In this document: positions 1 through 56,799 of the stretch, one piece after another
Layout: each line of letters begins with the position of its first letter
Numbering within the stretch: the first letter of the stretch is position 1
Assembly: GCF_000518885.1 (NCBI RefSeq)
Contig: NZ_JAEL01000026.1
Span: forward strand, 1 to 56,799
Direction of reading: 5' to 3'
DNA: 56,799 bases
Source: Bacillus sp. J33
GTDB taxonomy: Bacteria > Bacillota > Bacilli > Bacillales > Cytobacillaceae
Program-made: the position numbers and the translations under genes
The notes under the pieces: generated by a model
Seen by the model: the letters and a program-made list of their open reading frames with translations, nothing else
The model's database searches: none
What the model was told of the DNA's origin: nothing

Positions 1-240
1 AATTGTTTGACGCATGGAGCGAATACCGAAGGTATATTGAATAAATGTGAGTTTAATTAATATTACAGGGTCAATACTTGGGCGGCCTTTTTCTGAATAC
101 TTATCTTTTACCAAGTCATAGATGAATGAGAAATTAATCGCCGCTTCAATTTTGCGGACCAAATGGTCCGCCGGTACAAGTTCGTCTAAAGCAACCATTT
201 CAATTTGATCCCGTTGAATTGGATTATGTTTTGAAAGCAT
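1..240 (-). mobile_element. IS1182-family transposase, N-terminal part (cut by window edge)
   Basis: Read on the minus strand from an ATG at 240, this frame stays open to the window edge and encodes about 80 residues beginning MLSKHNPIQRDQIEMV, followed by VPADHLVRKIEAAI, a YSEKGRPSIDPV stretch and YTFGIRSMRQTI. That layout is the N-terminal DUF772 region of IS1182/IS5-like transposases. An AGGTGA ribosome binding site lies just upstream. The catalytic DDE part lies outside the window. The element sits downstream of prsA in the same direction. The C-terminal end of a similar transposase is at the other window edge; whether the two are copies of one IS cannot be decided because they do not overlap. 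Confidence 0.85.
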
Positions 241-285
241 TTAAATCACCTCAAGCATTGTATTACTTCTATTTTAAAATAAAAA

Positions 286-329
286 AGACTGCAGACAAGC
301 ACGATTTTCATCGAGTTTGTCGACAGTCT
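286..329 (-). terminator. Long hairpin terminator downstream of prsA / at IS end
   Basis: On the minus strand a roughly 20-bp imperfect stem (arms 310-329 and 286-305, GAAA-type loop) runs into six T residues. It would end prsA transcripts before the transposase gene. It may belong to the IS terminal region rather than to prsA. Confidence 0.7.
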
Positions 330-333
330 GAAA

Positions 334-360
334 GGGTCTCCGGTATGGAGACCCCTTTTT
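334..360. terminator. Bidirectional hairpin after prsA
   Basis: Perfect 8-bp stem (334-341 with 347-354, loop GGTAT). It is followed by five T on the plus strand and by TTTC on the minus strand, so it can act in both directions. Confidence 0.65.
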
Positions 361-366
361 GTGTAT

Positions 367-1275
367 TTACTTTTCTTCTGCTTCTTCTTTCGTTCCTTCT
401 TTCGTTCCTTCTTCAGCTTCCGGTTCTTTCAAAATTCCTTTAAGATCTTTGTCTTTAATGTCAACGTCTGCCGCTTTTAATTCACGTTCCATTGCCTTCT
501 GGATTTTTTCGCCATCGAGCTTTGACACTTTAACTTGATATTCCATTTCTTCTTTCATTTCTTCAAATGATTTTTTCTCTTTTTTCTCTGTTACTTGGAT
601 GATGTGGAAACCGTGTTCGGACTGTACCGGGTTGCTGATTTCATTGACATCAAGAGCATAAGCTGCATCCTCGAATTCAGGAACCATCTGGCCAGGGCCG
701 AACCAACCCAGATCCCCGCCGTTAGCTGCAGAACCTGGATCTTTTGAATATTCTTTTGCCAGATCTTCAAACTTTCCGCCTTCATCAATCTTTTTCTTAA
801 CTTCCTTGGCAGTCTTCTCATCATCAACAAGGATATGGCGGGCCTTTATTTCCGGTTTATAATTATCATAGTATTCTTTTACTTCTTCCTCTGTTGCTTC
901 AATATCCTTAATAGCCGCTTTTTCTTGAAGCAGACCTGTTCTGAAAGTTTCTCTCAGGTCATCTTCATCTTTATAGCCATATTGCATAAGCGCCATCTCA
1001 AAGTTAGCGCCAAGCTGCTGCTTCAATTCATCTATTTTCTGGTTTAATTCTTCATCAGTTACTTTATATTTATCAGAAAGAACCTTTTCATAAATAAGCT
1101 CTTGGAGAGCCTGCTCACCGTATTTGTCCTTCATTGCTTCATAAAGCTCGTCCTTTGTAATGTTTCCACTTTTTGTTTCAACAACAACATCACCTGACCC
1201 GCCGTCAGCATTGTTGCATGCACTCAATCCAATAACGCCGGCCGCTATGGAGAGGGATAGCATCCATTTCTTCAT
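367..1275 (-). CDS. prsA: PrsA, extracytoplasmic foldase lipoprotein (peptidyl-prolyl isomerase)
   Basis: Lipoprotein foldase that helps secreted proteins fold on the outer face of the membrane. The chosen ATG at 1275 follows a TTAGGAGTG ribosome binding site; an upstream in-frame start would put 26 unrelated residues before the signal peptide. Residues 1-19 form a lipoprotein signal peptide with an LSAC lipobox, so Cys20 is the lipidated residue. Residues about 143-232 are a parvulin (PpiC) domain starting KARHILVDD, with GGDLGWFGPGQMVPEF and HGFHIIQV, flanked by the helical chaperone arms. The C terminus is acidic, with EGTKEGTKE repeats. Length (302 aa) matches the Bacillus family. The gene precedes the IS fragment and is monocistronic. 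Confidence 0.96.
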   Translation of the reverse strand: MKKWMLSLSIAAGVIGLSACNNADGGSGDVVVETKSGNITKDELYEAMKDKYGEQALQELIYEKVLSDKYKVTDEELNQKIDELKQQLGANFEMALMQYGYKDEDDLRETFRTGLLQEKAAIKDIEATEEEVKEYYDNYKPEIKARHILVDDEKTAKEVKKKIDEGGKFEDLAKEYSKDPGSAANGGDLGWFGPGQMVPEFEDAAYALDVNEISNPVQSEHGFHIIQVTEKKEKKSFEEMKEEMEYQVKVSKLDGEKIQKAMERELKAADVDIKDKDLKGILKEPEAEEGTKEGTKEEAEEK

Positions 1276-1459
1276 GTTGAACACTCCTAAATTTTTTTTC
1301 AAGTTCCCTGTAAAACTTGCCTGTTGGTTTCGCTCTAGGCAGAACCAAAACAATAAGAATACCTTTTTCTAGGGTTTCGGGCCATCTGCTTAAATCAACA
1401 GGGTGTCCAAAATCACAATAAGCTTTAACAGAGTTTTTTTTAAATTAATCACAATCCCT

Positions 1460-1487
1460 ACTATACCATAAATGTAAAAAATAACAA
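1460..1487 (-). promoter_or_regulatory. Probable sigma-A promoter of prsA
   Basis: On the minus strand TTGTTA (1482-1487), a 16-nt spacer and TATAGT (1460-1465) preceded by TGG, an extended -10. It lies about 185 nt upstream of the prsA start codon. Seen by eye only. Confidence 0.5.
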
Positions 1488-1719
1488 AAGCAGAAGATAG
1501 CTGGAATTACCCTATTTAGGAATGCAGATCCTGTCTATTTTAAAAAAATCTGGGTATTTGCCCATCCCATTCCGTCTTTTTGTACATATGATACATTGAA
1601 ACCCCCTATTGGAAGGTTTCAAACAGCCTAAAAAAAATGGCGGGGCAGGGATAAAAGCCTAGCCCGTCAAAGAGGCAAATGAATAGGATATGGTAGCAAC
1701 CTGAAGGGGAGGTGTTATC

Positions 1720-1803
1720 ATGGGTGCTGGATATGGCGGAGGTTTCGCTTTAATCGTTGTATTGTTCATTTTATTAATCATTGTAGGAGCTGCGTGGCTG
1801 TAA
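1720..1803 (+). CDS. YjcZ-family microprotein, 27 aa
   Basis: Tiny gene with a GGGGAGG ribosome binding site six bases before the ATG. It encodes a 27-residue peptide: a glycine-rich head (MGAGYGGGF), one hydrophobic helix (ALIVVLFILLIIVGA) and a WL end. This is the compact form of the YjcZ/YhaL-type sporulation peptides of Bacilli, which are known or predicted as forespore or coat-associated membrane peptides. A near-identical second copy follows 65 nt later, so this is a tandem duplication. No terminator separates the two, which suggests one transcript. The function is not established; the family assignment rests on the GYGGGFALIVVLFILLII core. Confidence 0.85.
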   Translation: MGAGYGGGFALIVVLFILLIIVGAAWL

Positions 1804-1868
1804 TTTTATGATGGGCATAGGGCCGATATAAAAGGGCCCTTTGCCACAAATTGAAAGGAGGATGTTTT

Positions 1869-1955
1869 ATGTCAGGAGGATACGGCGGAGGCTTCGCCTT
1901 AATTGTCGTTCTGTTCATTTTGTTAATCATCATTGGAGCGTCTTGGGCTTACTAA
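1869..1955 (+). CDS. YjcZ-family microprotein, second tandem copy, 28 aa
   Basis: Paralogue of the preceding microgene, sharing the GGYGGGFALIVVLFILLII core and differing in the last residues (GASWAY instead of GAAWL). A GAAAGGAGG ribosome binding site lies eight to nine bases upstream of the ATG. One transmembrane helix fills most of the peptide. It is followed by a strong bidirectional terminator. In Bacilli such peptides often occur in tandem clusters and are expressed late in sporulation; that is family knowledge, and no sigma-E/K/G promoter was identified here. Confidence 0.85.
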   Translation: MSGGYGGGFALIVVLFILLIIIGASWAY

Positions 1956-1984
1956 TTTTTGATGTTTGAAGTCAATTGTATATA

Positions 1985-2012
1985 AAAAGAGGCGGAAAAT
2001 TTTCCGCCTCTT
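1985..2012. terminator. Bidirectional terminator between YjcZ pair and the next gene
   Basis: Inverted repeat AGAGGCGGAAAA/TTTTCCGCCTCT flanked by A and T runs on both sides. It serves the plus-strand microgenes and the converging minus-strand gene. Confidence 0.85.
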
Positions 2013-2015
2013 TTA

Positions 2016-2195
2016 TTATGCATACAAGATTTCTACAAAGGAAGATATAAGCAGGATGGTAATAAGTATGTTGATGGTTCTAAACACTTTAGGCTGCCGT
2101 TCCTCAGGAATCTCTTTTTGAAGACAAAGCGAGTTTGTCATCTTGTTGATATAAAATAATATAAAAACGGCAAAAATAATAAAAATGGAGATCAT
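2016..2195 (-). CDS. Small two-helix membrane protein, unknown function
   Basis: The start is the ATG at 2195, preceded by an AAGGAGGG ribosome binding site; an upstream in-frame ATG at 2231 lacks one. The 59-residue product has two hydrophobic helices (about residues 1-16, ISIFIIFAVFILFYI, and 39-55, INILITILLISSFVEIL) joined by a polar, charged loop (QKEIPEERQPKV). This is a typical hairpin membrane microprotein. I do not recognise the family. It is transcribed with its back to the DUF3267 gene and ends at the shared terminator with the YjcZ pair. Confidence 0.65.
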   Translation of the reverse strand: MISIFIIFAVFILFYINKMTNSLCLQKEIPEERQPKVFRTINILITILLISSFVEILYA

Positions 2196-2317
2196 CCAAG
2201 ATTCCCTCCTTGGGCAGTCATTTTGATTCATTGCATGATTTGTCTGTTATTTACAATAACAAAATTCACACAAAAAAGATAGTATAAAAGATTGCCTGTA
2301 AAAAAGCGGCGGTATGT

Positions 2318-2346
2318 AAAAGGTATCCTTTTTTAGGATACCTTTT
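2318..2346 (-). terminator. Terminator after the DUF3267 gene
   Basis: 11-bp perfect stem AAAAGGTATCC/GGATACCTTTT with a seven-base loop, about 15 nt after the stop codon of the minus-strand gene. Confidence 0.75.
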
Positions 2347-2360
2347 ATCAATCTATAAAG

Positions 2361-2909
2361 TTATTGATGTGTATGCAATAAAATTTCAAAGCCATCTTCA
2401 TTCTCTTCAATATATGAATGATTTGGTGCAGTAAGCACATTTTTTACACAGACCATGTCGGAAAATGAAATACCTGCATGGTAGGCAAACAATATAATTA
2501 AATAATGGACATAATGCGGATAAATAAAGCACGCCGCCAGCAGCAAGCTGTTTATAACCAGTGTCGGCGCCAAAGTGGCAGTCAGGAAAAGCCATTTTGA
2601 AATCGGCTCGGTAATCCTAATATTAATAACAGGCATTAAGCCATATCGAAACGTAATGTGTTTTTTTATAATTTTACCCAGGTGTGCTATGGGCAAATAG
2701 TGAAGCAGCTTATGCAGCGGATATATAAACCAGAGGCCTGCTGCAAAAAAAATGAAATAATTATCGTAAAAGGATTCTGGCACAAATAAATAAGTAGCAG
2801 GAACATATGCAAGAATAAACGTAGCCAGCATGGTTAAGGAAGACAATATAAAAAGTCTTTGTGATCCATATTGCTTTGTAAAGTTAATCGTCTTCCAGCA
2901 GTTCATCAT
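2361..2909 (-). CDS. DUF3267 membrane protein (YhaJ-like)
   Basis: 182-residue membrane protein with four predicted helices (about residues 20-40, 52-66, 105-128 and 133-150). The segment PLHKLLHYLPIAHLGK resembles the HExxH-like region of DUF3267 proteins, which are distant relatives of metalloprotease-type membrane proteins, but the first motif reads HKLLH and lacks the glutamate expected of an active zinc peptidase. A GGAGG ribosome binding site precedes the ATG at 2909. A DUF3267-type gene also lies between prsA and scoC in B. subtilis, which supports a YhaJ-like identity. No function can be inferred from the sequence. Confidence 0.7.
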   Translation of the reverse strand: MMNCWKTINFTKQYGSQRLFILSSLTMLATFILAYVPATYLFVPESFYDNYFIFFAAGLWFIYPLHKLLHYLPIAHLGKIIKKHITFRYGLMPVINIRITEPISKWLFLTATLAPTLVINSLLLAACFIYPHYVHYLIILFAYHAGISFSDMVCVKNVLTAPNHSYIEENEDGFEILLHTHQ

Positions 2910-3094
2910 ATCAGTACCTCCACAAGGAGAAAATAGTAATCTTCCAAACTTACTAAGATACTTTACGATGAAAACAGGAAAAAATCAATAGGGAAAAACA
3001 AAGCATTTTGTCGAAAAAAATCTTTCTTTAAATGGAAAAAATCAGGAAGCGAGAGAGAATAATGTGAATAGGTGAACAAAGATGATCGAGACGA

Positions 3095-3119
3095 AAAGCG
3101 AATGTGATGCATTCGCTTT
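3095..3119 (-). terminator. Hairpin after scoC
   Basis: Perfect 10-bp stem AAAGCGAATG/CATTCGCTTT with a five-base loop, 45 nt after the scoC stop; only four T follow on the minus strand, so termination may be weak. Confidence 0.55.
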
Positions 3120-3164
3120 GTAAGGGTTTACATAAATTTAAAAAGGAAAGGAACTGTTCTTTTT

Positions 3165-3740
3165 CTATACAAGTTCCTTTTGGGCTGTTTCTTTTTTCTT
3201 TAATTTTCCTTCTTCTTCCTCAAATTGATTCTCAAGGTTAGAAAAGGATTTTTCGAAGATTTCCATAAAGTCATCACCGTAAATATTACGGACAATTGCC
3301 ATGATCTCGATGATATCAGGAAACTTGCCATAGAGATCCCTTAGTGGCATAGCACCTGAGAAAACAGCATTTTTATCGGGTGAATAAGTCTCCATTAGGC
3401 TTAATAGAACCTTTTCTCCCTCTTCAGTCAATTTGATATAGGTATTTCTTTTATCGCTCTCTCTTTTTGAGAATTGAAGAAAACCGCGTTCTTCGAGTTT
3501 CTTGGAAAAATTGAATGCAGTTGAAACATGCATAACACCAAACTTTGCTACATCAGAAATAGATGCTCCGTTTAAGTGGTAAGCAATCCATAAAATATGG
3601 TGTTCGTTAATATTTAAATCGTAAGGTTTAATCCACTGCTGCCAATCTTTCTCAATAGACTTCCATAGAGCCTTGCTTAATTGTGCAATCCTTTGGCTGA
3701 AAATCATTGCTTCCTTCATAGAGATTGGTTTATCCGCCAT
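3165..3740 (-). CDS. scoC: ScoC (Hpr), MarR-type transition-state regulator
   Basis: Winged-helix repressor of extracellular proteases, peptide transport and sporulation genes in the transition state. The product carries the highly conserved segments [52 protein letters not shown] and [15 protein letters not shown], then [13 protein letters not shown]; these identify Hpr/ScoC rather than a generic MarR protein. The C-terminal tail is acidic then basic. I chose the ATG at 3740, eleven bases after AGAAGG; a GTG four codons upstream overlaps that ribosome binding site and is less likely. A CodY-like box lies about 130 nt upstream. B. subtilis scoC is repressed by CodY, so the arrangement appears conserved. 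Confidence 0.95.
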
Positions 3741-3870
3741 TCCATTATTCACCTTCTTTGTAAGATTGATAAGAAAGCTTTTTTTCTGGAGACGATCCAG
3801 CTTTTCTATTTGCTTTTCTTATTATCATTATGCCAATAAAACAAAAATTAATAAAGATATTAATTTACGA

Positions 3871-3885
3871 AATTTTTAGAAATAT
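3871..3885 (-). promoter_or_regulatory. CodY-like box upstream of scoC
   Basis: AATTTTTAGAAATAT matches 12 of 15 positions of the CodY consensus AATTTTCWGAAAATT. In AT-rich DNA 12/15 can arise by chance; the support comes from known CodY control of scoC in B. subtilis. Confidence 0.45.
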
Positions 3886-3990
3886 CTTTTTGTATTTCCA
3901 TAAAAGGCTCTATTACAAGGATTATAGCCATATTTCGGATAAATAAAAAAATAAAGCATTTTTATAATATATTGGTTTTCTGCTAAAAAT

Positions 3991-4031
3991 GAAAAAATCC
4001 TTCTTTTTAACTTAAAAAGAAGGACTTTTTT
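3991..4031 (-). terminator. Terminator after the YtxH gene
   Basis: On the minus strand an 11-bp stem TCCTTCTTTTT/AAAAAGAAGGA is followed by six T. It lies 10-40 nt beyond the stop codon of the YtxH-domain gene. Confidence 0.85.
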
Positions 4032-4041
4032 TGAAAAGTTA

Positions 4042-4398
4042 TTATTTGGAACTTAAGTTTGCTTCTAATTCACGGATGGCAGTTTCAATTTCCTGCAATT
4101 CCCTCTGAAGCTCGTGCTGATGAGGACGAATCTCATCCTTCCAATTATTAATGGAAGCCTTGATGTCTTTTGAAAACTCTTTAAGAGCAGTTTTGCCTTC
4201 TTTAGTTGCAAAAGAAGCTGAGTTTTTTATATCCATTAATTCAGCTTTCAGCTCAGTAAATTGGCTTTTTAAAGAATCTTTGCTCTCCTTTAAATATTGC
4301 CGTGTTTCTCTTCCTGAAGAAGGGGCTGTCAAAAGTGCCGAAATACCGGCCACTGCACCGCCAACAAGGAATCCAAGCAATAACGATTTGGCTTTCAT
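4042..4398 (-). CDS. YtxH-domain protein (YhaH-like)
   Basis: 118-residue protein with an N-terminal glycine- and alanine-rich hydrophobic helix (SLLLGFLVGGAVAGISALLTAP), the SSGRETRQYLKE signature of YtxH/Gas-vesicle-like proteins, and a long amphipathic coiled-coil region to the C terminus. It should be membrane-anchored with a cytoplasmic helical tail. The ATG at 4398 has GAGG eight bases upstream; a GTG three codons earlier overlaps that site. YtxH proteins belong to the general-stress set in B. subtilis, but no clear sigma-B promoter was found. The position between scoC and trpP matches B. subtilis yhaH. Confidence 0.8.
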   Translation of the reverse strand: MKAKSLLLGFLVGGAVAGISALLTAPSSGRETRQYLKESKDSLKSQFTELKAELMDIKNSASFATKEGKTALKEFSKDIKASINNWKDEIRPHQHELQRELQEIETAIRELEANLSSK

Positions 4399-4778
4399 GA
4401 CCTTCACCTCAAAATCTTGTTATATATCTATTTTACTACAATATTCCTTTTTCTAAAGCTGAAAATAATGTTCTTATGAGCTTCTCTGTGATTTCACTGG
4501 ACAGTCAGGCGCTCCTCTCCGTACAGGACGAGCCTTTTGAGTTTCCTTCAGTCTGTCTTAAAGCAGCGCACGAAGAAAATGCTCACGCTTTATTGCGCCT
4601 TCAGCTTTAATCTGCATAGTGCCCAAAAATGATTAAACATAGCTAAGAATTAAAAGCTTTTCTTTATCTATATCACAAAACAAGGCAAGGTAAACCATAT
4701 CCTCTCATAGCCGGGAGGATACAGGCATACAATACACTAAAGGTTATTACAGCTTGGGGCTTGAAGGGAGGCGATCGG
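4399..4778. other. Intergenic stretch without a recognised gene
   Basis: Holds the probable promoter of the YtxH gene (minus strand TTTAGA, 16 nt, TAAAAT near 4430-4460) and a run of short GC-richer segments around 4500-4620 that look like a decayed repeat. No ORF with a ribosome binding site was seen before 4779. Confidence 0.4.
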
Positions 4779-4970
4779 TTGTCGGGAGCGGCCGTTGGCT
4801 TATTTGCATTAAGTGTGGTGTTGTTTTTGGGAGGAATAAATTTTTTGTTATTAATAAAAAAACCCGGAGTTTATCCTCCGAAATATGTTCTTAAAAAAAG
4901 GGCTGCTGCTTTAGCAGCGGGTGGAGCAGTTTTATTTTTGCTTGCCCTGATTGTTGGGAGTTTTCAATAA
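4779..4970 (+). CDS. Small two-helix membrane protein, TTG start
   Basis: A GGGAGG ribosome binding site lies seven bases before a TTG at 4779, giving a 63-residue product; an earlier in-frame TTG would absorb the ribosome binding site. The protein has two hydrophobic helices (about residues 5-26 and 42-61) linked by a basic segment (IKKPGVYPPKYVLKKR), so both ends probably face outward with the loop inside. I do not recognise the family. It converges with trpP and both end at the shared terminator 4983-5007. Confidence 0.65.
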   Translation: MSGAAVGLFALSVVLFLGGINFLLLIKKPGVYPPKYVLKKRAAALAAGGAVLFLLALIVGSFQ

Positions 4971-4982
4971 TACTTAGATAAA

Positions 4983-5007
4983 AAAGCCCGCAGGCTGCGG
5001 GCTTTTG
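4983..5007. terminator. Bidirectional terminator between the small membrane gene and trpP
   Basis: Stem AAAGCCCGCA/TGCGGGCTTT with a GC-rich core, flanked by A and T runs on both sides. Confidence 0.9.
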
Positions 5008-5022
5008 AAATTCGTTCTTCTA

Positions 5023-5550
5023 TTACTGGCTAACCGTTTGATGTGTCAGCTTTGTTCTGTTTGCGATAGACTGTGCCACCGGATAAAGGATGACCATAGC
5101 GACAGTATTAACGGCTGCAGCAGGCAATACTACTGCTGCAAACAAAGCTGCAAATGGCCCGGGGAGCCCGGCGATCAGGAATGCAGATGTTAAAAATACA
5201 ATCCCAGAAATAATTGTTCCAGCCGCTGTTAATACAGCAGCACTGACAATGGATTTTCGAAACTTCTTTAAAGCTAAAAATAAAGCGAAAAATGCAAATG
5301 CTGTAACTGGTTTATCAATGATATTTGGAATTAGACCTCCAGGGAAGGTTGTAGTTAGGCCGGAAATTAAGCCGGTTACCAACCCTAAAAGCAAAACGCT
5401 TTTTTTGTCAGGGAAAAGGATAATTCCCAAAAACATCATGGTAAGCATCATATCGGGTTTCATTCCAAGGAAAAATCCCGGAACTACCGCATGCAGTACT
5501 GCTCCCATCCCAACTAATAGGGAAAGGGCGACTAAATTTTTTGTATTCAT
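5023..5550 (-). CDS. trpP: TrpP, tryptophan transporter
   Basis: 175-residue integral membrane protein with about five to six hydrophobic segments, matching the TrpP/YhaG family of tryptophan permeases. Diagnostic stretches include LVGMGAVLHAVVPGFFLGMKPD, FPGGLIPNIIDKP and the helix ending AAAVNTVAMVILYPVAQ. Length agrees with B. subtilis TrpP (about 172 aa). The ATG at 5550 sits within six spaced (G/U)AG triplets that cover its ribosome binding site, so translation should be blocked by tryptophan-bound TRAP, as known for B. subtilis trpP. It lies between the YtxH gene and serC as in B. subtilis. Confidence 0.93.
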   Translation of the reverse strand: MNTKNLVALSLLVGMGAVLHAVVPGFFLGMKPDMMLTMMFLGIILFPDKKSVLLLGLVTGLISGLTTTFPGGLIPNIIDKPVTAFAFFALFLALKKFRKSIVSAAVLTAAGTIISGIVFLTSAFLIAGLPGPFAALFAAVVLPAAAVNTVAMVILYPVAQSIANRTKLTHQTVSQ

Positions 5551-5552
5551 TT

Positions 5553-5581
5553 CTCATCTCTCCTCTGCTAATCTCAAACTC
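5553..5581 (-). promoter_or_regulatory. TRAP-binding site over the trpP ribosome binding site
   Basis: On the minus strand six triplets read GAG, GAG, UAG, GAG, GAG, GAG with spacers of 3, 2, 2, 2 and 2 nt, ending two bases before the trpP ATG and containing the AGGAG ribosome binding site. This matches the spacing rule for the TRAP 11-mer. TRAP itself (mtrB) is not in the window. Confidence 0.8.
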
Positions 5582-5638
5582 TTTTAACCTGGTTTCTCCT
5601 GCAGTGCACTCTTTGCCTGCAGCGAAAAACTTTAACTC

Positions 5639-5644
5639 ATTATA
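5639..5644 (-). promoter_or_regulatory. -10 element of the trpP promoter
   Basis: Extended -10 TGTTATAAT on the minus strand, about 55 nt upstream of the TRAP site. No good -35 hexamer at 16-18 nt. Confidence 0.5.
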
Positions 5645-5687
5645 ACATATATTTTCCGAAAGAAAAGGTGCAAATATTTTTAATATT

Positions 5688-5757
5688 GGCTGTGTTAAAG
5701 CTTATTGTTGCGCTCGAGTGCCTCGTGCTGAAATCAACAGGCAAATTTAACAGAGCC
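5688..5757. mobile_element. Palindromic element family B, short copy at serC stop
   Basis: 70-bp element starting GGCTGTGTTAAAG and ending TTTAACAGAGCC, with an internal AAATCAACAGGCAAA segment also present in the copies at 28717 and 33437. It is bordered by a perfect 8-bp direct repeat TTAATATT (5680-5687 and 5758-5765), a target-site duplication that includes the serC stop codon. No coding capacity. Confidence 0.75.
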
Positions 5758-6840
5758 TTAATATTTGCTTTTGAAGGCTCTCATGAATTCTGCAAGTTTT
5801 TGGACATGTTCTATCGGCACTGCGTTATAAATGGAAGCGCGGCAGCCTCCAATTGAACGGTGTCCACCGAGGCCGACAAAGCCAGCCTCTTTTGCCTGCT
5901 GTAAAAAGGCCATGGAGGCTTCTTCGCTGTGCAAGTTAAAAGTAACATTCATCAGGGATCTGCTGTCGTCATGAGCATGTCCAATGTAAAACCCTTTACT
6001 TTTATCTATAACATCGTAAAGAATCTTTGCTTTCTCTTCATTCATTTTTTGGATTTGCTGAAGGCCGCCTTCCTCTTCAGCCCATTCAAGAACAAGGGAA
6101 AGCAAATAGATAGCCAGAGTAGGCGGTGTATTATATAAGGAATTATTTTCAGCATAAGTATGATAATTCAGCATGGACGGCAAACCTTCAGGTGATTTTT
6201 TCAAAAGCTCTTTGCGTATGATTACCACTGTAACCCCGGATGGACCAAGATTTTTCTGGGCTCCTGCATAGATTAAATCAAAATTATTAATATCCAAAGG
6301 CCTGCACAGGATATCGCTGGACATATCTGCAATCAAAGGTGTTTTCTCATTTGAAGGAAAGGAATGCCATTGCGTTCCATAAATGGTATTGTTGCTCGTT
6401 ATGTGAAGATAAGCCGCATTGCTTTCGCTGGCATCTTCAATATAATCCGGAATAAACCGATATTTCTGATCTTTACTTGAAGCTGCAATATTGGTGTTTC
6501 CAATTTTACTAGCTTCCTTTAATGCCTTTTCCGACCAGGAGCCACTTAGTACATATTGGGCTATTTGGCCTTCTCCAAGTAAATTCATAGGAACCATTGA
6601 AAATTGAAGGCTTGCTCCCCCCTGAATAAAAAGGACTTCATATTCCTTGGGAATGGATAGCAGGTTCCTAAGAAGTGAAATTGCCTGATCATGGACCGTT
6701 TGATATTCCTTGCTTCTGTGGCTGAGCTCCATAACAGCCATGCCGCTGCCATTAAAATTCAGCCAATTTTTTTCTGCTTTCTTTAAAACCGCTTCAGGCA
6801 AAGCCGCGGGGCCTGCGTTGAAATTAAGTGCCCGGTTCAT
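5758..6840 (-). CDS. serC: SerC, phosphoserine aminotransferase
   Basis: PLP-dependent transaminase converting 3-phosphohydroxypyruvate to O-phosphoserine in serine synthesis. The product (360 aa) begins NRALNFNAGPAALP, with QGGASLQFSMVPMN for the cofactor phosphate, TSNNTIYGTQW, and AGAQKNLGPSGV, where Lys196 is the Schiff-base lysine. It ends with the GGHRSIGGCRASIYNA signature. The ATG at 6840 follows GGAGGGG by seven bases. A family B palindromic element is inserted at its stop codon, and the stop triplet is part of the duplicated target. A 12/15 CodY-like sequence at 6956-6970 is too weak to call. Confidence 0.97.
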   Translation of the reverse strand: MNRALNFNAGPAALPEAVLKKAEKNWLNFNGSGMAVMELSHRSKEYQTVHDQAISLLRNLLSIPKEYEVLFIQGGASLQFSMVPMNLLGEGQIAQYVLSGSWSEKALKEASKIGNTNIAASSKDQKYRFIPDYIEDASESNAAYLHITSNNTIYGTQWHSFPSNEKTPLIADMSSDILCRPLDINNFDLIYAGAQKNLGPSGVTVVIIRKELLKKSPEGLPSMLNYHTYAENNSLYNTPPTLAIYLLSLVLEWAEEEGGLQQIQKMNEEKAKILYDVIDKSKGFYIGHAHDDSRSLMNVTFNLHSEEASMAFLQQAKEAGFVGLGGHRSIGGCRASIYNAVPIEHVQKLAEFMRAFKSKY

Positions 6841-7015
6841 TTTTTTCCCCTCCAAATCAAGTGAAAAATAAAAATCACTTTACTATAACGCTGTAAAGAA
6901 ATAAAGATATTTTATATGTTATCAAAATTTATTGTTTTGTACAGGGAAAATAATGAACATTTAGAAAATTATTTAGGGGGTAAGCATATTATAATTGGGG
7001 GAAAGTGAGTGGCTT

Positions 7016-7056
7016 AAAAAAAGCAGGCTTTTCCTGCCAGTGCAGGAAAGCCTGTT
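7016..7056. terminator. Terminator after hit
   Basis: Long stem CAGGCTTTCCTGC/GCAGGAAAAGCCTG with T run on each side; on the minus strand it ends hit before serC. Confidence 0.85.
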
Positions 7057-7058
7057 TT

Positions 7059-7478
7059 TTAAAGGTGCTTTTGGATGGCATCTGAAATTTCTTGGAGGTC
7101 TGATGCGGTATATTCTGATTGATGGGACTTCCACACTACACCTAAACCATCACCATGCCCATACCTTGGAATTAGGTGAGAATGAAAATGGAAAACTGTT
7201 TGCCCTGCAAGCTCGCCGTTATTATTAAGCAGGTTTAATCCAGCCGGATTAAACTCGGCCTTAATGGCATTTGCAATCTTGGGAACGGCTTCGAAATAGT
7301 TTCTTGCTGTTTCCGGGTCCATTTCAAACAAGTTTTCTTTATGTACTTTCGGAATGACAAGTGTATGTCCCTTAGTAACCTGGCTAATATCAAGAAATGC
7401 CATTACATGTTCGTCTTCGTATACTTTTGCTGCGGGGATATCGCCTTTAATAATCTTACAGAAAATACAATCGCTCAT
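7059..7478 (-). CDS. hit: Hit, histidine-triad nucleotide-binding protein
   Basis: 139-residue HIT-family hydrolase of nucleoside phosphoramidates or dinucleotides. The triad is HFHSHLIP with His97, His99 and His101. A zinc pair CIFC (Cys4, Cys7) stands at the N terminus and GHTLVIPK lies mid-protein. The ATG at 7478 follows TAGGAG by nine bases; an upstream in-frame start adds only MAIGVVK and has no ribosome binding site. In B. subtilis hit is divergent from ecsA, as here, but the gap to ecsA is unusually long (about 820 nt) and holds a repeated structured element. Confidence 0.95.
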   Translation of the reverse strand: MSDCIFCKIIKGDIPAAKVYEDEHVMAFLDISQVTKGHTLVIPKVHKENLFEMDPETARNYFEAVPKIANAIKAEFNPAGLNLLNNNGELAGQTVFHFHSHLIPRYGHGDGLGVVWKSHQSEYTASDLQEISDAIQKHL

Positions 7479-7514
7479 TTTTACAACTCCTATCGCCAAT
7501 TTATCTTTAATACG

Positions 7515-7520
7515 ATTTTA
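7515..7520 (-). promoter_or_regulatory. -10 element near hit
   Basis: Extended -10 TGGTAAAAT on the minus strand, about 37 nt upstream of the hit ATG; the -35 region is weak. Confidence 0.45.
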
Positions 7521-7760
7521 CCATATTCAGCAAAAAAACGATAAAGTGAAACTTTCATCTATGAGGTATTGACAATGATAGTCGGTTCAGCTCCCGAATG
7601 AAAAGAGGTTTGCGTTAGCTTTTTCTGTCACAATTTAAATTGTATAGGTGAAAGAGTGAAAGAGTGAAACAGGCGGAGACATCAGATGTTAAGGATTAGT
7701 TCCTGGGTTTTTAAGGGTGGTTGAATCCGGCTCTATGCAAGGGCAGCAGGATAGCAAATA

Positions 7761-7789
7761 AAGGCAGGATCCGCATGGAATCCTGCCTT
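7761..7789 (-). terminator. Intrinsic-terminator-like hairpin upstream of hit
   Basis: 10-bp perfect stem AAGGCAGGAT/ATCCTGCCTT with a nine-base loop; on the minus strand it is followed by TTTATTTG. It lies directly downstream (minus sense) of the tandem structured element. On the plus strand no T run follows. Confidence 0.6.
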
Positions 7790-7792
7790 CGG

Positions 7793-8176
7793 TGAAGGGG
7801 AAGCTACTTCAGGACGTTTCTACTTCAGGAAATTCTCTTTGATAAACACCTCATTTTTTAATGAAATGTGTTTAGTTATAGAGAAACTCGATCTTTGTTC
7901 AATCGGACCATCCCCTTATTTCTTTATATGCTTTCTCGGCGTATAAAGCATAGATGATAGTCTTTAACAAACACCTCATTTTAAAATGACTTAGTGACCA
8001 CTTACGGGTAAAGCGATCAAGTGTTAAAGATCAGCAGGTTTTCACATTGTTGTGCAATGCAACCATCCCCTTGTTAGGAACGTTTGAAGTTTATACTGAA
8101 AGGACACTGTCTGCGACAGACACCTCATTTCAAGTTTTAATCATTCGATGGAATCAAATGACTTGTTTCCCCTTCA
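7793..8176. ncRNA. Candidate structured RNA with three tandem units (orientation unresolved)
   Basis: No gene fits here. Three copies of a two-part motif recur: AAACACCTCATTTT at 7844 and 7969 (ACACCTCATTT at 8120), each followed by ACCATCCCCTT at 7907 and 8062 (TTTCCCCTTC at 8166). Around the first motif, arms of different sequence still pair: TTCTCT...AGAGAA in unit 1 and TCTTTAACA...TGTTAAAGA in unit 2. Each unit carries a TCATT...AATGA hairpin, and units 1 and 2 a further hairpin before the C-rich motif. The whole block is closed by an 11-bp complementarity between 7793-7803 and 8166-8176. The block could be a minus-sense leader or RNA ending at the hairpin 7761-7789, or a plus-sense leader of ecsA. 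Confidence 0.5.
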
Positions 8177-8236
8177 AAAATTAGAATGCCCTTTTTCCAT
8201 TTTTATATGTGAAGAAAATTGAAGATATTTTCAAAC

Positions 8237-8266
8237 TGGACAACTCACTTTGGCTTTTTTTACAAT
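8237..8266 (+). promoter_or_regulatory. Probable promoter of ecsA
   Basis: TGGACA (8237-8242), 18-nt spacer, TACAAT (8261-8266), about 35 nt before the ecsA ATG. Confidence 0.5.
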
Positions 8267-8300
8267 GGTCTTACATAGGATACGGGAAGGACGTTGGAGA

Positions 8301-9041
8301 ATGGCTCTATTGGAGATTAAAAATGTGACAGGCGGCTATACAAGAAACCCCGTCTTGAAGGACGTTTCCTTTGAAGTCGGGGAAAATGAAATAGTGGGCC
8401 TGATTGGTCTGAACGGAGCAGGAAAGAGCACGACCATAAAGCATGTTATTGGCTTAATGGAACCGCATGAAGGCTCGATAACCATAAATGGCAAAGAATT
8501 TCTTAAAGATAAGGAAGGCTACCGAAAACAATTTACCTTTGTACCGGAAACGCCTATCCTTTATGATGAGCTTACACTCGAAGAGCATTTAAGAATTACT
8601 GCAATGGCATACGGTGTCCCGGAAAAGGAGTATAAAAAAAGACAGGAAAAGCTTCTAAAGGAATTTCGCATGGAAAAGAGATTAAAATGGTTTCCTGCAC
8701 ATTTTTCAAAAGGGATGAAGCAGAAGGTAATGATTATGTGCGCTTTTCTGGTTCAGCCTTCTTTATATATAGTGGATGAGCCTTTTGTTGGCCTTGATCC
8801 GCTTGGCATCCAGTCGCTTCTTGACCTAATGAAAAAAATGAAAGAAAGCGGGTCAGGGATTTTAATGTCTACTCATATCCTGGCTACAGCAGAAAGGTAT
8901 TGTGACCGCTTTGTTATTTTGCATGATGGAAAAGTAAGGGCAAAAGGCACTTTGGCAGAGCTGCAGCAGCAATTTGCCATGCCGGGAGCAACTCTTGACG
9001 ATTTATATATTCAGCTCACAAAGGAAGAAGACTATGTTTGA
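8301..9041 (+). CDS. ecsA: EcsA, ABC transporter ATPase
   Basis: ATP-binding subunit of the Ecs ABC transporter, which in B. subtilis affects protein secretion, competence and regulated intramembrane proteolysis (RasP activity). 246 residues: Walker A GLNGAGKST at 36-44, a divergent signature (HFSKGMKQK in place of LSGGQ), Walker B LYIVDEPFVGLDP and H-loop STHILATAE. The ATG at 8301 begins MALLEIKNVTGGY with GGAAGG upstream; a longer in-frame reading runs over the probable promoter. It overlaps ecsB by 8 nt, so translation is likely coupled. Confidence 0.95.
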   Translation: MALLEIKNVTGGYTRNPVLKDVSFEVGENEIVGLIGLNGAGKSTTIKHVIGLMEPHEGSITINGKEFLKDKEGYRKQFTFVPETPILYDELTLEEHLRITAMAYGVPEKEYKKRQEKLLKEFRMEKRLKWFPAHFSKGMKQKVMIMCAFLVQPSLYIVDEPFVGLDPLGIQSLLDLMKKMKESGSGILMSTHILATAERYCDRFVILHDGKVRAKGTLAELQQQFAMPGATLDDLYIQLTKEEDYV

Positions 9042-10257
9042 TGAAAAACGTTTGTGGAAAGAGCGGTTCGGGAGAACAAGTAAAGAGCTTTCCCGCTACC
9101 TCCGCTATATTTTTAATGGCCATATTGTAATTGTCATGGTCTTCTTGCTTGGTACTGCCGCATACTATTATCAGGAGTGGCTAAAGACCCTGCCGGAACA
9201 GTTTCCTGCAGCAGCAGTGATGGCGGTTATTCTGGCCATTCTGCTTACATACAGCCCGATCTACACGTTTCTTTCAGAGGCGGACAGAGTATTCCTTCTG
9301 CCGCTTGAGGACAGGCTTTCTGGATATTTTGGACGTTCCATATTTGTCAGTTTTTTAGTGCATGCATACCTGCTTATCATGGGGCTCGGGATCTTTATGC
9401 CTATGTATGCACGTGTAAATGAAGGTGACTATAAAGCTTTTCTTCCGTATTTGGTGATTCTTCTTGCGGTAAAGGCAATCAATTTGCTAATCCGCTGGAA
9501 AATCCAGTATTATGTCGAGACGACTGTTCATTTGTTCGATACCCTTGTTCGTTATGCCATCAATGGTGTGTTGCTTTATATGCTGTTCTCGGGCGCATCC
9601 CTGATATTCATTCTTGCGGTCGGAGTGCTGCTAATCATACTGTTTATCTATTTCAGCACCAAATCAAAAGATAAAGGCCTTAAATGGGAGTTCTTAATTG
9701 ACCAGGAAGAAAGAAGAATGACGTCTTTTTACCGGCTGGCCAATATGTTCACAGATGTTCCAAAGCTAAGAGACCAGGTAAAGAGAAGAAAATGGCTTGA
9801 TTGGCTGCTTGCAAGCATCCCTTTTAAGCAGGATGAGACTTTCAAAAATCTTTTTGCAAGGACATTTCTCCGGTCAGGTGACTATTTTGGCCTGTTCATT
9901 CGCTTGACTATTATCGGCGGGGCAGCAATATACCTTATATCCTTTGGGTTGGGTCAAGTTTTGATGGTGCTGCTGTTTATGTACTTAACAGGTTTTCAGC
10001 TTTTGCCTCTTTGGAACCATTACCAGCATAAATTGTGGGTGTCTCTATATCCTGTTCAAGAAAGATTTAAAGAAAAATCATTTAAACAATTGCTGTCAGC
10101 CATTTTATATTTTCAGGCTTTTTTGCTGTCCCTAGCTGTTTTAGCAAAAGGAGATTGGATGGCATTCCTGGTATCGTTAGCCGCAGGCATTGTGTTTGCC
10201 TACGTATATACGCATATGTATATCCAAACGCGATTGCGTTCAGCTGACAAAAAATAA
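9034..10257 (+). CDS. ecsB: EcsB, ABC transporter membrane subunit
   Basis: 407-residue polytopic membrane partner of EcsA, with hydrophobic segments near residues 35-50, 55-80, 105-130, 165-215, 285-325 and 350-395. The start ATG at 9034 lies inside the end of ecsA with AAAGGAAGAAG before it. The long basic N-terminal segment (KRLWKERFGRTSKELSRY) is typical of EcsB. The stop codon TAA falls in the 8-bp target duplication of the palindromic element inserted at 10258, so this mobile element now separates ecsB from ecsC. Confidence 0.93.
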   Translation: MFDEKRLWKERFGRTSKELSRYLRYIFNGHIVIVMVFLLGTAAYYYQEWLKTLPEQFPAAAVMAVILAILLTYSPIYTFLSEADRVFLLPLEDRLSGYFGRSIFVSFLVHAYLLIMGLGIFMPMYARVNEGDYKAFLPYLVILLAVKAINLLIRWKIQYYVETTVHLFDTLVRYAINGVLLYMLFSGASLIFILAVGVLLIILFIYFSTKSKDKGLKWEFLIDQEERRMTSFYRLANMFTDVPKLRDQVKRRKWLDWLLASIPFKQDETFKNLFARTFLRSGDYFGLFIRLTIIGGAAIYLISFGLGQVLMVLLFMYLTGFQLLPLWNHYQHKLWVSLYPVQERFKEKSFKQLLSAILYFQAFLLSLAVLAKGDWMAFLVSLAAGIVFAYVYTHMYIQTRLRSADKK

Positions 10258-10479
10258 GGCTCTTTTCGTAAAGTTGGTTGCTTTTTGAAGGAAAACTTTT
10301 AACAAACTGAGTTGATTGTAGTGGAAAGCACTTGACTCCAGCTCAGAAAAGAGGGAAGTGTCAGACCCCACAGGCGAAGCCGTGGAGGCTCGCCCGCTCC
10401 CCTCGGAAAGCAAGTGTCCGGAGCGGAAATCAGCGGGCATAATTTATAAACTAAAACAACAATCTATGAGAAAAGAGCC
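10258..10479. mobile_element. MITE-like palindromic element family A, copy 1 (between ecsB and ecsC)
   Basis: 222-bp element with perfect 10-bp terminal inverted repeats (GGCTCTTTTC/GAAAAGAGCC). It is flanked by an 8-bp direct repeat AAAAATAA (10250-10257 and 10480-10487). About 80% similar by eye to the copy at 17180. No transposase gene. It shares internal segments (GTTGATTGTAG, GGAAATCA) with family B. Likely a non-autonomous element moved by a transposase that makes 8-bp duplications; ISL3-type is a guess from the GGCT end. Confidence 0.8.
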
Positions 10480-10550
10480 AAAAATAAAGTGAAACTATTC
10501 CATGACGATATGCGTACTAATAGCAAACCTGACAAAAGGAAGGTATGCCT

Positions 10551-11276
10551 ATGAAACAATATGAACTAAAAGCATATCAGGAAATCGAGGAATGGAAGAG
10601 GCAAATTTATAAACGCTCCAGTCTTTTAAATCGGATTTCAAAAAAAGCGCAAACAAAGGTGAACAGCCTTATTCCTGAAAAAGCACACAAAATCATCACG
10701 GATAGCATTAAAAATATGGTAAAGGCAACCTTAATCGGATCCAACGCAATAACCAGAAAAAAACAATCAGCAAGCAGCACATTGGCTGAAATGGATCAAA
10801 AGCTGGAAGGAAAGGTTGCGGCCTACCGCAAAACGGCTGCGGTTGAGGGAGCCGGTACAGGGGCTGGAGGCATTCTCCTCGGCCTTGCGGATTTCCCTCT
10901 GCTGTTAAGCATTAAAATGAAATTTCTTTTTGAAGCGGCCTCCATATATGGCTATGACACAGATGAGTATGAAGAACGCCTCTTTATTCTTCATATCTTT
11001 CAGCTCGCGTTTTCAAGTGATGATAAAAGGAAGGAAACATTGAAGCTGATTGAAGAATGGGAGGACCGGAAGGAAGGTTTGACAGAGTTGGATTGGAAGG
11101 TGTTTCAGCAGGAATACCGAGACTATATTGACTTTGTTAAAATGCTTCAGCTCGTCCCTGGCATAGGTGCAGCTGTTGGTGCTTATGCAAATTACAATTT
11201 GCTTGACCACCTTGGTGAAACAGCAAAAAATGCATACCGCCTAAGAATATTAAAAACAGCTCCAAGGCCTGATTAG
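10551..11276 (+). CDS. ecsC: EcsC-family protein
   Basis: 241-residue EcsC-family protein, third gene of the ecs locus; its role is unknown even in B. subtilis. Features: basic helical N terminus (QIYKRSSLLNRISKKAQTKV), a glycine-rich hydrophobic centre (GAGTGAGGILLGLADFPLLLSIKMKFL) and a second hydrophobic patch near the C terminus (LQLVPGIGAAVGAYANYNLLDHL), a pattern shared by the family and suggesting membrane association. ATG at 10551 has AGGAAGG seven bases upstream; an ATG two codons earlier nearly touches that site. It is separated from ecsB by an inserted family A element and may now have its own promoter. Confidence 0.9.
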   Translation: MKQYELKAYQEIEEWKRQIYKRSSLLNRISKKAQTKVNSLIPEKAHKIITDSIKNMVKATLIGSNAITRKKQSASSTLAEMDQKLEGKVAAYRKTAAVEGAGTGAGGILLGLADFPLLLSIKMKFLFEAASIYGYDTDEYEERLFILHIFQLAFSSDDKRKETLKLIEEWEDRKEGLTELDWKVFQQEYRDYIDFVKMLQLVPGIGAAVGAYANYNLLDHLGETAKNAYRLRILKTAPRPD

Positions 11277-11297
11277 GCTTGGTGCTGTTTATTTTTT
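11254..11297 (+). terminator. Terminator of ecsC
   Basis: Stem AACAGCTCCAAGGCCT/AGGCTTGGTGCTGTT with mismatches, loop GATT, then TATTTTTT. It overlaps the last codons of ecsC. Confidence 0.85.
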
Positions 11298-11339
11298 AGA
11301 AACCTGAGGTGGATTGAGGTGTGTTTTTAATCGAGGTGC

Positions 11340-11420
11340 ACAACTATCGGCTTAAAGGGGACCTTTATGCGCCAAAAAGGAGGCGTATGCGTCAGAAGAA
11401 AGGGTACACATAAAGACCTT
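11340..11420. repeat. Short degenerate repeat with ~20-nt period
   Basis: Between the converging ecsC and yhaA terminators. ATGCG recurs at 11367 and 11387 and AAAGGGG/AAAAAGG/GAAAGGG at about 11354, 11374 and 11398. Resembles the array at 56161. Only three units, so weak on its own. Confidence 0.35.
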
Positions 11421-11449
11421 CAAAAAAATCGGGCCAGCCCGCTGACCCA
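11421..11449 (-). terminator. Terminator of yhaA
   Basis: On the minus strand a 7-bp stem GGGTCAG/CTGGCCC (one G-U pair), loop CGGG, then GATTTTTTT. Confidence 0.8.
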
Positions 11450-11464
11450 ATTCATTCTTTCACC

Positions 11465-12673
11465 CTACTGGCCTATCTCAACCGAATCCTTGCTTCCCTG
11501 GAAGCTGTGATAATTTAAAGCTGCAGCACCAAGTGTTTTAGCTGCAATCAGCATGGCTTTTTCATCAATATCGAACTTTGGATGGTGATGGGGGTAATTC
11601 TCATTTGTGTTTACCGGTCTTGCTCCAGTAAAAAAGAAAGTTCCTTTCACATGCTGGAGGTAATAAGCGAAATCCTCTCCTCCCATGTCTGGGTCTGTCT
11701 CTTCAATGGTATTGATGTCATCGATTTTTTCTGCGCAGCCGACTAGATATTCTGTTTCTGCTTTATGGTTGACCACTGCAGGATAGCCTCTATGATAATT
11801 GTATACATAGGAACTGTCTGCGGTATAGCATGTTCCTTTAACAATACGCTCAATTTCTTCTTCGATGTTAGTGCGCACTTCTTCATTAAATGTTCTTACA
11901 GTGCCGATCAATTTAGCTCTATCGGCAATAACATTAAATGCATTATCCGCCATAAATGAACCGATTGTTACAACAGCTGAATCAATCGGATTTACTTTTC
12001 GGCTTACGATTTGCTGCAGGTTCACAACAAGCTGTGAAGCCGTTACAATTGCATCTTTTGTTTTATGAGGCTGTGCTCCATGCCCGCCTTTTCCTTGAAC
12101 GATAATTTCAAATCGATCTGCTGCTGCCATAAATGGCCCGACACGGTATTGAATCTTTCCAGTTGGCACGGTTGCCCATAAGTGAGTGCCAAAAATAGCA
12201 TCCACACCATCCAGGCATCCATCTTTAATCATCGATATGGCGCCGCCTGGTGCATATTCCTCTGCATGCTGGTGAATCATTACATATGTACCCTCTAATT
12301 CTTCACGCATTTCATGAAGAGATTTCGCCAGAACAAGCAAAGTGGCAGTGTGCCCGTCGTGTCCGCAAGCATGCATGACTCCTGGAACTGAAGATTTATA
12401 TGGTACATCCTTTTCATCTTGAATTGGAAGAGCGTCAAAGTCAGCTCTTAATGCGATTGTTTTTCCAGGTTTGCTGCCATAAATCTTAGCGATTACTCCG
12501 TTCCCTCCTACATGTCCTCGGACTTCAATACCCAGCTCCTCATAATAGGTTTTGATATAATGGGCTGTCTTTTCTTCCTTGAAAGATACCTCAGGATGCT
12601 GATGAAGGTAGCGTCGAATTGAAACCATTTCATCGTAATAGCCTTCAAGTTTCTTGAATAAATTCTCGGACAT
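11465..12673 (-). CDS. yhaA: YhaA, M20D-family amidohydrolase / N-acyl-amino-acid hydrolase
   Basis: 402-residue metallopeptidase-like amidohydrolase of the M20D (aminoacylase/hippurate hydrolase) family that probably releases acyl groups from amino-acid conjugates. Metal and catalytic motifs: HACGHDGH at 101-108 (Cys103, His105), the glutamate pair in HAEEYAPGG (Glu138, Glu139), GTHLWATVPTG, and MGGEDFAYYL near the C terminus. The dimerisation domain includes GKGGHGAQPHKTKDAI. ATG at 12673 follows a GGGAGAGAGAGG stretch. As in B. subtilis it lies after the ecs locus. It is convergent with ecsC and has its own promoter. Confidence 0.92.
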   Translation of the reverse strand: MSENLFKKLEGYYDEMVSIRRYLHQHPEVSFKEEKTAHYIKTYYEELGIEVRGHVGGNGVIAKIYGSKPGKTIALRADFDALPIQDEKDVPYKSSVPGVMHACGHDGHTATLLVLAKSLHEMREELEGTYVMIHQHAEEYAPGGAISMIKDGCLDGVDAIFGTHLWATVPTGKIQYRVGPFMAAADRFEIIVQGKGGHGAQPHKTKDAIVTASQLVVNLQQIVSRKVNPIDSAVVTIGSFMADNAFNVIADRAKLIGTVRTFNEEVRTNIEEEIERIVKGTCYTADSSYVYNYHRGYPAVVNHKAETEYLVGCAEKIDDINTIEETDPDMGGEDFAYYLQHVKGTFFFTGARPVNTNENYPHHHPKFDIDEKAMLIAAKTLGAAALNYHSFQGSKDSVEIGQ

Positions 12674-12707
12674 GCCTCTCTCTCCCAACTGATTTAATTT
12701 TTCTATT

Positions 12708-12713
12708 ATTATA
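12708..12713 (-). promoter_or_regulatory. -10 element of the yhaA promoter
   Basis: Extended -10 TGTTATAAT on the minus strand about 35 nt before the yhaA ATG; no clear -35. Confidence 0.5.
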
Positions 12714-12920
12714 ACATTCTTTAATAAAGTAAAGGAGGAATTATCTGTTTCTGTGAATTTTGCAAAAATAAAGTTGAAAAATATTAATCATATAGGTTAG
12801 GTATTTTATGGAAGAGGCTAACGAAAGTGGAGATGAGAAAATTTAAGTGCAATGTTCTCTATAGGGGCTTATAAAAAACACTTCCCTTCTATCGGCAGGT
12901 AAGGGCATATCATTGACTAA

Positions 12921-12949
12921 GAAAAAGACTATCCTTCGGGGGATAGTCT
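12921..12949 (-). terminator. Terminator of yhfA
   Basis: Perfect 8-bp stem GACTATCC/GGATAGTC with a six-base loop, then TTTTTCTT on the minus strand. Confidence 0.88.
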
Positions 12950-12965
12950 GAATTTCAGCAATGGA

Positions 12966-14372
12966 TTAAATAAGGAACATGGCTACGATGGTAGTAACAA
13001 CCAATCCAATCGTTACCGGAAGAAGGTTTCTTCGTGCAAGCTCAAAGGCATCTACATTGCAAATGGCAGCGGCAGGGATTAGCGCCCATGGAACCAGTGT
13101 GCCTCCTCCAATCCAAATTGCAGCTACCTGACCAAGAGCTGTTAATGTGGCTGCACCTGTGCCAATGGCTGCAGCAAATAAATTGGCAATCGACCCCGCA
13201 AGTGAGATGCCAGAGAATCCAGATCCATCCAGGCCAGTAATTACCCCTACAGCTGTTAAAGTGATGGCACCGACCTCCTTGCTTAAAGGTACGACAGATG
13301 CAAGCCCAATACCCAGGTCGTTAACGATTCCGTGAGAGCCCTTTGGCAGATAATCTCCAATCATTTGCGTGAATCCGGAATCCCCCAAGTAGAAAAAAGC
13401 TGCAATTGGAATAACCGGTCCAAATACCCTGAACCCAAACTGAAACCCTTCAATTAAATAGCTCGTTGTTTTTTCAAGGCCTTTATTTCGATGGGCTGCC
13501 AGTGTAATGATCAGCAGGATAAAGATTGATGTCCCGCCTACTAAAGCCGTTGCATCTCCACCTTGCAAATCCAGTACAAACATGGCTGCCACATCTGCTG
13601 CAAATAAAAGAGGAATCAATAGCGCAAAAAAACGTTTCTGATTTAGTGAAAGCATTTGTGCATTGCTGCTATCAGCCTGAAGGGCACTTGGTGAATTATT
13701 AGCAATGCCCGTAGCTGCTGTCAGTTTTCCATTCTTCATATCTCTCTTGATCAAAAAGAAAGCTGTAATTGTCGTAACTGCTCCCATTACAATAACAAGC
13801 GGAACACTTGCTGAGATTACATCCCCGACTGGCAGCCCGGCTGCATCTGCAGTTAGCTTTGGTGCAGCCTGGATTATGAAGTCACCCGATAATGCAATGC
13901 CATGCCCAAATAAGTTCATAGCCATGGCAACTCCAAGCGCAGGCAGCCCCACTCGAATCGCTACAGGGAGGAGAACTGCTCCCATCAGAGCTACAGCAGG
14001 AGATGGCCAAAAGAACCAGGAAATGACCATCATTAATATTCCGATTGTCCAATAGGCCAGGGCGGGTGTACGGATAAACCTGGCAAAAGGTGAGATCATT
14101 ACATCATTTATGCCGGTTGCTGTCAGGGTGCGGCTCATTGCCACAATAATGGAAATGACCAGTATAGTAGAAAGAAGTTCTGTGATAGCAAATATGAAAC
14201 TTGTAAAAATGCTGCTTACCGATCCGCTTAAGGAGCCTGTCGCCGTGATGGCAATTAAAAATATCCCCGCAATGCATACCAGTGTTGTATCCCTTCTCAT
14301 GACCATGAAACAGATAATAAAAAGAATAAAAAGAACATATATCCAGTGGAGCGCAGTTAATTCTACTCCCAT
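12966..14372 (-). CDS. yhfA: YhfA-like polytopic transporter
   Basis: 468-residue membrane protein with about twelve hydrophobic segments, length and position (next to yhaA) matching B. subtilis YhfA, an uncharacterised permease related to ion-transporter superfamily (GntP/DctM-like) carriers. Two repeat halves are visible: hairpin-like SWFFWPSPAVALMGAVLLPVA in the first and ASVVPLSKEVGAITLTAVG with GTGAATLTALGQVAAIW in the second. The substrate cannot be read from sequence; adjacency to an amidohydrolase hints at uptake of its substrate or product, an inference. GGGAGG precedes the ATG at 14372. It has its own terminator upstream of yhaA, so the two are separate units. Confidence 0.8.
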   Translation of the reverse strand: MGVELTALHWIYVLFILFIICFMVMRRDTTLVCIAGIFLIAITATGSLSGSVSSIFTSFIFAITELLSTILVISIIVAMSRTLTATGINDVMISPFARFIRTPALAYWTIGILMMVISWFFWPSPAVALMGAVLLPVAIRVGLPALGVAMAMNLFGHGIALSGDFIIQAAPKLTADAAGLPVGDVISASVPLVIVMGAVTTITAFFLIKRDMKNGKLTAATGIANNSPSALQADSSNAQMLSLNQKRFFALLIPLLFAADVAAMFVLDLQGGDATALVGGTSIFILLIITLAAHRNKGLEKTTSYLIEGFQFGFRVFGPVIPIAAFFYLGDSGFTQMIGDYLPKGSHGIVNDLGIGLASVVPLSKEVGAITLTAVGVITGLDGSGFSGISLAGSIANLFAAAIGTGAATLTALGQVAAIWIGGGTLVPWALIPAAAICNVDAFELARRNLLPVTIGLVVTTIVAMFLI

Positions 14373-14631
14373 CCTAAAATCCTCCCTTCATAATTCCTTG
14401 AGAGAAGCGCCGTTCTGGGCGAATCACCCGGTTTGGAATGTATTACAGAATATGATGGAAAAAGAAAGTTGTGATAGGGGCTGAATCAGTCTCGAGGCGG
14501 AGAGAGAAACACTCTGGGGAATGTTTCAAAGAAATGGCGGATTGATAGAATAAAGTCAAAGAAGGTTAACAGGAGAAAGTATAGATTTTAGCGAATATTA
14601 GAATTAGGAGAATAGAAGGAAGGGAACGCCA

Positions 14632-15456
14632 GTGAGATACAGGTCAGTCAATCAAATACTCTTCGCGGTAAGCTTATCGGCAATAGGAGTTTTGCTTCTC
14701 CTCATGAATATCGGTGTCATTTCCTTGGAAATAAAAGAGGTATTTGTCGTAATTTTTCCGTTCATTATTTTTTTACTGGGGGCTCATTCTTTTCTGTCAG
14801 CTGTATTTAAGAAAAGCCGCAGCGGATTGTTTCCAGGTATATTTCTGACTGTTTTTTCTTTTCTTTTGATCTTGGATCGCCTGGATATAATTGAATTTGG
14901 ATTTGTGGACATATGGAAACTTTGGCCGCTGTTTCTTGTCTTTATAGGCATAACGATTTTATTGAAAAAGGATCGTTTTAAAGTCCATTTTGAACAGGAT
15001 TTCCCGGCTTCCATATATGAAAAGGACGAAGATGCGGCAGATAGGAAAATCATTAATATTTCAAAATATGAAAGTCCTCAGCCGCTAAAGAATATAAGAG
15101 GATTTTCAATTGGGGATGTGGATTTTAAACAGCCTAATTGGTCCTTGGAACCAATGGATTTATATACTATGATTGGTGACTATTTTATTGATTTCAGCAA
15201 GGCGTTTATCCCTGAAAAAGAAACGCCGGTCATTGTGAGGGGATGGATTGGGGATGTAAAAATGATTATTCCTGAAAATATTCCTGTAATGATACACTCA
15301 AAGATCAACATTGGCGATATACGGATTTTTGACCAGAAGACCGGGGATTTAAATAGAAGCCTCCATTATAAATCTCCAGATTATGATGAAGCATCAAGAA
15401 AGCTGAAAATAGCTGTCCAGGTAAAAATAGGATCCATCAGGATCGATAAAGTATAG
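14632..15456 (+). CDS. liaF: LiaF, membrane inhibitor of the LiaRS cell-envelope stress system
   Basis: 274 residues, four N-terminal transmembrane helices (within residues 8-110) and a soluble C-terminal domain (KNIRGFSIGDVDFKQPNW, IGDYFIDFSKAFIPEKETP, IGDIRIF) belonging to the cell-wall-active-antibiotic response (DUF2154/LiaF) family. LiaF keeps the LiaS kinase inactive until the envelope is damaged by agents such as bacitracin. GTG start at 14632 with AAGGAAGGG seven bases upstream. First gene of liaF-liaS-liaR; the liaIH target genes found in front of liaF in B. subtilis are absent here. Confidence 0.92.
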   Translation: MRYRSVNQILFAVSLSAIGVLLLLMNIGVISLEIKEVFVVIFPFIIFLLGAHSFLSAVFKKSRSGLFPGIFLTVFSFLLILDRLDIIEFGFVDIWKLWPLFLVFIGITILLKKDRFKVHFEQDFPASIYEKDEDAADRKIINISKYESPQPLKNIRGFSIGDVDFKQPNWSLEPMDLYTMIGDYFIDFSKAFIPEKETPVIVRGWIGDVKMIIPENIPVMIHSKINIGDIRIFDQKTGDLNRSLHYKSPDYDEASRKLKIAVQVKIGSIRIDKV

Positions 15457-15465
15457 AGGGATATC

Positions 15466-16503
15466 ATGAAAAAAACGGGAATCAGGTATTGGTTTGTACA
15501 AAGCTTTATCATGCTGGCGATTATCAGTTCATTGATTTTCTTTGTGGGGCTTCAAGTTTATTTATTTTATAATCCGGATGCGCCATATACGATTCAAAGC
15601 TCATTCTGGCTTTTTTTGTACTTATTATCTGTTTTGCTGCTGACAGGTGCTTACTTTGGGCTAAAAGGCAGTTACTTAATTAAAGGGCGGCTAGGAGATA
15701 TTTTATTGTTTGTTTCTACTTTAAGGAGCGGCAAATATTCAGATAGATTGGAAGCATTTGAAAAAGATGAGATAGGGTTAATATCAGATGAATTAAATCA
15801 GCTGGCTCAAAATATCCAGGAGCAGGTTTTTTCCATGCAAAGGCTTGCTGATGAAAAATCTTCGCTCGCACAAACTGCCCACTCCGCAGCTGTAATGGAA
15901 GAAAGACAGCGTTTGGCAAGGGATCTTCATGACGTGGTTAGCCAGCAGCTGTTTGCCCTAAGTATGATGACCTCTGCTGCACTGAGGGTTTTTGACCTTG
16001 ACAGCGAAAAGGCCAGGGAGCAGTTAATTGAAATCTCAGAGATCGCCGCCAAGGCGCAAGGTGAAATGAGGGCTCTCCTTCTTCACTTAAGGCCTATTCA
16101 GTTGAGTGATGACAGGCTTTGCGATGGAATTATTAAGTTAATACAGGAACTAAAGGCTAAAACAAACATCGATTTTCAGGCAAGCATTGATGAAATAGAA
16201 AAGCTTTCAAAAGCAGCAGAAGAGCATGTGTTCAGGATTGTCCAGGAGGCATTATCGAATGTTCTCCGCCATGCGGATGCAGGGAAAATAAAAATATCAT
16301 TAACAGAGGAAGATGATTATGTTTACCTTTTTATTGCAGATAACGGAAAGGGATTTAATCCTCATAAAGAGAGAATGGCCTCATATGGGCTGAAAACGAT
16401 GAGAGAACGCTGTGAGGAAGTTGGCGGGATTTTTAAAATCCGTTCCAAAGAGAATGAAGGTACTTATTTAGATATCAGAATTCCGGCAAAGGGGAGGGGT
16501 TAA
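15466..16503 (+). CDS. liaS: LiaS, sensor histidine kinase
   Basis: 345-residue NarL-type kinase with two transmembrane helices (about residues 13-32 and 47-66), a short extracytoplasmic loop, a HAMP-like linker, and a HisKA_3 dimerisation domain where His155 in RLARDLHDVVSQQLF is the phosphorylation site. The C-terminal HATPase shows N-box VQEALSNVLRHA, and ADNGKGF and SYGLKTMRERC. The small sensory loop fits an intramembrane-sensing kinase that relies on LiaF. It starts nine bases after the liaF stop with its own AGAGGG, and liaR follows almost at once. Confidence 0.94.
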   Translation: MKKTGIRYWFVQSFIMLAIISSLIFFVGLQVYLFYNPDAPYTIQSSFWLFLYLLSVLLLTGAYFGLKGSYLIKGRLGDILLFVSTLRSGKYSDRLEAFEKDEIGLISDELNQLAQNIQEQVFSMQRLADEKSSLAQTAHSAAVMEERQRLARDLHDVVSQQLFALSMMTSAALRVFDLDSEKAREQLIEISEIAAKAQGEMRALLLHLRPIQLSDDRLCDGIIKLIQELKAKTNIDFQASIDEIEKLSKAAEEHVFRIVQEALSNVLRHADAGKIKISLTEEDDYVYLFIADNGKGFNPHKERMASYGLKTMRERCEEVGGIFKIRSKENEGTYLDIRIPAKGRG

Positions 16504-16504
16504 G

Positions 16505-17143
16505 GTGATTCGGGTTGCTGTTGTCGATGATCATGAAATGGTAAGAAAGGGGATTATCTCTTACCTGGCAACTGAGGAGGGGATAAAGGTCATTGGGGAA
16601 GCATGCAGCGGCAAAGACGCTGTTCAGCTTGCCTTAAAAGAGAGACCAGACATTGTCCTGATGGATCTGCTTATGGAGAACGGAAATGGAATTGAAGCAA
16701 CGAGGGAGATACTGAAAAGCTTCCCTGATTGTAAAATCATTATTATTACTAGCTATTATGATGATGAACAAGTGTTTCCTGCCATTGAAGCAGGCGCATT
16801 CAGCTACATGCTTAAAACAGCAAGTGCTGGCGAAGTTGTAGCTGCCATTAAGAAAGCAGCAATGGGAGAGCCTGAAATAGAATCCAGGGTAGCCAATAAG
16901 ATGCTGAATCGCTTCCGCACACAGGAAAAAAAGCCTCATGATGATTTAACAGAAAGAGAGTTTGATGTTCTCTTGTGCATTGGTGAAGGAATGACAAATC
17001 AGGAGATCAGCGAGGAATTATTTATTGGCATTAAAACCGTGAAAACGCATGTAAGCAATATACTGAGCAAACTGGGCGTATCTGACCGGACTCAGGCGGC
17101 AGTCTATGCCAATAGAAACGGAATCATTAAGAAGCAAGCATAA
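16505..17143 (+). CDS. liaR: LiaR, response regulator
   Basis: 212-residue NarL/FixJ-type regulator. The receiver domain carries the acidic pair in VVDDHE, phospho-acceptor Asp54 in IVLMDLLMENG, and the conserved Lys in SYMLKTAS. The LuxR-type HTH spans about residues 145-205 (LTEREFDVLLCIGEGMTNQEISEELFIGIKTVKTHVSNIL). GTG start one base after the liaS stop, with GGGGAGGGG upstream. A clear terminator follows. Its likely targets (liaIH) are not in this window, so the regulon lies elsewhere. Confidence 0.95.
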   Translation: MIRVAVVDDHEMVRKGIISYLATEEGIKVIGEACSGKDAVQLALKERPDIVLMDLLMENGNGIEATREILKSFPDCKIIIITSYYDDEQVFPAIEAGAFSYMLKTASAGEVVAAIKKAAMGEPEIESRVANKMLNRFRTQEKKPHDDLTEREFDVLLCIGEGMTNQEISEELFIGIKTVKTHVSNILSKLGVSDRTQAAVYANRNGIIKKQA

Positions 17144-17177
17144 AAAGGATGAGCTTTTAGGGCTCATCCTTTTTTTA
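17143..17177 (+). terminator. Terminator of liaFSR
   Basis: 12-bp stem AAAAGGATGAGC/GCTCATCCTTTT followed by a T tract that ends in TTTTAAT, the same 7 bp found on the far side of the next mobile element. Confidence 0.92.
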
Positions 17178-17179
17178 AT

Positions 17180-17403
17180 GGCTCTTTTCGTAAGGTTTGA
17201 TGCTTTTTGAAGGCGAACTTAGTTTAACAAACTGAGTTGATTGTAGCGAGGGCACTTGACTCCAGCTCAGAAAAGAGGGAAATGTGAGACCCATAGGCGA
17301 AACCGAGGAGGCTCGCACCGCTCCCCGCGGAAAGCAAGTGTCCAGAGCGGAAATCAACAGGCAAAATTTATAAACTAAAACAACAATCTATGAGAAAAGA
17401 GCC
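17180..17403. mobile_element. MITE-like palindromic element family A, copy 2 (in liaR terminator tail)
   Basis: 224-bp element with perfect 10-bp ends GGCTCTTTTC/GAAAAGAGCC, homologous along its length to 10258-10479. Flanked by TTTTAAT on both sides (17173-17179 and 17404-17410), consistent with a target duplication inside the T-tail of the liaR terminator. Non-coding. Confidence 0.8.
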
Positions 17404-17475
17404 TTTTAATTAAAGATTAAGAGAGTATCTATATTAATAATTATAACTGTCAGGCTCTGGTGCCGCAGGTTTTGC

Positions 17476-17994
<519 letters not shown>

Positions 17995-18045
17995 TCAATA
18001 AGCTATTTTTTTATCCTATATAGGCATCTGGGCATGCCAATTATT

Positions 18046-18072
18046 ATTTTAACATGTTATCCAACCATTCAA
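18046..18072 (-). promoter_or_regulatory. Possible promoter of hmoB
   Basis: On the minus strand TTGAAT (18067-18072) and an extended -10 TGTTAAAAT (18046-18051), spacer only 15 nt. Confidence 0.35.
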
Positions 18073-18109
18073 TTATTTCCCCTTTAGGAATAGTAAAAAC
18101 GTCAATTTT

Positions 18110-18136
18110 TTGACATTTGGCCTGCAAAACTATACA
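18110..18136 (+). promoter_or_regulatory. Possible promoter of hemEHY
   Basis: Perfect -35 TTGACA (18110-18115), spacer 15 nt, TATACA (18131-18136); alternatively TACAAG at 17 nt. About 105 nt before hemE. Confidence 0.4.
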
Positions 18137-18243
18137 AGAGCATTGAAAAAAGGATATATTCATTAATGATAGCGTGTTTCTAATTGGTGTATATATATAT
18201 TACAATAATATGCAGACAAGTCTTGAAAGGTGGAAAAAATTTA

Positions 18244-19290
18244 ATGACTAATTCATTTAATGATACATTTCTAAGGGCGGCTAGAGGTGAGAAAACAGAT
18301 CATGTCCCTGTATGGTATATGCGCCAGGCTGGCCGGTCACAGCCTGAGTACAGAGCAATTAAAGAAAAATATTCGCTGTTTGAAATTACCCATCAGCCTG
18401 AACTTTGCGCTTATGTGACTAGATTGCCTGTTGAGCAATATAACAATGATGCGGCGATTCTTTACAAAGATATTATGTCACCTCTACCTGCTATTGGAGT
18501 GGATGTTGAAATTAAGTCAGGCATTGGCCCTGTAATATCAAATCCGATCCGTTCGCTTGCCGATGTAGAAAAGCTGGGGGAAATCCACCCCGAAGAGGAT
18601 GTTCCATATGTGCTTGATACTATTAAGCTTCTTACACAAGAGCAGTTAACTGTTCCTTTAATCGGTTTTGCAGGAGCCCCATTCACTCTTGCCAGCTATA
18701 TGATTGAGGGCGGCCCTTCGAAAAATTACAACAAAACAAAAGCATTTATGTATGCAGAACCTAAAGCTTGGTTTGCATTAATGGATAAACTGGGTGAAAT
18801 CACCATTACGTATGTAAAATCACAAATCAAGGCAGGCGCAAAAGCCATCCAAATTTTCGATTCCTGGGTTGGTGCATTGAATGTAGAAGACTATCGTTAT
18901 TTTATAAAACCCGTTATGAATCGAATATTTTCTTCATTAAAAGAAGAGAATGTGCCGCTGATCATGTTTGGAGTCGGTGCAAGCCACCTGGCAATGGAAT
19001 GGCATGACCTCCCTCTTGATGTAGTGGGCCTTGACTGGAGGCTTCCAATTCAGGAAGCAAGAGCCAAAGGAATAACAAAAACTGTACAAGGAAATCTGGA
19101 TCCTGCTATTCTTCTAGCTCCTTGGGAAGTTATCGAAGAAAAAGCAAAAGCCATCCTGGATCAGGGCATGGCACAGCCAGGTTATATTTTCAATTTGGGG
19201 CACGGTGTCTTTCCTGAAGTAAACCCTGATACGCTAAGAAGATTAACAGCGTTTATTCATGAATACTCTGCTTCAAAACTTAGTAAGTAG
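18244..19290 (+). CDS. hemE: HemE, uroporphyrinogen decarboxylase
   Basis: Decarboxylates uroporphyrinogen III to coproporphyrinogen III, the first step of the hemEHY branch. 348 residues with the two family signatures: [17 protein letters not shown] near the N terminus and [17 protein letters not shown] in the middle. [15 protein letters not shown] carries the active-site region. The C terminus has [17 protein letters not shown] used the ATG at 18244, preceded by AAAGGTGG; a longer in-frame reading starts in promoter-like AT-rich DNA. hemH follows after 141 nt with no terminator, consistent with one operon. Confidence 0.96.
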
Positions 19291-19431
19291 CCCTTTTTTA
19301 CCAGGAATGCCATTCTAAAAGGACGGATATTCCATGCAGGATTAGCGATTTCCATGAGCATTAGTTTTGGTAATCCGGCTTATTTTTGACACAATAAGGG
19401 ATAGAGACTGAAGAAAATTGAGGTGGATAAC

Positions 19432-20370
19432 ATGGGTAAAAAGACACTGGGATTGCTTGTGATGGCCTATGGCACTCCTTATAATGAGGAAGACATTGAA
19501 CGTTACTATACACATATCCGCAGAGGAAGAAGGCCTTCTGAGGAAATGCTTGAGGATTTAAGAAGCAGATATAAAGCAATAGGCGGAATCTCGCCGCTTG
19601 CAGAAATTACAAAAGATCAGGCCAAGAAGCTTGAGCAGCATTTGAATGAAATGCAGGATGAATATGAATTCAAACTGTATCTTGGCTTGAAGCATATCGA
19701 ACCGTTTGTAGAAGATGCCGTCAAGCAAATGCATGAGGATGGGATTGAGGAGGCAGTCAGCATTGTGCTTGCTCCGCATTTCTCTACATTTAGTGTGAAG
19801 TCCTACAATGGAAGGGCCAAAGAAGAAGCTGAAAAGCTAGGCGGCCCTGTTATAAAGTCAGTTGAGAGCTGGTATAAAGAGCCAAAGTTCATTAAATACT
19901 GGGCGGATAGGGTGAAAGAAACGTTTGATCATATGTCATCTGAAGAAAAAGATTCTGCAGTTTTAATTGTTTCTGCCCACAGCTTGCCGGAAAAAATTCT
20001 GCAATCTGGAGATCCATATCCGCATCAGCTGCAGGAAACGGCTGATATGATTGCTGAGCAGGCTGGAGTCCGCGATTATGCTGTTGGCTGGCAAAGCGCC
20101 GGAAATACGCCTGAACCATGGCTCGGCCCTGATGTCCAGGATTTGACAAGAGAACTATTTGAAAAGAAAGGTTATAAGGCGTTTGTTTATACTCCTGTTG
20201 GTTTTGTATCTGACCATCTTGAAGTGCTTTATGACAATGATTATGAATGCAAAGTTGTAACAGATGAACTGGGTGCTAGCTATTACCGCCCAGAGATGCC
20301 AAATTCCAAGCCAGAATTTATTGATGCGATGTCTGATGCCATTTTTAAATTGCTGAATGAGAGCAAGTAA
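19432..20370 (+). CDS. hemH: HemH/CpfC, coproporphyrin ferrochelatase
   Basis: Inserts iron into coproporphyrin III in the Gram-positive haem pathway. 312 residues; the metal ligands known from B. subtilis ferrochelatase are in the same positions: His183 in [10 protein letters not shown] and Glu264 in [36 protein letters not shown] begins the protein. ATG at 19432 follows GAGGTGGATAAC; the GTG inside that ribosome binding site is an unlikely start. hemY begins 26 nt after the stop. Confidence 0.96.
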
Positions 20371-20396
20371 AAATTAAGTAAAGAAGGCGATTTGCT

Positions 20397-21836
20397 GTGC
20401 TGGTAGAGAAACAGAAGGTTGTAATTATCGGAGGGGGAATTACAGGTCTTACGGCAGCGTATTATTTGCAGAAGGAGTCCAAAATGAAAGGGCTGCATTT
20501 GGATGTAAAGCTTGTTGAAGCTTCCCATCGTCTGGGCGGGAAGATCCAGACGATAAGAAGAGATGGCTTTATTATTGAAAGGGGCCCTGATTCATTTCTG
20601 GCGCGCAAACAAAGTGCGTCCAAGCTTGCCAAAGAAGTAGGTATGGATAAAGAGCTTATCAGCAATACATCAGGGAAATCCTACGTACTGGCAAGGCAAA
20701 GGCTTTACCCGATGCCAGGCGGATCGATTATGGGGATTCCTACTCAAATTGCTCCTTTTATTACAACCGGATTATTCTCGCCTGCTGCAAAGGCAAGGGC
20801 AGCGGCAGACTTTGTGCTTCCGCGCTCAAATCCAGGACAGGATCAGTCACTAGGTGAATTTTTCCGCAGAAGGCTTGGCGATGAAGTGGTTGAAAATTTA
20901 ATCGAACCGCTTCTCTCTGGGATTTATGCGGGTGATATCGATCAGCTAAGTTTAATGTCAACATTCCCGCAGTTTTATCAGGTGGAGCAGAAGTATAGAA
21001 GCTTAATTTTAGGAATGAAGAAAACTGCAGGCTCACAGCCTAAAAATACTGGTGGCAAAAAGAAAAAAGAAGGAATGTTCCTAACGTTTAAGTCTGGGCT
21101 TCAATCGCTTGTCGACGCTGTTGAAAAGCAGCTTGAACCTGGATCGGTTTTTAAAGGATACCGAGTGGAATCTGTCCGGAAAAAAGGCAGCGGCTATATC
21201 ATCGACATGAATGGTGGAGAAAAGCTGCAGGCAGATAGCATCGTAATGGCTGCACCACATTTTGCAGTACACTCGATCTTTTCTGATTGGGGGCTATTTG
21301 GAGAATTTAAAGAAATGTTATCTACCTCTGTGGCGACTGTAGCGCTTGCTTTTCCAGAAAAGGCAGTTGAGAAGGACATGAACGGGACAGGTTTTGTCGT
21401 TTCCAGGAACAGCGACTATACTATTACCGCATGTACATGGACACATAAGAAATGGCCCCATTCTGCCCCTAAAGGAAAAATGCTGCTCCGATGTTACGTT
21501 GGAAGAGCAGGGGATGAGGCCATTGTCGATTTGTCAGATGACCAAATCATTAAAATTGTCCTGGATGATTTAAATAAAACGATGAATATCACGATGAACC
21601 CCGAATTTGCTTACGTAACAAGGTGGAAGAATTCTATGCCTCAATATACTGTGGGGCATAAAGAGCGGATCGAGAATGCAAAAAAACAGGCTGAGGAAAA
21701 CCTGCCGGGTGTCTTTTTGGCGGGAAGCTCCTATGATGGTTTAGGGGTCCCTGATTGTATTGACCAGGGAGAAAAGGTGGTCAGAAGCGTTCTAGACTAT
21801 TTATGTAGTATTAAGAAAGAAGCTGTCCAATTGTGA
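20397..21836 (+). CDS. hemY: HemY/CgoX, coproporphyrinogen III oxidase
   Basis: FAD-dependent oxidase that makes coproporphyrin III for HemH. 479 residues; dinucleotide-binding motif VVIIGGGITGLTAAYYL at about 8-24, an RGPDSFLARK stretch, GIYAGDIDQLSL, and the C-terminal FAD segment VFLAGSSYDGLGVPDCIDQG. GTG start at 20397 with AGAAGG nine bases upstream. The insertion around residues 218-225 (a lysine-rich GGKKKKEG loop) is longer than I expect but in frame. The stop codon lies inside the following terminator. Confidence 0.95.
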   Translation: MLVEKQKVVIIGGGITGLTAAYYLQKESKMKGLHLDVKLVEASHRLGGKIQTIRRDGFIIERGPDSFLARKQSASKLAKEVGMDKELISNTSGKSYVLARQRLYPMPGGSIMGIPTQIAPFITTGLFSPAAKARAAADFVLPRSNPGQDQSLGEFFRRRLGDEVVENLIEPLLSGIYAGDIDQLSLMSTFPQFYQVEQKYRSLILGMKKTAGSQPKNTGGKKKKEGMFLTFKSGLQSLVDAVEKQLEPGSVFKGYRVESVRKKGSGYIIDMNGGEKLQADSIVMAAPHFAVHSIFSDWGLFGEFKEMLSTSVATVALAFPEKAVEKDMNGTGFVVSRNSDYTITACTWTHKKWPHSAPKGKMLLRCYVGRAGDEAIVDLSDDQIIKIVLDDLNKTMNITMNPEFAYVTRWKNSMPQYTVGHKERIENAKKQAEENLPGVFLAGSSYDGLGVPDCIDQGEKVVRSVLDYLCSIKKEAVQL

Positions 21837-21848
21837 CAGCTTTTTTCT
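21819..21848 (+). terminator. Terminator of hemEHY
   Basis: 8-bp stem AAGCTGTC/GACAGCTT, loop CAATTGT, then TTTTC. Confidence 0.88.
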
Positions 21849-21913
21849 TGCGCAATTAAATAATTTAAGTTGCTTTTTCAATTAATGTATGATAAATTAC
21901 TTTTTGTACGAAA

Positions 21914-21936
21914 TGACCAAAATTCTCATTTAGTCA
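21914..21936 (+). promoter_or_regulatory. YhgD operator O1
   Basis: 23-bp imperfect palindrome with half-sites TGACCAAAAT and ATTTAGTCA about 20 bp before the yhgD start. Its reverse complement matches the site at 22555-22577 at 21 of 23 positions, so both are likely bound by the TetR-type product of yhgD. Confidence 0.7.
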
Positions 21937-21956
21937 TACTTATATGAGGTGAAGAA

Positions 21957-22529
21957 ATGTCAGTCGATCGAAAGCAGCAAATTTTAGAAGCAGCCACAAA
22001 ATCTTTTTCTTTATTCGGCTATAAGGCAACAACAATGGATCAGGTTGCTAAGCTTGCTAATGTAGGAAAAGGTACCATTTATACTTTTTTCAAAAATAAA
22101 GAAGAGCTTTTCGATGAAATTATCCGTTCTCTTATTACGGAGATGAGGGCTGCAGCAGATGAAGCGATTGACCCGTCCCTCTCCTTTCATGAAAATGTTC
22201 ATCGTGGACTATATAAAATATTGGAGTTTCGATTGAAGCATCAGCTTACTATTAAACTGTTCCAGGAGGAAAAAGAAATGGGAACGCCTGCTGTTTTGGA
22301 AGTAATCGGACAGCTGGAGGATGCCATTTTAAATTATTTGAAGGAAAAGGTAACCCTTGCTATCGAAAAGGGAGAAATTCGGGAATGCGATCCGGAGCTG
22401 ACTGCGTTTGTTATGCTCAAGGTTTATATCGCCTTGATTTTTGATTGGGAACAGCGGCATAAACCTTTAGAGAAGGAAGAGATAGCTATGCTATTTGAAC
22501 AATATATTATAAAGGGATTATCTAATTAG
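21957..22529 (+). CDS. yhgD: YhgD, TetR-family repressor
   Basis: 190-residue TetR regulator with the N-terminal HTH (residues about 9-55: ILEAATKSFSLFGYKATTMDQVAKLANVGKGTIYTFFKNKEELF) and a divergent ligand domain. GAGGTG eight bases before the ATG. The same 23-bp palindrome occurs in front of this gene and in front of yhgE, so YhgD probably represses both; the ligand is unknown. A weak terminator overlaps its last codons, which would let yhgE respond independently. The pair yhgD-yhgE after hemY is conserved with B. subtilis. Confidence 0.9.
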   Translation: MSVDRKQQILEAATKSFSLFGYKATTMDQVAKLANVGKGTIYTFFKNKEELFDEIIRSLITEMRAAADEAIDPSLSFHENVHRGLYKILEFRLKHQLTIKLFQEEKEMGTPAVLEVIGQLEDAILNYLKEKVTLAIEKGEIRECDPELTAFVMLKVYIALIFDWEQRHKPLEKEEIAMLFEQYIIKGLSN

Positions 22530-22547
22530 ATAGTCCTCTATTTTTTA
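22515..22547 (+). terminator. Terminator between yhgD and yhgE
   Basis: 9-bp stem GGATTATCT/AGATAGTCC with one G-U pair, loop AATT, then TCTATTTTTT. Overlaps the yhgD stop codon. Confidence 0.7.
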
Positions 22548-22554
22548 AGTGGAT

Positions 22555-22577
22555 TGACTAAATGAACATTTTGGTCA
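22555..22577 (+). promoter_or_regulatory. YhgD operator O2 upstream of yhgE
   Basis: Same palindrome as 21914-21936 in the other orientation: half-sites TGACTAAAT and ATTTTGGTCA. It overlaps a TTGACT that could be the -35 of a yhgE promoter, so bound repressor would block polymerase. Confidence 0.7.
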
Positions 22578-22601
22578 ATTAGTTGATTTGGAGGGGTAAT
22601 C

Positions 22602-24770
22602 ATGAAGAACAGTCTATTTAAAAAGGAATTATCAGCGGTGATTCAGAACAAAAAGCTGTTAATACCTATCATTGCAGTTTTGTTTATTCCGATTTTATAT
22701 AGCGGAATGTTTCTTTGGGCATTCTGGGATCCGTATGACCACTTGGATGATTTGCCAGTTGCAATTGTTAATGAAGATAATGGTGCCATTTTTGAAGATA
22801 CTGAACTGCAGCTTGGCAATGAACTTGTTGAAAAAATAAAGGAAAGTAATGATTTTGATTTCAAATTCGTTGATAAAGAAGAAGGATATAAAAATCTTAA
22901 AGAACAAAAATATTATATGCTTGTAGAAATACCTAAGGATTTCTCGGAAAATGCAACTACCCTTCTTGAGGAAAATCCTCAGAAGATGAAACTGATTTAT
23001 GTTCCAAACGAAAGTTATAACTTTTTATCAGCACAAATCGGTGGTACAGCTGTAGATAAAATCAAAGCATCTTTATCCGAAAAGGTTACTGAAACATATG
23101 CAGAAACCATGTTTGAAAAGATTGGTGAGCTGGCTGATGGCATCGGCCAGGCGAGTGAAGGTGCTGAAAAAATAAGTGAAGGGGCTGCAGAACTAAAGGA
23201 TGGTTCAGCAACTTTACATGAAAAGCTTGCCATTCTGGCAGATAAGTCCATTGAGTTTAACAATGGAATAAGCAGTGCCAATAAAGGTTCGCTGGAAATG
23301 GTCAAAGGTGCAAAATCTCTTTCAGAAGGTTTGGGGCAGCTGGCGGATGGACAAGCGAAACTGCAAGAGGCTTCAGGTAAGCTGGAGTCAGGAAGTGAAC
23401 AATTATCGGCAGGAGTTACCCGAACAAAAGAGGGTATTGGGACAGTGAATGAAAAACTTCCATTGATCATTAATGGAACAGACCAGCTTCAGGCTGGAGC
23501 AAATTCACTATCTACATCTTTAAAACAATGGCAAACGGAAGCACAGAAAATTAGCGGTGGCACTGCCATGCTGGTACAGAAACTGCAGGGATTAATTTCA
23601 CAGCTCCCTGAAGAGTCGCCGGAAAAAGCTGAGCTTCAGGCAGTCCTCAGCCAGCTGAAGGCAGGCTCAGCGCAGCTTGCAGAGTCGGCAGGTATGCTGT
23701 CTGCAGGTGGAGCAGAATTGTCCCAAAAAATGGGTGAGCTTAAGGATGGCCAGCTGCAGCTGCAGCAAGGCATAAATCAGCTTACACAGGGAACTTCAGA
23801 GCTGGAAAGCGGTTCTCAGCAGCTTGTACAGGGCCATAAAGAATTCCAGGCTGGAATGACAACGTTCGGCCAAAAGTTAGCTGAAGCAAAAACGGGAGCA
23901 GACCGGCTTGCTGGCGGAGCAGCAGATATATCAGGCGGGCTCGGACAGCTAACGCAAGGTTCAGCAGCTTTTGCGGACGGTACTAAGCAGCTTGAAAATG
24001 GTGCAGACAAAGTTGCAGAAGGAAACACTAAGATTTATGAAGGATCCTCTGATTTGGCTGATAAACTGGCTGATGGGGCTGAAAAAGCTTCTTCAGTCAA
24101 TGCCAGCGATAAAACCTATAATATGATGGCTGATCCAGTGAAAGTGGCAAACGAAAAAATCACTGAAGTTCCAAACTATGGAACAGGTTTTGCTCCATAT
24201 TTTCTATCTCTTGGATTATTTGTTGGAGCATTGCTGCTTTCAATTGTATTCCCGCTCCGTGAACCCGCTGGCATCCCTAGATCAGGTTTTAGCTGGTTTG
24301 CCAGCAAACTTGGTATACTTGCGGGCATAGGTATTATACAAGCTCTTATAGCAGATTTTATCCTGTTATCAGGACTTGGACTTGAAGTCCAAAGTGTACC
24401 ATTGTTTTTATTATTTACTGTGTTAACAAGCGTTGTTTTTATTGCTCTTATTCAATTTCTGGTTACCATCATGGGTGACCCGGGTCGTTTTGTGGCGATC
24501 ATTATTTTAATTCTGCAGCTGACGACAAGTGCTGGAACATTTCCGCTTGAATTGATCCCTGAAGCTCTTCAGCCAATTAGTGCATACTTGCCGATGACTT
24601 ATTCTGTTTCAGGATTTAAGGCTGTCATATCAAGCGGAAACTTAGAATTCATGTGGGAGAATGCGATCATTTTATGTATTTTTTCAGCCATTTTCATTGC
24701 AGGAACTTTTGTATATTTTACGGCTATGCATAGAAAAAAATTTGCAGCTGTTACAGAACAGGCAAATTGA
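22602..24770 (+). CDS. yhgE: YhgE/Pip-family membrane protein
   Basis: 722-residue protein of the YhgE/phage-infection-protein (Pip, ABC-2-type exporter-like) family. One N-terminal helix (about 18-38), a long extracytoplasmic region rich in heptad-like (L/I)xxG repeats (SEGAAELKDGSATL, LADGQAKLQEASGKLESG and similar, about residues 170-500), and five or so helices at the C terminus with the LELIPEALQPISAYLPMTYSV segment. Related proteins serve as phage receptors or type VII secretion parts (EsaA); here the role is unknown. GGAGGGG precedes the ATG. Expression is probably released when YhgD leaves O2. Confidence 0.9.
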   Translation: MKNSLFKKELSAVIQNKKLLIPIIAVLFIPILYSGMFLWAFWDPYDHLDDLPVAIVNEDNGAIFEDTELQLGNELVEKIKESNDFDFKFVDKEEGYKNLKEQKYYMLVEIPKDFSENATTLLEENPQKMKLIYVPNESYNFLSAQIGGTAVDKIKASLSEKVTETYAETMFEKIGELADGIGQASEGAEKISEGAAELKDGSATLHEKLAILADKSIEFNNGISSANKGSLEMVKGAKSLSEGLGQLADGQAKLQEASGKLESGSEQLSAGVTRTKEGIGTVNEKLPLIINGTDQLQAGANSLSTSLKQWQTEAQKISGGTAMLVQKLQGLISQLPEESPEKAELQAVLSQLKAGSAQLAESAGMLSAGGAELSQKMGELKDGQLQLQQGINQLTQGTSELESGSQQLVQGHKEFQAGMTTFGQKLAEAKTGADRLAGGAADISGGLGQLTQGSAAFADGTKQLENGADKVAEGNTKIYEGSSDLADKLADGAEKASSVNASDKTYNMMADPVKVANEKITEVPNYGTGFAPYFLSLGLFVGALLLSIVFPLREPAGIPRSGFSWFASKLGILAGIGIIQALIADFILLSGLGLEVQSVPLFLLFTVLTSVVFIALIQFLVTIMGDPGRFVAIIILILQLTTSAGTFPLELIPEALQPISAYLPMTYSVSGFKAVISSGNLEFMWENAIILCIFSAIFIAGTFVYFTAMHRKKFAAVTEQAN

Positions 24771-24779
24771 TACAATAAC

Positions 24780-24808
24780 AAAGCCAGCCCTTTCAAGGGC
24801 TGGCTTTT
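24780..24808. terminator. Bidirectional terminator between yhgE and yhfH
   Basis: 11-bp perfect stem AAAGCCAGCCC/GGGCTGGCTTT, loop TTTCAA, T run on the plus strand. Confidence 0.9.
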
Positions 24809-24819
24809 AGTATAGGATT

Positions 24820-24954
24820 CTATAAATCTGTCATTCCCATGCACTTGTCACATTTGTTTCCATAGCACTCGTGCTGCTCTTCAATTGACTTCCCACATTC
24901 TGAACATTGTTTCGCCGGCAAATTTCTGAAAAACTCCATAATGTTTTGGATCAT
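24820..24954 (-). CDS. yhfH: YhfH, small zinc-ribbon protein
   Basis: 44-residue protein missed by length filters. GGAGG seven bases before the ATG at 24954. It reads FFRNLPAKQCSECGKSIEEQ, then HECYGNKCDKCMG; two CxxC pairs (CSEC and CDKC) plus HEC form a zinc-ribbon. Length and sequence match B. subtilis YhfH, located at the same place between yhgE and yhfI. Function unknown. A strong promoter lies upstream. Confidence 0.9.
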   Translation of the reverse strand: MIQNIMEFFRNLPAKQCSECGKSIEEQHECYGNKCDKCMGMTDL

Positions 24955-25011
24955 GTTGAAGCCTCCTAATTATTTATTGTTTTCTTCTAAATAGTTTGAT
25001 TATTTGTATTT

Positions 25012-25040
25012 ATTGTATTATAACAGTTTTTATCTGTCAA
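25012..25040 (-). promoter_or_regulatory. Sigma-A promoter of yhfH
   Basis: On the minus strand TTGACA (25035-25040), 17-nt spacer, TACAAT (25012-25017), near-consensus. Confidence 0.75.
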
Positions 25041-25170
25041 CATCTGTTTCAGAACAATTTTAAAAAAGTGAAAAAATAGGCATAATCGGGTATATTGGAC
25101 TTAGGAAATGAAGTACCTCTTAGTATTTCGAATACTGCGCCTTGCGCTTTTTACATAGGGAGGAATTGTG

Positions 25171-25905
25171 ATGAAATTAACAGTAATCGGCAGCTGGGGC
25201 GGTTATCCTAAAGCTGATGGGGCAAGCTCAGGCTATTTGCTGGAGCATGAAGGGTTCCATCTGCTGATTGACTGCGGCAGCGGAGTTCTGGCAAAAATGC
25301 AGAACTTTTTTCAGCCTGAGGATCTCGATGCAATGATCATTTCTCATTATCACCCAGATCATATTGCAGATATTGGGGTACTGCAGCATGCCAGGCTGAT
25401 TCAGGGCTTCTTGGGTAAAAAAACAGAGACTCTTCCAATTTATGGGCATTCCTTCGATCAGAATGAATTTAAGAAACTTACATACAAGGACATTACAAAA
25501 GGGATTGCTTATAATCCTGAAGGTGTTTTGGCAGCGGGGCCATTTCAAATTCGGTTTTTAAAGACAAACCATCCTGTTCCATGCTTTGCAATGAGGATTG
25601 AAGCAGGCGGAAAAACGCTTATATATACTGCAGACACTTCTTATAAGGAAGAATTGGAGGCATTTAGTAAAGGTGCCGATTTACTCGTTTGCGAATGCAA
25701 TTTTTATGGTCATCAAAACGGGAAAAATGCAGGTCATATGACGAGCCTTGATGCAGGAACATTGGCCAGCAAATCAAAGGCTAAGAATCTTTTACTGACT
25801 CATTTGCCTCACTATGGAGAGATACAAAAGCTGAAGGAAGAAGCGTCAAGTAAATACACAGGCCCTATATCAATTGCGGACTACCAGTGGTCCCACACTT
25901 TTTAA
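25171..25905 (+). CDS. yhfI: YhfI, metallo-beta-lactamase-fold hydrolase
   Basis: 244-residue RNase Z/ElaC-like metallohydrolase. Metal motif SHYHPDH (about residues 65-71), LLIDCGSG upstream, TADTSY for the third metal residue, and a late LLLTHLPHYG histidine. It lacks an obvious C-terminal RNA-binding arm. B. subtilis YhfI is uncharacterised. I used the ATG at 25171, seven bases after GGGAGG; a GTG directly before it is also in frame. lplJ begins 11 nt downstream of the stop, so the two are probably co-transcribed, as in B. subtilis. Confidence 0.9.
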   Translation: MKLTVIGSWGGYPKADGASSGYLLEHEGFHLLIDCGSGVLAKMQNFFQPEDLDAMIISHYHPDHIADIGVLQHARLIQGFLGKKTETLPIYGHSFDQNEFKKLTYKDITKGIAYNPEGVLAAGPFQIRFLKTNHPVPCFAMRIEAGGKTLIYTADTSYKEELEAFSKGADLLVCECNFYGHQNGKNAGHMTSLDAGTLASKSKAKNLLLTHLPHYGEIQKLKEEASSKYTGPISIADYQWSHTF

Positions 25906-25916
25906 GGAGTGAAAGA

Positions 25917-26906
25917 ATGTTATTTATCGACAACCAAGGAATAACTGATCCAAGAATCAATCTTGCTATTGAAGAATATGCGCTAAAAAACCTGGATATT
26001 GATGAAACTTATTTGCTTTTTTATATTAATGCACCTTCCATAATCATTGGGAAAAATCAAAATACAATAGAAGAGATTAATACCGGGTATGTAGAAAGCA
26101 ACGGAATCCATGTGGTTAGGCGGCTATCCGGCGGGGGCGCGGTTTATCATGATCTGGGGAACTTAAATTTCAGCTTTATTACAAAGGATGATGGAGAGAG
26201 CTTCCACAACTTCCTTAAGTTTACTGAACCAGTCATTAATGCTTTAAAGAAGCTTGGTGTAAATGCCGAGCTGAGCGGGCGAAATGATCTGACAGCAGAG
26301 GGGAGAAAAATTTCAGGGAATGCCCAGTTCTCAACTAAAGGCAGAATGTTCAGCCATGGGACACTCCTGTTTGATTCAGAAATAGAGAATGTAGTTTCGG
26401 CATTAAAGGTGAGAAAAGATAAAATTGAATCAAAAGGCATTAAATCCATTCGGAGCAGGGTTGCCAACATCTCGGAATTTTTGGAAGAAAAAATCACAAT
26501 TGATGAATTCCGCTTGCTGCTGCTCAAAAATATTTTTGGTGATTTAGATGAGGTTCCAGAATATAAACTGACGGACGAGGATTGGGAAAAAATTCACCAG
26601 CTTTCCAAAGAGCGCTATCAAAATTGGGACTGGAATTATGGAAAATCACCTAAATTTGATTTGCAGCATTCCCATCGCTTTCCAGTTGGACAAATAGATA
26701 TCAGGTTAAATGTCACAAAAGGGAAAATCGAAAATTGCAAAATTTATGGTGATTTCTTTGGGGTTGGCGATGTAAGCGAAATTGAAAACAAGCTCAGTGG
26801 AATCCGCTATGAAAAATCAGAAATTGAAAAGGCCCTTGCTGAAGTCGATATTAAGCATTACTTTGGAAATGTGACTAAGGAAGAGTTTATTAACCTTGTT
26901 TATTAA
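25917..26906 (+). CDS. lplJ: LplJ, lipoate-protein ligase
   Basis: Activates free lipoate with ATP and attaches it to lipoyl domains (GcvH, E2 subunits). 329 residues; lipoate-pocket motif RRLSGGGAVYHD at 68-79, catalytic Lys131 in GRNDLTAEGRKISGNAQ, and the C-terminal LplA accessory domain. ATG at 25917 follows AAGGAG by seven bases; an upstream in-frame start overlaps yhfI and has no ribosome binding site. It ends at a strong terminator. Confidence 0.95.
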   Translation: MLFIDNQGITDPRINLAIEEYALKNLDIDETYLLFYINAPSIIIGKNQNTIEEINTGYVESNGIHVVRRLSGGGAVYHDLGNLNFSFITKDDGESFHNFLKFTEPVINALKKLGVNAELSGRNDLTAEGRKISGNAQFSTKGRMFSHGTLLFDSEIENVVSALKVRKDKIESKGIKSIRSRVANISEFLEEKITIDEFRLLLLKNIFGDLDEVPEYKLTDEDWEKIHQLSKERYQNWDWNYGKSPKFDLQHSHRFPVGQIDIRLNVTKGKIENCKIYGDFFGVGDVSEIENKLSGIRYEKSEIEKALAEVDIKHYFGNVTKEEFINLVY

Positions 26907-26929
26907 ATTGTTTAACAGAGCTAACTGAG

Positions 26930-26957
26930 AAAACCGGCACACAATGCCGGTTTTTAT
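26930..26957 (+). terminator. Terminator of lplJ
   Basis: 10-bp stem AAAACCGGCA/TGCCGGTTTT and T run. Confidence 0.9.
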
Positions 26958-27025
26958 ACTTATGTAAAATCAGAATGATTGGAGAAATGACATGATAAGA
27001 ATTTGTGAATAATTTGCTTTCCTAC

Positions 27026-27054
27026 TTGAATACAAAAATTTCTTTCAATATAAT
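27026..27054 (+). promoter_or_regulatory. Sigma-A promoter of lcfB
   Basis: TTGAAT (27026-27031), 17-nt spacer, TATAAT (27049-27054); transcription should start near 27061, just before the FadR box. Confidence 0.75.
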
Positions 27055-27081
27055 ATATTTAGAAAATTTTTTAAATAAAAA

Positions 27082-27099
27082 TGAATGACTATTCATTCA
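27082..27099 (+). promoter_or_regulatory. FadR operator of lcfB
   Basis: TGAATGACTATTCATTCA, an exact match to the Bacillus FadR (YsiA) consensus TGAATGAMTANTCATTCA, at about +21 to +38. Binding would block elongation or initiation until long-chain acyl-CoA releases FadR. Confidence 0.88.
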
Positions 27100-27116
27100 C
27101 TGAAGGGGGATTGAAG

Positions 27117-28673
27117 ATGAATCTAACACAGCAGCTGCATGAAACTGCGGAAAAAATGGGCAATAAACCTGCCTATTACTTTATGGACAAGTCCAGTACA
27201 TATGCAGAGCTTGATGGTGCTGTTACAAAGTTTGCAGATGGACTCTCGAGGTTGGGTGTAAAAAAGGGGGACCATGTTGCCTTATTGCTGGGAAACTCCC
27301 CGCATTTTGTTATCGGTCTCCATGGTGCACTTCGGCTTGGAGCTACCGTCATTCCGATTAATCCGATTTATACGCCGGATGAAATTGGCTATATTGTCAA
27401 TAACGGTGATGTCAAAGCTGTTGTTGCGCTTGATTTAATGGTGCCTCTGATTGAAAAGATGCATCACGTGCTTCCTAAAGTAGATCATTATATTATTTGT
27501 GAAACACCACAAGGCCAAGCTTCGGATCTGGATATGTCGGCGTTATCTGTTTGCTCAAAAATGAAATCGTTTACACAGCTGGTAGCTTCAGGGGATATAG
27601 GATTTCAGGGGCCCGACCTGGGTGATGAGGAAACAGCGATCATTCTATATACATCAGGTACAACCGGAAAGCCTAAAGGGGCGATGCTAACTCATAAAAA
27701 CTTATACAGCAATGCAAAGGATGTCAGCGATTATCTTCGTATGAATGAAGATGATAGAGTTATCACCACACTGCCTATGTTCCATGTGTTTTGTTTAACG
27801 GTTGCTTTAAATGCACCTCTTATGAATGGGGCTACTATTCTCATAGATCCAAAATTCAGCCCAAAAGAGATTTTTAGGCTTGCCAAAAAATATGAACCTA
27901 CTGTTTTTGCAGGAGTGCCGACCATGTATAATTTCCTCCTTCAATATGAAGCTGGAAATCCGGAAGATTTAAAGTCTTTGAGGCTTTGCATATCCGGAGG
28001 CGCAGCCATGCCTGTTGCGCTTCTGCATGGATTTGAGAAAAAATTCAATGTGAAGGTTTCTGAGGGCTACGGGCTGTCTGAGGCTTCCCCGGTTACTTGT
28101 TTTAACCCGCTGGACAAGCCAAGGAAACCTGGCTCGATTGGCCAGTCTATCTTAAATGTAGAAAACAAGGTAGTAAACGAACTTGGAGAGGAGGTTCCTG
28201 TAGGAGAAGTAGGAGAGCTGATCGTCCGTGGACCAAATGTGATGAAGGGCTATTATAAGCTTCCTGAAGAAACAGCAGCAGCAATCCGTGATGGCTGGCT
28301 TTACACAGGGGATTTGGCTAAAAAGGATGAGGAAGGATATTTTTATATTGTTGACCGCAAAAAAGATTTAATCTTGGTTGGAGGATACAACGTTTATCCA
28401 AGAGAAGTGGAAGAGGTTCTATATAACCATGAGGATGTTGTTGAAGTGGCAGTCCTGGGAGTGCCGGATCCAAATCTTGGTGAAGCAGTCCGATGCTATG
28501 TCGTATCGAAAAATCCTCAGCTTACAGCAGAACAGCTTCTTGCATACTGTGCTGAGCATTTAGCAAAGTATAAAGTTCCTGCCTCAATTGAATTCCTGGA
28601 GGAGCTTCCGAAAAATACAACAGGGAAGATATTGCGGAGAGCATTGAAGAATCAAGTGCTTCAAGCGAAATAA
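27117..28673 (+). CDS. lcfB: LcfB (YhfL), long-chain fatty-acid-CoA ligase
   Basis: AMP-forming acyl-CoA synthetase that activates fatty acids for beta-oxidation. 518 residues with P-loop-like [19 protein letters not shown], the adenylation motif [42 protein letters not shown] and the C-terminal catalytic lysine in [14 protein letters not shown] at 27117 has AGGGGG seven bases upstream; an in-frame ATG at 27081 overlaps the operator. A perfect FadR box and a strong promoter are upstream, as for B. subtilis lcfB. An enoyl-CoA hydratase gene lies downstream. Confidence 0.95.
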
Positions 28674-28681
28674 CAAGGCAG

Positions 28682-28713
28682 AGGCAGGCATCAATGGTGT
28701 CTGCCTTTTTTCT
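28682..28713 (+). terminator. Terminator of lcfB
   Basis: Stem AGGCAG/CTGCCT extended by CA/TG pairs, followed by TTTTTTC; a family B element is inserted in its T-tail. Confidence 0.8.
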
Positions 28714-28716
28714 TTT

Positions 28717-28961
28717 AGCTGTGTTAAAGATTAATGTTGATTGTAGCACCCTGCTGATTGGAGCGGAAGGTCCTAATTCCGCGAAAATGCTAACGCATTT
28801 TCTTACGGCGAGGAGTTCATTCGAGGAAGCTTATTCAATGTCCTGCGGGAGAAGTGTGTCAGCGGAAGACCCTAAGGTGCGAATGCAGTGAGGAGCGTCG
28901 GGCCGCCCGCTGAACGCTTGAGTCCCTCGTGCTGAAATCAACAGGCAAATTTAACAGAGGC
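28717..28961. mobile_element. Palindromic element family B, long copy (in lcfB terminator tail)
   Basis: 245-bp non-coding element. Ends AGCTGTGTTAAAG and TTTAACAGAGGC, with inner inverted segments GTTGATTGTAGCAC and GTGCTGAAATCAAC. Flanked by TTTCTTTT (28709-28716) and TTTCTTTC (28962-28969), a 7-of-8 duplication. Same family as 5688-5757, which lacks the middle. Confidence 0.75.
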
Positions 28962-29044
28962 TTTCTTTCAAGTATTGAAAGGGTTTTCAGGATGTTTATC
29001 GAATTGAAATATGGAGCAAAAACAAACGAAGGAGAGATGTACAT

Positions 29045-29821
29045 ATGAGTTCTATTGCGGTTGAAATAAAAGAACATATTGCGCTTGTGACAATTAATCG
29101 TCCTGATGCGCTGAATGCTTTTAATTATGAAACATTATCCGAGCTCCAGGCTTCGATTGAAAAATTGCGTACAAATCCGGATGTACGTGTGGTTATATTT
29201 ACAGGTGCTGGTGAGAAAGCGTTTAGTGTGGGAGCTGATTTAAAAGAGCGCCGAACGTTATCGGATGAAGAGGTCCGCAGAAATATCTATAAGATCGGTG
29301 AGGTATTTTCTTTAATCGACCAGCTTCCACAGCCAACCATTGCAGCTATAAATGGCTTTGCGTTTGGGGGAGGTATGGAATTGGCGCTTTCCTGCGACTT
29401 CCGGATTGCAGTTGCAGGGACTTCCATGGGCCTTACAGAAACAAGCCTGGCGATTATACCTGGTGCAGGGGGCACACAGAGACTGCCAAGGCTGATTGGC
29501 CAGGCAAAAGCCCTTGAATTAATCTTAACCGCTAAAAGGCTTACTTCCGAGGAAGCACTTGAGTATGGAATCCTTACAAAAGTAACAGATCGTGATAATC
29601 TGTTAAACGAATGCTTGGAATTCGCCTCGCAAATGCTTGCAAACGGACCACTGGCACTGCAGCAGGCAAAGTTTGCCGTTAAGCAGGGAATGGGAGTAGA
29701 TTTGCAAACCGGCCTGCAGATTGAGCGCAAAGCTTACGAAGTCATCATTCCTACTGAAGACCGGGTAGAAGCACTCGCGGCTTTCGCTGAAAAGCGAAAG
29801 CCGGATTTTAAAGGGAAATAA
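29045..29821 (+). CDS. Enoyl-CoA hydratase
   Basis: 258-residue crotonase-fold hydratase of fatty-acid beta-oxidation or a related pathway. Active-site and oxyanion-hole motifs: AFSVGADLKERRTLS, INGFAFGGGMELALSCDFRIA, and the catalytic glutamate region GLTETSLAIIPGAGGTQRLPR with both glutamates of a true hydratase available. AAGGAGAG precedes the ATG at 29045. It follows lcfB but a terminator and a mobile element lie between, and I saw no FadR box in front, so co-regulation with lcfB is not shown. Confidence 0.92.
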   Translation: MSSIAVEIKEHIALVTINRPDALNAFNYETLSELQASIEKLRTNPDVRVVIFTGAGEKAFSVGADLKERRTLSDEEVRRNIYKIGEVFSLIDQLPQPTIAAINGFAFGGGMELALSCDFRIAVAGTSMGLTETSLAIIPGAGGTQRLPRLIGQAKALELILTAKRLTSEEALEYGILTKVTDRDNLLNECLEFASQMLANGPLALQQAKFAVKQGMGVDLQTGLQIERKAYEVIIPTEDRVEALAAFAEKRKPDFKGK

Positions 29822-29837
29822 AAGAAAGAGGGACCTT

Positions 29838-30053
29838 TTGTACGAAGCCAAAACGCTTATTCCTGCAAAGTTTATTCTTGGAGCTTTCTTGGTGCGGATT
29901 GATGGAACATGGTGGACTAAGGCCAGCAGAACAGGGAAGGTTTTGTCCCCCTTTATTTTACGTCGACGGAAGAATGCGGCAGTTTTAGGAGGACACTCGC
30001 TCTTTGAAGGTCCCCAGCGCTCTGGATTCGAAGATTCAAAGTATAAACTCTAA
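29838..30053 (+). CDS. Doubtful small ORF, unknown
   Basis: A 71-codon reading frame with a TTG start at 29838 and GAGGG nearby. The product has a short hydrophobic N-terminal half and a basic middle (RRRKNAAVLGG) and resembles nothing I recognise. The base composition is mixed and no promoter is evident. It may be a remnant or a chance ORF between the hydratase gene and the terminator at 30062. Confidence 0.2.
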   Translation: MYEAKTLIPAKFILGAFLVRIDGTWWTKASRTGKVLSPFILRRRKNAAVLGGHSLFEGPQRSGFEDSKYKL

Positions 30054-30061
30054 TACCCCAG

Positions 30062-30092
30062 AAACACGGCAGAATAATGCCGTGTTTTTCTA
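30062..30092 (+). terminator. Terminator before the ABC operon
   Basis: 9-bp stem AAACACGGC/GCCGTGTTT, loop AGAATAAT, then TTC. Confidence 0.85.
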
Positions 30093-30103
30093 TTAGATTA
30101 TTA

Positions 30104-30118
30104 AATTTTTAGAAAATA
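30104..30118 (+). promoter_or_regulatory. CodY-type box upstream of the ABC operon
   Basis: AATTTTTAGAAAATA matches 13 of 15 consensus positions, 12 nt upstream of the -35. It is part of an 18-base string identical to the one before comK (38191-38208). Confidence 0.6.
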
Positions 30119-30130
30119 ATAAAAAAAGTA

Positions 30131-30159
30131 TTGAATATAATGTATGTTACCTATATAAT
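30131..30159 (+). promoter_or_regulatory. Sigma-A promoter of the ABC operon
   Basis: TTGAAT (30131-30136), 17-nt spacer, TATAAT (30154-30159). Confidence 0.75.
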
Positions 30160-30231
30160 TTAGTGAATAAAAGCATAAAAGCATAAAAGTGATGAAGCAG
30201 AAAGATAGAGATAAGAGGGGGATCATCTAAA

Positions 30232-31242
30232 ATGCTGGAGAAATTAAAATCAATCAAATCGATTGCAGCAGCCGGTGTAATGGGAGCGGTGCTGCTTAGC
30301 GGATGCGGCAGTGAAAGCAGTAATGGAGGTACTGGCTCTTCAGAGAGTGAAAAAGAAGATTCATATAAAGTAGGAGTTACACAGATTGTTGAACATCCTT
30401 CGTTAGATGCCGCACTTGAAGGCTTTAAAAAAGCATTGGAAGAGGAAGGGCTCGATGTCAGTTATGATGTACAGATCGCCCAAGGTGATCAAAATAACAA
30501 CCAGTCCATTGCCAATAATTTTGCAGGTGATGGTGTGGATCTGATTTTTGCCAACTCGACACCAAGTGCATTAAGTGCCCTGAATGCAACGAAGGATATA
30601 CCTATCGTCTTTACATCCGTAACGGATCCGGTAGGTGCACAATTAGTAAAATCAATGGAATCTCCGGATGGAAATATAACAGGGACTACAGATACTCATC
30701 CTGATGCAATACCTAACATGGTTAAGTTTATTGATGAACAGTTTGATGCCAGTACTGTTGGTGTTATCTATAATTCTGGCGAACAAAACTCAGAGGTGCA
30801 GATTGAAAAAGTTAAGGAAGCTCTTTCAGGTACTGATATGAAGCTTGCCGAAGCAACGGTGTCCAATTCCTCGGAGGTGAAACAGGCTGCGGAATCACTT
30901 GTGGGTAAAGCAGATGTCATCTATATCATTACAGATAATACAGTTGTTTCTGCTTTGGAATCCGTTATCCAGGTTTCAAATGACAATGACATCCCGCTGT
31001 TTGTAGGGGAGATTGACTCCGTAGAACGCGGCGGATTTGCAGCTTACGGATTTGACTACGAAGATATCGGCTATGAAGCAGGTGCTATGGCTGTACAAAT
31101 TTTAAAAGAAGGCAAACAGCCATCTGAACTTCCTGTCCAATATCCGCAAAATTTAAAACTTGTTATTAATAAAAAGGCAGCTGAAGAAATGGGCATTGAA
31201 TTAAAAGAAGAATGGAACGATCTCGCTGAGTTTGTTGAGTAA
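30232..31242 (+). CDS. ABC transporter substrate-binding lipoprotein (TrpX/DUF534 family)
   Basis: 336-residue lipoprotein; signal peptide with lipobox LLSGC makes Cys25 the lipidated residue, followed by a Ser/Gly/Glu linker. The body (YKVGVTQIVEHPSLDAALEGF, GDGVDLIFANSTPSALSALN, IPIVFTSVTDPVGA, GVIYNSGEQNSEVQ) belongs to the PF04392 binding proteins, including the tryptophan protein TrpX and others of unknown ligand. ATG at 30232 with GAGGGGG eleven bases upstream. First gene of a three-gene importer. Ligand not determinable here; a CodY-type box suggests an amino acid or other nitrogen nutrient. Confidence 0.9.
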   Translation: MLEKLKSIKSIAAAGVMGAVLLSGCGSESSNGGTGSSESEKEDSYKVGVTQIVEHPSLDAALEGFKKALEEEGLDVSYDVQIAQGDQNNNQSIANNFAGDGVDLIFANSTPSALSALNATKDIPIVFTSVTDPVGAQLVKSMESPDGNITGTTDTHPDAIPNMVKFIDEQFDASTVGVIYNSGEQNSEVQIEKVKEALSGTDMKLAEATVSNSSEVKQAAESLVGKADVIYIITDNTVVSALESVIQVSNDNDIPLFVGEIDSVERGGFAAYGFDYEDIGYEAGAMAVQILKEGKQPSELPVQYPQNLKLVINKKAAEEMGIELKEEWNDLAEFVE

Positions 31243-31296
31243 TGAAAGCAACCTCGAAACAGTCTTTTAAATAAAAAGTCAGAAAGGAAGTTTATT

Positions 31297-32328
31297 ATGC
31301 CAACAGCCATCTTTGGTTCCATTGAGGCAGGAGCGATATATGCCTTGATGGCACTGGGCGTGTACCTATCATTCAGAATATTGGATTTTCCTGACCTGAC
31401 GGTTGATGGAAGTTTTGTCACTGGTGCATCTGTAGCCGCAGTAATGATTGTAGGGGGGTATCATCCATTTCTGGCTACAATCACTGCCTTGCTGGCAGGA
31501 TTTGCAGCTGGCTGCCTTACAGGGCTGCTTCATACAAAGGGGAAAATAAATGCGCTTTTATCCGGAATATTAATGATGATTGCCTTGTACTCTATTAATC
31601 TGCGGATAATGGGGAAATCGAATGTTCCTCTTTTATCAGAGGAAACCGCCATGTCAAAGCTTACAGATTTTTGGCAGGGGCTTGGCATTGATCAAGCCAT
31701 TCAGGGGGTTATGAGTGCTCTGGGAATGGATTTTGCCCCCAAAACTTGGGGGATTCTAATCTTAATGTTAATATTGGCACTTGCTGTAAAGGTGCTGATT
31801 GACCTCTTCCTAAAAACGGATGTGGGATTGGCTATTCGCGCGACTGGCGACAATGAGACGATGATCCGCAGCTTTTCTGCAGATACAGACCTTCTCAAGA
31901 TCTTAGGATTGGGCATTTCAAATGCGCTGGTTGCTTTCTCGGGAGCATTAGTGGCCCAGTATAACGGGTTCAGTGATGTCGGCATGGGAATAGGGATGAT
32001 CATTATCGGCCTTGCCTCCGTCATTATCGGTGAAGCGATATTTGGAGCAAAAACAATTGTAAGGGCCACTTTTGCCGTCATCGGAGGGGCCATTTTATAT
32101 CGGATTATCGTTACGCTGGCATTAAGGGTTGAATTCCTTGAAACAGGGGATATGAAGCTGATTACAGCGGTAATCGTCATTAGTGCACTTATCCTTCCAA
32201 AGCTGATTCAGCAGCAAAAAGAAAAGCAAAGAAAGCGCCGGAGACTGCTGGAAGCAAGAAAAAATCAGGCATCTAATGCTTACGGGAAAAGTGGTGAACA
32301 GCTTGCTGCAATTAAATCAGATTCATAA
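31297..32328 (+). CDS. ABC transporter permease (TrpY-like)
   Basis: 343-residue permease of the branched-chain/simple-sugar (BPD_transp_2) type, with eight to nine helices. It starts IFGSIEAGAIYALMALGVYLSFRILDFPDLTVDGSF, has the EAA-like AIRATGDNETMIRSF segment, and ends with a strongly basic tail (KQRKRRRLLEARKN). The ATG at 31297 follows AGAAAGGAAG. The ATPase gene overlaps its end by about 50 nt in another frame, so expression is likely coupled. Partner of the TrpX-like binding protein upstream. Confidence 0.9.
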   Translation: MPTAIFGSIEAGAIYALMALGVYLSFRILDFPDLTVDGSFVTGASVAAVMIVGGYHPFLATITALLAGFAAGCLTGLLHTKGKINALLSGILMMIALYSINLRIMGKSNVPLLSEETAMSKLTDFWQGLGIDQAIQGVMSALGMDFAPKTWGILILMLILALAVKVLIDLFLKTDVGLAIRATGDNETMIRSFSADTDLLKILGLGISNALVAFSGALVAQYNGFSDVGMGIGMIIIGLASVIIGEAIFGAKTIVRATFAVIGGAILYRIIVTLALRVEFLETGDMKLITAVIVISALILPKLIQQQKEKQRKRRRLLEARKNQASNAYGKSGEQLAAIKSDS

Positions 32329-33097
32329 AGTTTTTAACGAGGGAACTCCAGATGAAAAAATAGCACTGCATCGAATCGACCTTCAATTAAAGCCGGGCGA
32401 CTTCATGACAGTAATCGGCAGCAACGGTGCGGGAAAGTCGACTCTTATGAACATGATATCCGGAAAATTAATGCCGGATATGGGGGAAGTTCTGATAGAT
32501 GGTTCGGATGTTACGCTTGTGAAAGAGCATAAAAGATCTAAACTTATCGGCCGAGTTTTCCAGGATCCAATGGCAGGTACAGCACCATCGATGACGATAG
32601 AGGAGAACCTGGCAATCGCATACTCCAGAACCATGGCACGCGGTTTTCGGAAAGGCGTTTCAAAAAAAAGACGTGATTTTTTCCGAGAGAAACTAGAGAT
32701 GCTGCATCTTGGACTGGAGAATAGGCTCTCAGCTAAGGTTGGACTACTATCGGGCGGTGAGCGGCAGGCCCTATCCTTATTGATGGCTACTTTTACCGAA
32801 CCGAAAATATTGCTTCTGGATGAACATACAGCTGCATTGGATCCAGCACGTGCAGAACTGATTACAAGTCTGACAAAGGAAATTGTGGAAACATATAAGC
32901 TCACAACCTTGATGGTTACCCACAATATGCAGCAGGCACTTGACCTGGGAAACAGGCTGATCATGATGGATAAAGGACAAATCATTTTTGAAACAAATGA
33001 AGAGCAAAAGAAAAATCTGACTGTGGAAAAACTGCTGGAAGAATTCCAGAAAATCCGTGGCGAGAAAATGAGCAGCGACAAAGCTGTATTGATTTAA
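32276..33097 (+). CDS. ABC transporter ATPase (TrpZ-like)
   Basis: Up to 273 residues; Walker A IGSNGAGKST, Q-loop RVFQDPMAGTAPSMT, signature LLSGGERQALSL, Walker B ILLLDEHTAALDP, H-loop VTHNMQQ. The glutamate after the Walker B aspartate is present, so it is a competent ATPase. I give the ATG at 32276; GTG codons at 32291 and 32294 are alternatives and no start has a strong ribosome binding site, as expected for a coupled gene overlapping the permease. Energises the TrpX-like importer. Confidence 0.88.
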   Translation: MLTGKVVNSLLQLNQIHKVFNEGTPDEKIALHRIDLQLKPGDFMTVIGSNGAGKSTLMNMISGKLMPDMGEVLIDGSDVTLVKEHKRSKLIGRVFQDPMAGTAPSMTIEENLAIAYSRTMARGFRKGVSKKRRDFFREKLEMLHLGLENRLSAKVGLLSGGERQALSLLMATFTEPKILLLDEHTAALDPARAELITSLTKEIVETYKLTTLMVTHNMQQALDLGNRLIMMDKGQIIFETNEEQKKNLTVEKLLEEFQKIRGEKMSSDKAVLI

Positions 33098-33104
33098 ACA
33101 GCGG

Positions 33105-33142
33105 ACCGGACAAGGCATTATGCTTTGTTCGGTTTATTTGTT
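33105..33142 (+). terminator. Terminator of the ABC operon
   Basis: 12-bp stem ACCGGACAAGGC/GCTTTGTTCGGT with two G-U pairs, loop of five, then TTATTTG. Confidence 0.75.
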
Positions 33143-33204
33143 ATTGAGGGGGCGGGGCAGACTGGAAAAATAATTAGGAATCAGTCTCTACGAGGAATTT
33201 TTCA

Positions 33205-33320
33205 CTGGCGCATTGAAGAGTTATGTCCATGACGCCCTTGAAGAAGGCCATATTGATGACTCTGGAGCAGAAAAAGGTCCATTACGCTCTTGATAAAGTC
33301 CATTTCAATCCCGCAAAGGG
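33205..33320. repeat. Degenerate ~21-nt periodic repeat
   Basis: Between converging operons. GTCCAT/GCCAT recurs at 33225, 33246, 33277 and 33298 (gaps 21, 31, 21), each followed by a GCYCTTGA-like stretch. Four units at most; the spacing of one pair is irregular. Confidence 0.4.
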
Positions 33321-33390
33321 AGTGTTTTTCATTAATCACTCAAGGACTAAATTTTTAAATCAACGACCTTGATATAGCTGATTTTCTAAC

Positions 33391-33419
33391 AAAAAGCATA
33401 TCGCATGTCAGCGATATGC
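33391..33419 (-). terminator. Terminator serving the XRE-cupin gene
   Basis: Perfect 9-bp stem GCATATCGC/GCGATATGC; on the minus strand it runs into TTTTTG. Confidence 0.7.
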
Positions 33420-33436
33420 CCTTGATTTTTATTTTA

Positions 33437-33644
33437 GGTGTGTAAAAGCCCATTGCTAATTTTTGCACCCCGTTGATAGGAACGGCAGGCACGAAATCCT
33501 GGAAAAATGCTACCACATTTCCTTGCTGGCCTGCGGGAGGTGCGTGTCAAAGGAATCTCACAGGTACTCGCGCCGAGGGGCGTCGGTCCGCCCGCGCTTC
33601 ACTGACAGCCGTGAAGTGATATCAATCGGCAAATATAACAGAGC
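33437..33644. mobile_element. Palindromic element family B, diverged copy
   Basis: About 208 bp related to 28717-28961: left end GGTGTGTAAAAG, right end ATATCAATCGGCAAATATAACAGAGC with several changes, and an internal GCGGGAG...GGCGTCGGTCCGCCCGC region. No target duplication remains visible. Sits between the XRE-cupin stop and its terminator. Confidence 0.6.
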
Positions 33645-33654
33645 AATGTTTTTT

Positions 33655-34206
33655 TTAAGGATAATACATAACAGCTTGATACCGGATCAATTCCTTGCCG
33701 ATATTTTTATAAGTGTGGGCTTTGTTTGCAAGAAACTTTATGGAGTTGCCGGCGCTGACTGTAATTCGCTGGTCGCCAATCTCCATTTCCAAAGTACCAG
33801 ACATGACAGTGATATATTCTTCAACACCTTCATTATGTTTATCGGATGTATGCTGGCAGCCTGGTTCAATTTCGACAGTGAAAATTTCAAATTTCTTGCG
33901 AGGGTCAAACGGGAACACAGGATAAACCCTGTAATTGCCCTTGATTTCCATTATTGGGGCTATAGTTTTTAATTCAATAAAATGGACATCAGAGGACTCC
34001 TCATTTATAAGTGAGGAAAAAGAGACCTGAAGACCGCTTGCGATTTTCCAAAGGGTAGTGACAGTGGGATTTGATTCTCCCCGTTCAATCTGCCCGAGCA
34101 TGGCTTTGCTGACGCCAGTAATTTCTGCTGTAGCATCCAGGCTGTATCCTCTTGTTTTCCGAATATTCCTCAGGTTTTCCCCAATGCTTTTTTGAATATT
34201 CTCCAT
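33655..34206 (-). CDS. XRE-family regulator with cupin domain
   Basis: 183-residue two-domain regulator: N-terminal HTH_XRE (residues about 8-65, IGENLRNIRKTRGYSLDATAEITGVSKAMLGQIERGESNPTVTTLW) and C-terminal cupin_2 (about 105-175: EPGCQHTSDKHNEGVEEYITVMSGTLEMEIGD). The cupin histidines in HTSDKH suggest a metal or small-ligand sensor. ATG at 34206 follows GGAGGATATA. Divergent from azlC with a 137-nt shared control region, so it most likely regulates azlCD and itself. A family B element is inserted just after the stop. Confidence 0.88.
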   Translation of the reverse strand: MENIQKSIGENLRNIRKTRGYSLDATAEITGVSKAMLGQIERGESNPTVTTLWKIASGLQVSFSSLINEESSDVHFIELKTIAPIMEIKGNYRVYPVFPFDPRKKFEIFTVEIEPGCQHTSDKHNEGVEEYITVMSGTLEMEIGDQRITVSAGNSIKFLANKAHTYKNIGKELIRYQAVMYYP

Positions 34207-34343
34207 TATATCCTCCAAAATTATTGTGTAATATAACGCACATATGTATAATATGATATATTAAAACATCGATAACTTATATTATGTCTATTATAGTATA
34301 TTTTTCAAAACCTATTATTATATTTTTTTAGGCGGTGAACGAA
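34207..34343. promoter_or_regulatory. Divergent control region, XRE-cupin / azlCD
   Basis: 137-nt, very AT-rich (TATATTATAAC, TATAATATGATATATT, TATTATAGTATA). Several possible -10 elements in both directions; operator sites cannot be fixed by eye. Confidence 0.45.
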
Positions 34344-35072
34344 ATGGCAGAAATTGCAGTCAACAAGCCTGCTGCAGAGTACAGGAAAGGATTTCAGTCC
34401 GGAATCAGCATTGCGATTGGCTATGCGCCGATTGCTTTAACCTTCGGGCTGCTGGCCAAAACAACCGGACTATCAATCGGTGAAACAGCCTTAATGAGTT
34501 TGCTTGTATTTGCTGGTGCGGCACAATATATATCATTAAGCCTTCTTTCATTAGGAACGGGGATTTTTGAAATTATCCTGACAACCTTTATCGTGAATAT
34601 TAGGCATTTTTTGATGTCCACTTCACTCAATGAAAAATGGGAAGACAGCCAGACAGCCAATAAAGCCATCCTTTCTTTTGGAATTACGGATGAAACCTTT
34701 TCGGTTGCAGCTGTCCGTGATGAGAAGGTAACAAGCGGCTATATGCTTGGTCTTATCTCTATTTCCTATTCCAGCTGGGTGGTTTGCTCAGGCCTTGGCC
34801 ATCTGATTGGTGCAAGCCTGCCGCAAACCCTGCAGGAAAGTATGTCTGTAGCTCTTTATGCAATGTTTGTGGGCTTGCTCGTTCCATCCATGAAAAAAAG
34901 TGCGAAAGTGGTTTTTCTGGCTGTTCTCGCTGCTTGTTTTAATACGATCTTTACTTTGACAAATGCCTTATCGACAGGCTGGGCAATCGTACTGGCAACT
35001 TTTTTATCTGCTGTCATCGTTGAATTGATTGAAAATGCAAAAAACAGGAAAAGGAGGAGTGGACATGAGTAG
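34344..35072 (+). CDS. azlC: AzlC, amino-acid exporter large subunit
   Basis: 242-residue membrane protein of the AzlC family, which with AzlD exports branched-chain amino acids or analogues. About seven to eight helices; conserved stretches GISIAIGYAPIALTFGLLA, SLLVFAGAAQYISLSLL, IVNIRHFLMSTSL, and FGITDETFSVAA. ATG at 34344 with GGCGG eight bases upstream. azlD starts 8 nt before its stop. The pair next to an XRE-cupin repressor is a common arrangement. Confidence 0.93.
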   Translation: MAEIAVNKPAAEYRKGFQSGISIAIGYAPIALTFGLLAKTTGLSIGETALMSLLVFAGAAQYISLSLLSLGTGIFEIILTTFIVNIRHFLMSTSLNEKWEDSQTANKAILSFGITDETFSVAAVRDEKVTSGYMLGLISISYSSWVVCSGLGHLIGASLPQTLQESMSVALYAMFVGLLVPSMKKSAKVVFLAVLAACFNTIFTLTNALSTGWAIVLATFLSAVIVELIENAKNRKRRSGHE

Positions 35073-35370
35073 CCAAATTGTGTGGATGATTGCAGGCATG
35101 GCTTTGGTTACTTATATTCCCAGGCTGCTGCCTTTCGTGCTTTTTAAAGGGAAGGAACTCCCCGAATTTGTTCAGGGCATATTAAAAAATGTCCCATATG
35201 CGACTTTGGGAGCACTAATCTTTCCGGGAATCCTGTTTATTAATGAGGATATATGGTTTGGTTTGCTTGGTGCAGCTGCCGCTTTTATTGCCGCCTTTTT
35301 AGGAGCTAATGTCATTGTTGTCGTTTTAGGCTCAATCGCCGTTTTATCAGTATATTCGTTCCTGTTTTAG
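35065..35370 (+). CDS. azlD: AzlD, amino-acid exporter small subunit
   Basis: 101-residue partner of AzlC with three to four helices: IVWMIAGMALVTYIPRLLPF, VPYATLGALIFPGILF and AAAAFIAAFLGANVIVVVLGSIAVL. The ATG at 35065 is preceded by AGGAGGAG and lies inside the end of azlC, giving coupled translation. A terminator follows within 30 nt. Confidence 0.92.
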   Translation: MSSQIVWMIAGMALVTYIPRLLPFVLFKGKELPEFVQGILKNVPYATLGALIFPGILFINEDIWFGLLGAAAAFIAAFLGANVIVVVLGSIAVLSVYSFLF

Positions 35371-35395
35371 AAATGCTAATGATAGATTGTGTTTT

Positions 35396-35423
35396 AACCG
35401 GTTCAGGCTAGAGCCGGTTTTTT
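35396..35423 (+). terminator. Terminator of azlCD
   Basis: AACCGGTTC/GAGCCGGTT stem followed by TTTTTC. Confidence 0.82.
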
Positions 35424-35448
35424 CAATAGAAAATTGCGAGTTGTTTTT

Positions 35449-35675
35449 GGCAGCCTGCGAAATAAGTTAGGCCGGTAAATGATTTTATTGCACGTTGATC
35501 TGGAATCGGAAGCCGCAGAATAAACATTTGGCCGATAAACTTGGCTGTTTGGCCGATAAAACGTTGAAATTGGCCGATAAACCAGCAGATAGGCGATGGA
35601 ATCGTTGAATTCGTCCGAAACCCCAGCTGACTGGCGATTCAATCGTTGAATTCAGTCAATAAATCCAGCCTTTTG
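35449..35675. repeat. Degenerate tandem array, period 20-21 nt
   Basis: About eleven units starting at 35449, 35470, 35491, 35512, 35530, 35551, 35572, 35592, 35613, 35633 and 35654. The best-conserved core is GGCCGATAAA (exact at 35530, 35551 and 35572; GGCCGGTAAA at 35470; GGCGATNNAATCGTTGAATTC at 35592 and 35633). Steps alternate 20 and 21 nt, so no frame is kept and it is not coding. It fills much of the azlD-yhfN gap; the rest of the gap (35676-35847) holds only the yhfN promoter region. Confidence 0.7.
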
Positions 35676-35847
35676 CTGTTAACTATTTATGTAAGCCCGA
35701 TATCACAGCTGGTGCTTGCTGAAATGTCTGTAACAGTGGCGGAGAACCTTCCGAAGCATCGAATGAATGTCCAGCTAAAATAGTTCTAATTACAGATTTT
35801 TATACTAAACTTAATATAGAAAGGTTGTACCAAAAGGGGGGAATCGG

Positions 35848-37137
35848 ATGGCAAGAAAATTAGGATTTTATGGGGCGTTAGCCTTTTGTTTATATGGATT
35901 GTTTTTTTATTGGTATTTATTTTATTTTGCGGATAGCAGCCTGCCATTTGAATATGAAGGTTCACGGGCTGATCCTGCTACATTCCTGAATGGCAGGGAA
36001 TTGATGCTGAGCGAGGAGTACTCCAAAATAAGAAACCTGCTGTTTTTCATTTCTACACCCTTTGAATGGATTTTCTATTTATTCATACTTTTATTTGGCT
36101 TGTCAAAAGCTTTTAAAAAATGGGCGGAGCAATCAACTCCATATAAGTTTCTGCAAACAGCAATCTATCTGATCTGGCTTTCGCTGTTTGCGTTTCTGGC
36201 CACAATGCCGTTAAGCTACATCAGCTATTCTTTATCGAAAAGCTATAACATCTCGACACAAAGCTTCAGCGGGTGGATGAAGGATGAGCTCATTGATTTT
36301 TGGGTTAATTATGGAACCATGCTGCTTATTGTGACTGTATTATACTGGCTGATTAATAAGAGCAGGAAGAGATGGTGGCTTTACGCATGGCTCTTATCCA
36401 TCCCTTTTACTTTATTTATGATGTTCTTGCAGCCTGTTGTCATTGACCCGCTTTATAATGAATTTTATCCTTTGAAAAATAAAGAGCTGGAAACTAAGAT
36501 CCTTGAATTGGCTAACCAGGCCAATATCCCTGCTGAACATGTCTTTGAAGTCGATATGGCGGAAAAAACGAATGCATTGAACGCCTATGTAACTGGAATT
36601 GGCTCTAATTCAAGGATTGTGCTTTGGGATACAACCCTGAACAAATTAAGTGAAGACCAAATTCTGTTTATTATGGCACACGAGATGGCCCATTACGTAG
36701 AAAAGCATATCTACATCGGCATTGCGGGCTATTTGCTGCTTTCTTTGCTTGGATTATATTTAACCGCCAAGCTAATGGAAAAAGCAATTGATAAATGGGG
36801 AAGGGCTCTTAAAATTCCAGCCATAAATGACATTAGGTCACTGCCGTTATTCTTAATGATCCTCTCGATGCTTTTATTCATTTCAAACCCGCTGTCCAAT
36901 TTGGTTTCGCGCTACCAGGAAACAAGGGCTGATCGGTATGCAATTGAAATGACTGAGGATTCGGACGCAGCAATTGAAACATTTCAGGAGCTGACGCGTG
37001 CTGGCTTAAGCCAGGTGAACCCTCCGCTGCTGGTAAAAATATTCCGGTACGGCCATCCAACTATGCTTGAGCGGATTACCATGCTTGAGGAATTTGAAAT
37101 TGAACAGAGAAAGAAGGATAGGGAACAGTCCCGATAG
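35848..37137 (+). CDS. yhfN: YhfN, M48-family membrane metallopeptidase
   Basis: 429-residue zinc peptidase of the Ste24/CAAX-type M48A family. Six to seven helices; zinc motif HEMAH at 278-282, followed after two helices by the third ligand region SRYQETRADRYA. A FEVDMAEKTNALNAYVTGIG stretch before the motif is typical of the family. AAGGGGGG precedes the ATG at 35848. B. subtilis YhfN occupies the same place upstream of comK. Substrate unknown; likely quality control of membrane proteins. Confidence 0.92.
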   Translation: MARKLGFYGALAFCLYGLFFYWYLFYFADSSLPFEYEGSRADPATFLNGRELMLSEEYSKIRNLLFFISTPFEWIFYLFILLFGLSKAFKKWAEQSTPYKFLQTAIYLIWLSLFAFLATMPLSYISYSLSKSYNISTQSFSGWMKDELIDFWVNYGTMLLIVTVLYWLINKSRKRWWLYAWLLSIPFTLFMMFLQPVVIDPLYNEFYPLKNKELETKILELANQANIPAEHVFEVDMAEKTNALNAYVTGIGSNSRIVLWDTTLNKLSEDQILFIMAHEMAHYVEKHIYIGIAGYLLLSLLGLYLTAKLMEKAIDKWGRALKIPAINDIRSLPLFLMILSMLLFISNPLSNLVSRYQETRADRYAIEMTEDSDAAIETFQELTRAGLSQVNPPLLVKIFRYGHPTMLERITMLEEFEIEQRKKDREQSR

Positions 37138-37156
37138 GGGTTCCCGATCTACATTT

Positions 37157-37183
37157 AAAAGCAGGCCCATCGGGTCTGCTTTT
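37157..37183. terminator. Bidirectional terminator yhfN / S51 gene
   Basis: 12-bp stem AAAAGCAGGCCC/GGGTCTGCTTTT (one G-T mismatch or wobble), loop ATC. Confidence 0.85.
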
Positions 37184-37826
37184 ATGCATTTTTATATGTA
37201 TGTATGCTTCCTTCCGTAATAGCCGGTATCTCATTAATAAAATAAATGCCAGCAGCATCATCGATCCCATAACCAATTGAAGCATTAATTTTCTTTATTC
37301 CGGATTTTAGATTTTCTTCTTCATTCCACTGTGTAAAATGGACACTGATGGCACAATCCCTTATTAAGGCGATTCCTTTAAGGAAAAGATGCTGTTTTTT
37401 AGGAGTATCAATTGGAGGAATTATGCAATGCTCTGGAGAAATCAAAGCACCTGCCGAAAAGCCGGCTACCGGAATGCCGTCCTCATACATTTTCCGTATG
37501 CTGCTGCCAGCTGCAGTGTCCGCTATATAACTCCTGTACTTTTCTGTTTCTCCGCCTCCAATAATGATTCCTGAGCATGATTCCAACTCCTTAAGAAGGC
37601 TGATGGATGGCGACTGGGAGAGTGGAAGATAGCAGAAATTCTCAGCACCGTATTGCCTTAAAGGTCCCGTATATTTGTCCATATAGCTTAACCAGCCTTC
37701 TCTCTCTAAAAAAAGCACTGCTATTTTGTTTCCTGCTTTATGAGAGGAAAGGGCTGCAAATTTTTTTCCTAGAGTTTCTCCAAAGGGCGGGCTGCCGCCC
37801 ATTAAAAATAAATGCCTGTCAATCAA
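37182..37826 (-). CDS. S51-family peptidase (peptidase E / cyanophycinase-like)
   Basis: 214-residue serine hydrolase of the S51 group. The nucleophile is Ser124 in PVAGFSAGALIS, and the glycine-rich GIIIGGGETEKY precedes it. C-terminal IGYGIDDAAGIYF is also typical. TTG start at 37826 with GAGGGG nine bases upstream. It could be an alpha-aspartyl dipeptidase or a related peptidase; the specificity is not readable. Convergent with yhfN. Confidence 0.82.
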   Translation of the reverse strand: MIDRHLFLMGGSPPFGETLGKKFAALSSHKAGNKIAVLFLEREGWLSYMDKYTGPLRQYGAENFCYLPLSQSPSISLLKELESCSGIIIGGGETEKYRSYIADTAAGSSIRKMYEDGIPVAGFSAGALISPEHCIIPPIDTPKKQHLFLKGIALIRDCAISVHFTQWNEEENLKSGIKKINASIGYGIDDAAGIYFINEIPAITEGSIHTYKNA

Positions 37827-37845
37827 AGGTGTTTCCCCTCACTTT

Positions 37846-37876
37846 AAAATAAAATCCCCCGCTTTGTTGGCGGGGG
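37846..37876 (-). terminator. Terminator of yhzC
   Basis: Perfect 7-bp GC stem CCCCCGC/GCGGGGG, then ATTTTATTTT on the minus strand. Confidence 0.88.
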
Positions 37877-37889
37877 TCAACATCACTTT

Positions 37890-38126
37890 CTATGTGCCGA
37901 AACGTTTGGAAAGTTCTTTATACTGGTTCGATAAATGGATAAAGGCCGGTTTGTTTCCTTCGGCTAAGGCAGCGTCCACTTTTTTCATTAGTTTTTCCTT
38001 TTCTTTGTTCAGCAGGATCTCGGTAATCAGCATGTCAATGTAAAGGTCAAGAATATAGGATTCTTTCTGCTGCTTGCGCTTCATAGCGCTCGTTTTCATT
38101 AATTCGGTGTATGATTTTTCCTTCAT
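37890..38126 (-). CDS. yhzC: IDEAL-domain protein (YhzC-like)
   Basis: 78-residue protein with a C-terminal IDEAL domain (LYIDMLITEILLNKEKEKLMKKVDAALAEGNKPAFIHLSNQYKEL). The N-terminal half is basic. ATG at 38126 follows AGGGG by eight bases; the GTG three codons earlier overlaps it. IDEAL domains occur in small Bacilli proteins linked to ComK control (for instance YpiB-like proteins). Divergent from comK, as yhzC is in B. subtilis. A link to comK regulation is possible but unproven. Confidence 0.82.
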   Translation of the reverse strand: MKEKSYTELMKTSAMKRKQQKESYILDLYIDMLITEILLNKEKEKLMKKVDAALAEGNKPAFIHLSNQYKELSKRFGT

Positions 38127-38193
38127 GGAAATCACCCCTGATGCTTTTTAATATTATATGGAATTCGACTTAAATATTCAACCGAATTTTTTA

Positions 38194-38208
38194 AATTTTT
38201 AGAAAATA
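38194..38208 (+). promoter_or_regulatory. CodY-type box upstream of comK
   Basis: AATTTTTAGAAAATA, 13 of 15 consensus positions, about 120 nt before the comK ATG. CodY represses comK in B. subtilis. Nearby AT-rich stretches at 38203-38215 and 38254-38269 resemble the AAAA-N5-TTTT AT-boxes used by ComK itself, and AAATTGT/ACAATTT (38224-38239) is a perfect inverted repeat. Confidence 0.6.
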
Positions 38209-38326
38209 TTTTTATGGGGGTCGAAATTGTGAACAATTTAGCAACTATTATCGAAAATTAGTAATTTTTAGATTAATTGGTGCTATGATGGAAAAGCGGC
38301 AGTATTTAAGATAAGGAGATGAAAAA

Positions 38327-38878
38327 ATGAGAAGCCCAAATACTCAGCTAATCGAAGAATATGAAATCAATCCAAATACGATGATTATCAAGCCTCTCCC
38401 ATATGGACTTAAAGTTTATTCGCAAATTTGGGAGCTTAATGAAGAATTGACTTCCCCTTTCAAACCCATCGACATTATAAAAAAAAGCTGCAGGTTTTTC
38501 GGTTCCAGCTATGAAGGCAGAAAAGAGGGTACCCGCCAATTGACCGGAATTACCCACAAGGCTCCGATTACAATTGACCCCACAAACTTCATATACTTTT
38601 TCCCGACAACGTCTCCAAGCAATTCTGAATGCATATGGATTGCACAGGACCATATTCTCTATTACAAGCGGACAGATGACGGCAGCACACATGTCGTTTT
38701 CAAAAATAAGCAAAGTTTCACAATTCCAGTTTCTTATAATACGTTCAATAATCAGCTGCTAAGGACAGCATTGCTGAAAACAACTTTAATTAGCAGGATA
38801 GAAGAGTCTGAGAGAAAAGCACTATACTTTTTAAATGCTTCGGAGAGAGCCGGGGCTTATAGTTCAAGAAGAGATTAG
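38327..38878 (+). CDS. comK: ComK, competence transcription factor
   Basis: 183-residue ComK homologue, the master activator of DNA-uptake genes. Family-defining segments are present: IIKKSCRFFGSSYEGRKEGTRQLTGITHKAPI, then DPTNFIYFFPTTSPS, ISYNTFNNQ-like VSYNTFNNQLLRTALLKTTLISRIEE. AAGGAG precedes the ATG by nine bases. Slightly shorter than B. subtilis ComK (192 aa), lacking part of the C-terminal tail that binds the MecA adaptor. A CodY-type box and AT-boxes are upstream. Other late competence genes lie outside the window; addBA downstream is known to be ComK-stimulated in B. subtilis. Confidence 0.95.
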   Translation: MRSPNTQLIEEYEINPNTMIIKPLPYGLKVYSQIWELNEELTSPFKPIDIIKKSCRFFGSSYEGRKEGTRQLTGITHKAPITIDPTNFIYFFPTTSPSNSECIWIAQDHILYYKRTDDGSTHVVFKNKQSFTIPVSYNTFNNQLLRTALLKTTLISRIEESERKALYFLNASERAGAYSSRRD

Positions 38879-38890
38879 AAGGGATAGGCG

Positions 38891-38917
38891 AGAAGCATGC
38901 TGTGTTTTCATGCTTCT
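38891..38917 (+). terminator. Possible terminator of comK
   Basis: Perfect 9-bp stem AGAAGCATG/CATGCTTCT, followed by AATCTTTCC, a poor T run. Confidence 0.5.
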
Positions 38918-38977
38918 AATCTTTCCATGTATTTTTACAATATTAAAAGCAGGCTCTTCCCATTACAAATTTAGTGA

Positions 38978-39367
38978 TTAATTTGCCTTTAAGTTTTTGC
39001 CTGTTCCGGACACATGCCTTTTAAACAGATAATGGGCCATTAGCTCCTGTACTCTGTTGCGGATGCGGGGGTTGAAATAGTTATGGTGCTCCTCATAGCC
39101 TTTATAGAGAAACATAAACATGGTGAATGCCTCATCCCGTTTTATTTCCTGGACTTTAAGCTGGTTTTTCTTCATATAGCGCTTTACTTCTGCAAGTTCG
39201 CTCTGTATGACCTTCATTGTTTCCTCAATTAAATCCAGATAAGGCTGTTTTAGTTTGAATGGGCTTTTATCAATAACAATCAAATCACGGTTCAGAATGG
39301 TTAATACCATCGGCAAATAGATCGCCTGTTCCATTACATTTCGGTCTTCCTCAGGAATTCTTGTCAT
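38978..39367 (-). CDS. yhjD: YhjD-like uncharacterised protein
   Basis: 129-residue soluble, helical, basic protein starting MTRIPEEDRNVMEQAIYLPMV, with SPFKLKQPYLDLIEE and a conserved MFLYKGYEEHHNYFNPRIRNRV block near the C terminus. Its sequence style and position between comK and the yhjE-sip genes point to the B. subtilis YhjD family, which has no known function. GGGAG ten bases upstream of the ATG at 39367. Convergent with comK. Confidence 0.7.
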   Translation of the reverse strand: MTRIPEEDRNVMEQAIYLPMVLTILNRDLIVIDKSPFKLKQPYLDLIEETMKVIQSELAEVKRYMKKNQLKVQEIKRDEAFTMFMFLYKGYEEHHNYFNPRIRNRVQELMAHYLFKRHVSGTGKNLKAN

Positions 39368-39627
39368 ATTCTTTCTACTCCCTTAATCAAATGTTGCAAT
39401 GCGCGGCTGAGCAGGTTTAATATATTTTTATAGAACAAATGTTCTTATTTGATTTTACAAAGGAAAAGTTCTTCTTGCAAGAGCCTTTAATTGTCGAATA
39501 TTTACCATTATTTATCCCCATCCTTTCCATTTTGCCAAAAAAAGTTTCAGTTTTATCCAGATTGAGAAGGGATTTTATTTCTGATGTCGAAATAAGTAGA
39601 ACAGCCTAGGTAGGAAGGATGAAAGCA

Positions 39628-41613
39628 ATGACCCAAAAGAGAACAGTAATGCCAGAAGATCTTTATATATTAAAATCTGTAGCTGATCCGCAGCTATCCT
39701 CAAATGGCACCGATTTGGCATATGTGGAAACAAGAATGCTTGAAGAAAAGAACACATACAGCTCGAATTTGTTTTATATAAATACCAGTGAAGAAAATAA
39801 CGCTGTACAGTGGACCTATGGCGAACATCGCAATCATTCCCCGCGGTGGTCTCCGGATGGGGAGGCCCTTGCTTTTGTTTCTGACAGAGGAGGCAAGCCG
39901 CAAATTTACATTATAAGAAAAACAGGCGGTGAAGCACGGCAGCTCACACATTGTGCAAATGGGGCTTCGAATCCGGTTTGGGCACCGGACGGAAAGAAAA
40001 TTGCCTTCAATAGTTCTTTGAAGCCTGAAGAAGGAGCAGGAACGACGGAAATTAAGGAAAAGAAAGATGAAAAACCTGTTCCGCTTGAGATTGATAAAAT
40101 GAAACATAAGTCAGATGCCCAGGGATTCTGGAGCGGCAGATACAGCCAGGTGGCAGCAGTGGATGTTGATACCGGCGAGATTGAGCAGCTTACTTCAGGT
40201 GAGCATGACTATGAACTGCAAAGCTGGTCCCCGGATGGAAAATGGATCGCAGTTACAGCTGATTTAAGCGAAGATAGAGATTTCTCTTTCCTTAGCGATG
40301 TTTATCTCATTAATCCGGAAACAAGAGAAATGAAGAAGGTGACTAACGGCAATGGCTATTTTGGCAGTGTAACATGGTCACCAGATGGAAAGCACTTAGG
40401 AATGTTTGGACATGAAAGAGAATACGAAAATGCCACGCTTACAAAAGTTTGGGTCTATAGCTTTGAAGCTGAAAACATGCAGTGCCTGACTGCGGAATCC
40501 GATATCTTAGCTGGCGATTATGCCATCGGAGATTTCCAGCAGGGTGTAGTAACACCCGGAATCCTTTGGGCTCGGGACAGCAAAAGTTTTTATTTCCTTG
40601 CAACAGATCATGGCAATACAGTTGTTTATTATGGGTCTTTGGATGGCGAGCTGTACCCTGCATTGCTGGATCAGCAGCATGTATATGGGCTGACTACAGG
40701 CGGAAACATAAATAAAGCAGTTGTAGCCATCAGCAAGACGTCATACCCTGGAGATTTATTTTTGCTGGACGTTCCAGCAGGGGAACTAAAGCAGCTGACG
40801 AATGTAAATGAAGAGTTTTTGAGCAAAGTAGCCCTTGCAGATGCTGAGCCAATCCAGTTCAAATCCGCAGATGATTGGGACCTGCATGGCTGGATTATAA
40901 AACCAGCAGGTCTGCAGGAGGGAGATAAAGTTCCGCTTGTTGTGGAAATTCACGGTGGGCCTCATGCGATGTATGCCAATTCTTATTTTCATGAATTCCA
41001 ATGTCTTGCAGCTAAAGGCTATGCCGTTTTATTTATCAATCCGAGAGGAAGCCATGGATACGGCCAGCATTTTGTTGATGCTGTCAGAGGAGATTACGGC
41101 GGCAAGGATTATGAAGATATAATGGATGCAGTCGATTATGCGCTGGCAAGCTTTGACTTTATCGACAAGGACAGGCTTGGTGTGACAGGCGGAAGCTATG
41201 GCGGCTTCATGACAAACTGGATTATCGGACATACAAACCGTTTCAAGGCTGCAGTTACACAGCGCTCCATCTCCAATTGGATCAGTTTCTATGGTGTAAG
41301 TGATATCGGCTATTACTTTACTGACTGGCAAATACAAGCTGATTTGAATGAGATAGAAAAGCTGTGGAAGCATTCTCCGCTTGCTTACGTGAATGAAATA
41401 AATACTCCATTGCTTATTCTTCATAGCGAAAAGGATTACCGCTGTCCAATTGAACAGGCTGAGCAGTTGTTTATTGCTTTAAAACATTGCAAGAAAACAG
41501 CCAAATTTGTCCGTTTCCCTGAATCAAATCATGAACTTTCAAGGAGCGGAAAGCCGAATTTAAGAATCAGCCGCCTGAATTATATTGAAGGCTGGTTCGG
41601 CCAATATCTATAA
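39628..41613 (+). CDS. S9-family prolyl-oligopeptidase-like peptidase
   Basis: 661-residue serine peptidase of the acylaminoacyl-peptidase (YuxL-like) type: an N-terminal beta-propeller with WSPDGEALAFVSDRGGKPQIY-style repeats (about residues 65-350) and a C-terminal alpha/beta-hydrolase. Nucleophile serine in GVTGGSYGGFMTNWI, acid region LILHSEKDYRCPIEQ, histidine in ESNHELSRSG; IHGGPHAMY forms the oxyanion region. The ATG at 39628 is nine bases after AGGAAGG; an earlier ATG at 39619 touches that site. Cytoplasmic, no signal peptide. Not part of the B. subtilis order here. Confidence 0.9.
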   Translation: MTQKRTVMPEDLYILKSVADPQLSSNGTDLAYVETRMLEEKNTYSSNLFYINTSEENNAVQWTYGEHRNHSPRWSPDGEALAFVSDRGGKPQIYIIRKTGGEARQLTHCANGASNPVWAPDGKKIAFNSSLKPEEGAGTTEIKEKKDEKPVPLEIDKMKHKSDAQGFWSGRYSQVAAVDVDTGEIEQLTSGEHDYELQSWSPDGKWIAVTADLSEDRDFSFLSDVYLINPETREMKKVTNGNGYFGSVTWSPDGKHLGMFGHEREYENATLTKVWVYSFEAENMQCLTAESDILAGDYAIGDFQQGVVTPGILWARDSKSFYFLATDHGNTVVYYGSLDGELYPALLDQQHVYGLTTGGNINKAVVAISKTSYPGDLFLLDVPAGELKQLTNVNEEFLSKVALADAEPIQFKSADDWDLHGWIIKPAGLQEGDKVPLVVEIHGGPHAMYANSYFHEFQCLAAKGYAVLFINPRGSHGYGQHFVDAVRGDYGGKDYEDIMDAVDYALASFDFIDKDRLGVTGGSYGGFMTNWIIGHTNRFKAAVTQRSISNWISFYGVSDIGYYFTDWQIQADLNEIEKLWKHSPLAYVNEINTPLLILHSEKDYRCPIEQAEQLFIALKHCKKTAKFVRFPESNHELSRSGKPNLRISRLNYIEGWFGQYL

Positions 41614-41619
41614 AAATTG

Positions 41620-41650
41620 CCGCAGGCCTTTGGGTTTGCGGTTTTTTTTA
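41620..41650 (+). terminator. Terminator of the S9 peptidase gene
   Basis: Stem CCGCAGGCC/GGGTTTGCGG with bulges, then eight T. Confidence 0.85.
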
Positions 41651-41997
41651 GACTTTTTCCGGAAATGATTTGAACCGGTTAAACGGAATTCAAATTTGTC
41701 AATCAACACTTGATATTGCAACAAAAATACCGATATATTAATGGAAATCAAACTTTATCAGTTACCCTGTACAGGTGCAAAAAATTCAACCCAAAAGCTT
41801 CCGATAGCAAAATAAATTGCAAAGAAACTAATTCACCTGCAAAATATAAAGGTATACAGGATATACCAGCATCGATATCGAAACTTTTTTATAGAAACAT
41901 CAGTCAAATATATCTGAAGGTCCGTTAAGTATCTTCAAATCACACCCTGCCTAAACAGCAGGAAAATTATTTTGCTGCAAAGAAAGGACTTATGATT
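41651..41997. other. Intergenic stretch before the LCP gene
   Basis: AT-rich; contains a 72-codon reading frame at 41710 without a ribosome binding site that I do not accept as a gene. It must hold the LCP promoter, which I could not fix. Confidence 0.3.
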
Positions 41998-42933
41998 ATG
42001 AGATCAGATAGGCATGAATATAAAAAGCAAAAAAAGAAAAGAGGATGGAAATCAGTTTTATTTATTCTGTTTCTATTGTTTGCTGGTACGCTTGGTTATT
42101 CTTATTACCAATTTAAGCAAGGGGTGTCCCAAACAAAAGGTGAAGCAAATATAGAAACAGAAGAATTTGAATTTAACGGTGAGAAAGACAAGTATGGCGG
42201 TACGAATATCCTGATTCTTGGAAGTGACTCAAGGGGAGAAGAGCAATCAAGGGCAGATACAATTATGGTTGCCCAGTACCATCCTGATAAGGGTACTTAT
42301 AAACTTATTTCTTTTATGAGAGATATGTATGTAGACATTCCTGGACACGGACAAAATAGAATAAATGCAGCGCTTGCTTATGGGGGGCCTGAGCTATTAA
42401 GACAGACAATCAAGGAAAACTTTGATATCGATATAAAATATTATTCAATTGTTGACTTTGAGGGATTTGTCCATTTGATCGATGAAGCTTTCCCAAGAGG
42501 GGTAGAAATTGATGTAGAAAAAAGAATGTCGGCCAATATTGGTGTTACTCTAGAGCCGGGACTGCAGCGTCTCGATGGAGAGCATCTCCTTGGGTATGTT
42601 CGATTTAGGCAAGATGCAGTCGGCGATTTTGGAAGGGTAGAGCGCCAGCAAAAGGTAATGAAAGAAGTGGCAAGCCAGTTGACAAGCTTTCAGACCATTA
42701 CAAAGCTCCCAAAATTAATTGGAGTGGTTACACCTTTTGTTAATACAAATATGGATACGGGAGATATCTTGTATATTGGGAAAGACTTTATAAGTGAAGA
42801 TAGCAGGAATGTTGAGACTCTCCGTGTACCTGTTGATGGAACATTTGAAAATCAGAGAATTAATGGGGCAGCTGTTTTGGGAATTAATAAAGAGGCAAAT
42901 AAAGAAGCAATACATGAGTTTCTATCAAAATAA
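41998..42933 (+). CDS. LytR-CpsA-Psr (LCP) family cell-wall transferase
   Basis: 311-residue membrane-anchored LCP protein that transfers teichoic-acid-type polymers to peptidoglycan. A basic N terminus (YKKQKKKRGWK), one helix (about 20-38), then the LCP core: NILILGSDSRGEEQSRADTIMVAQ, SFMRDMYVDIPGHGQNRINAALAYGG, and GYVRFRQDAVGDFGRVERQQ with the conserved arginines. ATG at 41998 has AAAGGA nine bases upstream; the ATG two codons earlier is only three bases from it. It could be a TagT, TagU or TagV type; specificity not readable. Confidence 0.9.
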   Translation: MRSDRHEYKKQKKKRGWKSVLFILFLLFAGTLGYSYYQFKQGVSQTKGEANIETEEFEFNGEKDKYGGTNILILGSDSRGEEQSRADTIMVAQYHPDKGTYKLISFMRDMYVDIPGHGQNRINAALAYGGPELLRQTIKENFDIDIKYYSIVDFEGFVHLIDEAFPRGVEIDVEKRMSANIGVTLEPGLQRLDGEHLLGYVRFRQDAVGDFGRVERQQKVMKEVASQLTSFQTITKLPKLIGVVTPFVNTNMDTGDILYIGKDFISEDSRNVETLRVPVDGTFENQRINGAAVLGINKEANKEAIHEFLSK

Positions 42934-42981
42934 TTTTAATAAGAAGGTTTGAAGCACTCATTTTTACTGATTAGGTGTACA

Positions 42982-43023
42982 ATAAAAGGGGAAGTGGTAA
43001 AACTGGGAGAGTTGCCCTTTTAT
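42982..43023 (+). terminator. Possible terminator after the LCP gene
   Basis: 9-bp arms ATAAAAGGG and CCCTTTTAT separated by 24 nt; short T run. Weak. Confidence 0.4.
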
Positions 43024-43087
43024 GAAAAGTTAATGGAGCTCTAAACGATAAAGAAATGTTTGCTGCATATGAACAAGGAGATACTAA

Positions 43088-43708
43088 ATGGATTTTGAAC
43101 TGTTCAAAGATTGGTTTACATTGGAAAATATAATGGATTTGATTCAGGAATATCGTTCTTTTGGACCGCTGCCTGGTATCCTGCTTCCCTTGCTAGAAGC
43201 ATTCCTACCTTTTCTGCCCTTGTTTTTATTTGTTATGGCAAATGCTAGTGCATTTGGACTCTGGCTTGGATTTTTATATTCCTGGCTGGGTGCGGTCGCG
43301 GGGGCATTAATTGTGTTCTTGCTGGTAAGGAGATACGGACAGAAAAGAATACTGAGGTTTTTGAAAAAGCATAAGCAGGTTCAGAAGCTAATGAAATGGG
43401 TGGAGAAGCATGGATTTGGCCCCTTGTTCATTCTGCTGTGTTTTCCTTTTACTCCATCGGCTGTTGTCAACATTGTGGCGGGGCTTTCAAACATCAGCAT
43501 AGCTCAATATATGCTGGCTGTCCTGACAGGCAAAATAGTGATGATTTTCACTATTAGTTTTGTTGGCTATGACATAAGATCATTAATTACGCAGCCTATA
43601 CGGACAGCGATTGTCGCACTGGTGATTTTCATTCTATGGTATGTCGGCAAAATCATTGAAATAAAGATGAATATGAGCGTAGAAAAAGATCGCACAAAAA
43701 AACAATAA
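43088..43708 (+). CDS. yhjE: TVP38/TMEM64 (DedA-like) membrane protein, YhjE-like
   Basis: 206-residue membrane protein of the VTT/DedA superfamily with about five to six helices. The hallmark is the re-entrant region: PGILLPLLEAFLPFLPLFLFVMANASAFG and later FGPLFILLCFPFTPSAVVNIVAGLSN. The C terminus is basic. AAGGAG precedes the ATG at 43088. In B. subtilis yhjE directly precedes sipV, the same order as here; the gap to the signal peptidase gene is 31 nt, so they are probably co-transcribed. Members of the superfamily act in lipid-carrier or phospholipid handling. Confidence 0.88.
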   Translation: MDFELFKDWFTLENIMDLIQEYRSFGPLPGILLPLLEAFLPFLPLFLFVMANASAFGLWLGFLYSWLGAVAGALIVFLLVRRYGQKRILRFLKKHKQVQKLMKWVEKHGFGPLFILLCFPFTPSAVVNIVAGLSNISIAQYMLAVLTGKIVMIFTISFVGYDIRSLITQPIRTAIVALVIFILWYVGKIIEIKMNMSVEKDRTKKQ

Positions 43709-43739
43709 CAATTGCATAAAGCGCTGGGGGAGATGAAGT

Positions 43740-44294
43740 GTGAAGGAAGAATTGAAAAAAGAAGGAGCAGAATGGCTAAAGGCCTTTGCTATTGGCATTA
43801 TAATCTTTGCTTTTATAAGGACTTTTTTCTTCTCCAATTATGTCGTTGAAGGTGAATCCATGATGCCAACCCTTCAGGATGGCAATAAATTGATTGTTAA
43901 TAAAATTGGCTATCAGGTCAGCGATTTGGAGCGTTTTGACGTAATTGTTTTCCACCATAATGATAAAGAAGACTTTGTAAAAAGAATTATTGGGCTTCCA
44001 GGAGATAAAATTGAATACCGCAATGACGAATTGTATATAAACGGCAAAAAAGTGGATGAGCCATACTTGGAAAAATATCGTAAAGATACACCTGCAGGAA
44101 GACTTACGGGGGATTTTACGCTGCAGGAAATGACAGGTGTGGATAAAGTACCGGAGGGAAAGCTGTTTGTGATGGGAGATAACCGCCTGGGAAGCTGGGA
44201 CAGCCGCCACTTTGGGTTTATTTCGGCAGATCAGGTTGTCGGAAAAGTAAACTTGCGCTATTGGCCGCTGGATGAAATGGATGCTTCTTTTTAA
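43740..44294 (+). CDS. sipV: Signal peptidase I (SipV position)
   Basis: 184-residue type I signal peptidase with a single N-terminal anchor helix (about 14-32) and outer catalytic domain. Catalytic dyad Ser40 in VEGESMMPTL and Lys81 in DFVKRIIGLPGD; also KLFVMGDNRLGSWDSRHFG (box E). GTG start at 43740 with GGGGGAG seven bases upstream. The symbol follows position next to the YhjE-like gene; the sequence alone could be any minor Bacillus Sip paralogue. Likely works with PrsA on secreted proteins. Confidence 0.9.
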   Translation: MKEELKKEGAEWLKAFAIGIIIFAFIRTFFFSNYVVEGESMMPTLQDGNKLIVNKIGYQVSDLERFDVIVFHHNDKEDFVKRIIGLPGDKIEYRNDELYINGKKVDEPYLEKYRKDTPAGRLTGDFTLQEMTGVDKVPEGKLFVMGDNRLGSWDSRHFGFISADQVVGKVNLRYWPLDEMDASF

Positions 44295-44432
44295 TTGAAA
44301 ATAAACATTCTTGGGGAAAGGTATGAGTTAAGATACTTGTAATATATCCGAGGCCATGTCAATTGGAAAAGAGTTACTTTTTTCTGCGGTGAAAGAACAT
44401 AGACCCCTGACGGAAAATAACTATGAAATGAC

Positions 44433-44467
44433 AAAGGGAGCAGCTCATTTAAGCTGCTCCCTTTTAA
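44433..44467. terminator. Bidirectional terminator between sipV and the zinc-ribbon gene
   Basis: 13-bp perfect stem AAAGGGAGCAGCT/AGCTGCTCCCTTT, loop CATTTA, T run. The 135 nt before it show nothing recognisable. Confidence 0.92.
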
Positions 44468-44480
44468 TATGCAAATAGAT

Positions 44481-44810
44481 TTAAATTACATGTACATTAG
44501 GATTCTCCTTGTATTCAGGCTCACAATTCACACATACATTTTCTTCATAATCTGTAGTATTAACATCTTCCCGATTGTATTCGATTCCGCAAAGGGAGCA
44601 GACGGCCATTTCATCTTCTTCCATTTCTTCCGGTGTGACAGATATAGGATCATTTATTTTAATCGGTTCTACTGAAATCCCGCGCGTGTTAGCCATCTCT
44701 GTATTTAAATAGTCCCGCGCTGATTCTTCACTTTCCCAAAATCCCAGGTCCCATAACAGCTCCTTTGCATCCCCATTCTGAGCCATTAAGCCATAAACAA
44801 TTTTCATCAT
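44481..44810 (-). CDS. Hypothetical protein with C-terminal zinc ribbon
   Basis: 109-residue acidic protein. The N-terminal part (KIVYGLMAQNGDAKELLWDLGFWESEESARDYLN) is unfamiliar to me; the C-terminal part has CSLC and CVNC 27 residues apart, a likely zinc ribbon. AAGGAG five bases before the ATG at 44810; a longer in-frame reading runs through this ribosome binding site. Monocistronic and convergent with sipV. No function proposed. Confidence 0.75.
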   Translation of the reverse strand: MMKIVYGLMAQNGDAKELLWDLGFWESEESARDYLNTEMANTRGISVEPIKINDPISVTPEEMEEDEMAVCSLCGIEYNREDVNTTDYEENVCVNCEPEYKENPNVHVI

Positions 44811-45019
44811 GATTACTCCTTTCAAATTGCCGTCATTTGTTTTATATTTCATAGCCTTTTTTAGCGGATATTAAACCGTTTCAAAAAATTGTTAGTCTTC
44901 TAGTTTTTTCTCCTTTTATGATTCAATCCTAAAATATCAAGATAAGAAAAAAATTGTTTATGATCTTAGCCGCTTGCAGCGAGGTAATCAGCGAAAATGG
45001 TGATGCCAAAGCTTAATAG

Positions 45020-45187
45020 CAGGGACCTGTTAAGGAGTCGGATGTCCCTAAGCAAATAGCAGAAGAAATTGTCAGGGACATAGGAGAAAATGCAAGCATT
45101 GTCGAATTAAAGGATTGTGGACATTAACCGCCAATTGATTTGGATTTAGCTGCTTCATGTGATGTCAGAATGTTTAAATTAATGTAA
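45020..45187 (+). pseudogene. C-terminal remnant of an alpha/beta-hydrolase gene
   Basis: In one frame the bases read QGPVKESDVPKQIAEEIV, RDIGENASIVELKDCGH, then a stop codon (TAA at 45125-45127), then PPIDLDLAA. The catalytic-histidine region GH followed by a stop where most family members carry Ser, and the lack of any N-terminal part, point to a decayed C terminus of an alpha/beta-fold hydrolase. No start codon or ribosome binding site; the frame is also closed at 45017-45019. Confidence 0.5.
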
Positions 45188-45201
45188 TGGGGGTGCAACA
45201 G

Positions 45202-45942
45202 ATGAGGCTTAAAGATAAAGTCGCAATTATTACCGGTGCTGCCAACGGAATTGGCCTTGCAGCCGCAGAAAAGTTTGCCAGTGAAGGAGCTTTAGTGGCA
45301 ATGGGTGATTACGATGCCGACCTTGGAGTAACAAGGGCAAAAGAGCTTAAAGAAAAAGGACTTAATGTGGAGTTTCTCCAAGTAAATGTAGCAGACCGGA
45401 ATAGCATTGACAAAATGGCTGGCGCTGTAAAAGCGGTTTTTGGAAAAATTGATATTTTAGTAAATAACGCGGGAATTACAAGAGATGGGATGCTTTCAAA
45501 ACTTTCCGCAGTAGATTTTCAGTCAGTTTTGGATGTGAATCTATCCGGAGTATTTCACTGCACACAAGCAGTTCTGCCAGCTATGCTTGAACAGGGAAGC
45601 GGAAAAATTATCAATACATCCTCCGTTTCTGGCGTCTATGGGAATATTGGCCAAACCAACTATGCTGCTGCAAAAGCCGGGGTAGTAGGGATGACCAAAA
45701 CATGGGCTAAGGAATTGGGCAGGAAGGGAATCAACGTGAATGCGGTTGCTCCTGGTTTTATTGCAACTGGGATGACAGCGAAGGTTCCTGAAAAGGTCAT
45801 CGGACAAATGAAAGGGATGGTCCCGCTTGGCAGGCTTGGAAATCCTGAGGATATAGCCAACGCATATTTATTCCTCGCTTCCAAAGAATCTGATTATGTG
45901 AACGGAACCGTTCTCCATGTAGATGGAGGAATCATGATGTAG
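45202..45942 (+). CDS. SDR-family reductase, FabG-like (3-oxoacyl-ACP / acetoacetyl-CoA reductase)
   Basis: 246-residue classical short-chain dehydrogenase. NAD(P) motif TGAANGIG at 11-18, NNAG at 88-91, catalytic Ser near 141-143 in NTSSVSGVYG, Tyr154 and Lys158 in NYAAAKAG, then APGFIATGMT and HVDGGIMM at the C terminus. Closest in style to FabG-type beta-ketoacyl reductases; the substrate is not certain. ATG at 45202 lies six bases after GGGGGTG. Preceded by a hydrolase remnant and followed by a VOC gene after 128 nt. Confidence 0.88.
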   Translation: MRLKDKVAIITGAANGIGLAAAEKFASEGALVAMGDYDADLGVTRAKELKEKGLNVEFLQVNVADRNSIDKMAGAVKAVFGKIDILVNNAGITRDGMLSKLSAVDFQSVLDVNLSGVFHCTQAVLPAMLEQGSGKIINTSSVSGVYGNIGQTNYAAAKAGVVGMTKTWAKELGRKGINVNAVAPGFIATGMTAKVPEKVIGQMKGMVPLGRLGNPEDIANAYLFLASKESDYVNGTVLHVDGGIMM

Positions 45943-46070
45943 TGTCTATGTTTTGAGCGTTTGCTCGGAATATGGATAAGGCAATTGAATGAGGATGAGA
46001 AAACAATGAGAAATGTGGATGAGGTAAAGAAAAGAAGAAGAGATGAAGGTTCAAAAGTAGGAGTGGACAC

Positions 46071-46448
46071 ATGCAAAACCCAGTAAAAAATAAGGTGGGC
46101 GCTATTTTTATCCATGTAAAAGATATGAACAGAGCGATTGATTTCTATTCGAAGTTGTTGGGACTTCCGAGGAAGGAGACAGCCCATGAAGGGACTATAT
46201 ATGATTTAACTGTATCAGGAGGTTCAGGCATAATTCTGGATGCGAATAAGGGGGGAGTATCCAAGCAGGATGCAAAGCCTCTATTCTTTTTTGATACAAA
46301 TGATATCTATAAGTCCTATGAACATGTCAAGTCAATAAAAGCAGAAATTTTCAGCAAGATAGAGGAGCACGGAGACATTTCCTTTTTTAACTTCCGTGAC
46401 AGTGAAGGCAATCTGTTAATGGTTTGCGAGGATAAGAGAAAAATATAA
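46071..46448 (+). CDS. VOC-family (glyoxalase/bleomycin-resistance fold) protein
   Basis: 125-residue single VOC domain: GAIFIHVKDMNRAIDFYSKLLGLP at the N terminus and FFNFRDSEGNLLMVCED at the C terminus, with a glutamate or histidine-type metal pattern (His21-like IHV and the late EGN). Could be a lyase, dioxygenase-like or binding protein; not assignable. AGGAG seven bases before the ATG. Confidence 0.82.
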   Translation: MQNPVKNKVGAIFIHVKDMNRAIDFYSKLLGLPRKETAHEGTIYDLTVSGGSGIILDANKGGVSKQDAKPLFFFDTNDIYKSYEHVKSIKAEIFSKIEEHGDISFFNFRDSEGNLLMVCEDKRKI

Positions 46449-46608
46449 TGCCAAATAAGCTTCAAATCCTGCCAATTCCATTATTGGCGGGACTTTCCGC
46501 CTATTTATAGGCGGGCATAGTTTAAAAAAGGGAACAGAAGCAATGAATACGCGAAAGCAGGATTCCACCCTCTGATGAAGAATTTATTGTTTCGGAGGGG
46601 GGATGAAC

Positions 46609-47150
46609 ATGCTCAGCGGAAGCTTGCTATCCGGTAAAAAAAAATTGCATTGGGTGCTTTTAGAGAAGAAGATATAAAAACGATCATCCAGTGGCATACA
46701 GATGAGATAGTCATGCGCAATCTGGATGCGTTGCCCGTAAAACCGAAGCAGGAAAAGGAAATTAAAAAGTGGCTTGAAGAATCTTCACAAGACACTTTCA
46801 GGTTCGCGGTCCGGCTCAATGATACAAAAGAACTCATAGGGTATGCCGAGTTAAACGGGATTCTCTGGCCTCACCGAACCAGCTGGATTACCATTGCCAT
46901 TGCAGAGGAGTCGAAATGGGGAAGGGGATATGGAAAAGAAGCCATCCAGTGTCTTATTTGCTATGCTTTTATGGAGCTGAATCTGCATAAGCTGCAGCTT
47001 ACCGTTTTTTCGTATAATACCAGAGCAGTGTCCATTTATGAAAGTCTTGGATTTAAAAGGGAAGGCAGCTTTAGAGAGTTTCTTGAACGTGATGGAAGAC
47101 GGCATGACATGTATTTATACGGGCTGCTAAAAAGGGAATGGAAGATGTAA
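46609..47150 (+). pseudogene. GNAT N-acetyltransferase gene split by an A9 run
   Basis: The ATG at 46609 has a strong GGAGGGGGG ribosome binding site six bases upstream and reads MLSGSLLSGKK into nine A residues (46636-46644), after which this frame stops. The next frame continues with IALGAFREEDIKTIIQWHTDEI and a full GNAT domain (IAEESKWGRGYGKEAIQCLICYAF, LTVFSYNTRAVSIYESLGFKREG) to 47150. Seven or ten A would restore one frame. Without the shift, only a weak TTG at 46650 with no ribosome binding site could start it. It may be a real mutation, RNA-polymerase slippage on A9, or a sequencing error. Otherwise the acetyltransferase is intact; substrate unknown (RimJ/RimL-like). Confidence 0.75.
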
Positions 47151-47180
47151 AAAGCGCGGCTAAGAACCGCGCTTTTATTA
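47150..47180. terminator. Bidirectional terminator GNAT / MFS gene
   Basis: 9-bp stem AAAGCGCGG/CCGCGCTTT, T run on both strands. Confidence 0.9.
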
Positions 47181-48332
47181 TTCTGACTGTATGGAAAGAG
47201 AAATCCCTTTTGTTAAAAAATGCCCCAGAACCATATTCATCAGGAAAAAGGCGAGCAGCAACTGCAATATATAATCATATTGGAGAACAATCACAACAGG
47301 CGGGGCAAGACTTGCACCGGATAAGAGAATAAATGAATAGAGGGAAAGTGCTTTGGCACGATCTGCCCCGGCAATCATGCCAATAAGTGTAATGACAGTA
47401 GGAACAAGAAGCGAGATGGAGGCTACAAATAAGATGGAAAATACCATCAAAGCAGACGTGCTGCTGAAAACTGCCATATTAATAATGCTGATTATTCCTA
47501 ATATCAAACCGATTTTCATAGTTGCATAAATGCCGATTCTCTCAATTAACCTTCCCGTAAATAGTGACAGAACCGCCCCAACTAATCCAACCGCTCTTAA
47601 AATAAATAATTCTTCTCTGCTTCCCTGAAAAACCCTTCCTATCGCATCATACAACGCAACAAAAGAAAACAGTAATGTAAATGTAATAGCGTAGCATCTA
47701 AGGAGGCTGCTGTTTTTTAATAATTTTTTCATAACGAAAATAACGGAGTCCTTTGATTTAGATGGAAGAGTAGTGCCGGGCAAAATTTTGTAAGATAAAA
47801 GGGAGAGTACAAAGTAACAAAATGCAAAGAAATAAAATGCATAGCTCCACTGAAAGTAAAAGGAGATGGTTGAGCTGATCAGCTGTCCGAGAATACCTGC
47901 CACAAGAAATCCTGTATTGATAAAAACGAGGATCAGTGTGCGGCTCTTCGGAGAAAACAGATCAAAGGTATAAGCAAAAGCAACCGGTGCGAAGCTTCCC
48001 AGTGTAAGCCCCTGAATAGACCTTGTAAGGTAAAGAGCCTCAATACTTGCAGAAAACCCGACCGCAAGTGTAGACAATGCCGATGCAAACAGTCCTATTA
48101 TGATAATTTTCCTTCTGCCGAATATATCAGATGCAGGGCCAAAAAACAGAAGGCCAGCCGCATAAAAAAACGCAAATAGGCTGCCGCCCCCGGCAATATA
48201 ATTTTCATTCACGTTAAAGGAGTCTGCAATGTCCCCATAAATGGGAATGAGTGTATAAATATTGCTGGCAACAAAAATGCCTATTACAGTCAAAATGACA
48301 GATGTTGCCAGCAGAACTGGTTTTGAAACCAT
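47178..48332 (-). CDS. MFS transporter
   Basis: 384-residue, twelve-helix major-facilitator exporter. MFS motif A is visible between helices 2 and 3 (GPASDIFGRRKIIIIGL) and its echo GRLIERIGIYATMKIGL in the second half. TRSIQGLTLGSFAPVAFAY is typical of drug:proton antiporter-1-like members. AGGTGA precedes the ATG at 48332. Convergent with the GNAT gene. Substrate not assignable. Confidence 0.87.
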   Translation of the reverse strand: MVSKPVLLATSVILTVIGIFVASNIYTLIPIYGDIADSFNVNENYIAGGGSLFAFFYAAGLLFFGPASDIFGRRKIIIIGLFASALSTLAVGFSASIEALYLTRSIQGLTLGSFAPVAFAYTFDLFSPKSRTLILVFINTGFLVAGILGQLISSTISFYFQWSYAFYFFAFCYFVLSLLSYKILPGTTLPSKSKDSVIFVMKKLLKNSSLLRCYAITFTLLFSFVALYDAIGRVFQGSREELFILRAVGLVGAVLSLFTGRLIERIGIYATMKIGLILGIISIINMAVFSSTSALMVFSILFVASISLLVPTVITLIGMIAGADRAKALSLYSFILLSGASLAPPVVIVLQYDYILQLLLAFFLMNMVLGHFLTKGISLSIQSE

Positions 48333-48570
48333 CTATATCACCTGCCACCATAATCTATGCATGAAAGACAGAGTATGAAAGTTGTTTATTTCCACAATTT
48401 CGAAAGACCCCATACGAAAAATTGAACTGCTTATATGATAAAATAATTATAGAGAATATAGATACAAACTTATTTACTGCTAGTCATCAAGTTTGCCGGC
48501 AGGCGGGTTTCAATAAGCATCTGCGCTTTTCTATTAATTTGAAAAAATATAAATTCTTAATTTAGATAAC

Positions 48571-48787
48571 CGTCTAGCTCCCTTCGAGGTCATAAGCCAG
48601 TCCTCTCAGAAAGGTAAAACACTTTTCGTGAGGCTCGTCTTATGCTCTCAAGTCCTGCAGGACAAGAATGCCTTTTTCCAGCATAGTCACCGCACAATCA
48701 AAAGTGATAACTTTTGGGGGAAGCGGGTCATGCAGCGTCTGCCACAGCGTCTGCATTTTGAATGACCAAGGCGCTTCCGCTTTTCTT
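48571..48787. repeat. bcr-like intergenic repeat directly upstream of addB
   Basis: Non-coding, about 217 bp, beginning CGTCTAGCTCCCTTCGAGG and ending GGCGCTTCCGCTTTT, with AAGGTAAAACACTTTTCGTG inside. It has the look of the TCTAGCTCC...GCGCTT repeats scattered in Bacillus genomes. Only one copy in this window. It ends about 6 nt before the addB ribosome binding site, so the addB leader contains it. Confidence 0.55.
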
Positions 48788-48802
48788 TTAAGGAGGAAAA
48801 AC

Positions 48803-51800
48803 ATGACCGTACGTTTATTGATAGGCCGTTCCGGAAGCGGCAAAACGGAATATTGCCTAAATGAAATCCGCGATGAACTGCGGTTCAGTCCGGATGGCGA
48901 TCCGATTATCTACTTAGTTCCGGAACAGATGACGTTTCTATCAGAATATAAATTAATAACAACACCAGGATTGGGCGGAATGGTCCGCAGCCAGGTGTAT
49001 TCTTTTACGCGCCTTGCCTGGAGAATTCTTCAGGAAACCGGGGGCATGAGCAGATACCATCTTAATAGTGTAGGCATCAGCATGCTTATCCGCAAAATTA
49101 TTGAAGATAAAAAGGATGAGCTAAAGCTTTTCCAGCGTGCTGCTGATAAAAATGGTTTTATTCAGCAAATTGAACAAATGATGACAGAATTCAAACGTTA
49201 TTGTGTCAACCCCAACGAACTGGCAGAAAGGCAAAATCAGCTTGCAGCGGGCGGAAAATCCAGCAAAGCATTGCAGGACAAGCTTCATGACCTTGAATTA
49301 ATCTTTAAAAACTTTGAAGAATCCCTTTTCGGAAAATATACAGATTCTGAGGATTATTTCCGTTTGCTTACGGAAAAAGCTTCTCAATCACAGTATTTAA
49401 AAAATGCAGAGGTGTATATAGACGGCTTTTACAGTTTTACACCCCAGGAGTATATGATTGTTGAGCAGCTGTTGAAGCTGTGCAAAAAGGTAACGGTTAC
49501 TCTAACACTCGATCAGCCATTTAAGCAAAGTGCTCCAGATGATCTCCATTTATTCAGAATGTCGGGAGAGAATTATCAGACAATCTATGAATTGGCTTCC
49601 CGCAACGGGGTGGATGTTAAAGAGATTATGCTTGCCGATCAAAAAAGATGGGCTGCTCCTTCCTTAAGGCATCTTGAAGCCCATTTTGACAGCAGGCCAG
49701 CTTTAGCTTTTTCAGGAGAAGCAGATATTCATATTGGACAGGCTGTCAATAGGAGAGCTGAGATAGAAGGGATCGCCCGAAAGATAAACCAGCTTATCCG
49801 AAATGAGGGCTATCGCTATAGAGATATTGCTGTCCTTGCAAGAAACGGACAGGATTATCATGACTTGATCGAAACAGTGTTCCGTGATTATGATATTCCT
49901 TATTTTATTGACCAAAAAAGGACCATGCTCAATCACCCTCTTGTGGAGTTAATACGCTCGACATTGGAAATCATCAATGGGAATTGGCGGTATGAACCGA
50001 TCTTTAGAGCGATTAAGACTGAGCTGATTTTTCCGTCCAAGTTAAATCCCCAAAGGCTGCGCGAGCAGATGGACAGACTTGAAAACTATTGTTTAGCGTA
50101 TGGGCTCCAAGGGGATAAGTGGACGAATAAGAAAAGATGGGTTTATAGAAGGATCAGAGGGCTTGAGTTTGAAGCTGTAGCCCAGACAGATGCAGAGAGG
50201 AAAATGGAAGATGAATTAAACGATCTTCGTGAAATGATTACAGGCCCTATTTTAAGGCTGACCCGCCGCCTTAAAAAGGCAGATAGCGGCCGGAAATTTT
50301 GTGAAGCGCTATTTTTATATCTGGAAGAACTTGATGTTCCTTTAAAGCTTGAGCAGTGGAAAACGGCTGAGGAGGAAAAAGGGAATCTCGTTAAGTCAAG
50401 GGAACACAGCCAAGCCTGGAACGCCATTATGGAGCTTCTCGATCAATACGTAGAAATGCTGGGTGAGGAAGAAGTTACACTCAAGCGTTTTGCTTCGATC
50501 CTTGAGGCCGGCATGGAATCACTGCGGTTTACACTTGTTCCTCCTGCCATTGATCAGGTAATGGCAGCGGATTTAGAGAGATCCCGATTAACTGACATTA
50601 AAGCTGCTTTTGTCATTGGACTTAATGAAGGAGTGCTTCCTGCCAAATTTACAGAAGATGGGGTGCTGGCAGATGAAGACAGGGAAATCCTCCAGGCTAA
50701 TGGGATGAAGCTAGCCCCTGGAAGCCGCACTCGGCTTCTAGATGAGGAATTTTTAGCCTATAAAGCTTTTGTGACTCCGTCTCATAAGCTTTTTATCAGC
50801 TATCCGCTCGCAAATGAAGAAGGCAAAGCGCTAATGCCATCACCTTTTATTAAAAGAATGGGAGATTTATTCCCGGCGTGCAGGCATCATGCCTTTATGG
50901 CGGATCCGGCCGAATTGCCTGAAGCTGAACAGCTAGAATATGCGGATAATCTGAATACAGCACTCTCTTATCTGACTTCCCAGCTGCAGCTAAAAAAGCG
51001 AAACTATCCAATCTATGACTTGTGGTGGGATGTTTATAATTTTTATTTAAAAAATGATAAATGGAGAAGGCCTGCATTAAGGGTTCTTTCCAGCTTGAAT
51101 TATGAAAATCGCACACAGAAGCTTGGAGAAGATATCAGTAAAGAGCTATATGGCGACCATATCCAGGCAAGTGTTTCCAGAATGGAATTATTCCACAGCT
51201 GTCCATTTTCCCATTTCGCACAGCACGGACTGAAGCTGCGGGAAAGACAGGTATACCGGCTGGAGGCGCCGGATATCGGCGACCTGTTCCATGCAGCATT
51301 GAAATATATCGCTGAAACTGTTATGACCCAAAGGCTTTCATGGACGGATATGACGAGGGAGCAGTGTGAAATACTTGCGAAAGAAGCCGTTGAAATGCTT
51401 GCTCCTAAGCTGCAAAATGAAATTCTCTTAAGTTCAAATAGGCATCACTATATTAAGAGAAAGCTAGAACAAATAATCAGCCGTGCATCTTTTGTCATTA
51501 GTGAGCATGCCAAATCCAGCGGATTCTCGCCAGTTGGGCTTGAACTTGGTTTTGGCCCGAAAGGAGAATTGCCTTCACTCATATTCCCGCTTAAAAATGG
51601 GACAAAAATGGAACTTGTGGGCAGAATCGACAGGGTGGATAAAGCACAGGATACCAGCGGAACATTTTTGCGCGTCATTGATTATAAATCCAGCTCCAAA
51701 GACTTAAACGTTAGTGAAGTATATTATGGCATAGCTCTGCAAATGCTTACTTATCTTGATATTATCATTGCCCATTCCAATGCATTAATTGGAACGGAAG

Positions 51801-52309
51801 CAGATCCAGCAGGAGTCTTGTATTTCCATGTCCATAACCCGATTGTAAGTACATCAAAAATGCTGACACTTGAGGATATTGAACAGGAGCTCTATAAGAA
51901 ATTCAAAATGAATGGTCTTATGCTAGGGGATGAAAATGTTATCAAGTTAATGGATCAGACTCTTGAATCGGGGGATTCATCCATCATTTCCGCTGGCTTC
52001 AAAAAAGACGGCACCCTTTCAAAACGTTCCAAAGTGGCCAGCAAGCAAGAGTTTGACTATCTTCGGCGCTATGTCAGGAAAATGTATAGGAATACCGGCA
52101 ACAGCATAACAGAGGGGAATGTCGATATTGCCCCATATAAAATGAAAGAAAAAACACCATGCACTTTTTGTGCGTATAAATCTGTCTGCCAATTCGACGA
52201 ATCGCTTGAAACAAATGATTACAGGCTTTTTATTCCTAAGACTAAGGACGATGTTATGGAAAACATCAAGAAGGAGGTGGAGGAAGATGAAAATGACCAT
52301 ACCGCCTAA
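48803..52309 (+). CDS. addB: AddB, helicase-nuclease subunit B
   Basis: 1168-residue subunit of the AddAB double-strand-break repair enzyme, functional analogue of RecBCD. Walker A GRSGSGKT at 8-15; an inactivated helicase body that scans for Chi; C-terminal RecB-type nuclease with VIDYKSSSKDL and GRIDRVD. The 4Fe-4S cysteines match B. subtilis spacing: one in FHSCPFSHFAQHGL and three in CTFCAYKSVC near the end. GGAGG six bases before the ATG at 48803; the frame extends upstream into the repeat but that is not coding. Overlaps addA by 23 nt. Confidence 0.97.
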   Translation: MTVRLLIGRSGSGKTEYCLNEIRDELRFSPDGDPIIYLVPEQMTFLSEYKLITTPGLGGMVRSQVYSFTRLAWRILQETGGMSRYHLNSVGISMLIRKIIEDKKDELKLFQRAADKNGFIQQIEQMMTEFKRYCVNPNELAERQNQLAAGGKSSKALQDKLHDLELIFKNFEESLFGKYTDSEDYFRLLTEKASQSQYLKNAEVYIDGFYSFTPQEYMIVEQLLKLCKKVTVTLTLDQPFKQSAPDDLHLFRMSGENYQTIYELASRNGVDVKEIMLADQKRWAAPSLRHLEAHFDSRPALAFSGEADIHIGQAVNRRAEIEGIARKINQLIRNEGYRYRDIAVLARNGQDYHDLIETVFRDYDIPYFIDQKRTMLNHPLVELIRSTLEIINGNWRYEPIFRAIKTELIFPSKLNPQRLREQMDRLENYCLAYGLQGDKWTNKKRWVYRRIRGLEFEAVAQTDAERKMEDELNDLREMITGPILRLTRRLKKADSGRKFCEALFLYLEELDVPLKLEQWKTAEEEKGNLVKSREHSQAWNAIMELLDQYVEMLGEEEVTLKRFASILEAGMESLRFTLVPPAIDQVMAADLERSRLTDIKAAFVIGLNEGVLPAKFTEDGVLADEDREILQANGMKLAPGSRTRLLDEEFLAYKAFVTPSHKLFISYPLANEEGKALMPSPFIKRMGDLFPACRHHAFMADPAELPEAEQLEYADNLNTALSYLTSQLQLKKRNYPIYDLWWDVYNFYLKNDKWRRPALRVLSSLNYENRTQKLGEDISKELYGDHIQASVSRMELFHSCPFSHFAQHGLKLRERQVYRLEAPDIGDLFHAALKYIAETVMTQRLSWTDMTREQCEILAKEAVEMLAPKLQNEILLSSNRHHYIKRKLEQIISRASFVISEHAKSSGFSPVGLELGFGPKGELPSLIFPLKNGTKMELVGRIDRVDKAQDTSGTFLRVIDYKSSSKDLNVSEVYYGIALQMLTYLDIIIAHSNALIGTEADPAGVLYFHVHNPIVSTSKMLTLEDIEQELYKKFKMNGLMLGDENVIKLMDQTLESGDSSIISAGFKKDGTLSKRSKVASKQEFDYLRRYVRKMYRNTGNSITEGNVDIAPYKMKEKTPCTFCAYKSVCQFDESLETNDYRLFIPKTKDDVMENIKKEVEEDENDHTA

Positions 52310-55300
52310 GCCGGCAGATGCAACTTGGACAGATGATCAATGGAAGGCGATTATGTCCAAAGGCCAGGATATTCTGGTTGCTGCAGCAGCAGGATCCGGA
52401 AAAACGGCTGTTCTTGTTGAAAGAATCATTAATAAAATTATCGCGGAAGAAGATCCTATCAGTGTCGATGAACTCCTTGTGGTAACCTTTACAAATGCCT
52501 CAGCGGCTGAAATGAGGCACAGGATTGGAGAGGCACTTGAAAAAGCGATAAATGCCAATCCAAAGTCTGCCCACCTCAGAAAGCAGATAAGCCTGCTAAA
52601 TAAGGCATCCATCTCTACCTTGCACTCATTTTGTTTGGAGATGATCCGGAAATATTACTATATGACCGATATTGATCCAGGCTTTCGGATTGCTGATGAA
52701 ACGGAAGCACAGCTGTTAAGGGATGAAGTATTAGAGGAGCTTTTTGAAGAAGAATACGGAAAAGAAGGCAATGGTGCATTTTTTGCACTAGTGGATACTT
52801 TTACAAATGACAGAAGCGATACAGCCCTTCAGGATATAATCAGGGACTTATACGATTTTGCCCGTTCTAATCCATTTCCAGATCAATATCTTGACTCGAT
52901 TGTTGAGATGTATAATGTGGACGGCAATACAAGGCTTGAACAGCTGCCATTTGTCCGATCCCTTTTGAATGACGTTGACCTTCAATTGAAAGGAGCTCAG
53001 CAGCTGCTGGAGTATGGCCTCGAATTGACTAAGCTGCCAGGAGGACCTGCCCCGAGGGCTGAAAACTTTATTGCAGATTTACATGTAGTTCATACACTTA
53101 TTGAAGCCAAAGACGATTCATGGTCAACACTTTATGAAGCTATGCAATCCTGGTCATTCGGAAGAGCAAAGACGTGCAAAGGCGATGATTATGATCCGGT
53201 TTTAATAGAAAAAGCTAAAAAGCTGAGGGATCAGGCAAAGAAGATTATTTCAGATCTGCAGGAGGAACTGTTCGGACGCAGGCCTGAAAGCTTCATTCGG
53301 GACATGGCGGAAATAAAGCCGCATATTGAAACTTTGGTTTTGTTAGTGAAGGATTTTTCCGTTCGTTACGGAAAGGTGAAGACGGAAAGGGGCCTTGTTG
53401 ATTTCGCTGATCTTGAGCATTATTGTCTGGAGATTCTTTCCTCTGCAGATGCTGCCGGAAAGCTTCTGCCATCAGAGGCCGCTCTTGCCTGCCGGAACCA
53501 GTTTAAAGAGGTTCTGGTGGATGAGTATCAGGATACCAACATGGTGCAGGAAGCCATTTTACAATTAGTAACAGCAGATTCCGAAGAAAGCGGAAATCTT
53601 TTTATGGTTGGAGATGTCAAGCAGTCTATTTACCGTTTCCGTCTGGCAGAACCTAATCTGTTTTTGGGAAAATACACACGATTTGACCAGAACGGCGAAG
53701 GAACAGGTCTTAGGATTGATCTTGCACGCAATTTCAGAAGCCGGAAAGAAGTGCTGCATGGCACCAACTATATTTTTAAGCAAATCATGGGTGTATCCGT
53801 TGGAGAAATTGAATATGATGAAGCGGCCGAGCTGGTAAAAGGCGCTCCCTATTCAGAGGACCAAGAACATCCAGTAGAATTGGCTATTATTGATCTAGAG
53901 GGAAATGAAAAGAACGAACCGCAGCCTGAAGCAATGGAAGATGCTTTCGACAGTGAAGATCTGGCGCAATCACAGCTTGAAGCGAGGTATATGGCGGCAA
54001 AAATAAAAGAAATGATCCGGGATCGCAAAGAAGTGTTCAATCCGAAAACCCAGTCCGGCCGTCCTGCTATGTACAGGGATATGGTGATTCTGCTTCGCTC
54101 CATGACATGGGCTCCGCAGATTATGGAAGAATTCAAGCAGCAGGGAATTCCTGTCTATGCCAATCTTTCAAGCGGGTATTTTGAGGCAACGGAAGTGGCC
54201 ATTATGATGTCCCTATTAAAAGTGATTGATAATCCCTATCAGGATATTCCGCTTGCCTCAGTATTAAGGTCGCCTATATTAGGTTTATCAGAAGAGGAGC
54301 TTGCCCAAATCAGGATTCAAAATAAAAGAGGTTCCTTTTACGAAGCTCTTAGTTCCTTCTGCCGCAATGAGCCTGCTCTTGAAACAGGTGAATTACATGA
54401 AAAGGTCCGCCCATTTTTTGACCAGCTAAAAGAATGGCGTGTAATGGCGCGGCAGGGTTCGCTTTCCGAACTTATCTGGCATTTGTATAGAGAGACTCGC
54501 TTCTATGATTTCGTGGGGGGCATGCCAGGCGGAAAACAGCGGCAAGCGAACCTTCGTGCTTTATACGACAGAGCCAGGCAATATGAAGCAACTTCATTCA
54601 GAGGATTATTCCGTTTCTTGCGATTTATTGAGCGAATGCGTGATAGAGGCGATGATCTTGGCGCAGCCCGTGCATTGGGTGAGCAGGAAGACGTTGTACG
54701 CCTTATGACCATTCACAGCAGCAAAGGGCTGGAATTTCCATTTGTATTCATAGCTGGACTCGCCCGCAATTTTAATACGATGGATTTGAAAAAGCCTTAC
54801 ATGCTTGATAAGGAGTTTGGATTTGCTGCAAAGTATGTGAATGCTGAGAAAAGGATTTCGTACCCGTCTCTTCCGCAGATTGCTTTTAAACGGAAAAAGA
54901 AGATGGAAATGCTGGCAGAGGAAATGCGAGTTCTTTATGTAGCCTTAACTAGAGCAAAGGAGAAGCTTTTCCTTGTTTCTTCGGTGAAGAGTGCAGACAA
55001 GAAATTAACTCAATGGCTGCAGACAGCTGAGCATAAAGATTGGCTGCTGAATGAGTTTGACCGGGCATCAGCAGCCAGTTACCTGGACTGGATTGGCCCG
55101 GCCCTGGTCAGACATAAGGATTGTGAAACATTGAGAGGGGAAGGCCTTGCAGTGAATCCTCTGGTTCCATCAGACATACTGGAGCATCCGTCATGCTGGG
55201 ACATTACCATATTGAAAAGCGAAGAAGCTGCCAAGCTATCGTCAGAAACAGATGAAAGTGAAGAAGACATGCTGCGATTGGTTTATGAGGGCAAGCTGGT

Positions 55301-56054
55301 TCCTGCAGAATCAGCCTATAAAGAGAAAATTGAGGAACAGCTCTCATGGCAATATTCTTATAGGCAGGCTGCACAGCACTGTTCCAAACAGTCTGTATCT
55401 GAAGTAAAGCGGCAGCGGGAAATTTTTTCTGATGAAGACAGCGGAACAGAATTAATGAAAAAGATTAACAAGCCGCTGCTTAGCCGTCCTCGTTTTATGC
55501 AGGAAAAATCACTATCGCCGGCTGAACGGGGAACGGCCATGCATGCAGTAATGCAGCATATTGATTTCAGCAGACCGGCAACAGTGGAGTCTGTATGTGC
55601 CAAATTAGATGAAATGGTTCTTAATGAACTGCTGACTGCAGAACAGCGTGAAAGCATTGATCCGCTGCTGGTTGTACAGTTTTTTGAAACGGAGCTGGGA
55701 CAAAGAATCGTTCAATCTTCGGCAGTACGAAGAGAACTCCCATTCAGCTTATCTTTCCCAGCCCGAGAAATTTATCCTGACTGGCAAGGCGAAGAAGAGC
55801 CTGTGCTAATTCAGGGTATCGTGGACTGTTTGTTTGAGGATGAAAAAGGATTGGTGCTTCTGGACTATAAAACAGACGGAATTACAGGCCGATTCAAAGG
55901 CGGCTTTGCTGAAGCAAAACCATTCCTTGAAAACAGATACAAAGTGCAAATTAATATGTATACAAGAGCACTTGAGCAAATTTTGAAAAGAGAAGTCAAT
56001 GAAAGATACCTATTTTTCTTTGATGGAGCACACACCATTAAGGTAGAGAAATAG
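52287..56054 (+). CDS. addA: AddA, helicase-nuclease subunit A
   Basis: 1255-residue UvrD-like helicase and nuclease; the 3'-5' motor of AddAB. Walker A AAAGSGKT at 33-40, VVTFTNASAAEMRHRIG (motif Ia), VDEYQDTN (motif II), VGDVKQSIYRFR (motif III), LMTIHSSKGLEFPFVFI and MRVLYVALTRAKEKL (motifs V and VI). The C-terminal nuclease shows GIVDCLFEDEKGLVLLDYKTDG. Start ATG 52287, nine bases after AAGGAGG inside the end of addB, so translation is coupled. A strong terminator follows. addBA is induced by ComK in B. subtilis. Confidence 0.97.
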   Translation: MKMTIPPKPADATWTDDQWKAIMSKGQDILVAAAAGSGKTAVLVERIINKIIAEEDPISVDELLVVTFTNASAAEMRHRIGEALEKAINANPKSAHLRKQISLLNKASISTLHSFCLEMIRKYYYMTDIDPGFRIADETEAQLLRDEVLEELFEEEYGKEGNGAFFALVDTFTNDRSDTALQDIIRDLYDFARSNPFPDQYLDSIVEMYNVDGNTRLEQLPFVRSLLNDVDLQLKGAQQLLEYGLELTKLPGGPAPRAENFIADLHVVHTLIEAKDDSWSTLYEAMQSWSFGRAKTCKGDDYDPVLIEKAKKLRDQAKKIISDLQEELFGRRPESFIRDMAEIKPHIETLVLLVKDFSVRYGKVKTERGLVDFADLEHYCLEILSSADAAGKLLPSEAALACRNQFKEVLVDEYQDTNMVQEAILQLVTADSEESGNLFMVGDVKQSIYRFRLAEPNLFLGKYTRFDQNGEGTGLRIDLARNFRSRKEVLHGTNYIFKQIMGVSVGEIEYDEAAELVKGAPYSEDQEHPVELAIIDLEGNEKNEPQPEAMEDAFDSEDLAQSQLEARYMAAKIKEMIRDRKEVFNPKTQSGRPAMYRDMVILLRSMTWAPQIMEEFKQQGIPVYANLSSGYFEATEVAIMMSLLKVIDNPYQDIPLASVLRSPILGLSEEELAQIRIQNKRGSFYEALSSFCRNEPALETGELHEKVRPFFDQLKEWRVMARQGSLSELIWHLYRETRFYDFVGGMPGGKQRQANLRALYDRARQYEATSFRGLFRFLRFIERMRDRGDDLGAARALGEQEDVVRLMTIHSSKGLEFPFVFIAGLARNFNTMDLKKPYMLDKEFGFAAKYVNAEKRISYPSLPQIAFKRKKKMEMLAEEMRVLYVALTRAKEKLFLVSSVKSADKKLTQWLQTAEHKDWLLNEFDRASAASYLDWIGPALVRHKDCETLRGEGLAVNPLVPSDILEHPSCWDITILKSEEAAKLSSETDESEEDMLRLVYEGKLVPAESAYKEKIEEQLSWQYSYRQAAQHCSKQSVSEVKRQREIFSDEDSGTELMKKINKPLLSRPRFMQEKSLSPAERGTAMHAVMQHIDFSRPATVESVCAKLDEMVLNELLTAEQRESIDPLLVVQFFETELGQRIVQSSAVRRELPFSLSFPAREIYPDWQGEEEPVLIQGIVDCLFEDEKGLVLLDYKTDGITGRFKGGFAEAKPFLENRYKVQINMYTRALEQILKREVNERYLFFFDGAHTIKVEK

Positions 56055-56058
56055 GAAT

Positions 56059-56087
56059 AGCCGGCAAGGGGACTTGCCGGCTTTTTC
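56059..56087 (+). terminator. Terminator of addBA
   Basis: Perfect 10-bp stem AGCCGGCAAG/CTTGCCGGCT, short loop, then TTTTC. Confidence 0.93.
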
Positions 56088-56160
56088 TAATTTTGCTGCT
56101 CTCCGGTTAAAAAGGACCTTAATGAAGTTATTCAAGAGGACACAGGCAGGAAGGAAAAAA

Positions 56161-56405
56161 CGCAAAAAGAAAGGAAAAGACGCACAATTATGCTTTAAGA
56201 AGGAGCAAAAAGGAATATCAAAGCAAAAGTAACTGGTTTGGACGCAATCTTGGAAGAGTAGGACGCAAAAAAAGAGGGAGGATCCGGTGCGTACTGCAGG
56301 AGATTCCTTGTTTCTCTGCAGGAAGTAAGAAAAATCCCGCGCAAAAGAGGGAACTCCGCGCAAAAAGGCCATTCTCCGCGCGTAAAAGGAAAAATGCCCC
56401 GCAAA
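56161..56405. repeat. Degenerate tandem array, period about 20 nt (CGCAAAAAGG type)
   Basis: Purine-rich units CGCAAAA(A/G)GG(A) start near 56161, 56181, 56204, 56222, 56243, 56264, 56284, 56340, 56359, 56380 and 56400; 56305-56330 is poorly matched. The spacing averages about 20 nt and does not keep a frame. It lies between the addA terminator and the converging IS transposase. Confidence 0.6.
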
Positions 56406-56443
56406 GGAGAGACTCTGGGCTTAATGAAAGAAAATAAAAAGGA

Positions 56444-56499
56444 CGATAACAGTTTTGTTATCGCCCTCAGCTTGTTGAGAAAGGGGTATTTTTTCTCAA
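56444..56499. other. Two hairpins at the end of the IS
   Basis: CGATAACA/TGTTATCG (56444-56463) and TTGAGAAA/TTTCTCAA (56475-56499). They lie 75-130 nt beyond the transposase stop and probably mark the IS 3' end and its transcription stop; the exact inverted repeat was not fixed. Confidence 0.45.
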
Positions 56500-56572
56500 C
56501 AAAGTTTTTCTTAAAAAGAAATATACCAAAGGAAGATTAGCTTTTCTGGTTTAAAAAAAGATCGCCATGCAC

Positions 56573-56799
56573 CTATCCTAGCTTTGCCAGGTGCATGGCG
56601 ATCTTTTTCATATTCTGGCAAGCTGCGGTGAGAAGCACCTGCTCGCTTGCATTGTGTAGTCCCCGTAACCGGCAATAGCGAAGCCCATGCAGCTCTTTTG
56701 AGTCTGCGAAGCTTCGCTCCACTTTTTCTTTTCTGAATTTATATAGTATCTTTCCAGATTTGGAAAGCCGGTTTTGTCTGACCTTTTCCTTATCATCCT
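56573..56799 (-). mobile_element. IS1182-family transposase, C-terminal part (cut by window edge)
   Basis: On the minus strand the frame entering from the edge reads [40 protein letters not shown] and [20 protein letters not shown], ending [11 protein letters not shown] and a stop at 56573-56575. [21 protein letters not shown] is the hallmark DDE-domain end of IS1182 transposases, including the final catalytic glutamate region. It converges with addBA. It has the same orientation as the N-terminal piece at the left edge. Confidence 0.92.

Follow-up and report, generated by a model that had tools for sequence, protein, structure and literature searches.

A predicted forespore RNA with repeated copies of a near-invariant motif between hit and ecsA of Bacillus sp. 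J33, a highly probable orthologue of S357/ncr1670/Bvs196

In the window, that is, the whole stretch of 56,799 nucleotides of Bacillus sp. J33 DNA analysed here, a gap of 822 bp separates the start of hit, at 7478 on the minus strand, from that of ecsA, at 8301 on the plus strand. It contains no gene of note and harbours two repeat families, one of 30 nt in three copies and the other of 26 nt in two copies. Judging from its sequence, this gap contains the gene of a non-coding RNA of about 420 nt that is read from the minus strand, in the direction from ecsA to hit, from about position 8175 to an intrinsic terminator. The gene is assigned to 7755..8175, with the ends inferred from a closing helix, the terminator and a promoter-like box, and all its parts are on the minus strand. 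A sigmaF/sigmaG-like -35 element, ACATA (8206..8210), aligned with the position of GYATA in 132 boxes from related gaps, precedes a -10 element, GGGCATTCTAA (8181..8191), which fits the pattern GGNNATNNTAW. The 5' strand of the closing helix P1, GAAGGGG (8169..8175), is followed by copy 1 of motif 1 (8110..8129), copy 1 of motif 2 (AAGGGGAUGGU; 8062..8072), copy 2 of motif 1 (7961..7980), copy 2 of motif 2 (AAGGGGAUGGU; 7907..7917) and copy 3 of motif 1 (7836..7855); the three copies of motif 1 are strict pattern matches, and motif 2 is a repeat seen in the sequence. The 3' strand of P1, CCCCUUC (7794..7800), which pairs with 8169..8175, comes just before the 13-pair terminator (7760..7790), whose stem is kept in the alignments of relatives.

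The original prediction of a structured, repeat-bearing non-coding RNA in this gap is supported, and the coordinates that it assigned to the element, 7793-8176, match the closed RNA almost exactly, with the promoter and the terminator just outside. The conserved motif indeed recurs three times within about 300 nt without any gene of note, in the form of three strict matches to motif 1. The predicted threefold repetition of a motif pair does not hold because the second motif (ACCATCCCCTT) is present only twice, at 7907-7917 and 8062-8072. In minus-strand letters, motif 1 of the window reads AAUGAGGUGUYURYNRMAGA in its three copies. The strict pattern has exactly three matches in the 196 contigs of this genome (5.56 Mb), all of them in this gap and on one strand, and tolerating one mismatch adds a single further place.

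On present evidence, the RNA is read from the minus strand, with a putative forespore promoter of the sigmaF/sigmaG type. The minus strand folds best (z = -5.23 vs. -3.70 for the plus strand; 100 shuffles). The GGNNATNNTAW box is found upstream of the first motif 1 in 132 of the 186 motif-bearing gaps, compared with a mean of 6 and a maximum of 13 in shuffles of the same gaps and with 3 on their reverse strand; the strict box is absent from the remaining 54. In its commonest form, this box is preceded, 14 bases upstream, by GYATA, a combination that we take to be a sigmaF/sigmaG promoter form; the -35 element of the window differs from GYATA at the first base, and its promoter is assigned to this type by consensus only. 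The exact motif core AATGRGGTGY is present upstream of hit on the hit strand in 51 of 88 genomes of the order and on the other strand in none of them (eight of these genomes were picked for a matching element and the other 80 were obtained via a Hit search); when two mismatches are tolerated, scattered matches appear on the other strand too. The closing helix does not decide the strand because its energy favours the sense RNA in 75 cases but the antisense RNA in 49 (neither in 8; 132 in total). Of the two readings originally offered, the one of a C-rich, LhrC-like RNA on the plus strand is not supported, given the strand of the motif core, whereas the one of a separate minus-strand RNA ahead of hit is borne out by a promoter-like box, a closing helix and a terminator of its own.

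Since it occupies the same gap and the same strand as Bvs196, S357 and ncr1670, the window RNA is almost certainly the orthologue of the published small RNA known as ncr1670 or S357 in B. subtilis and as Bvs196 in B. velezensis. According to the available portions of the respective publications, Bvs196 is a 294-nt RNA from a 490-bp hinT-ecsA gap (Xu et al. 2022, PMC9147052) that is expressed in the forespore under sigmaF and mainly sigmaG, is homologous to S357, and upon deletion yields spores less resistant to heat and UV and more resistant to formaldehyde (PMC9147052); ncr1670 is a 256-nt RNA encoded between hinT and ecsA (PMC3574147) and is the same as S357 (PMC4410918); and B. licheniformis produces an independent transcript of 323 nt next to hit (PMC3871023). 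The available text of PMC9147052 gives the homologue as S357 in the Introduction and as S547 in one passage of the Discussion, the latter being the name of CsfG (PMC8216469, as far as available). As described in these sources, Bvs196/S357 shares with the window RNA the hit/hinT-ecsA gap, the hit strand, an intrinsic terminator and a sigmaF/sigmaG-type promoter. The four B. subtilis-group species in our scan (B. inaquosorum, B. tequilensis, B. nakamurai and B. paralicheniformis, which were used for this comparison) have three copies of motif 1, with one mismatch tolerated, in gaps of 496-524 nt, and homology to the RNA of this group is apparent from the common three copies of motif 1, the promoter box and the terminator. 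The window RNA differs from the reported Bvs196 in being longer (about 420 vs. 294 nt), and motif 2 was not seen in the B. subtilis-group gaps inspected.

The element had originally been described as unrecognised. This stands with respect to Rfam 15, where there is no match at the gathering score and, on loosening, only two eukaryotic families appear far below it, with E above 1; it does not stand with respect to the literature, where, as far as the available texts go, the RNA has been published as ncr1670/S357/Bvs196. Thus, the locus is known; as far as our searches show, the repetition, invariance and strand-specificity of motif 1, the spread of the RNA, its relatives at other loci and in tandem, and the switching base described below are new. 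No mention of the repeated motif was found in the available portions of the Bvs196 paper (PMC9147052) or elsewhere in the literature searched. The letters of the motif occur in 66 papers; judging by title, none of the 15 listed deals with an RNA of Bacillus.

The two ends of the RNA are predicted to pair with each other, and this closing helix shows covariation across families. Of the 132 RNAs whose promoter box was located, 109 have a closing helix that beats all 40 shuffles of the tail. Its pairs change on both sides, with G-C in 86 and A-U in 43 RNAs at one position and U-A in 74 and C-G in 17 at the outermost pair, counts that lean towards standard pairs given that the duplex was chosen by energy. 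The 5' strand prefers its own tail over the tails of RNAs with a different 5' strand in 91% of comparisons; among the 14 group representatives subjected to this test, two beat merely 4 and 7 of the 13 foreign tails. The genuine covariation accordingly sits in a helix (8175-8169/7800-7794) that the original prediction did not name. The stem arms that were named, as well as the TCATT/AATGA arms, are present in the sequence, but the covariation-like signal claimed for the former came from comparing units within one sequence, and the unit-3 stem has no pair with both sides changed in an alignment of 21 sequences. RNAalifold was run on two alignments; both sides are changed in 0 of 32 pairs in one and in 2 of 47 in the other. 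Motif 1 is predicted to form a hairpin with a 5-nt loop (70 RNAs, 236 units), with a mean pairing of 0.82-0.88 in the 5' stem and 0.36-0.63 in the loop. This hairpin stays a prediction because the motif columns show no covariation beyond that in shuffles; the top signal, between columns -2 and 11, does not have the character of a base pair and is probably due to the unit type.

Motif 1 has the consensus AAUGRGGUGUYURYNRMAGA, in which AAUG-R-GGUG is close to invariant across 459 unique units, and is present in 1 to 10 copies per gap (184 gaps, with one mismatch tolerated, identical gaps counted once and near-identical ones unmerged). The loop at positions 13-17 comes in a few classes (GUUAA, AUCAA, GUCAA, GUCGC and others), the last two places being AA or GC in most units, and G is nearly absent (0-3% of the same 459 units) from positions -9 to -6 upstream of the motif. 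The R position of the core is A in all copies in 160 of the 174 gaps with at least two copies, G in all copies in 6 and mixed in 8. Within one family (f17), locus L102 has AATGGGG in all three units and locus L107 has AATGAGG in all three. One base of motif 1 can change in concert across all the copies that a genome carries. A small peptide starting within the motif (AUG AGG UGU...) was considered and rejected because the loop type GUGAA, found in 17 of 564 units, places a UGA stop at codon 5.

The element is present in all 36 same-genus genomes searched (including that of J33) and in the single other genome of the family in this search, which altogether produced matches, some of them short, in 45 of 61 genomes. 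The 51 genomes of the order with the motif core upstream of hit come from 29 of the 47 families sampled. Where a divergent ecsA is present, the core is found in none of the 15 gaps shorter than 400 bp and in 47 of the 57 longer ones. Beyond the order, the strict motif was detected in 16 of 398 genomes drawn from the class, all 16 among the 38 that belong to the order and none among the 360 sampled from other orders; a control with the backwards motif gave one match in all 398 genomes. SigG is above the cut-off in 79 of 80 genomes, many of which lack the RNA at hit-ecsA, so that the RNA is not a general requirement for sporulation; in the sole genome without SigG above the cut-off, the RNA is missing from hit-ecsA as well. 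With 79 of 80 genomes above the cut-off, SigG co-occurrence was uninformative as an explanation of the losses and was set aside.

A scan for motif 1 yielded at least 120 stretches. Among the matches listed, 109 have the motif upstream of hit. The remaining 11 comprise four that adjoin ecsA, with hit outside the stretch, five at other loci, and two single matches in Bacteroidota that are apparently due to chance. Related RNAs away from hit were found at seven inspected loci (L151, L186, L191, L251, L282, L283 and L288, of which L191 and L288 coincide). They combine a motif-2-like stretch with motif 1 and, as judged by eye, have a promoter-like box, ends that pair as GCAAG/CUUGC and a hairpin resembling a terminator; in three of the genomes with such an RNA (G145, G116 and G076), the hit-ecsA gap lacks motif 1. 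At both L191 and L282, the RNA is divergent from a gene that encodes a 54-aa protein and is followed by a DUF3813 gene; the 54-aa protein at L282 has no Pfam match. In several genomes, more than one RNA gene, each with its own boxes, is arranged in tandem: three in Gottfriedia L224, and two in Gottfriedia L202 and L213, in G058 (L041) and in Peribacillus L160 and L170. One Priestia genome, of Priestia aryabhattai, carries motif 1 on two contigs; one of them (L194, 1417-1692) has a second RNA, with four copies of motif 1, in a stretch that contains no hit gene, and a csp-like cold-shock gene is upstream of this RNA. Given that the same modules recur at other loci and in tandem RNA genes, the position beside hit is not needed.

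A single motif that recurs in many copies amid varying surroundings, together with the forespore promoter and the concerted changes, suggests that motif 1 has a single trans-acting partner. In the mechanism that we favour, the RNA would be made in the forespore from the minus strand via the sigmaF/sigmaG-type promoter, each motif 1 would be a putative binding site, such that one RNA could grip several copies of the partner, and the RNA would titrate or scaffold this partner in the forespore. As a whole, the explanation that combines an orthologous forespore RNA with a multivalent binder of a trans partner through motif 1 appears somewhat more probable than not; on its own, the multivalent-binder part stands at about an even chance. 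The partner would more likely be an RNA-binding protein than an antisense RNA because the RNA partners tested found no support. As an antisense of CsfG, motif 1 is equalled by 287 of 300 shuffles, and against the tail of 16S rRNA, with what we presume to be its sequence, by 25 of 300; motif 2 against CsfG is equalled by 128 of 300. Nor did the one genome pair compared, that of L102 and L107, share a conserved trans RNA whose 10-nt complement to motif 1 tracks the A/G switch: in blastn, 7 non-RNA loci from G052 showed no similarity to the 17 from G097 (two further G097 matches without a locus were left out).

The most serious competitor, which is the model published for Bvs196, is a classical antisense small RNA with sporulation mRNAs, for example spo0A and sspN-tlp, as pairing targets; motif 1 would then be either part of the fold or a shared seed. 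This possibility, which we consider rather unlikely, draws on the available descriptions of in vitro binding by Bvs196, with a Kd of 3.57 uM for spo0A, and of altered target mRNA levels (PMC9147052), as well as on a modest, 2.77-fold enrichment of ncr1670 with Hfq (PMC3574147, as far as available); yet a seed leaves up to ten near-identical copies per gap unexplained, and the failure to find either a conserved complement in the genome pair or complementarity to CsfG speaks against it as well. The strong overall fold, the covarying closing helix and the predicted motif-1 hairpin with its conserved classes of 5-nt loops would also fit an RNA that is itself a structured particle, with motif 1 as an internal architectural element, either a recurrent hairpin that packs onto another region of this RNA or a means of holding RNA copies together. 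A fixed architecture would not easily allow a copy number from 1 to 10 and variable spacing, however, and no receptor was found, so that this reading appears quite improbable.

Two further possibilities carry very little weight. That the gap encodes a multicopy plus-strand RNA akin to Listeria LhrC is suggested by the C-rich appearance of the motifs when read on the plus strand, but the promoter box is on the minus strand, the plus-strand fold is weaker, the motif core is confined to one strand and, in the available part of PMC3871023, the B. licheniformis transcript beside hit has descending coordinates, all of which makes this reading highly implausible. Even less credence can be given to a long 5' leader of hit: the RNA is transcribed towards hit, but the terminator precedes that gene, a TATGATAAAAT box that by eye resembles a -10 element follows the terminator in several relatives, related RNAs exist away from hit, and the band of Bvs196 is about 300 nt in the accessible text of PMC9147052.

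Returning to the multivalent binder, it is conceivable, at clearly less than even probability, that S357/Bvs196 is one representative of a broader class of forespore RNAs with motif 1 as the active part, each serving as a multivalent sink or scaffold for a single conserved RNA-binding protein of the forespore, in a CsrB-like way of working. If so, this class would span different loci, 1 to 10 copies of the motif and sometimes tandem genes in spore-forming Firmicutes; its motif would be new, and probably its protein as well. Post-transcriptional control inside the forespore is poorly understood, and both CsfG and S357/Bvs196 are without an agreed mechanism; a near-invariant, multi-copy motif turns the question of RNA function into the testable one of what binds motif 1, with the A/G switch, the tandem genes and the copies at other loci as natural variants for such tests. 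The RNA family could also be proposed to Rfam.

Among the known systems, LhrC of Listeria, a multicopy small RNA with C-rich motifs, resembles the window RNA in its repeated copies and, if the wrong strand is read, in its C-rich look; the window RNA is read from the opposite strand and has a promoter of the sporulation type, and plus-strand transcription of C-rich motifs is disfavoured by the fold, the promoter and the strand of the motif core. CsfG (the ylbH element, RF00516) is likewise a published forespore small RNA under sigmaF/sigmaG that is conserved in spore formers, but it has a different locus and different, C-rich motifs without complementarity to motif 1. RF00516 has no match in the window, and CsfG is found separately in the same genome, on another contig (L268, 2282-2400). 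Rfam files CsfG as the 'ylbH leader', that is, the strand opposite to the RNA shown to be made. In CsrB and RsmZ, repeated GGA in hairpin loops binds CsrA. The conserved part of motif 1 lacks GGA, and for this reason membership in the CsrB group is not proposed; the window RNA further differs from these RNAs in its putative forespore promoter. The likeness to CsrB/RsmZ-type titrating RNAs is one of proposed working, namely, a single short motif whose copy number varies between species.
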